NCBI GenBank assembly: GCA_024639085.1
Contig: JAHEJB010000012.1
Span: forward strand, 1-33,477
DNA from: Rubricoccaceae bacterium
Lineage (GTDB): Bacteria; Bacteroidota; Rhodothermia; Rhodothermales; Rubricoccaceae
Reading direction: 5' to 3'
DNA: 33,477 nucleotides
Shown: one piece after another, positions 1-33,477 of the stretch
Layout: every line of letters begins with the position of its first letter
Numbering within the stretch: position 1 is the stretch's first letter
Program-made: the position numbers and the translations under genes
The notes under the pieces: model-generated
Database searches by the model: none
What the model saw: only the letters and a program-made list of their open reading frames with translations
What the model was told of the DNA's origin: nothing

Positions 1-155
1 TTCAAAGCCGCTGCTTTGACTATCTCGATGCTCCAGTTGCCCGTGTGACGACGAAGGACACACCTGCGCCGTATTCCAAGAACCTTATCGAGGCCTGGAT
101 GCCTTCAGTTGACGAAGTCATCGAGGCATCCAAACGCGTTCTCTACGTCAACTAA
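1..155 (+). CDS. pdhB: pyruvate dehydrogenase E1 component, beta subunit (C-terminal fragment, 5' truncated by window)
   Basis: In-frame reading from base 3: QSRCFDYLDAPVARVTTKDTPAPYSKNLIEAWMPSVDEVIEASKRVLYVN*. Matches the typical PDH E1-beta C-terminus (D.P..RVT..D.P.PY...LE....P....I..A...V.Y). Directly followed by the E2 gene. Confidence 0.85.
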   Translation, partial: QSRCFDYLDAPVARVTTKDTPAPYSKNLIEAWMPSVDEVIEASKRVLYVN

Positions 156-184
156 GCTCATTTCATCCTAGACCCGTTTGCAGC

Positions 185-1495
185 ATGGCCATTGCCGTTG
201 AAATGCCCAAAATGAGCGATACGATGGAGGAAGGCGTCCTCGTTTCGTGGCTTGCCGAGGAAGGCGATACTGTCTCTGCCGGAGACGTGATTGCTCAGGT
301 CGAAACGGACAAGGCTACCATGGACCTGGAAGTCTACGACGATGGTGTGCTCCTGAAGAAAGTTGTTGCGGAGGGAGCGAGTGTGCCTATCGGGGGACTC
401 ATCGCCGTTCTTGGAAAAGAAGGCGAGAGCCCAGAGGACATTCTTGGTCGCTACTCCGACGATGGTGCGGCAGTCGCAACGGAGGATCCGAAGGAATCTG
501 AACTTGAGACCTCGAAGATCTCTGGCGACGGTGCGTCAGCCGAACCCGTTGAAGCTATTGCGACGCATGCCAATGGAGATATCAAAGCGTCTCCACTTGC
601 ACGCAAAATGGCGCAGGATGCTGGACTAGACATTGGCGCGCTTGCAGGCTCAGGTCCAGAAGGGCGGATTGTGAAGCGGGATATTGAAGCAGCGCTAGGT
701 GGCGCAGCTCCAATCTTTGTTCCGACAACAAAGAAGCCAGCTACATCTGTGCCACCGCCACGACCTGCCACCGTACCCCAGCCGACGTTTTCGGGCAAAG
801 AGTACGATTCGCTGCCGCTTTCGCAAATGCGGAAAACGATCGCGCGTCGCCTTTCGGAAAGCAAATTTACTGCACCGCATTTCTATCTCACGATGGAGAT
901 GGACATGGAAAACGCGGTGAGTGCTCGTGCATCCATAAATGAAGTTGCGGAAGCACGTGGCGACGGCAAAGTGTCATTCAACGATCTGATTACGAAGGCA
1001 TGTGCGATGGCGCTCAAAATGCATCCGGCAGTGAACAGTTCGTGGATGGAATCCGAAGGAGCCATCTTCCGTCACAACCGCGTGAACGTAGCCATTGCAG
1101 TTGCAATCGATGAAGGACTGGTTACGCCTGTCATCCGCGATGCAGATCTGAAATCGCTCACACAGATTGCTTCGGAAACGAAAGAGTTAGCTGGACGAGC
1201 GCGCGACCGCACGCTGCAGCCGGAAGATTGGGAAGGGTCGACGTTTACAACGAGCAACCTCGGCATGTTTGGGATCGAAGAATTCACTGCTATTATCAAT
1301 CCACCAAACGCCTGCATCCTTGCTATCGGTGGCATTATGGATGTGCCTGTAGTAAAGGATGGTGCGGTTGTGCCTGGCAAGAGGATGAGAGTTACGCTCT
1401 CGTGTGACCACCGAGTAGTGGACGGCGCCACAGGCTCTGCTTTCCTTAGGGACTTAAAACGTTTTCTTGAGGATCCAGTTCGGATGTTTGTGTAG
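185..1495 (+). CDS. pdhC: pyruvate dehydrogenase E2, dihydrolipoamide acetyltransferase
   Basis: N-terminal lipoyl domain (EMPKMSDTMEEG..., ETDKATMDLE), peripheral-subunit-binding domain (SPLARKMAQDAGLDIGALAGSGPEGRIVKRDIEAAL), C-terminal catalytic DHRVVDGA motif. Confidence 0.95.
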   Translation: MAIAVEMPKMSDTMEEGVLVSWLAEEGDTVSAGDVIAQVETDKATMDLEVYDDGVLLKKVVAEGASVPIGGLIAVLGKEGESPEDILGRYSDDGAAVATEDPKESELETSKISGDGASAEPVEAIATHANGDIKASPLARKMAQDAGLDIGALAGSGPEGRIVKRDIEAALGGAAPIFVPTTKKPATSVPPPRPATVPQPTFSGKEYDSLPLSQMRKTIARRLSESKFTAPHFYLTMEMDMENAVSARASINEVAEARGDGKVSFNDLITKACAMALKMHPAVNSSWMESEGAIFRHNRVNVAIAVAIDEGLVTPVIRDADLKSLTQIASETKELAGRARDRTLQPEDWEGSTFTTSNLGMFGIEEFTAIINPPNACILAIGGIMDVPVVKDGAVVPGKRMRVTLSCDHRVVDGATGSAFLRDLKRFLEDPVRMFV

Positions 1496-1528
1496 CCCTT
1501 GGAAGTGGTTAGCTGTTGGTAGTTGAGC

Positions 1529-2386
1529 ATGGTCCAACAATCTGAAGAACGACTGAACACCGATCGCAAACCACAGACTGATATCCGCATTGCTCATCTT
1601 TCAGACGTGCATTTCGGGAAGATCATCTATCCGACGATTGTTGAGGCATTGGTCCAGGAAGTCAACGAAGTGGGCATGGATCTCGTCGTCGTCTCAGGCG
1701 ACCTTACGCAGCGAGCTACGGACGATCAGTATCGAGATGCGAAAGCAATGCTGGACGCCTTTGATGCGCCGGTTCTTGTCGTGCCGGGCAACCACGATGT
1801 ACGACAATTCTGGCACAACCCAATTGAGCGCGTTGTGAACTCGACGGCCCGATTCAGGCGATACATAACGGATGACCTCACGCCCCACTTTTCAATGGAT
1901 GGCCTCTCGGTGTTTGGGATGAACACAGCACACGGCTTGACCGTCAAGGGTGGATTTGTTCGGCGAGATGCATTGGAAGAAATGGTTAGCTATTTCACCT
2001 CGCGGCCCGGAAATGATTTCCGCATTCTTGTTGAACACCATCATCTCTTCAAGAACGAGGAAGCCTTTGGCAGAACGGACATCGCGATCGGCGCAAACAA
2101 AGCCATTGATGCGGTTATTGCATTAGGTATCGATCTCATCCTCTGCGGCCATTACCACATTTCGAACGTGACCACCCATGCCACAGAAAACGGGAGAAAC
2201 ATTGTCGTAGCGAGTGCTGGCACGGCGACGAGCTCTCGTGGCCGCGGCGAGCAATTGGCCATCAACATCTACAACTGGATTACTGTTGAAGCGGGCCGAT
2301 TCCAAATTGAAGAGCGACGGTTTGACAGCGACTCGCTCCAGTTTCAGTGTGCCCGGACCACAAAGTTCCAGCGTTCAAACGGCTAA
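1529..2386 (+). CDS. calcineurin-like metallophosphoesterase (3',5'-cyclic-nucleotide phosphodiesterase-like)
   Basis: Metallophosphoesterase motifs: HLSDVHFGK, VVSGDLTQRA, VVPGNHDV, EHHHLF, LCGHYHIS. ORF call begins at TTG 1523; ATG at 1529 is the more likely start. Confidence 0.88.
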   Translation: MVQQSEERLNTDRKPQTDIRIAHLSDVHFGKIIYPTIVEALVQEVNEVGMDLVVVSGDLTQRATDDQYRDAKAMLDAFDAPVLVVPGNHDVRQFWHNPIERVVNSTARFRRYITDDLTPHFSMDGLSVFGMNTAHGLTVKGGFVRRDALEEMVSYFTSRPGNDFRILVEHHHLFKNEEAFGRTDIAIGANKAIDAVIALGIDLILCGHYHISNVTTHATENGRNIVVASAGTATSSRGRGEQLAINIYNWITVEAGRFQIEERRFDSDSLQFQCARTTKFQRSNG

Positions 2387-2463
2387 AGGAATCGTTGTCC
2401 TCAAAGCCTGAAAAGCCTAAGTGTCGTTTCAACCTCGAAGACAACGCCACAGTTTATGCGGAG

Positions 2464-3009
2464 TTAACTGCAGTCAGCGTCATCGCCGTTGGTCGAAATC
2501 AATGTGGCTCCATTACGGGCTGTTAACCTGTTCCCATCAGAAACCTCGACAAGTTGATTAAGCTCTCTGTCGACTGGAATCGAAGCAAGCTGTGCCTCGT
2601 CAACACGTACTTCTCGCGTTGGGTTGTAATTGACAACACGGGTGGAACCCAATCCACCGGCGCTTGCAAATCCGAAAGGGAATACCAACCACTGCTCTTC
2701 ATGATGGATGACAATGCAGTGAACCCGCGAGTCGCTGCAATCCGCCTCTCGTTGGTTGGCGTAAAGCGCATAACCCCTTGCTGCCGATAGCCCATTTTCG
2801 CCCTGTTTGATGAAAATCGCTACTAACTCGTCTTCCGATGCCACGTAGGTCATCTGATCGGCGTTCACCGTGAACAGATCAACAGGCTCAAAATCAGCAA
2901 AGCGGCCACTTCCCAAGTCACCGGAAGAGATTCCACCGGAGCCTTGAGCGCTTGTTTGTAATGGAAGTGAAATAAGAAGGAGGGCAAGTAGAGGGAAGAA
3001 ACGTTTCAC
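2464..3009 (-). CDS. hypothetical secreted protein
   Basis: 181 aa ORF with signal peptide (MKRFFPLLALLLISLPLQTSAQG). No family recognised. Fits between flanking genes. Confidence 0.7.
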   Translation of the reverse strand: MKRFFPLLALLLISLPLQTSAQGSGGISSGDLGSGRFADFEPVDLFTVNADQMTYVASEDELVAIFIKQGENGLSAARGYALYANQREADCSDSRVHCIVIHHEEQWLVFPFGFASAGGLGSTRVVNYNPTREVRVDEAQLASIPVDRELNQLVEVSDGNRLTARNGATLISTNGDDADCS

Positions 3010-3140
3010 AGCCTTCAGGTTGAGTGCTATAGTGATGTTGCTAACGGCAATACAGCCAGCGCGCTATTGTGCCCTGTGTGAGTCATTCGGAGATTGATGC
3101 CTGTCCAGTAGCTTGCCGTCCTTCAGTTCGCTTCAATCGA

Positions 3141-4421
3141 ATGGCTAACTCTCCTCTGCAACGAGAACCCCCTCCCAAAGAGACTCGCACTTCCGGCGGA
3201 TCCGATGAAGGTGGTGCTTGTCCGAATTGCGGCAGTTTGCTTTCCGGAGCATATTGTGCAGCGTGTGGCCAAAAGGTGGGATCCCTTCGTGAACCGCTGC
3301 GAAGATTTATTGGTGATGCCTTTACCGAGTATTTCGGCCTTGACGGTCGGTTGTGGCAAACGCTAAAGCTGCTATTGTTCAGGCCTGGCAAGCTCACGGT
3401 TGAGTATTTGGAGGGTCGTCGAGCACGGTATCTGCGTCCATTGCGGATTTATCTCTCCGCAACCATCTTGTTCTTTTTCCTTCTGACTGTCTTGGATCCT
3501 GCCGAGCGCTTGCGGCGAACGTTGGACGGTGGCTTTGCTCAGGATGACACGACCATGACAGTTGCACAGCGGCAAGCGAGGATCGCAGAACTCATTGAAG
3601 ACGACGGCGAGCAGCTTAGCGCACAGATCGTACTGCTGGACTCGCTGACGACCCGTTTTGATAGCCTGCTCACTGCATTCGAAGTCGACTCGGTAGCCGC
3701 CGCTATTCCTGATTCTCTTCTAGACGACCGAGAGGAGGAGTTGGTTAAGGTGCGGGGTGACGTCGAGGAAGAGCAAAGAGACCTTTCTTCTTTGCGTGAA
3801 CACAATGAATTAAGACGTTCTCGATTTGAATGGCAGACTAACGTGCTCGAAGGCTATCCGGGGGATAGCACCATCTTACCTACTGACCTGAAGGACGAGG
3901 CCGAGGTGCGATTCCCCGACATGGATTCGGACATAAATATCAGCATGCCAGACTGGATTCCGCGTAGTTCCAGTGTACAGCGTCTAACTGATGCGCGAAC
4001 AAGCAAAGAGAGAAGCGAAGCATTCGCTGAACTAGGCCGCAGTTTTATTGAGCGCCTACCGCTTGTAATGTTTTTGCTGTTGCCGGTATTCGCCTTGCTA
4101 CTTAAGATCATGTACGTTCGTCGGAAATGGTACTACTCTGAGCACCTCGTATTTGGGCTCCATACGCACGCCTTCGCGTTTGTTGTGTTCACCATTATGG
4201 CGCTACTCGTCGGATTTAGTTGGGGGGCACAATGGTCGAATACGGTCTCGAACATAATGACTCTCATTCTGCCTGTTTACTTCTATTTCGCCCTGAAGAA
4301 AGTCTACAAGCAAGGCTGGATTAAGACGGCGCTCAAGATGTGGTTGTTGTCATCGATGTACTTCATTGTATTGCTTTGTGGATTCGTTCTCGCGGCCACA
4401 TTGGCTGCCGCGTTTGGATAG
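3141..4421 (+). CDS. DUF3667-family membrane protein with N-terminal zinc ribbon
   Basis: CPNCGSLLSGAYCAACGQK zinc ribbon, then RFIGDAFTEYFGLDGRLWQTLKLLLFRPGKLTVEYLEGRRARYLRPLRIYLSATILFFF and the C-terminal YYSEHLVFGLHTHAF block typical of DUF3667. Start taken as ATG 3141, not the ORF-call start 3069. Confidence 0.85.
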   Translation: MANSPLQREPPPKETRTSGGSDEGGACPNCGSLLSGAYCAACGQKVGSLREPLRRFIGDAFTEYFGLDGRLWQTLKLLLFRPGKLTVEYLEGRRARYLRPLRIYLSATILFFFLLTVLDPAERLRRTLDGGFAQDDTTMTVAQRQARIAELIEDDGEQLSAQIVLLDSLTTRFDSLLTAFEVDSVAAAIPDSLLDDREEELVKVRGDVEEEQRDLSSLREHNELRRSRFEWQTNVLEGYPGDSTILPTDLKDEAEVRFPDMDSDINISMPDWIPRSSSVQRLTDARTSKERSEAFAELGRSFIERLPLVMFLLLPVFALLLKIMYVRRKWYYSEHLVFGLHTHAFAFVVFTIMALLVGFSWGAQWSNTVSNIMTLILPVYFYFALKKVYKQGWIKTALKMWLLSSMYFIVLLCGFVLAATLAAAFG

Positions 4422-4426
4422 CAGAA

Positions 4427-4453
4427 GAGGCAGCCCGCTTCACGGACTGCCTC
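4427..4453. terminator. possible bidirectional terminator hairpin between convergent genes
   Basis: GAGGCAG-cccgcttcacgga-CTGCCTC, 7-bp perfect stem, between the DUF3667 stop (4421) and pckA stop (4484). No convincing T-tract. Confidence 0.4.
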
Positions 4454-4483
4454 AATTATCCTGTGGTAGCACAGTAATGCTAT

Positions 4484-6088
4484 TCAGACGATCTCTTCAG
4501 CCGTTGGTCCAGCCGAAAAAATGGTCTCAGATACGCTGTCACCATACTTTGCAAAGTTCTCAGCGAACATCTCGGCCAGCTCACGAGCCTTTTTGTCATA
4601 GCCCTCGGTGCTCTCCCACGTGCCGCGCGGATTGAGCAACTCCGTCGGCACGCCTTTTATCTCTGTTGGTATGGCTAGGCCGAAGAACGGATCAATTGAA
4701 GTTCCAACCTGGTCAAGTTCGCCGTTCAGAGCTGCATTTACCATTGTACGTGTGTAAGCCAGCTTCATGCGGTTGCCCGTACCGTACGGTCCGCCCGTCC
4801 AGCCTGTGTTCACGAGAAAGACTTGCGCGTTGTGTGTCCGGATCTTTTCACCTAGCATTTCCGCATAGCGAGTTGGGGGAAGCACCATGAAAGGCTCTCC
4901 AAAACAGGCAGAGAAAGTGGCTTTGGGCTCTGTTACGCCACGCTCAGTGCCAGCAACTTTCGCCGTGTATCCGCTCAAAAAGTGGTACATCGCTTGTTCA
5001 GGAGTGAGCTTGCTGATTGGTGGCAAAACACCGAAAGCGTCAGCGGTCAGGAATACCACAGTCTTAGGGTGGCCACCTATTCCGGTCTTTGAGGCGTTCG
5101 GAATCATCCAGATGGGGTACGAGATTCGGGTGTTCTGAGTGATGGTAGCATCATCAAAATCAATGGAACGATCGTTTTTCAAAACCACGTTTTCGACGAT
5201 AGTGCCAAATTGCTTCGTCGTGCCATATATCTCAGGCTCGCCCTCGGGCGAAAGTTTGATGGCTTTGGCGTAACAGCCACCTTCGAAGTTGAAGACTCCA
5301 TTGTCGCTCCAGCCGTGCTCGTCATCGCCAATGAGCGTGCGCGAGGCATCAGCCGAAAGCGTTGTCTTGCCTGTGCCTGAAAGCCCGAAGAACACGGCCG
5401 ATTCACCTTCCAAACCAATATTGGCAGAGCAATGCATCGGGAAGACGTTCTTCTGCGGAAGCCAGTAGTTCAGTGCGGAAAAGATAGATTTCTTGATTTC
5501 GCCAGCGTAATGCGTCCCGCCAATAAGCACGAGGCCACGTCCCAGGTTCAGCAGGATGAACGTGCTTGAATGTAGTTCGTCTTCCTCAGGCGCTGTGTAC
5601 TCGCATAGATCAATAACCGTTACATCCGGTGTAAAATCTGGGAGATCGTCGTCATCAGCAGGACGAAGAAACATGTTGTAGGCAAAAATGCTGTGCCAGG
5701 CCTTCTCGGTTACCACACGCACCTTGATCCGATAGCGTGGATCAGCACCAGCGTAGCAGTCGCGAACAAAGACATCACGACCTTTGGCGTGCTTGCCCAT
5801 CCCAGTCAGCAGCCTGTCGAACAGTTCTGGACTTACAGGCTTGTTGGTGTTGCCCCATCCAACTTGAATTTCACTGGATGGCTCTTTTACTAGAAATCGG
5901 TCGTTTGGGCTTCGTCCCGTGTGAGGGTCTGTCCGAGCAGAAAGTGGCCCATATTTCGTGATCCGTCCTTCGTTCCGCTGAACTGCATACTCGTAAAGCT
6001 CGGCAGGTGTAAGGTTGTAATAGACGTTCTGCGTTCCGTCTAGCCCAAGGGCAGCCAGATCACGAAGCACGGCATCAGGCGCATTCAT
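4484..6088 (-). CDS. pckA: phosphoenolpyruvate carboxykinase (ATP)
   Basis: 534 aa. Start region NVYYNLTPAELYEYAVQRNEG, P-loop GLSGTGKTTLSAD, SGYTAKVAGTERGVTEPKATFSACFGEPF, VNTGWTGGPYGTG: diagnostic of ATP-type PEPCK. Confidence 0.97.
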   Translation of the reverse strand: MNAPDAVLRDLAALGLDGTQNVYYNLTPAELYEYAVQRNEGRITKYGPLSARTDPHTGRSPNDRFLVKEPSSEIQVGWGNTNKPVSPELFDRLLTGMGKHAKGRDVFVRDCYAGADPRYRIKVRVVTEKAWHSIFAYNMFLRPADDDDLPDFTPDVTVIDLCEYTAPEEDELHSSTFILLNLGRGLVLIGGTHYAGEIKKSIFSALNYWLPQKNVFPMHCSANIGLEGESAVFFGLSGTGKTTLSADASRTLIGDDEHGWSDNGVFNFEGGCYAKAIKLSPEGEPEIYGTTKQFGTIVENVVLKNDRSIDFDDATITQNTRISYPIWMIPNASKTGIGGHPKTVVFLTADAFGVLPPISKLTPEQAMYHFLSGYTAKVAGTERGVTEPKATFSACFGEPFMVLPPTRYAEMLGEKIRTHNAQVFLVNTGWTGGPYGTGNRMKLAYTRTMVNAALNGELDQVGTSIDPFFGLAIPTEIKGVPTELLNPRGTWESTEGYDKKARELAEMFAENFAKYGDSVSETIFSAGPTAEEIV

Positions 6089-6207
6089 ACAAGCGTTATG
6101 AAAGTTTGCAAATCCCCGAAAACAGCCTATTCGGGACGAATTCCACAGGCGAATAAGATAAGCCTGCTTAACCCGCTCGATGATTTTGGAGTGCTTAGGA
6201 TTTGTGA

Positions 6208-6241
6208 ATCTGGCTCAAACGGATATCGATTCCAGCCAGAT
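6208..6241. promoter_or_regulatory. inverted repeat in the pckA/GWxTD divergent intergenic region
   Basis: ATCTGGCT(18 nt)AGCCAGAT, 8-bp perfect arms, with a T8 tract at 6260-6267 shortly downstream. Confidence 0.35.
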
Positions 6242-6325
6242 AAGGGCGGTAGGAGGGACTTTTTTTTGCACGGCTGTGTACGTACCCTATGTGCATCCAA
6301 TTCTGACCAGATCATACGCCGATAA

Positions 6326-7738
6326 ATGAATAGACTGCTTTTGCTGGTACTGCTGTGGAGCGTCGTTTCGACAGCCAGCACGTTCGCCCAGGATCTGCCG
6401 TTTGAGGTGGATCTCGATTACTCGACCTTCCTTTTTGATGAGTCGGAGTCCGTTATCGAGTTTTATCTCTCTATCGGAGCGGAAAAGTTGGACTACGAGC
6501 TCACGGATGGACAGTACCTCGCCACGATTCCGATGGACATCGTACTTCATCCAGTTTCTGGTAGCGCGCCCACAGGAGCAAGTGATACGGACGTGCTGAA
6601 CGAAAACCTGACTCTACGTTTTGCATCCGTGGATACATCGGCATTATTGCCAGGCCAGTTTTTTGTCGAGCAATTTCGCACTGCGGTTCCCGCAGGCGAA
6701 TACACGTTGGAAGCAACGTTTCCTGCGACGGAGAATCGTTCCCAGATGCAAATCACGCTGGATGTTAGCGTGCCCAACTATGCAATTGGTGAAAGCGTCA
6801 TGGTATCTGGGATAACCTTGGCATCTCATGTCGGCCGTGCCGGAGAATCAGACACTTCTAATCCTTTCTACCGCAATGGCTTGATTGTCACGCCTAACCC
6901 CAACGCACTTTTCGGCGAAGGGCAGGACCACATTTTTTACTATCTGGAGAGCTACAACCTTCCAGCCGGAACAACTGCCGATGAGTACACCCTATTTACG
7001 TTTCTAAGTGAGACGAATTTGCCGCAACCCATGGTCGGGTATCAGCAACGACGCGTTCGGAGCGTTCGTGATCCCGACGTCTTGGTTGGAAGCATGGACG
7101 TGAGCGAATTGCCGAGTGGTTCCTATTTCCTCCAGCTTCGATTGCTCGATGCTAACAACGAGGCTCTGGCAGAACAGAGCAAGAAAGTATTTGTACTGAA
7201 TCCAGGTGTAGAGCGACCAATAGCCGCAGTGGATGAGGGCTACGAGACAAGTCTGTATGCAGTTATGAGTGAAGAAGAGGTAGAGGATAACCTCGCTCAC
7301 GCTCGCGTCATCGCCTCGCAATCGGAGCTAGGTCAGATTCGTGGGTTATCCGAGCTGGAGTCTAAGCGAGGATATCTTGCTCGGTTCTGGCAAGCGCGTG
7401 ATACGGACTCGGATCCTGCGGCCAACAATGCGCGAAGGGAGTTTTACGAACGCCTGAGATACGCGGCCGACAGATACGACACTCCGTTTGAAGAGGTCTG
7501 GGAAACGGATCGAAGTCGTGTTCTCCTCAAGTACGGCTATCCATCCGAACTCGATCCAAGGCCATTTGATCAACAATTGGTTCCACACGAAATCTGGGTC
7601 TACGATAACATTCCGGGACAAGGCACGTCAGTATTCGTTTTTGCAGATCGAGAGGGCTTAGGCCGGTACGACTTGATTCACGCGACCGTAACGGGCGAGA
7701 TTTCGGAGCCGAACTGGCAGCAGCTACTCCAGCGGTGA
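6326..7738 (+). CDS. GWxTD domain-containing secreted protein
   Basis: Signal peptide MNRLLLLVLLWSVVSTASTFAQ. C-terminal FWQARDTDSDPAANNARREFYERLRYAADRY...EVWETDRSRVLLKYGYPSEL...HEIWVYDN matches the GWxTD domain layout. Confidence 0.85.
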   Translation: MNRLLLLVLLWSVVSTASTFAQDLPFEVDLDYSTFLFDESESVIEFYLSIGAEKLDYELTDGQYLATIPMDIVLHPVSGSAPTGASDTDVLNENLTLRFASVDTSALLPGQFFVEQFRTAVPAGEYTLEATFPATENRSQMQITLDVSVPNYAIGESVMVSGITLASHVGRAGESDTSNPFYRNGLIVTPNPNALFGEGQDHIFYYLESYNLPAGTTADEYTLFTFLSETNLPQPMVGYQQRRVRSVRDPDVLVGSMDVSELPSGSYFLQLRLLDANNEALAEQSKKVFVLNPGVERPIAAVDEGYETSLYAVMSEEEVEDNLAHARVIASQSELGQIRGLSELESKRGYLARFWQARDTDSDPAANNARREFYERLRYAADRYDTPFEEVWETDRSRVLLKYGYPSELDPRPFDQQLVPHEIWVYDNIPGQGTSVFVFADREGLGRYDLIHATVTGEISEPNWQQLLQR

Positions 7739-8361
7739 GCGCTCAAATTGTTGGCGCGAACGAGACGGGAGTTGCTCGAAGTGTACCGTGCATCCAATCT
7801 GGTGGTGTCCTGCTGTATCCCACTGAAACCGTATACGGCCTGGGTGGGGATGCACGAGACGCCAATGTGGCTAATCGCATTCGCGTGCTAAAAGGAAGCG
7901 AAGGCACGAAGCCTATGCTCGTACTCATAGATGAGTGGTTTCGCGTGGCTGAGTGGATTGAACGCACGACTCTCCTCGTCGACCGATTGCTTGCGGGCAT
8001 GCCCGACTTGCCGATCACGTTTCTGCTTCCAGCGTCAGTAGACGCGCCTATGCATCTAACCGGCGAAGACGGGCTAATCGGAATTCGTCAGACAACCGAC
8101 TCGTTCTGCAGGGAGTTAGTTGTTCGCGCCAACACCCCGCTTCTTTCAACGTCTGCAAACAAGGCTGGAGGGGTGCCTCCCGCTGAATTCGAGGATGTTG
8201 ACTCCGAAATTAGGAGGGGTGTTGATGTCGCTGTTGATGCAAGGCGAACTCTCCAAGGTGTTCCGTCAACAATCGTCCGATTGGATGGGAAGACGATTCA
8301 CGTAATCCGCAAAGGGGAGGTTGATGTACAAACGATCCACGAGATCCTCGGAATGGCGTGA
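7735..8361 (+). CDS. tsaC: L-threonylcarbamoyladenylate synthase (TsaC/Sua5/YrdC family)
   Basis: GGVLLYPTETVYGLGGDARD, RVLKGSEGTKPMLVLI, PLLSTSANKAGGVPP, GVPSTIVRLDG. GTG start overlaps the previous stop (GTGA). Confidence 0.93.
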   Translation: MSAQIVGANETGVARSVPCIQSGGVLLYPTETVYGLGGDARDANVANRIRVLKGSEGTKPMLVLIDEWFRVAEWIERTTLLVDRLLAGMPDLPITFLLPASVDAPMHLTGEDGLIGIRQTTDSFCRELVVRANTPLLSTSANKAGGVPPAEFEDVDSEIRRGVDVAVDARRTLQGVPSTIVRLDGKTIHVIRKGEVDVQTIHEILGMA

Positions 8362-8432
8362 GTGGACGGAACGTATTTTCGGAAACTCAACTTTTCTATT
8401 CAAGCCGACCCCTTCGGCGTTCATCGAATATC

Positions 8433-9938
8433 ATGACGGAGCCGTTTACCTCCATCAAATCTCTGCCGGAGCATGTTGGCGAACGCGTAACGCTCAAAGG
8501 TTGGCTCTACAATAAGCGCGGCTCAAAGGCTCTTTATTTCCTGATCCTACGTGACGGGACAGGGCTCGTTCAATGTGTGGTCAATCAGGACAACGTTGAT
8601 GAGACGTCCTTTGCTGTCGCGGAAACGGCAACGCAGGAGAGTGCGCTCGAAATCGTGGGAACAGTGAATGCTGATGAGCGTCAGGTCGGCGGCGTAGAGA
8701 TTCACGCCGAGTCCGCTACGCTTATCGCTCAGGCCGAGTCTTACCCGATAACGCCAAAAGAACACGGCGTCGAGTTTCTGATGGACAACCGCCATCTTTG
8801 GCTCCGAAGCCAGCGGCAATGGGCCATCATGAGGGTCAGAAACCGCATCATCATGGCCATCCACGCGTATTTCCAGTCGGAGGGATACATCCAGATGGAC
8901 CCGCCCGTGCTGACTGGAAACGCTGTCGAAGGAACATCAACACTTTTTGAACTTGAGTACTTCGATAAGCCCGCGTACCTCACGCAAAGTGGGCAACTGC
9001 ATGGCGAAGCGATGGCGATGGCGCACGGCAAGATTTATACGTTCGGCCCAACGTTCCGCGCAGAGAAATCCAAGACTCGTCGCCACCTAACTGAGTTCTG
9101 GATGATCGAGCCGGAAATGGCGTTCTATGATCTCGACATGGATATGCAGGTGGCCGAAGAACTGCTGTTAGCTATTGTTGGAGATGTCTTACGTGACTGT
9201 CGGGACGAGCTCGAAATCCTCGGGCGAGATTTCGCGAAGCTTGACCTCATTCAGGGTCCTTTCCCTCGTATTTCGTACGATGAGGCCGTAGAACTACTCC
9301 ATAGTGATGAGACGCAGCGGATCCTGGACGCCGAACATGAGGAAACGACAGCAGAAGAGAAAGTGCTTAAAGAAGAGCGCACGGCAAACAGAGCAGCGTA
9401 CGGACAGGCGAAGAAAGGGGAGAAGCGACGGATTGACGCGCGAGAAATCGACATCAACAAACGGCTGGATGAGATTGAGGAGGACCTTCGCAACATCCCG
9501 GCCTGGAAGGAGAGCGCTGCCAACTTCGAGTGGGGCGCTGACTTTGGAGGATCGGACGAGACGGTTCTAACCAAACACTTTGATCGTCCAATCATCGTTC
9601 ATCGCTTTCCAGCCGTTATCAAGGCGTTCTATATGAAACGCGATCCTGAAGATGATCGGCTGGCGCTTGGGATGGATGTGCTCGCGCCCGAAGGCTACGG
9701 CGAGATTGTCGGCGGAGGGGAAAGGGCTACGGACCTCGCATTCCTGAAGCAACAGGTTCAGGATCACGGCCTTCCAGAAGAGGTATTTGACTGGTACTTC
9801 GACCTCCGGCGTTACGGGTCCGTACCACACAGCGGTTTCGGGATCGGGCTCGAACGAACCGTGGCGTGGATATGCGGCCTCCATCACGTCCGCGAGACCA
9901 TTCCCTTCCCACGCCTGATGGGCCGAATTCACCCTTAA
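8433..9938 (+). CDS. asnS: asparaginyl-tRNA synthetase (archaeal/Thermus-like type, with a charged insertion)
   Basis: OB-fold VTLKGWLYNKRGSKALYFLILRDGTGLVQCVV; class II motif 2 FRAEKSKTRRHLTEFWMIEPEMAF; motif 3 GSVPHSGFGIGLERTVAW. Canonical start at ATG 8433. An alternative GTG at 8358 overlaps the tsaC stop and would add 25 aa. Confidence 0.93.
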   Translation: MTEPFTSIKSLPEHVGERVTLKGWLYNKRGSKALYFLILRDGTGLVQCVVNQDNVDETSFAVAETATQESALEIVGTVNADERQVGGVEIHAESATLIAQAESYPITPKEHGVEFLMDNRHLWLRSQRQWAIMRVRNRIIMAIHAYFQSEGYIQMDPPVLTGNAVEGTSTLFELEYFDKPAYLTQSGQLHGEAMAMAHGKIYTFGPTFRAEKSKTRRHLTEFWMIEPEMAFYDLDMDMQVAEELLLAIVGDVLRDCRDELEILGRDFAKLDLIQGPFPRISYDEAVELLHSDETQRILDAEHEETTAEEKVLKEERTANRAAYGQAKKGEKRRIDAREIDINKRLDEIEEDLRNIPAWKESAANFEWGADFGGSDETVLTKHFDRPIIVHRFPAVIKAFYMKRDPEDDRLALGMDVLAPEGYGEIVGGGERATDLAFLKQQVQDHGLPEEVFDWYFDLRRYGSVPHSGFGIGLERTVAWICGLHHVRETIPFPRLMGRIHP

Positions 9939-9939
9939 G

Positions 9940-10419
9940 ATGTCCACTCTGGATGACAACCGGTACATGCGCCTCGCTATTGCCAAAGCGATGGAGGGAG
10001 TAGAAGCAGGAGGGAGCCCGTTTGGGGCGTGCATCGTGAAAGGAGACAGAGTGGTCGCCTGCGTGCACAACGTCGTGTGGCAGACGATGGACATCACAGC
10101 ACATGCCGAAGTTCATTGTATTCGTGAGGCGTGCCGTTCGCTGGGAAACATAGACTTGCAGGGCTGCACCGTCTACACGACTACAGAACCGTGCCCCATG
10201 TGCTTCTCTGCCATCCATTGGGCCAATTGCGACCGTATCGTTTTTGGTACCTCAATTGCTGATGCACAGGCAGCGGGATTCCGCGAGCTAACTATTTCCA
10301 ACGAGCAGATGAAATCGTTTGGAGGAAGCGACCTGGAGGTCGAAGGAGGCTCCCTGCGCGATGAATGCCTGGCGGTATTTGAGGCCTTCAATGCTCGCCC
10401 GGACAAAGCTGTGTATTGA
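9940..10419 (+). CDS. nucleoside/guanine deaminase-like protein (CDA superfamily)
   Basis: GGSPFGACIVKG, TAHAEVHCIREAC, TTEPCPMCFSAIHWA zinc motifs (HAE...PCxxC); AAGF... region resembles guanine deaminase (GuaD) more than TadA. Confidence 0.9.
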   Translation: MSTLDDNRYMRLAIAKAMEGVEAGGSPFGACIVKGDRVVACVHNVVWQTMDITAHAEVHCIREACRSLGNIDLQGCTVYTTTEPCPMCFSAIHWANCDRIVFGTSIADAQAAGFRELTISNEQMKSFGGSDLEVEGGSLRDECLAVFEAFNARPDKAVY

Positions 10420-11081
10420 TGCCACTTCCCCGCATCCCTTACGAATTCGAATCGGTTGCAGAGGACGAGATGCTCGCTCGGGCCGAGGCTTTCTACAAAA
10501 AGATGGAGCAGCGTAGGTCCGTTCGTGATTTCTCGGATCGACCGGTACCGCGCGAATTGATCGAACGCGCTATTCAAACGGCATCCACAGCGCCGAGTGG
10601 TGCACACATGCAGCCGTGGACCTTCGTTGCCGTCAGCGACCCACCGTTGAAACGACAGATACGCACTGCTGCAGAGAAAGAGGAGCGAGAGAGCTACGAC
10701 GGGCGGATGTCGGAAGAGTGGCTAGAGGCGCTCGAACCAATTGGCACAGACGCTAACAAACCGTTTCTCGAAATTGTACCGTGGATCGTTGTGCTCTTCG
10801 CCCAACGTTCGGGCCTTCGCGAGGATGGGACGAAGCGAAAGCACTACTATGTTCAGGAAAGTTGCGGAATAGCGGCAGGGCTATTCATTGCCGCCCTTCA
10901 TGAAATGGGGTTAGTGACGTTAACGCACACACCCAGTCCGATGCGCTTTCTAAGCGAACTTCTGGAGCGTCCATCGAATGAAGCACCGTATATCCTCTTC
11001 CCAGTGGGATTTCCAGCCACCAATGCGACGGTGCCCGATCTACATCGAAAGCCACTGAAGGAAGTGGCAATCTGGAAGTAA
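10419..11081 (+). CDS. nitroreductase-fold flavoprotein, iodotyrosine deiodinase (IYD)-like
   Basis: RRSVRDFSDRPVPRELIERAIQTASTAPSGAHMQPWTFVAVSDP ... EERESYDGRM ... DANKPFLEIVPWIVVLFAQ ... GLVTLTHTPSP ... LFPVGFPATNATVPDLHRKPL resembles vertebrate/bacterial IYD along its length. ATG overlaps the upstream TGA (TGATG). Confidence 0.88.
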   Translation: MPLPRIPYEFESVAEDEMLARAEAFYKKMEQRRSVRDFSDRPVPRELIERAIQTASTAPSGAHMQPWTFVAVSDPPLKRQIRTAAEKEERESYDGRMSEEWLEALEPIGTDANKPFLEIVPWIVVLFAQRSGLREDGTKRKHYYVQESCGIAAGLFIAALHEMGLVTLTHTPSPMRFLSELLERPSNEAPYILFPVGFPATNATVPDLHRKPLKEVAIWK

Positions 11082-11093
11082 TCGTCCTAGGCG

Positions 11094-11294
11094 CTACGAA
11101 CGACGCAATGGGCGGACGTTCTGCGCCATCAAGCCAGCCTTGCCACCGACGACAGCAAACTCAACGGAATCGCCAGCATTGAGCGACTCGTCTGAGCGTT
11201 GCGCACGGAATGGGATTAGGTCAGCCTTGCGACCCTGTCTGACGAAGCCACGCCGCTTGCGGGCATCAAAAGAATCAATAAAGCCTTGTGTCAT
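11094..11294 (-). CDS. divergent cold-shock-domain protein
   Basis: 66 aa: GFIDSFDARKRRGFVRQ...DLIPFRAQRSDESLNAGDSVEFAVVGGKAGLMAQNVRP follows the CSD layout (G-I--FD--K--GF ... GD-VEF-V--GK-G--A-NVRP). Confidence 0.75.
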   Translation of the reverse strand: MTQGFIDSFDARKRRGFVRQGRKADLIPFRAQRSDESLNAGDSVEFAVVGGKAGLMAQNVRPLRRS

Positions 11295-11343
11295 GACGAA
11301 AAGCGTCTGGGGGGACAGAGTTGGACCGTGAATGCCATCGCAA

Positions 11344-11369
11344 ACGAAGGTATCGGCCGATAGATTCGT
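11344..11369. promoter_or_regulatory. 26-bp inverted repeat (candidate operator) upstream of the cold-shock-domain gene
   Basis: ACGAAggTATCGGCCGATAgaTTCGT: 5-bp outer arms and a 12-bp core perfect palindrome, broken only by two 2-nt mismatches. Confidence 0.45.
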
Positions 11370-11416
11370 ATCCTTTATGGAGGTCCCTAGAAGTTTCCCT
11401 CAGTATCAGTGAAGCC

Positions 11417-12265
11417 TCAGGCGTGCTTCATAATCCACGCGGAGAGCTCAGAAAGAACCGTATCTCGCTCAGGCTCGTTCATCGTCTCGTGCCTCAGTCC
11501 ATCGTACAGGCGCAATGTTTTGTCGGTTGAAGGCGCCTCGGCATAGAGCCACTTCGAACCATTTGGATCTGTAATATGATCCTCAGTCCCGTGGAAGAGG
11601 TACAAAGGCATTCTGAAGACCTTAGGGTGCATTCTAACCTTTTCGGTGGCCTCCAGAACCTCGGCACCCATGCGCGCGCTAATTCCGCTGTTGTTTACAA
11701 GCGGATCAGCGAGGTAGGCTTCCTGAACAACTTTGTCCCGCGAGATGTGCTCAATGTCAAATTTGCCCATAACGAGCTTGGGCACAACGCGGTTAACTAA
11801 CCCAACGAGTTTCTGCTTGACGGGAGAGAGGTCAGCAGGAATCTGAAGAGCAGGCGATGAGAGGATAAGCGCGTGCAGCTGCGGATGGTGGTTAACAACG
11901 AAGAGGGACGCAATCAGCCCTCCAAGGGAATGGCCCATAAGAAAGAGCGGAATGCCTTCAATAGTTGAAAGGATTTGCTGCATCGTCAATGCTACATCCC
12001 CCACGTATTCCTCGAAGGATTCTACGTAGGCGCGAGGACCCTCGGATTGCCCATGACCGCGCTGGTCATAACTGTACACAGCAATGCCGTGCGTCATCAT
12101 ATGAGAAGCCATGTAGGCGTAGCGCCCGCTGTGCTCATTGACACCATGCACGAGCAGAATGGCGGCCTTGGGCGGCTCATCCGGTAACCACGATCGCGTT
12201 AGGAGCTGAAGACCGTCACGAGTTAAAAGAGAGCCGGTTGTGTGCTGCATGGCGGAATTAATCAC
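11417..12265 (-). CDS. alpha/beta hydrolase, monoacylglycerol lipase-like
   Basis: ILLVHGVNEHSGRY, YSYDQRGHGQSEGPRAYVESFEEYVGDV, LFLMGHSLGGLIAS (GxSxG), LFHGTEDHITDP, LYDGLRHETMNE: Ser/Asp/His triad context of the MGL family. Confidence 0.92.
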   Translation of the reverse strand: MINSAMQHTTGSLLTRDGLQLLTRSWLPDEPPKAAILLVHGVNEHSGRYAYMASHMMTHGIAVYSYDQRGHGQSEGPRAYVESFEEYVGDVALTMQQILSTIEGIPLFLMGHSLGGLIASLFVVNHHPQLHALILSSPALQIPADLSPVKQKLVGLVNRVVPKLVMGKFDIEHISRDKVVQEAYLADPLVNNSGISARMGAEVLEATEKVRMHPKVFRMPLYLFHGTEDHITDPNGSKWLYAEAPSTDKTLRLYDGLRHETMNEPERDTVLSELSAWIMKHA

Positions 12266-12296
12266 TGGAGGCTAAGTTTAACCAGTAGCCCCACCC

Positions 12297-12322
12297 TATG
12301 CTATGACTGTATGCTATGACTG
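12297..12322. repeat. perfect tandem duplication of a 13-bp unit over the start codon of the downstream ORF
   Basis: TATGCTATGACTG x2, contiguous. Confidence 0.9.
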
Positions 12323-12603
12323 TTCTGGAATCCTCTCCATTACCCGAAGCTATCCTGGATTTCATTGACGAGTGTATGCGATCGCTACAGGACGGCCAAT
12401 TGGAACCTCGGTTTATTCTGCTCGGCCCCGAATCATACGAAAGCCTCCGACACGCTATTGCCAAGCGCTTTGGCCGGAGTCCAGGCTACTTTGAGCAATA
12501 TCAATATCTCACACTCGTCGTCGACCCATTTCGTGGCAAGTCGGTTTGCGTATCTCCTGCGCCAAGAGATGTTGTCGAGAAGGTGAGAGGCGAAACCGTT
12601 TAG
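12316..12603 (+). CDS. hypothetical protein
   Basis: 95 aa ORF in otherwise uncovered space, divergent from the lipase gene. LEPRFILLGPESYESLRHAIAKRFGR looks protein-like, but no family recognised. Confidence 0.6.
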   Translation: MTVLESSPLPEAILDFIDECMRSLQDGQLEPRFILLGPESYESLRHAIAKRFGRSPGYFEQYQYLTLVVDPFRGKSVCVSPAPRDVVEKVRGETV

Positions 12604-12612
12604 GAGTCCATC

Positions 12613-12684
12613 ATGAAATCCATCTGGAATAAGACTGTGCTTGTAGAGACTGATCGCTTCGTCGTAATCGAGGGCTGCGGCTAG
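12613..12684 (+). pseudogene. N-terminal remnant of a DUF427-like gene
   Basis: ATG-initiated 23-codon ORF MKSIWNKTVLVETDRFVVIEGCG*. Resembles the DUF427 N-terminus (M+AIWNG.V+AESD.TVVVEGN.YFP). The rest of the domain is absent. Confidence 0.45.
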
Positions 12685-13145
12685 TTCCGACGAAAGACCG
12701 GCAACCACCGCGGAACCGACTCGCAGTACGTTTCCCATCGTTCAGGAAACCGCGAGAGAAGCCAGGGTTCCTCGTAGCGGACGACGCGCACATGAAAGGC
12801 GATGCCAAGAACAAGCACGTACATCCCAATCAGAGGCGAGCCCAGCGTAAGGGCCCAGCCGACAATGATTGTGAGTACGCCGACATACATCGGATTGCGG
12901 CAGTAGCGGTACAATCCAACGATTACAAGTTCCTTCGGAGGGCTCCACGGCGCCAGCGTTCCTTTTCCTGAAGTATAGAAGTCACGTACACACCAGGATA
13001 GGACGAAGACTCCAATCACCAGGATTGGAACGCCCCAAAGCAAGCTTCCTTGCGACCAGGGATCAATGCCTGCGATGAGTGCAGGAAGCACAAACGCAGC
13101 AACTCCCGGGAGAACCAGAAGCGCAAGCAATGCTCGGGCAAACAT
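12681..13145 (-). CDS. isoprenylcysteine carboxyl methyltransferase-like membrane protein (ICMT/PEMT family)
   Basis: LVIVGLYRYCRNPMYVGVLTIIVGWALTLGSP ... VVRYEEPWLLSRFPERWETYCESVPRWLP: RNPMY and EE..L..+F...Y..Y motifs. Confidence 0.85.
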   Translation of the reverse strand: MFARALLALLVLPGVAAFVLPALIAGIDPWSQGSLLWGVPILVIGVFVLSWCVRDFYTSGKGTLAPWSPPKELVIVGLYRYCRNPMYVGVLTIIVGWALTLGSPLIGMYVLVLGIAFHVRVVRYEEPWLLSRFPERWETYCESVPRWLPVFRRN

Positions 13146-13224
13146 GACAATGATTAGTATGCTGTTGAGAACTTGCTAATTGCGGCAGGCAAACAGAAGG
13201 AGCAACGAGAATGCGGGTGCGTGC

Positions 13225-13752
13225 TTAGGCAGCAACGGGCACAGGCTCCACCTCAGCAACTGCCACGACGTAATTCTTGCCGTACACCTTCGCGCACTTC
13301 GGGCAGGTCGTGTAGAAGTAGTACGCCATCTTCTGTGTCAGCCCCTTGGAATGGAGGTACGATTCCATCTCCTTTTCCCACTTGCCGATGTCTCGAAAGG
13401 GTCCTTCAAACACTTTTGTGAGGAAATCGCCTGACAGTTGCACCATTTCGTGGCCGGGAACGTCCCGTGTGACTGAGAAATAGTGTTCGCCCTTCCACAT
13501 GGAGGGATCTCGAGACATCACGATGAAATCGCCGTCGCTGTGGGCGTCAGCACTCTCGATGTCCCCGAACGTCTTGGAGAACACAGAGCCCATATTCGTG
13601 GGGATGTGAAAGAGGCTCTTCGTCTCCGCTTTGAGAAACAGTTTGTTCTCAAAATGAAGCTCACGCTCATCCCAACCCTCTGTGTTGAAGCGTGGGCAAC
13701 AACCGGTTTGATTGTCGCTTGTATCGTAGTGAGGTAGTGTGTTGACTTCCAT
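13225..13752 (-). CDS. conserved uncharacterised Cys-containing protein (often annotated 'hydrolase')
   Basis: GCCPRFNTEGWDERELHFENKLFLKAETKSLFHIPTNMGSVF ... VTRDVPGHEMVQLSGDFLTKVFEGPFRDIGKWEKEM ... YYFYTTCPKCAKVYGKNYVVAVAEV. Recognised as a widespread family of unknown function. Confidence 0.8.
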   Translation of the reverse strand: MEVNTLPHYDTSDNQTGCCPRFNTEGWDERELHFENKLFLKAETKSLFHIPTNMGSVFSKTFGDIESADAHSDGDFIVMSRDPSMWKGEHYFSVTRDVPGHEMVQLSGDFLTKVFEGPFRDIGKWEKEMESYLHSKGLTQKMAYYFYTTCPKCAKVYGKNYVVAVAEVEPVPVAA

Positions 13753-13929
13753 GGCTTGACCTCCAACTATATCTGTGTAAGTGAGCTTAGGCGGTCGTCG
13801 AGTGTGTGCGTGTAGGCTGGAAGATGATCAAGGGTACCGGGGAATCCTCGCAATCGAAGTGCATAGGACGTGCCAGCGCCGCGTGATATCTCTTGCTGTC
13901 TCGAACACGCTCGGTTTAACGTGGCTAAT

Positions 13930-14268
13930 TCAGGACTCTGCTTCCACGTACACCCAAGCTTGCGTACCAGATGCGAGAACCATTGATATCCGTTTGTAAG
14001 CAGCTACCTCGTAGTCGTCGGCTTTCGCGAGCTCGTCTTCGCTGACCTCGAACGTGATACCATCTACACGCGCCTCGACGTTCTGACTGGGTCTGGCAAT
14101 AGGGTGATTAGCTTTGCCACTTGCAGCCAGCACGGCCGCGTCATTGATCTGGACCAGCGTCAATTCAAAGCCAACCAGTTGATCTGCGCTTCCTTGGAGT
14201 ATTCTCCCAAACGTCGCCATCTGCACGGACTTCTGTCTGAGAGTGCCGTAGGAAAAGAGGAGGGGCAT
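13930..14268 (-). CDS. gamma-glutamylcyclotransferase (AIG2-like) family protein
   Basis: LLFSYGTLRQKSVQMATFGRILQGSADQLVGFEL ... VDGITFEVSEDELAKADDYEVAAYKRISMVLASGTQAWVYV. Confidence 0.88.
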   Translation of the reverse strand: MPLLFSYGTLRQKSVQMATFGRILQGSADQLVGFELTLVQINDAAVLAASGKANHPIARPSQNVEARVDGITFEVSEDELAKADDYEVAAYKRISMVLASGTQAWVYVEAES

Positions 14269-14338
14269 GATCGAGGAAGAATTCTGAACGTAGGTGATTC
14301 CACCTTTTGGCGGTATGTGTGTTGTTCATGAGATCGGT

Positions 14339-14833
14339 TTAGACCCAGCGTCGGACGCGACTTTTGTACTCCAGGTAAGCTGCACCAAATTTGCGTTCGA
14401 GGTACTCCTCTTCCGGTTTGATGGCGAGTTCCTGAAGTAACCATCCGACCATGGGAGTTAGGAATAGTATCCACCAGTTCATCAGGACAACACCGATTCC
14501 AATGCAACTCAAGACCATCTGCAGGTACATTGGATTACGGGTGAGTTCGAATGGCCCACTTTCTTCAATGTGAGGCGTTGGTTTCCACGGATTTTCGTTC
14601 TGGCCTCGACGACGAAACAGCCGAACTGCTCGGAGCCCGAGGCCCAGAACCGAAATGACAATAATCAAACCGCCCACGAGATACCGAAGAGCCAACGGAA
14701 TTGCCAAGCCGAAATCAATCGGCCACAACCAATTCAATCCAATACCGAGCAGGATCGCGATCAGCGGGATACCCGGCGGAAAGAACCGAACGGCTGCCGC
14801 GTCTTTTTGATTTACAGGGTTCTCGGTATTCAT
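14339..14833 (-). CDS. isoprenylcysteine carboxyl methyltransferase-like membrane protein (second copy)
   Basis: HIEESGPFELTRNPMYLQMVLSCIGIGVVLMNWW ... LAIKPEEEYLERKFGAAYLEYKSRVRRWV: ICMT/PEMT-type C-terminal motif. Confidence 0.87.
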   Translation of the reverse strand: MNTENPVNQKDAAAVRFFPPGIPLIAILLGIGLNWLWPIDFGLAIPLALRYLVGGLIIVISVLGLGLRAVRLFRRRGQNENPWKPTPHIEESGPFELTRNPMYLQMVLSCIGIGVVLMNWWILFLTPMVGWLLQELAIKPEEEYLERKFGAAYLEYKSRVRRWV

Positions 14834-14853
14834 GTTGTTCTCTGGCGAGGTCG

Positions 14854-16353
14854 CTACGATATCTGGTTGTCATCTATGTCTGTACTCGCCCACGATCGCG
14901 CCGCTTCGACAGCACGCTCCCACCCGGCATAAAGCTTCGATCGCTTCCTCTCGTACATCTTCGGCTCGAATTCCCTGTCCACGTGACGAAGGCCAGCAAG
15001 GCCATCCAGATCAAACAAACCCGCAGAAAGCCCGGCCAATGCAGCAGCGCCCCATGCAGTGGTTTCCACGGAGGTTGGACGTTCCACGGGCACGTTCAGG
15101 ATGTCGGCCTGGAACTGCATCAAAAAGCTGTTTAAAGCTGCGCCACCGTCCACGCGGAGATTTGCGAGCAAGAGGTCCGCGTCTGCTGCCATGGCATCCA
15201 ACACGTCGCGGGTTTGGTAGGCCAGGGCTTCCAGAGTAGCGCGGACAAGATGTGCTCGAGTGCTTCCACGCGACAGGCCAAATATTGCACCTCGAGCATT
15301 CGGCTCCCAGTAGGGCGCGCCGAGACCGACGAATGCTGGAACGACGTAGACGCCGTCCGTACTCTCAACGGACAGTGCGAGTTGTTCGGATTCGGCAGAG
15401 TCTTTCAGTAAACCCATCTCGTCCCGCAACCATTGGATGGCCGCCCCGGCGACGAAAACGCTGCCTTCGAGTGCATAAACGGGGCTCTCGCCGATATCCC
15501 AGGCAATCGTCGTGAGGAGTCCGTTTTCCGAGTGCACGGGCTCGCAGCCTGTGTTCAGCAGCATGAAACAACCGGTGCCGTATGTGTTCTTGGCCATTCC
15601 CGGTTCGAAGCACGCCTGTCCGAATAATGCCGCTTGCTGGTCACCCGCAATGCCGCGAATCGGGATTTTGCTTCCAAACAGCGACGTTTCCCCAAACGAA
15701 CCACTGGATGGCCGAACTTCTGGCAGGAGGGAGGAGGGAATGTTGAGAGCTTCCAACATTGTGTCATCCCATTGTCCTTTGCGAATGTCATAAAGCATTG
15801 TCCGGGACGCGTTCGTCACGTCTGTCGCGTGGACCTTTCCATCCGTGAGATTCCACAATAGCCACGTGTCAATCGTGCCGAAGGCGAGTTCGCCGCGCTT
15901 GGCACGTTCTCGTGCTCCATACACATTCTCGAGAAGCCAGGCGATCTTTGTCCCAGAGAAGTAGGGATCGGGTCTTAGGCCCGTTGTTTGGCGAATGTGG
16001 TCTCCCAGGCCGTCCTCACTGAGGCGTTCGCAGATATCGGTCGTCCGCCGGTCTTGCCAGACAATGGCGTTGTGAATGGGCTCGCCCGTTTTGCGGTCCC
16101 ATACAACCGCCGTTTCTCGCTGATTGGTAATGCCAATGGCTGCGATTTCATCAGTACTAACTCCCCCGGCGACTGCCTGTGTGAGACGAATTTGGAGGTC
16201 GCGGATTACGCTGGCGTCGTGCTCGACCCAGCCCGGCTGCGGGTAGTGCTGTTTGAATTCTTCCTGAGCAACCTTCACGACGCGCCCCGTCGCATCAAAC
16301 AAGAGAGCGCGGCAAGACGTTGTGCCGGAGTCGATAGCGAGGAGGAAGGGCAT
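14854..16353 (-). CDS. glpK: glycerol kinase
   Basis: [112 protein letters not shown]. Confidence 0.97.
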
Positions 16354-16514
16354 GCAGCGATGGGTTATAACGCCTGAATCTAGACCAGAGCGTGCAGAAT
16401 TGAGGTGTGCAATTGCATGAGAAACTCGGAGGAATCCTGTTTATCGCGTTGAGGTACTACCGCCAACGACGTATTTTCGCAACTGATTTTGTATTGCCCC
16501 GTCTGCAGGACAAC

Positions 16515-17003
16515 GTGAAACTGCCTCTACGATCTTCTCTCTTACGTTTCAGCGCCGCTGTGCTTCTTGGAAGCATTGGAGTTGGCGTGATGTCGCCCGT
16601 GTTGGCCGCAGGAGACATTGAAGAGCGGTTGTCTGCCGAGGGCTTCAATCAAGAGGCTCTTGACGCTGCGTTGCATGCAGCCGAGTCAGGATCACCAGCC
16701 GACGTTGCTGATGCTGTAACAACGGCGATGGGTGATGAAGCGCCAGCTACGAAAGCGGTCCTTCACGCATTGTATGGACAGCTTTACCAGCTTCTGCAGT
16801 TCCAGCAGGGCCCGAAGGCTGTGGCATCTGCGTTAGCGACAAGCCAGATTGTGGAGCACAGTGGGTTCGCGTCAACAAATCTTACGACCCGCCTTCCTGC
16901 TCCTAATGTGTTGGTTGAAGGTTTGCAGGCTACCGAGAGCGCGACGCCTTTGCTGCCTCGATTTGCATTTCCAGCCGTCAAGCCCCGCGCTCCGAACCGC
17001 TAG
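16515..17003 (+). CDS. hypothetical secreted protein
   Basis: Frame of ORF 16407..17003. An in-frame GTG at 16515 gives a standard signal peptide (MKLPLRSSLLRFSAAVLLGSIGVGVMSPVLAAGD). No family recognised. Confidence 0.6.
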   Translation: MKLPLRSSLLRFSAAVLLGSIGVGVMSPVLAAGDIEERLSAEGFNQEALDAALHAAESGSPADVADAVTTAMGDEAPATKAVLHALYGQLYQLLQFQQGPKAVASALATSQIVEHSGFASTNLTTRLPAPNVLVEGLQATESATPLLPRFAFPAVKPRAPNR

Positions 17004-17023
17004 GGCTGCTTTTACAGGTTTTC

Positions 17024-17046
17024 AGATCCTGCGAGGTGCAGGATCT
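17024..17046 (+). terminator. hairpin between the hypothetical gene and secD (terminator-like)
   Basis: AGATCCTGC-gaggt-GCAGGATCT, 9-bp perfect stem and 5-nt loop, 20 bp after a stop codon, followed by tcattt. Confidence 0.6.
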
Positions 17047-17113
17047 TCATTTCCCAGAGCGCTTCGTCTGCCATCAGTGGCACAGCGCTCCATGCTTTCA
17101 ACCAAACAGAACT

Positions 17114-19036
17114 ATGCAAGGCAACGGATTCAAGATCTTTGCGGTCTCGGCGTTCATCCTTTTGTCGGTTTACTACCTCTTTCCAACGTTTCAGGCCTAC
17201 CTGAACCAGAAGGATTTGGAGTCGATGGATGAAGCGGCCCGCGAACAGTACGAAGCAGAACACTACGTATCACTCCAGAGCACACGCGAAAAGGCGCTGA
17301 AGCTGGGCCTCGACCTTCAAGGAGGCATGCATGTTACTCTCGAAGTCGGCGTTGACGCGTTGATCGGCGAATTGGCGGAAGGTCGTCGCGACGAGATTTT
17401 TGACGCAGCGCTTGCCAATGCTCGCGAGGAGGCAAAGACTAGCCGTTCATCGTTCGTCGACCTTTTCATGGAAGCGTTGGAGGCGCAACAACCGGGCACT
17501 AGGCTCTCGCGTTATTTCCGGAATACTGCGCAGGGTGTAAGTGCGCGAAGTGAGAATGACGAAGTGAAAACGTACCTCGATGCCGAGGCGGGTGAAGCGC
17601 TTACGCGAGCGGTGGAGATCATTCGCCAGCGCGTCGATCGCTTCGGTGTCTCTGAGCCTTCCATTCAGGTTCAGGGTAACAGCCGCATTATCGTGGAACT
17701 GCCGGGCGTAGATGATCCGGAGCGTGTTCGCGAGCTGCTCAAGGGCACGGCGCGGCTCGAATTCCACCTCATGGCTGACCCAGCAGAGCTGCAGAATGCA
17801 GCACTCCGAGTCGTGCAGCACTATGCAGGGGAAGGCCTGCCAGATGCAGATTCTACAGCTTCTGATTCAACTGAAGTCGCTGCAATCGAAACGGACGTAG
17901 CAGCAGATTCAACCGCTGATTCAACCGTGACAGATGTAGAAAGCCTGTTTGCGGACAGTAGCGAAGACGGACAGGATGGAAACCGGTTCTCGGAGATATT
18001 TCTACTCTACCCGGCCGAAGGCTTGCCTGTCTTTGGTCAGGTCGCGGAATCGGATACGGCTGAGGTCAACCGCTATCTCCATGCCCCTGCTGTCCTGGCA
18101 ATGATTCCTCCTGGGGTCGAGCTGCTCTACGAAGCGCGGTCCGAAATTGAATCGGAAGAGGGCGAGCCTATCTACCGTCTGCTGGGTGTTCGTGAACGTG
18201 CCGAAATGACCGGCGACGTATTGACAGATGCGCGTCCCGATTTCGACCCAATCACAAACGAGCCTAGCGTCACGCTGAACATGAACAGCGAGGGCGCGAG
18301 TCGCTGGAGCCAGATCACAGGAGCAAACGTTGGCAAAAATGTCGCAATCGTTCTCGACAATGTTGTCTTCACTTGGCCAAATATTCGTGAGCGCATTCCA
18401 GGCGGTCGTACCTCTATCGATGGTGTTACTCGGTTGGAAGCAGAGGACATCGTCACCGTATTGAAGTCGGGTGCGTTGCCGGCCCCTGTTCAAATTATTG
18501 AAGAGCGAACGGTTGGACCCAGCCTCGGTGCCAAGTCAATCCGTGCGGGGACACTGTCCGTCATCGCGGGTATGGCGTTGGTCATCGTGTTCATGATCTT
18601 TTATTACCGAACAGCCGGGCTTGTAGCAGACCTCGCACTTCTGCTTAACATCCTGTTCATTTTCGGCATTCTGGCAGCGTTTGGTGCAGTTCTTACCCTA
18701 CCCGGTATCGCTGGAATCGTGCTGACTATCGGTATGGCTGTTGACGCCAACGTGCTCATCTTTGAGCGAATACGAGAGGAAATGGGGACCGGCAAAACGC
18801 TGAAAGCCTCAATTGATGGTGGCTACGCCAAGGCGCTGAGTGCTATCGCTGATGCCAACATCACCACGTTCTTCGTTGGCGTGATTCTCTATTCGTTCGG
18901 GGTAGGGCCGATTCAGGGCTTTGCCGTCACACTTATGGCCGGCATTCTTTCGTCGCTGTTCACAGCTATTGTCGTCACGCGTGTTGTGTTCGATTGGTTC
19001 GTGTCCGACCGCAAACGAAGCGTCGCTTTTGGTTAA
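17114..19036 (+). CDS. secD: protein translocase subunit SecD
   Basis: LGLDLQGGMHVTLEVG, AVEIIRQRVDRFGVSEPSIQVQGNSRIIVELPGVDDPERVRELLKGTARLEFH, LKSGALPAPVQIIEERTVGPSLG, GIAGIVLTIGMAVDANVLIFERIREE. Start taken as ATG 17114; the ORF-call start at 17036 falls inside a hairpin. Confidence 0.96.
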   Translation: MQGNGFKIFAVSAFILLSVYYLFPTFQAYLNQKDLESMDEAAREQYEAEHYVSLQSTREKALKLGLDLQGGMHVTLEVGVDALIGELAEGRRDEIFDAALANAREEAKTSRSSFVDLFMEALEAQQPGTRLSRYFRNTAQGVSARSENDEVKTYLDAEAGEALTRAVEIIRQRVDRFGVSEPSIQVQGNSRIIVELPGVDDPERVRELLKGTARLEFHLMADPAELQNAALRVVQHYAGEGLPDADSTASDSTEVAAIETDVAADSTADSTVTDVESLFADSSEDGQDGNRFSEIFLLYPAEGLPVFGQVAESDTAEVNRYLHAPAVLAMIPPGVELLYEARSEIESEEGEPIYRLLGVRERAEMTGDVLTDARPDFDPITNEPSVTLNMNSEGASRWSQITGANVGKNVAIVLDNVVFTWPNIRERIPGGRTSIDGVTRLEAEDIVTVLKSGALPAPVQIIEERTVGPSLGAKSIRAGTLSVIAGMALVIVFMIFYYRTAGLVADLALLLNILFIFGILAAFGAVLTLPGIAGIVLTIGMAVDANVLIFERIREEMGTGKTLKASIDGGYAKALSAIADANITTFFVGVILYSFGVGPIQGFAVTLMAGILSSLFTAIVVTRVVFDWFVSDRKRSVAFG

Positions 19037-19098
19037 TGGTTTCTGGTTGATGTAGCCGTGCTCGGAATCATTAACCATTGACACAAACATCTATTCTC

Positions 19099-20010
19099 AT
19101 GCGCATATTCGAAAACGCACAGATCGACTTCTCGTCGAAGCAGAAGTTCGCCACGATCCTCTCTGGCGTGCTCATCATCATCAGCATCATTTCGCTCTTT
19201 ACGTACGGTCTTGAGACCGGCATCGATTTCCAGGGAGGTACGGAAATCGTCATTCAAACCGATGAACCTCTATCCGTTGGGGATGTCCGCACCAACCTTG
19301 ATGGCGCACTGGGTGTGTCCCCGGAAGTAAAAGAGTATGGCTCTCCAGACCTGCTACTGATTCGTACGCCAGTCGGCGGTGACATTGACTCAGTACAAGC
19401 GGCCGTCCTCAGCAGTTTGAATACAGCCTATCCAGGAGCCAATGCCCAATCCGAGAAACTGGATTCAGTTAGTCCGCGCTTCGCTGATGATCTCAAGCGA
19501 GGCGCAATTTGGGCAGTTCTGGCATCGTTGCTCGTAATCTTTCTGTACATCATGGTTCGGTTCGAATGGCGTTTCTCGCTGGGTGCTATTGCTGCTCTAG
19601 TCCATGACGTCGTCATCACTCTCGGCATTTTCTCAATCCTGCATGGGTTCCTTCCGTTCTCGCTCCAAATCGATCAGGCGATTATCGCTGCCTTGCTCAC
19701 TATTGTCGGCTATTCGCTAAACGACACGGTCGTTATCTTCGACCGTATCCGCGAGTTCGTAAACCTGTTCAAAACGGAGCGTTTTGGGCCGGTGGTCAAC
19801 CGCTCGATTAACTCCACACTGTCGCGCACGCTGGTCACTTCGGGCACGACGCTCATAGTGGTGACGATCCTTTTCCTTTTCGGAGGGGAGGTGCTGAAAG
19901 GCTTCGCGTTCGCGCTAACCATCGGCATCGTAATTGGAACGTACTCGTCGATCTTTGTGGCCTCACCAGTCGTTATTGCGCTTCGCGAGCGAACCGGTAA
20001 GTCCGTTTGA
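19099..20010 (+). CDS. secF: protein translocase subunit SecF
   Basis: GLETGIDFQGGTEIVIQ, RFEWRFSLGAIAALVHDVVITLGIFS, ALLTIVGYSLNDTVVIFDRIRE, SINSTLSRTLVTSGTTLIVV. ATG 19099 preferred to TTG 19078. Confidence 0.96.
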   Translation: MRIFENAQIDFSSKQKFATILSGVLIIISIISLFTYGLETGIDFQGGTEIVIQTDEPLSVGDVRTNLDGALGVSPEVKEYGSPDLLLIRTPVGGDIDSVQAAVLSSLNTAYPGANAQSEKLDSVSPRFADDLKRGAIWAVLASLLVIFLYIMVRFEWRFSLGAIAALVHDVVITLGIFSILHGFLPFSLQIDQAIIAALLTIVGYSLNDTVVIFDRIREFVNLFKTERFGPVVNRSINSTLSRTLVTSGTTLIVVTILFLFGGEVLKGFAFALTIGIVIGTYSSIFVASPVVIALRERTGKSV

Positions 20011-20025
20011 TCTTTATGTTGATGG

Positions 20026-20055
20026 CGTTCTGGCAGTTACTCGGCTGCCAGAGCG
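20026..20055 (+). terminator. 11-bp stem hairpin downstream of secF
   Basis: CGTTCTGGCAG-ttactcgg-CTGCCAGAGCG (one G:U), 15 bp after the secF stop, followed by attt. Confidence 0.55.
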
Positions 20056-20073
20056 ATTTCAACCCCGAAACTC

Positions 20074-20415
20074 ATGATGCAATTTGATGTGGCTCAACAC
20101 GACGATGTGGTCGTGATCTCACTCTCTGGAGATGTAATGGGTGGGCCGGATGGCTCAACACTTCATGAGAAGCTTCACGAGCTTCGTTCCGCTGGAAATC
20201 GCAACGTAGTGGTTGATCTTAACGGCGTAAGGTTCATGAATTCAAGTGGACTTGGAATGTTGATTGGAGCCCTTACAACAATGCGTAACGCGGACGGGGA
20301 TCTGCGCCTGGCCCGGGTCGGCGAACGAGTGCTCTCCCTGCTAATGATTACCAAGCTTGTTAGCGTGTTCAAGCATTTCGAATCCGTCGACGAAGCAGTT
20401 CAATCTTTTGGGTAG
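20074..20415 (+). CDS. STAS-domain protein (anti-sigma factor antagonist-like)
   Basis: VVVISLSGDVMGGPDGSTLHEKLHELRSAGNRNVVVDLNGVRFMNSSGLGMLIGALTTMRNADGDLRLARVGERVLSLLMITKLVSVFKHFESVDEAVQSF; Ser-x-Gly phospho-site motif. Confidence 0.9.
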   Translation: MMQFDVAQHDDVVVISLSGDVMGGPDGSTLHEKLHELRSAGNRNVVVDLNGVRFMNSSGLGMLIGALTTMRNADGDLRLARVGERVLSLLMITKLVSVFKHFESVDEAVQSFG

Positions 20416-20454
20416 CCCGACCGTCGGCAAGACCCTTCATTTCTGCCATATACA

Positions 20455-21729
20455 ATGCCAGTAACCGTCGTAATCGGCTCCCAGTGGGGAGACGAAGGAA
20501 AAGGGAAAATTGTCGATCTGCTCGCTCCGGACGTAGATATCGTTGCCCGCTATCAGGGTGGGGCGAACGCAGGTCATACAATTGCCTGGGAGGATCAGCT
20601 GTTTGTGCTGCACCTAATTCCGAGTGGCATCTTCCATGAAGGCGTCACGTGTGTCATCGGCAATGGCGTCGTCATTGATCCTGTGGCGTTGATGGAAGAA
20701 ATACGGCAGGTTGAGGCCCTTGGATTTCGAGTGGAAGGGCGATTGCTGATCTCACACAATGCCCACCTCATCATGCCCTACCATAAGGCGCTCGACAAGG
20801 CCCGTGAGCGTTGGCGTGACGCAGAAGCCATCGGCACAACAGGGCGGGGGATAGGTCCAGCCTATGTAGACAAGTTTGCTCGCTCTGGGATTCGCCTAGT
20901 CGATTTGTTGGATAGAGAAGGACTACGCGAAAAACTCCGTGCGGCGCTTGATGAAAAGAATGCGATTCTGCAGTCCGTTTATAAAGATGAGGCGATTGAT
21001 GTTGACGCGATGATCGAGGAGTACGTTGATTTTGATCGACGCATTGATCCGTTCGTAACAGACACGACGAACTATCTCTGTCAGGCCCTCGACGACGGCA
21101 AGCGAATCCTAGCGGAAGGCGCGCAGGGATCTTTGCTCGACGTTGATTTTGGAACGTACCCGTACGTCACATCGTCGCATCCCACGGCTGGTGGGTGCTG
21201 TACTGGACTTGGAGTACCACCTACGTCCATCGACCGCATTGTGGGGATTGTAAAGGCCTATTCCACACGAGTTGGCAATGGCCCATTCCCAACGGAATTG
21301 CTGGATGACGTAGGAGAGCATCTCCGCGCCGAAGGCCGAGAATTTGGTGCAACGACAGGGCGTCCACGCCGCTGCGGCTGGCTGGATGCCGTCGCATTGC
21401 GCTATACGTCTCGACTAAATGGTTTCACGGATCTCGCTGTTACCAAACTGGATGTGATGGCGGGGATGAGCGAGCTAAAGGTTTGTACGGCGTACAAGAT
21501 TGGCGATAAGACGACGGATCGTTTCCCAAACGACATTGCCACGCTCGAACGCGTCGAGCCTATTTATGAGACTCTTCCGGGCTTCGAAGGCGACCTCACA
21601 GGAATAGATGCTGTCGAGGATCTCCCAGCCAATGCCCAGGATTATCTCGCTTTCATGTCGGATGTGATCGGCGTACGCACGTCTATGATTTCCACCGGAC
21701 CGCGCCGCGAAGAAACGCTTGTGGTATAG
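20455..21729 (+). CDS. purA: adenylosuccinate synthase
   Basis: VVIGSQWGDEGKGKIVDLLA, YQGGANAGHT, GTTGRGIGPAYVDK, LAEGAQGSLLDVDFGTYPYVTSSHPTAGG, TGRPRRCGWLD. Confidence 0.98.
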   Translation: MPVTVVIGSQWGDEGKGKIVDLLAPDVDIVARYQGGANAGHTIAWEDQLFVLHLIPSGIFHEGVTCVIGNGVVIDPVALMEEIRQVEALGFRVEGRLLISHNAHLIMPYHKALDKARERWRDAEAIGTTGRGIGPAYVDKFARSGIRLVDLLDREGLREKLRAALDEKNAILQSVYKDEAIDVDAMIEEYVDFDRRIDPFVTDTTNYLCQALDDGKRILAEGAQGSLLDVDFGTYPYVTSSHPTAGGCCTGLGVPPTSIDRIVGIVKAYSTRVGNGPFPTELLDDVGEHLRAEGREFGATTGRPRRCGWLDAVALRYTSRLNGFTDLAVTKLDVMAGMSELKVCTAYKIGDKTTDRFPNDIATLERVEPIYETLPGFEGDLTGIDAVEDLPANAQDYLAFMSDVIGVRTSMISTGPRREETLVV

Positions 21730-21783
21730 TTTGCGGGGTTTGCGGGTCCGTTCGCGACTCGAGCTATCCATATAAGGACAGGC

Positions 21784-23142
21784 ATGAAAGCCTACCGCAC
21801 AAGCGCAAAAATCAAGATCGGGCTCATAGTTGCAGCCGTATTGATAGCGGTATCGTCGCTAGTGTATACAAACCGGCTTGCCGAGCGTGTCACGCAGCAG
21901 GAGCAGGAAGCAGTGCGGCTGTGGGCACGAGCGATTGAGTTTCAGGCACAGACCAACGTGACGAATCCGTATCTAGCCACCTTTGGTTCAATCGAAGAGT
22001 TGCTGGAATCAAGTAGAATTCGATCCGTCCTGAGCGATTCACTCACGGCCGAATACGCTGTGGCACTTGGATGGGCCCGCATCATGCCTCCGACGGATGG
22101 GCTTGATTTCGTGTTCAACGAAATTATTGAGCCTGCAGAGTTCAGCGTGCCCGCCGTCATCTCCGATTCATTGACCGGCGACGTACTGATCTGGCAAAAT
22201 GTCGATGTGGATTCGCTAGCCTCGTATGAGCAACAGCAAAAAGAGCTACAGGCGTTGGTGGCCCGGTTCGACGAAATGAACGAGCCAATCCGATTTGAAT
22301 TCCATAGTGGGGAAATTCAATACGTACACTACGGAGAATCGGAATTGGCAAGCCTCATTCGCTGGTTTCCGCCCATCCAGATGGGGTTTGTCGCACTGTT
22401 CATTCTTGTCGGTTACCTCGGTTTCTCCTACGTGCGACGGAGTGAACAAAGCAACCTGTGGGTGGGCATGGCGAAAGAGGCGGCCCATCAACTTGGTACG
22501 CCGCTGTCGAGCATGATGGGCTGGCTTGAGATGCTTCGGATGCGTTCCGGCGGCGACGCGGATACGATGGCGACAGTCGATGAGCTTGATCAGGATGTAG
22601 AACGACTTCGGCGTGTAGCAGACCGCTTCGAGAAGATTGGATCACGCCCTGAACTCACGAACACGAACCTGGCGCCCGTGCTTGGCAACGTTGCCGACTA
22701 TGTACGCCGCCGCATCCCGCAGTTGGGCTCGGAAGTGAAGCTTGATCTTTTGGTAGAAGAGGGCCTGGCCGCCCAACTCAATCCAGATCTCTTCGAGTGG
22801 GTCATCGAGAACCTTTCAAAGAATGCCCTGGATGCAATAGAAGGTGATGGGCAGATTACTATCGAGGCGAAGCGCCGCGAAGATGACGTATGGATCGAAG
22901 TGCGAGATTCCGGAAAAGGGATTGAGCGGGGTGCACAGCGCCACATATTCCGTCCCGGGTTCTCCACGAAAAGACGTGGCTGGGGATTAGGTCTCAGCCT
23001 AGCCAAGCGCATTGTTGATGAGTACCATGGAGGATCGCTCACACTGGTGAGCTCTGCCCCCGGCAAAGGCACAACCTTTGGCATCAGCCTACGGCCTGCC
23101 GATGGTCGCGCTATCGACCCAGGCGGAGCCCGTCCGCGATAA
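21784..23142 (+). CDS. membrane sensor histidine kinase
   Basis: Two TM segments flank a periplasmic region. H-box AKEAAHQLGTPLSSMMGWLEML, N-box VIENLSKNALDAIEGDG, DSGKGIE, F-box HIFRPGFSTKRRGWGLGLSLAKRIVDEYHGG. Confidence 0.92.
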   Translation: MKAYRTSAKIKIGLIVAAVLIAVSSLVYTNRLAERVTQQEQEAVRLWARAIEFQAQTNVTNPYLATFGSIEELLESSRIRSVLSDSLTAEYAVALGWARIMPPTDGLDFVFNEIIEPAEFSVPAVISDSLTGDVLIWQNVDVDSLASYEQQQKELQALVARFDEMNEPIRFEFHSGEIQYVHYGESELASLIRWFPPIQMGFVALFILVGYLGFSYVRRSEQSNLWVGMAKEAAHQLGTPLSSMMGWLEMLRMRSGGDADTMATVDELDQDVERLRRVADRFEKIGSRPELTNTNLAPVLGNVADYVRRRIPQLGSEVKLDLLVEEGLAAQLNPDLFEWVIENLSKNALDAIEGDGQITIEAKRREDDVWIEVRDSGKGIERGAQRHIFRPGFSTKRRGWGLGLSLAKRIVDEYHGGSLTLVSSAPGKGTTFGISLRPADGRAIDPGGARPR

Positions 23143-23800
23143 GCGCAGGGTCTTCAAACGTAACTGCGGTGTAAATCACGGCTCTACGACGCCAGAGCAG
23201 GACGTAGTAATCTCCCACGCGCCGTAGATCTACGCCGTCATCCTCTGCGAGCCGGGCGTACACCGCTGGAGACAACGTTAATCGCCCAGCCGCGGCGTCG
23301 AGAAAGGCATAGTCGTAGACATACACGGTGATAGGCTCACTATCCTTGGTTGCGTATTGCAACACCGGCAGTTCAACACCATCTGTGATTTCGTCTACAC
23401 CTACACCAACCAGTCGGCTGTCGGACAAAACGGGAACCCGGATTGGCCATCCAAACTCACCAAGAATGTACTCTTCGGCTTCGTCGAGATCTTCTGTCTC
23501 GATATCCAACAATACGCTTCCGGCTTCGGATGCAGCTAACGTGAGCAGATCGGGGGTATCGCTGATCTCACCCGAAGGACGGACGATTAAGTAGGTGATG
23601 ACGAGCGCTACAATAAATAGCGCGACTCCTCCCAGAACCCGACGATTGACGCCTTTTGCTGCACTATCCGGTTCGACTCTGGTTTGTATGCGGTCGTAAG
23701 CAGGATGATCATCAGGGACGTGCGCTTGTTCACGGAGCTCTTCCGCGTTGAGATCGTCGTCGGATTGAAGTGAGGCGAGAAGCACGAAAAAAAGCATCAA
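23111..23800 (-). CDS. hypothetical membrane-anchored protein
   Basis: 229 aa ORF with one central TM (VLGGVALFIVALVITYLIV). Fills the space between convergent and co-directional genes. Overlaps the kinase 3' end by 32 bp. Confidence 0.65.
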   Translation of the reverse strand: MMLFFVLLASLQSDDDLNAEELREQAHVPDDHPAYDRIQTRVEPDSAAKGVNRRVLGGVALFIVALVITYLIVRPSGEISDTPDLLTLAASEAGSVLLDIETEDLDEAEEYILGEFGWPIRVPVLSDSRLVGVGVDEITDGVELPVLQYATKDSEPITVYVYDYAFLDAAAGRLTLSPAVYARLAEDDGVDLRRVGDYYVLLWRRRAVIYTAVTFEDPALIADGLRLGR

Positions 23801-23806
23801 GATCGG

Positions 23807-24652
23807 CTACTCATCGCCATAAACCAGACTAACAGGGCTTCCTTTATGGATGGTAAGTAAGGTGGCAGCATCCCCGCCGTTGACGCCAACCTCAAGGTGA
23901 TTTGAACTTCCCAGAATAGCCAGCGGCTCCCCCTGAGGTACTTCCGTGTACGTTTTGCGGACCCCTTCCACGATGGTCGAACCGACGTAGCACTTCGCAT
24001 GCAGGCTTCTCGGGTTCTTTTCCAGCACCTCGCGAGAGATGTTCGTCACACAGTTTCCAAAGCGATCGATGTGAACAACAAATCCCTGCACTCCTTCGTC
24101 ATCTGAAAGAGGATGCGCCCAATGCAATTGCTGAAACTTCTCGGTCGGGGTTCCAACCTCTTCCAGCGTTTTCCCCGACGCCAGGTGAGCAGCTACGGGA
24201 CCGAACAGGTCTCGTCCGTTGAAAGTTCTTGCGGGCTGTTCGCTTCGCCAGAACGCTGGTTTGTCCAAGACAACGACCTGTTCAGGCTCGGCGCCTTCCA
24301 GCAGAAGCGACAAGAGCCCATTATCCGGGCCAACAAAAAAGTGGCCTCCAAAACGCGCGGCGATAGGTAGCCGGGCAGAGCCAACACCAGGGTCTACAAC
24401 TGCAAGGTGAACAGTGCCCTCAGGGTAAGCGGGAATCACTTGCCGAAGGACGAACGCAGCGCCCATTATATCCTGTGGTTCAACCTGATGCGTTACATCC
24501 ACCATGTTAAGCGCCGGCTCAACCTGCAACATCGCGCCCTTCATGGCCGCAACGTACGCGTCTGTCAGGCCGAAATCTGTTGTAAGCGTAACAAGTGGTC
24601 GCACAGGCGCACAAAGAGGTGAGGCAGAAATATAGAACCGTTTGAGCCTCAT
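23807..24652 (-). CDS. SAM hydroxide adenosyltransferase (DUF62 / SAM-dependent halogenase-fold family)
   Basis: LVTLTTDFGLTDAYVAAMKGAML, IVDVTH-like MVDVTHQVEPQDIMGAAFVL, AVVDPGVGSARLPIA, FVGPDNGLLSLLL, RTFNGRDLFGPVAAHLASG, IDRFGNCVTNI. Confidence 0.93.
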   Translation of the reverse strand: MRLKRFYISASPLCAPVRPLVTLTTDFGLTDAYVAAMKGAMLQVEPALNMVDVTHQVEPQDIMGAAFVLRQVIPAYPEGTVHLAVVDPGVGSARLPIAARFGGHFFVGPDNGLLSLLLEGAEPEQVVVLDKPAFWRSEQPARTFNGRDLFGPVAAHLASGKTLEEVGTPTEKFQQLHWAHPLSDDEGVQGFVVHIDRFGNCVTNISREVLEKNPRSLHAKCYVGSTIVEGVRKTYTEVPQGEPLAILGSSNHLEVGVNGGDAATLLTIHKGSPVSLVYGDE

Positions 24653-24727
24653 AATGAACGCTATCGCCCGAGCTATCTTGTCTCTACATATCGCATCTTA
24701 CAAGTGGATGCCACGTCTCTTCAGTTC

Positions 24728-25132
24728 ATGTCTCCGAATTCGGAATCAACCACAAAGGCAACCGGTGATCTCGGCGAGAACCTCGCGGCAGAATTTCTGA
24801 TTGCGAAAGGCTACCGCATTCTGGATCGAAACTATCGGTTTAGCAGGGAAGAGATTGACCTTGTTTGCTTTCAGCCCTACGAAGACTACACGAAAGGTGG
24901 CGAACTCGTTTTCGTAGAGGTTAAGACGCGCCGCGGACTAGGATTCGGAAGGCCCGAGGCGGCCGTCGATCGGCCAAAGCAGGAGGCCATCTTCAGAACA
25001 GCGGAAGCCTACCTACATGAGCGCAAACTGGAGGGCTCACCTTGTCGTTTTGATGTCGTGGCTATCACGCTCGAAAAGGGCAGCAAGCCTGATATCGAGC
25101 ACTTCGACAATGCGTTCGGCTACTTCGGCTAG
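24728..25132 (+). CDS. YraN/UPF0102 family endonuclease-like protein
   Basis: TGDLGENLAAEFLIAKGYRILDRNYRFSREEIDLVC ... LVFVEVKTRRGLGFGRPEAAVDRPKQEAIFRTAEAYL ... CRFDVVAI. ATG 24728 is the conventional start; the ORF call begins at GTG 24704. Confidence 0.92.
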   Translation: MSPNSESTTKATGDLGENLAAEFLIAKGYRILDRNYRFSREEIDLVCFQPYEDYTKGGELVFVEVKTRRGLGFGRPEAAVDRPKQEAIFRTAEAYLHERKLEGSPCRFDVVAITLEKGSKPDIEHFDNAFGYFG

Positions 25133-25136
25133 CTCA

Positions 25137-26528
25137 TTACCAAGCCGTACGGCGGGCCGGCATCGACGTCTCTGAGCCTGCACTCCACGTAGCGCCACCT
25201 TCCTCCGCAGCCGCGACTACAGGTTCTACCCGTCTAGATTGTGAAGACGAGGGTGAGTACGATGGGAGCGATTGTAAAACGGCGTACGCCTCCTGACGCG
25301 GCGTAACCTGTGCTGGTCTTGGTGCCATATTCCTGGCCGTACTCGGCTGGTCCAGGAAAGCCGAATCGTGCATATCGACGCTTGTTCCAGCGAAATAGAA
25401 CGACAGAATATCCCGATAAGTCCTGCCCTGCTGCGCCTGAGCACGTGCGCCGAACTGGCTCATCCCAACACCATGGCCAAATCCACGACCATCGAATACA
25501 TAGCGATTGCCACGACGCTCTGCTGAGAAGTGCGTACTACGAAGCGTCCGAGATCCAAATGCGGATGTAACGACAGAGCGGAACTGTGACGCCGTAACTG
25601 TTCGCGGCCTTGAGCCCTGCAAACGAACATTGCGAACACGCCCAGAAGGGCTTCGTCCTACGATGTCAAAACCTGTCACGGTGCCGCCAAAACGCCGTCC
25701 TAGTGCACGCAATAAATCACTCGACGAGGCGCTGGTTGACCAACGATGATCCGGGGCGGCTGCATCGTATGGATCGGGGCGACCTCTCAAATAGGGGACA
25801 GGATTTGTATTCCAGATGGCCTCGTTGTTTGCCGTGTGTCCACCCGAACTGGAATAGTACAGTGCTTCGACAAGGTTGGCGCGGTAGGTCAGTACTTCGC
25901 CATGGGTTATCTCCGCTGCTTCGCGTGTAACGGCAGTCACTTTCTCTTCACCTTCATATACCTGCGATCGCGTATCGTCATACAAGTCGAAGAAGTCGTG
26001 TTTGCCAGCCGCCCGCAGAGCGTACGTGCGTGCAAGAACAGCCTGTGCTTTGACTCCTTCAATCTCACTGAACGGATACTCGCTGGCGACAACGCTGGCA
26101 ACGTACTTCTCAAGCGGAACGTAATTGACGAGTCGTAAGGCTCGCCGATCATTGTCCAACTCGACGGAAAGCGCTCCATGGTATTCGCGGCTGTGTGAAC
26201 CTGTTCGAAGCGACAGAACTGCTCCATTTGTGGGAACAACCTCGCCAACGCCGGCCTGAACAGATCCCGTCGGCGTCGTGATCCGAACGCGATTGCCAAC
26301 TCGGTCCATCGTTACACTTTCCCCCGGCATAAGCGTGTGCAATGCCGTGTTTTCACGGTTTGCATAAACAGAAAGCGGGCCGTCGGTGGCTTGTACCGTT
26401 AGCGACTGTGGCGCGACCCGACTTAGCACGTAGACACGAACAATCGGATCAGCTTGCTGGGCCTGACCGGGAAGGGCAAGCGCCAGAATGGCGGAGGCGA
26501 TCAGGAAGCGGGTAAAGAAGAATTGCAT
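25137..26528 (-). CDS. SpoIID/LytB domain-containing secreted protein
   Basis: LVNYVPLEKYVASVVASEYPFSEIEGVKAQAVLARTYALR, TRSQVYEGEE, YSSSGGHTANNEAIW, GRGFGHGVGMSQFGARAQAQQGRTYRDILSFYFAGT. ATG 26528 gives a clean signal peptide (MQFFFTRFLIASAILALALPGQAQQ). Confidence 0.93.
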   Translation of the reverse strand: MQFFFTRFLIASAILALALPGQAQQADPIVRVYVLSRVAPQSLTVQATDGPLSVYANRENTALHTLMPGESVTMDRVGNRVRITTPTGSVQAGVGEVVPTNGAVLSLRTGSHSREYHGALSVELDNDRRALRLVNYVPLEKYVASVVASEYPFSEIEGVKAQAVLARTYALRAAGKHDFFDLYDDTRSQVYEGEEKVTAVTREAAEITHGEVLTYRANLVEALYYSSSGGHTANNEAIWNTNPVPYLRGRPDPYDAAAPDHRWSTSASSSDLLRALGRRFGGTVTGFDIVGRSPSGRVRNVRLQGSRPRTVTASQFRSVVTSAFGSRTLRSTHFSAERRGNRYVFDGRGFGHGVGMSQFGARAQAQQGRTYRDILSFYFAGTSVDMHDSAFLDQPSTARNMAPRPAQVTPRQEAYAVLQSLPSYSPSSSQSRRVEPVVAAAEEGGATWSAGSETSMPARRTAW

Positions 26529-26617
26529 GGACGACGGGTAGGGGCTGGGCATATAGATATATCGGCTCGCCAACCATCCCCCTTAATCATATCAATTGGA
26601 AAGAAAACAGTCCCTAC

Positions 26618-27451
26618 TCAAAGACTGAGCCGATCACGCAATTCCTTCGATCGAGCGCGGCTTGCGATGACTTCGTGGCCTCCATGGAGGACAATCTTGT
26701 AGCGCCCAGAGAACCATGAAATCATCTCCCTTATTTGCTGGATATGGACAATGGCCGAGCGATGGACGCGCATAAATGAATCCGGATTGAGACGCTGTTC
26801 CAGTGCGTCCAGAGTAAAGGATACGATGTGGCGGTTCACTTTCTGAGGATGGACATCAGTTGTTGCCAGCGTGTAAAGCCGGGTTATTCCATCCTGCACT
26901 TCGGCTGAGAGTAGATCATCAACAGGAATAATGTGTAGACGATCTTTTCCCGGGACAGAAAGCTGCTGGACATACTCTTGTTCACGCTCTTTCGGGCGAT
27001 CGCCCATGCTCTGATTGTCGAGGTATTCAAGGAGTTCAACAAGACGTTCCTCTGTGGATGCGCGGCCCTGCGGGCTGATCATTTGTTTCTCGACGCGGGA
27101 AATGCTTTCGGCTATTCGGTCCTCCTCAATTGGTTTGAGAAGATAATCCGTCGCATTGGCCTGAAAAGCTCTTACGGCATACTCGTCAAATGCGGTGACG
27201 AATACGACCGCCGGTCGGTTGTCTGGCGGAATGCGATCTAGTACGTCGAAGCCACTCAATTCAGGCATCTGGATATCGAGAAACAAGAGATCAACGTCCT
27301 CCTCCGCCATGCGCGAAAGGGCTTCAACCCCATCTGCTGCCTCGCCGACTATTTCAATCCGTCCCTCATCCACAAAAGGCCGCAAGAGTTTCAGGAGCCG
27401 TTTGCGAGCGGGAGCTTCGTCGTCAACGAGCAGTGTGCGAATGGCTGCCAT
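26618..27451 (-). CDS. LytTR-family response regulator
   Basis: REC domain RTLLVDDEAPARKRLLKLL...VDLLFLDIQMPELSGFDVL...VVFVTAFDEYAVRAFQANATDYLLKPI; LytTR DNA-binding C-terminus (FMRVHRSAIVHIQQIREMISWFSGRYKIVLHGGHEVIASRARSKELRDRL). Confidence 0.95.
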   Translation of the reverse strand: MAAIRTLLVDDEAPARKRLLKLLRPFVDEGRIEIVGEAADGVEALSRMAEEDVDLLFLDIQMPELSGFDVLDRIPPDNRPAVVFVTAFDEYAVRAFQANATDYLLKPIEEDRIAESISRVEKQMISPQGRASTEERLVELLEYLDNQSMGDRPKEREQEYVQQLSVPGKDRLHIIPVDDLLSAEVQDGITRLYTLATTDVHPQKVNRHIVSFTLDALEQRLNPDSFMRVHRSAIVHIQQIREMISWFSGRYKIVLHGGHEVIASRARSKELRDRLSL

Positions 27452-27466
27452 AACTAGGTAGGTGCT

Positions 27467-30001
27467 TTATTGGATGTGAGTTTCCTCAGGCAGTAGGAGC
27501 CGAACAACCGTACCGTGTTCAGGATCGCTAGTCATGTGGAGCAAGTCCGTTCTGCCGTAGAGTTGTTCGAGCCGGTCCGTGACGTTGCGCAGGCCAATCC
27601 CGAAAAACACAGGAGCAGATTCACTTTCGGGGGATAGGTCTGCTTCTGGGGTATCAGTGAAAAGTGCTGGAATCCCAACCCCAGTATCGGCTATGGTGAT
27701 TTCCATAGCTCCACCCTCTGTGCTCCTACTGGAGAGGCGGAGAATTCCACCCTCACGCTTTCTTTCAATTCCATGCTTAACAGCATTCTCAACAAGGGTC
27801 TGGACAACGAAAGCGGGGACCGAGGTAGCGTTCAACGCGTTATCCCAGTTCTCTTCTATCTGCAACTTCTCCCCAAACCTGGCCTGTTCGATGTGAAGGT
27901 ATTGGCGGACAAGCCTGAGCTCCTCTTCGAGTGGCACGAAAGTTCGGCTTCCAGTCTGAAGGACGTAGCGAAAGAGTCCGGCCAATTGCTGCACCGTGTC
28001 TTCGGCTTCCTCCGGCTTTTCGTCGATCAATGCCGCAATGGTGTTCAGCGCGTTGAAGAGAAAGTGGGGATTGATTTGCGCGCGAAGTGCAGCGAGTTGA
28101 GCCTCGGCACTTTCGCGAACAAGGGCCTTCTCGCGTTCTATAAGACCGAGGCGTTCGGTCGCAACAGACAGCTGCCCACAGAGTGCCTTCAGCATTTCCA
28201 CGTCTTCCAAATTATAGACGGAGCGTCGTCGCGCTTTCCGTCCGAGAACGAGCACACCAACCGGTTCACCGCGTCCACTCGAAACGGGAACGGCTAGCGC
28301 CACGCCAAAATCACGGAGTACGCCTGTCTCTGATTCAGCTAGGTTGCTTTCGTTCAGTTCGGAATTGACAGACCACACTTTGTCCTGCTCCTGTAGGTGA
28401 GCCCAGACGTTTGCCAGTTCAACACGAGTGAAATAGGGGGTCTCTGGCTTATAGGTCGCGTTCACCCAATGCTCCGAAGATGTACCCATGCCTGCGCGCA
28501 GAAAAAGCACGGCGGACCGCACATTCAGCGCCTCACCAATCACGAAGACAGATTCATGAGCCAGACGCTCGGCATCCAGAATGGTGCGAACACGATTTCC
28601 AAACAGGTTTAATTGCTGCCGGGCCCGCTCCCGATCCGTCTTAAATCGATCCCCAATGACGTTTCGGAGCGGTCGGGCAAGGCGATCGACAAGGACCAGC
28701 AACACTACGACCCAGATGCCCAGAAGTACGATGTTGCGTTGGCCATCTTCAGGATTCAATGCATCAATTGCCGCGAGTCCGCCTACGAAAGAGAAGAAAA
28801 TGAGCCCCAGCGCCGCCGCATAAGCGAACCCGCGAGTCAGTACATAACTGAAGCGTCCGTATCGCAACGAGGCAAGCGAGACAAGTGTAATCGGCGCCAC
28901 AGAAAAGAGTTGCAGGAGAACGATAATCCCGCCGGCTGCTGAATCATCCTCTCCGGCAATATCTGGTAGAGCTCCGTATACGAACAGGGCTCCGACGACT
29001 GCAAGTAGGAATACAACAGCACTTCCAACACGACTCCAACCTGGCGCCGGTTGGTCGCTCTCCAATCGCGCCCTCAATATCGGCGAAAGAACCATGAGTC
29101 CTGTTGCTGCCGCTACATAGACACAGACATAGAAAAGGATGGGAGTCGTAAGCGCGACCGGAGGGATGGGCCCGATACTTCCTCGGGCGGTGGCGACGAA
29201 CATCGCTATTCCCAGAATTGCGGGTGGCGCATACATCAGCAAACGCCAACCTTTCGTCGCCTTACTTATGGTGGCAACGTCGAACAGGATGTGACGGAGG
29301 AGGAGGACAGGGAATAGCAACCAGCCTACGAGACTAAACAGGGTTAGAGCTTCGAATGCAGCTCCAAGCGAAGGCGCTGCAAGTTCTGGGGGGCCCGCTA
29401 TCGTCACAATTAAAAACCGGATCAAGGTACCGCCTACCCAGACCAACGCAGCTCCTATGAGTATTGTAGAACTGAGAGCACGCTTACTTCGCTTCGCCAA
29501 TGGCACAACAATGAGCAAAGCCAGAATATGGAGAAACGTGACGAGCGCATAACCCCATCCCGAGGCTACCCAAAGCGACTTACTGAGAGGGTATAGAAAG
29601 GTCGGATAGCGCGTGATGGCGATCTCGAAAATCTGCTCCTCATCATCCTGCGTGACCTCGTACATCATCGCCGAACCAGGTGAGCGCTCCACAATCCGTT
29701 TTACATCTTCCGCACTGAAGTATTGCTGGAAGTCTACTTGAAATAGTGTCGCGCCTTCCCGAAGGCCAGCTTTGTACGCCGTTCCCCTTGGGTCAACATA
29801 GGCTGCTACGATTTCTCCATCCCGATCCTGCCAGCGTACCCAGTCGAACCCACGCGGTGGGAGTTGAGCCAGTTCAACATTGACCACACGCACGAAAGTC
29901 GCCCAGTCCACGACAAGGCGGCCGAAGGGGAGCAAAGCAGTAATCGAAATCAGCAAAAGCAGAATTCGAAGCAGCCAGGTAGCGCGGGGGTGTAGCGTCA
30001 T
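27467..30001 (-). CDS. LytS-type multi-pass sensor histidine kinase with PDZ-like and GAF-like domains
   Basis: INPHFLFNALNTIAALIDEKPEEAEDTVQQLAGLFRYVLQ (HPxFLFN H-box), VQTLVENAVKHGIE, IADTGVGIPA, GIGLRNVTDRLEQLYG. PDZ-like DPRGTAYKAGLREGATLFQVD near the N-terminus; about 7-8 TM helices. Confidence 0.92.
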   Translation of the reverse strand: MTLHPRATWLLRILLLLISITALLPFGRLVVDWATFVRVVNVELAQLPPRGFDWVRWQDRDGEIVAAYVDPRGTAYKAGLREGATLFQVDFQQYFSAEDVKRIVERSPGSAMMYEVTQDDEEQIFEIAITRYPTFLYPLSKSLWVASGWGYALVTFLHILALLIVVPLAKRSKRALSSTILIGAALVWVGGTLIRFLIVTIAGPPELAAPSLGAAFEALTLFSLVGWLLFPVLLLRHILFDVATISKATKGWRLLMYAPPAILGIAMFVATARGSIGPIPPVALTTPILFYVCVYVAAATGLMVLSPILRARLESDQPAPGWSRVGSAVVFLLAVVGALFVYGALPDIAGEDDSAAGGIIVLLQLFSVAPITLVSLASLRYGRFSYVLTRGFAYAAALGLIFFSFVGGLAAIDALNPEDGQRNIVLLGIWVVVLLVLVDRLARPLRNVIGDRFKTDRERARQQLNLFGNRVRTILDAERLAHESVFVIGEALNVRSAVLFLRAGMGTSSEHWVNATYKPETPYFTRVELANVWAHLQEQDKVWSVNSELNESNLAESETGVLRDFGVALAVPVSSGRGEPVGVLVLGRKARRRSVYNLEDVEMLKALCGQLSVATERLGLIEREKALVRESAEAQLAALRAQINPHFLFNALNTIAALIDEKPEEAEDTVQQLAGLFRYVLQTGSRTFVPLEEELRLVRQYLHIEQARFGEKLQIEENWDNALNATSVPAFVVQTLVENAVKHGIERKREGGILRLSSRSTEGGAMEITIADTGVGIPALFTDTPEADLSPESESAPVFFGIGLRNVTDRLEQLYGRTDLLHMTSDPEHGTVVRLLLPEETHIQ

Positions 30002-30113
30002 ACAACCAGAATACAGCGGGAGCACAATCTAGGCTGGGCATGGAAACCGCGGAAGGGTTAAACAAGTCACCGTTCGTAGCTTTTCCACCAGCCCATAGAG
30101 TATTCCCGATTTC

Positions 30114-30929
30114 GTGCTCGTTGACACCCACTGCCATTTGTACCACGATCGTTTGGCCGATGACCTCGACGATGTGGTTGCGCGGGCTCAAGAGGACGGG
30201 GTGACGACGATCATCCAGCCCGCAATCGACATCCCTTCAATCCTCGAGGCACTCGCACTGTGTGATCGGTATGACGGCCTCTACGCCATGACGGCGCTTC
30301 ATCCTACAGAAACCAAGGACGCCACAGATTCTGATCTAGCCAAAATTGAAGCCTTCTGCGACGACGAGCGAGTCGTAGCGGTCGGCGAAAGCGGTCTGGA
30401 TTACTATTGGGATCAGTCGTACATGCCCAAGCAGCAGGATGTCCTGCGATTTCACGCCCGGCTAGCCATTGAAAAGGACCTTCCACTTGTTTTGCATAAT
30501 CGGGACAAGCAGGACAACACGGATTCGTCGAATGACCTGCTACGGATCCTGAGGGAAGAGCAGGCAGCGGCACCGTCTGGGAAGCGGCTCTTTGGCGTCT
30601 TCCACTGTTTTGGTGGATCGCCGGATTTTGCCCAGGCCGTGATGGATTTGGGATTCCATATTGGTCTGGGTGGAACGCTGACGTTCAAGAATGGGGGTGT
30701 GCCGGAGTCCATCGTAGATGTCCCTTTAGAACGAATTGTTTTGGAAACGGATGCTCCGTTTCTTGCGCCCGTTCCACATCGTGGGAAACGAAACGAACCT
30801 GGCTACACGCGACTGGTAGCCGAGAATCTGGCAGAGCTGCGTGAAATGAGCCTGGAAGAAATCGCAGCAGCAACCACGACGAATGCGCGGAGGCTGTTCA
30901 AGCTTGTTCAAATCGAATCGGAAGACTAA
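30114..30929 (+). CDS. TatD family hydrolase/DNase
   Basis: LVDTHCHLYHDRL, VAVGESGLDYYWD, QDVLRFHARLAIEKDLPLVLHNRDK, GVFHCFGGSPDFAQAVMDLGFHIGLGGTLTFKN, ERIVLETDAPFLAPVPHRGKRNEP. GTG start. Confidence 0.95.
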   Translation: MLVDTHCHLYHDRLADDLDDVVARAQEDGVTTIIQPAIDIPSILEALALCDRYDGLYAMTALHPTETKDATDSDLAKIEAFCDDERVVAVGESGLDYYWDQSYMPKQQDVLRFHARLAIEKDLPLVLHNRDKQDNTDSSNDLLRILREEQAAAPSGKRLFGVFHCFGGSPDFAQAVMDLGFHIGLGGTLTFKNGGVPESIVDVPLERIVLETDAPFLAPVPHRGKRNEPGYTRLVAENLAELREMSLEEIAAATTTNARRLFKLVQIESED

Positions 30930-30933
30930 ACCA

Positions 30934-31293
30934 ATGTCTCTTGGACGCGGAAATCGGCTGACCGTAGAAGATGCTCTTAAGCATATTCCGACATCTGAAG
31001 GGAAGCGCTTTGCAACGCTATTCGAGCATGGCACGCTTCAGGTCGAGATGTATGCGCCACTAGGCAAGGATATCCAGCAGCCGCATTCACGCGACGAAGT
31101 GTATGTCGTGGCAGCTGGATCAGGTTCATTCTTTTGTGACGGCAAGACGACACCGTTCACACCTGGAGACTTCCTCTTTGTGCCCGCCCGTGTTGAGCAT
31201 CGCTTTGTCGATTTTAGCGACGACTTTGCTGTGTGGGTTCTGTTTTATGGACCAGAAGGCGGGGAGACCACCGCGAGTCAGCCAATTCCGTAG
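30934..31293 (+). CDS. cupin domain protein
   Basis: VEMYAPLGKDIQQPHSRDEVYVVAAGSGSFFCDGKTTPFTPGDFLFVPARVEHRFVDFSDDFAVWVLFYGPEGG: both cupin motifs. ATG 30934 follows the tatD stop. Confidence 0.9.
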   Translation: MSLGRGNRLTVEDALKHIPTSEGKRFATLFEHGTLQVEMYAPLGKDIQQPHSRDEVYVVAAGSGSFFCDGKTTPFTPGDFLFVPARVEHRFVDFSDDFAVWVLFYGPEGGETTASQPIP

Positions 31294-32024
31294 CTCCCCA
31301 ACTCCTCTCCATACTCTGTTTGCTCAAAGTTCTTCCTAGCATCGGCAAGATCATCTTCCGCAAGGGCAGGAGGTAGGTGAACCAGGATCAGTCGTTTTGC
31401 GCCGGCTTCTGCCGCAGTCTCTGCGGCTTCTTCAGGCGAGGAGTGAACGTGCGCAATGCTCCCCGTAGCCTCGTGGATTAGAACGTCGGCGTTTCGGCCC
31501 AACTCAACAACGGCAGGAGACTTTGCCGTATCGCAAGAATAGGCCAGGACTTCGCCCGCACTATTCTCAAACCGCAAGCCAATCGTCGGGACTGGGTGAT
31601 CAACTTGCGAGGCAGTGATCGTTAGATGCTCCGTCTTCAATACATCAGAGTCGGGTTCTAGCGCAACGGGGTTGTGAATTCGGTCGGGAAGCCCATCCCA
31701 GCGATCTGTCGAAAAGGCTTGGAAAAGTGTTCGGGCAACGTCCAGCGTTTGCGCAGGACCATACACGGGTATAGGCCGCCGGCGACCAAACAGCCAGAGC
31801 TTCTCAATCAAAAGCGGATAGCCGCTGATATGGTCGGGATGCTCGTGCGTCAGGATCACGGCATCCAGCTTCGACGGATCCAGACCGACAGCGAGCATCC
31901 GCTGGAGCGCATCTCCTCCACAATCCACGAGAATAAGTCGCTCTGCCTCCTCAACGACAAACATCGTCGTGGTGCGGTGCGGATCACTAACTGCCGCGCC
32001 CGTGCCGAGGAGATAGAATGTCAT
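31278..32024 (-). CDS. MBL-fold metallo-hydrolase (RNase Z-like)
   Basis: MTFYLLGTGAAVSDPHRTTTMFVVEEAERLILVDCGGDALQRML, ILTHEHPDHISGYPLLIEKLW, YSCDTAKSPAVVELGRNADVLIHEAT, HSSPEEAAETAAEAGAKRLILVHLPPA. Confidence 0.92.
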   Translation of the reverse strand: MTFYLLGTGAAVSDPHRTTTMFVVEEAERLILVDCGGDALQRMLAVGLDPSKLDAVILTHEHPDHISGYPLLIEKLWLFGRRRPIPVYGPAQTLDVARTLFQAFSTDRWDGLPDRIHNPVALEPDSDVLKTEHLTITASQVDHPVPTIGLRFENSAGEVLAYSCDTAKSPAVVELGRNADVLIHEATGSIAHVHSSPEEAAETAAEAGAKRLILVHLPPALAEDDLADARKNFEQTEYGEELGSYGIG

Positions 32025-32075
32025 TCGAAAGGCGGATGGGTGAACGTCTGATCTAACATCAATCTAAGCGACTAC

Positions 32076-33122
32076 CTACTTCTTCCGCGCGACGATGTAG
32101 GCTGCGAGTCCGATCAAGGCTTCTCGGGCTTCAGAAGTAGGGAACGTGGACAAACTCTCTGCAGCGTCGGCTGCGTAGCTCTCCATCTTCGAGCGTGCGT
32201 ACGTAAGGCCTCCATGCCTCCGGACGAAGTCGCCTACGTTGGTGATGTCGCCAGAGCGCTTCCTCTTCTTGCGAACAATCTTGATGATTCGCTTTCGCTC
32301 TGATGGCTCCGCTCGTTGCAGCGAGACAATCAAAGGAAGTGTCATCTTCTTTTCCTGCAAATCGAGGCCTAGCGGCTTGCCGACATCCACAGAACCGTAA
32401 TCGAATAGATCATCGCGGATTTGAAAGGCAAGCCCAAGTTGCTCACCAATGAGCCGGACCTTGGCCTGCGTTGCCATGTCAGCACTAGAGCTTACAGCGC
32501 CGGAAACCATGCAAGCGGCTATCAACGAGGCCGTTTTGTCCGAGATAATGCGAAAGTAGGTTTCCTCGTCGATATCCAGCTTACGCGCCTTTTCGATTTG
32601 GAGGAGTTCGCCCTCGCTCATGCGTCGAACGGCATCCGAAACAGTGTGGAGCAGATCATATTCCTTGTGATCTAGAGCTAGCAACAAGCCGCGACTGAGC
32701 AGGAAATCTCCCAAGAGCACTGCGATTTTGTTCTTCCAGAGTGCGTTGATTGAGAACACGCCGCGTCGGCGCTCGGCGTCATCAACCACATCATCGTGAA
32801 CGAGAGTCGCGGTGTGAAGCAACTCAACCAGCGCTGCAGCACGATAGCTCGATTCAGTAATTCCGCCAGTCAATTCGGCGGAGAGCAGCACAAGGGTTGG
32901 GCGAATCTGCTTGCCCTTCTGGCGGAGAACGTATTGAATAATTTTGTCCAGAATTCCCACATTCGAACGCATTGCGTCGCGGAAATAACGCCTGAATTCC
33001 TTGAACTCGCTATCAACCGGCCGCCGGATGTCCGACAGGCTCAGAGGTGGAGCATCGATTGGCGCTGACGTTCGGACGTCAAGCAGAGCAGGAGATTCGG
33101 CCATGCGGGCTTCCGGGGGCAA
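32076..33122 (-). CDS. polyprenyl diphosphate synthase (octaprenyl/solanesyl-type)
   Basis: GKQIRPTLVLLSAELTGG, ELLHTATLVHDDVVDDAERRRG (first DDxxD), AFQIRDDLFDYG (second motif), GLDLQEKKMTLPLIVSL. Confidence 0.94.
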   Translation of the reverse strand: MPPEARMAESPALLDVRTSAPIDAPPLSLSDIRRPVDSEFKEFRRYFRDAMRSNVGILDKIIQYVLRQKGKQIRPTLVLLSAELTGGITESSYRAAALVELLHTATLVHDDVVDDAERRRGVFSINALWKNKIAVLLGDFLLSRGLLLALDHKEYDLLHTVSDAVRRMSEGELLQIEKARKLDIDEETYFRIISDKTASLIAACMVSGAVSSSADMATQAKVRLIGEQLGLAFQIRDDLFDYGSVDVGKPLGLDLQEKKMTLPLIVSLQRAEPSERKRIIKIVRKKRKRSGDITNVGDFVRRHGGLTYARSKMESYAADAAESLSTFPTSEAREALIGLAAYIVARKK

Positions 33123-33177
33123 AGGGGAAGCTACTACCCCGACTTATTGGAACTGTTGCACCGTCGCGAAAAACGGA

Positions 33178-33477
33178 TCAGCCTGAAGGCACGCCGACTG
33201 AGTCCTCGCCAGATAACACATTGCATCCAATAGCGCACGAGAGGCATCGCCCTGCTGTACACCATTCGCGGTAGAGTTGGTGAATCCCCTGCGTTCCGAG
33301 GGCGCCCCGCGCTTTGAATCCATGAGCTTCAAACTTCCGAGTGATCTCATCGGAAGCGGCAGGCAACTCACTTAGTACTGAAGCAACTCGTTCCGTCAGT
33401 CTCAGATCGCTCCGATATTCAGCTTCGTAGAGAAGAACGGGCAAGATCGCGTCCATCAGAATGCGATCCGCTCGACC
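33178..33477 (-). CDS. DUF2851 family protein (C-terminal fragment, 5' end outside window)
   Basis: ...ADRILMDAILPVLLYEAEYRSDLRLTERVASVLSELPAASDEITRKFEAHGFKARGALGTQGIHQLYREWCTAGRCLSCAIGCNVLSG matches the DUF2851 C-terminus (N...P.L.AYG... ALESQ.L..L..EYC...+CL.C.IG). Frame is open to the window edge. Confidence 0.75.
   Translation of the reverse strand, partial: GRADRILMDAILPVLLYEAEYRSDLRLTERVASVLSELPAASDEITRKFEAHGFKARGALGTQGIHQLYREWCTAGRCLSCAIGCNVLSGEDSVGVPSG

Follow-up and report, generated by a model that had tools for sequence, protein, structure and literature searches.

SAM hydroxide adenosyltransferases of the DUF62 family are represented among solved structures by PH0463 from Pyrococcus horikoshii (PDB 1wu8, 2wr8), for which a D68-R75-H127 triad is named (PMC4859513), and the Asp-Arg-His triad has been called "strictly conserved" in DUF62 proteins in a review (PMC10491745). 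It is missing from halogenases that share the fold (PMC10491745, PMC3999930), and SAM hydrolases are told apart from SAM halogenases by its presence. Fluorinases carry an extra loop and Ser158 (PMC3999930; PMC4859513). Among characterised members of the family, StDUF62 acts selectively on (R,S)-SAM and makes no chloroadenosine (PMC12120602).

Here we describe a DUF62 gene with Asn in place of the triad His, in a window of 33,477 nucleotides from a Rubricoccaceae bacterium (assembly GCA_024639085.1, contig JAHEJB010000012.1, positions 1 to 33,477).

Family assignment and active-site residues of the window protein

The gene lies on the minus strand at 23807-24652 and encodes a 281 aa DUF62 / SAM hydroxide adenosyltransferase ((R)-SAM hydrolase family), an assignment based on the open reading frame, Pfam, alignment and a structural model. 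A Pfam search matched SAM_HAT_N (2.8e-55) and SAM_HAT_C (3.5e-23), as in a full-length DUF62/SAM_HAT protein, with both domains above their curated cut-offs (PF01887, 186.5 bits against 26.3; PF20257, 82.2 bits against 25.5). The best NCBIfam match was the THET model of (R)-SAM hydrolases, at 203 bits against an equivalog cut-off of 350, a cut-off that His-bearing relatives (219-225 bits) do not reach either. The AlphaFold model (pLDDT 91.9) has the DUF62 fold, with TM scores mostly of 0.8-0.9 against the DUF62 hydrolases in the PDB, the chlorinase SalL and the fluorinase. Since it matches hydrolases and halogenases alike, the fold cannot separate them and the residues must decide.

We aligned the protein with PH0463 (1wu8/2wr8), with which it shares the fold, both domains, the SAM motifs and the equivalents of Asp68 and Arg75. 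The latter two are Asp87 (24392-24394) and Arg94 (24371-24373), both within the motif VDPGVGSAR (residues 86-94, 24371-24397, minus strand). His127 of PH0463, the His of TFHGRD, aligns with Asn145, encoded by AAC (24220-24218, minus strand) within ARTFNGRDLFGPV; the surrounding motif is TFNGRD (residues 143-148, 24209-24226, minus strand), where most homologues read TFHGRD. The same difference separates the window protein from the Thermus (R)-SAM hydrolase 2cw5 (THET model; TFHGRD), its best sequence match among solved structures. The SAM-binding motifs PxNGL and IDxxFGN are both intact, as PDNGL and IDRFGN, the latter including DRFGN (residues 196-200, 24053-24067, minus strand), a motif named in PMC4859513. 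The gene, the AAC codon, the retained Asp and Arg and the description of the triad given by an earlier sequence-only reading thus all hold, the codon also by comparison with a sister species (see below) and the triad by the PH0463 alignment and the literature (PMC4859513, PMC10491745). Because the His127 equivalent is Asn145, the protein is a variant of the family and not a canonical-triad hydrolase.

That reading had also raised the use of a halide as nucleophile. An enzyme of this kind, in which a halide or a different small nucleophile would accept the adenosyl group of SAM, would have precedents in the triad-less halogenases of the same fold, and in the sister protein the halide-contact column (SalL Gly131, FlA Ser158) holds Ala and the column of SalL Glu74 holds Asp. 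SalL from Salinispora tropica (2q6i, 2q6o, 6ryz) shares the fold and, like the window protein, lacks the triad His (Tyr130 in SalL), but it has Tyr72 and Thr79 at the columns of Asp68 and Arg75, where the window protein retains Asp87 and Arg94; the column of SalL Tyr70 is occupied by Val85 (the aligned structure is SalL Y70T, with Thr there). The fluorinase FlA from Streptomyces cattleya (1rqp) also shares the fold (TM 0.85), but the column of its Ser158 holds Gly146, and the window protein lacks the fluorinase loop, with no insertion when compared with PH0463. Its score against the TIGR04507 fluorinase model is 71.8 bits, about the same as that of His-bearing relatives, against a cut-off of 400. 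With the halogenase residues absent, a halide-using enzyme is unsupported, and the ordinary neighbours and vertical descent from hydrolases described below speak against it as well; we regard any such change of nucleophile as highly improbable.

Distribution of the histidine replacement

Across 169 homologues from the window's order and many phyla, the His column holds His in 162, Asn in five (one of them a second entry for the sister species) and Gln in two. Only one further species of the genus was sampled, the sister (L003; public record L032, a separate MAG). Its protein is 84% identical to that of the window and also has Asn, encoded by AAT. The next relative, from the same family (L004, genome G003, 67% identity), has TFHGRD, as have all remaining sampled family members, including a partial gene in genome G008. 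Both sampled species of the genus are therefore fixed for Asn, which no other sampled member of the family has and which is rare elsewhere; it is not common in the clade, as the sequence-only reading had allowed it might be. Genome counts were made with a longer degenerate DNA motif, a short one giving mostly chance matches: among 396 genomes of the phylum, F-H-[GA]-R-D-x-F was found in 173 and F-N-[GA]-R-D-x-F in one, that of the window. In an Acidobacteriota class, 2 of 162 genomes carried the Asn motif (L075 and L081 only).

Two further explanations put forward at the outset fell away. The window genome is a MAG (88.7% complete, 235 contigs), of a quality at which a sequencing or assembly error could arise, but the independently assembled sister has the same residue with a different codon; we rejected an error, whose probability we take to be negligible. 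Nor did the homologue alignment reveal a compensating His at any near-invariant column of the window protein, and a different His in the triad role was likewise rejected. The genome encodes a SAM synthetase and a single PF01887 gene was found in it, so that no canonical copy is seen covering for the Asn145 form, although a second could lie in the missing part of the assembly; we rejected a paralogue freed by redundancy on this ground. A single DUF62 gene was also present in all four genomes with His-less homologues that we checked.

In a maximum-likelihood tree of 152 homologues, the window protein and the sister formed a group (support 99) that L004 joined next (97), within their own order and with no marked acceleration on the branch of the window protein. 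His-less rows occupied at least four separate positions: this genus; the pair L049/L171 elsewhere in the order (support 100), one with Asn and one with Gln; L075/L081 in Acidobacteriota, accounting for one or two losses; and L088 (4001-4762) in Nitrospirota, with TFQGRD and a single DUF62 copy in its genome. Every replacement observed is thus a carboxamide, Asn or Gln. Single-base nonsynonymous changes of CAY lead to Asn, Asp, Tyr, Arg, Pro, Leu or Gln. About 3/8 of these paths give Asn or Gln, and by our own arithmetic, which ignores mutation bias, the chance that four of four losses would do so is about 0.02 (transition bias would lower it). Such a pattern suggests a continued demand for a side chain able to form hydrogen bonds here, and favours a hydrogen-bonding role kept by the column. 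Another triad residue is replaced elsewhere in the order: on a long branch, the DUF62 proteins L052/L168 (G088) have Gln at the equivalent of Arg94 (VDPGVGSKQQ), with Asp and His kept.

Gene neighbourhood, descent and selection

Immediately downstream of the DUF62 gene, after a gap of 6 bp, lies a gene for a small membrane-protein-like product of 229 aa with no Pfam match (23111-23800, minus strand), a conserved neighbour in this order. The two are probably co-transcribed, and the membrane protein is a possible functional partner of DUF62. On the other side is a divergent UPF0102/YraN gene (24704-25132, plus strand), also a conserved neighbour. Together with a sensor kinase gene these form a block conserved in the order (sensor kinase, small membrane protein, DUF62, YraN), which also surrounds L004, L049 and L171; the adjacency of the membrane gene to DUF62 is kept across much of the order. 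The conserved block shows orthology and vertical descent of the DUF62 gene and, with the tree, led us to reject the recent horizontal gain of a halogenase. We saw no halogen or secondary-metabolism genes near the window gene, whose neighbours are ordinary housekeeping genes.

Between the window gene and its sister, dN is 0.093 against a dS of 1.49, an omega of about 0.06, and among six neighbouring genes DUF62 encodes the best conserved protein (84% identity; the others 68-82%). Selection on the gene clearly persists, so that its product is probably a functional, if unusual, form of the SAM hydrolase family, and neither an enzyme that uses halogens nor an artefact of sequencing. Conservation reaches at least 95% at 38 columns. 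Of these, the window protein deviates at the His column (145) alone, whereas the sister has three deviations (G89D, H145N, G146A), L049 five and L171 nine.

Some members of the order lack the DUF62 gene or carry it in broken form. L241 (G415 C151:21251-24001) is a decayed copy with stops, frameshifts and a missing GRD motif, and L240 (G085 C120) is a second copy with a frameshift at TFHGRD in a genome that has an intact copy elsewhere. Decayed genes imply that some lineages can do without the activity, and would be expected if a weakly needed hydrolase had drifted into a slightly harmful His-to-Asn change on its way to loss. Asn has, however, been kept since the split of the two species (dS about 1.5) and the window species has lost no other conserved residue, so that early-stage drift seems very unlikely here.

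Fate of the water site and function of the variant

In L049 and L171, the deviations at conserved columns mostly fall in the two catalytic motifs. Of the further deviations in His-less homologues, 12 of 15 lie inside these motifs, compared with 15 of 73 deviations in homologues that have the His (Fisher p 2e-5, shared descent ignored). Among the 7 His-less rows, 3 carry G146A and 3 have a changed G89; among the 145 His-bearing rows the corresponding counts are 1 and 2. In both comparisons the His-less cases come from two lineages only. Both Gly are changed in L003, L049 and L171, whereas both are unchanged in the window protein. This clustering points to a water site opened to more change by the loss of His, which seems to proceed while the SAM-binding residues persist, as they do in the His-less homologues. 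At L049 (1330-2115) and L171/L209 (L209 1501-2283), of G077/G409 in Rhodothermales g40, the water site is strongly altered and the genes are still open; the motifs of this lineage read PFNARDVL with VDPEVG and PSQARDIL with VDPAAG. By their motifs, these genes are better pseudoenzyme candidates than the window gene.

A SAM-binding pseudoenzyme is the main rival also for the window protein, as a dead or nearly dead protein that would have abandoned the water site and kept the SAM pocket and trimer for binding or sensing. The erosion of catalytic motifs around intact SAM-binding residues would follow from it, as would the decayed genes of the order, and the purifying selection on the gene is equally expected of a non-catalytic SAM-binding protein. 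It is a better account of the relatives with more erosion than of the window protein, which has lost the His alone, with Asp87 and Arg94 intact, and the consistent choice of carboxamides and the low dN/dS also weigh against it; we consider it a real but lesser possibility, at roughly one chance in three. The sequence-only reading had named both an inactive protein and one in which Asn places the water; the evidence of selection leans towards a functional protein.

The reading that we favour, with modest confidence, is that of a vertically inherited DUF62 (R)-SAM hydrolase that would still be functional, its third triad residue having become Asn in this genus. Its close kinship to the His-bearing family member of G003, within the conserved gene block, speaks for it, and the literature description of a triad strictly conserved including its His (PMC10491745) against. 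SAM would bind as in other DUF62 enzymes, the binding residues being intact; the attacking water would be held and polarised by Asp87 and Arg94, and the carboxamide of Asn145 would cover the hydrogen-bond part of the role of His. We infer from these residues that SAM would still be split to adenosine and methionine, with water placed by Asn145 and the rate or pH profile probably changed. Also against this reading, the G89D and G146A changes of the sister and the more eroded motifs of L049/L171 could be a path to catalytic loss.

More speculatively, and in our judgement improbably, the water site of DUF62 may have been remodelled stepwise in several bacterial lineages with SAM binding kept, first by replacement of the His with Asn or Gln and afterwards by G146A and G89D or G89E. 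The products would then form a separate functional class, either hydrolases with a new arrangement of carboxylate and amide or proteins binding SAM or a SAM epimer.

The substitution is real, rare and fixed in its clade, in the active site of a known enzyme family, and the "strictly conserved" triad is thus not strictly required by selection, a point that is directly testable. Natural His-to-Asn and His-to-Gln variants under selection, with a close His-bearing orthologue as control, make up a set of homologues for probing the role of the His in water activation. The same set lets one ask whether the evolution of halogenases could pass through such intermediates.
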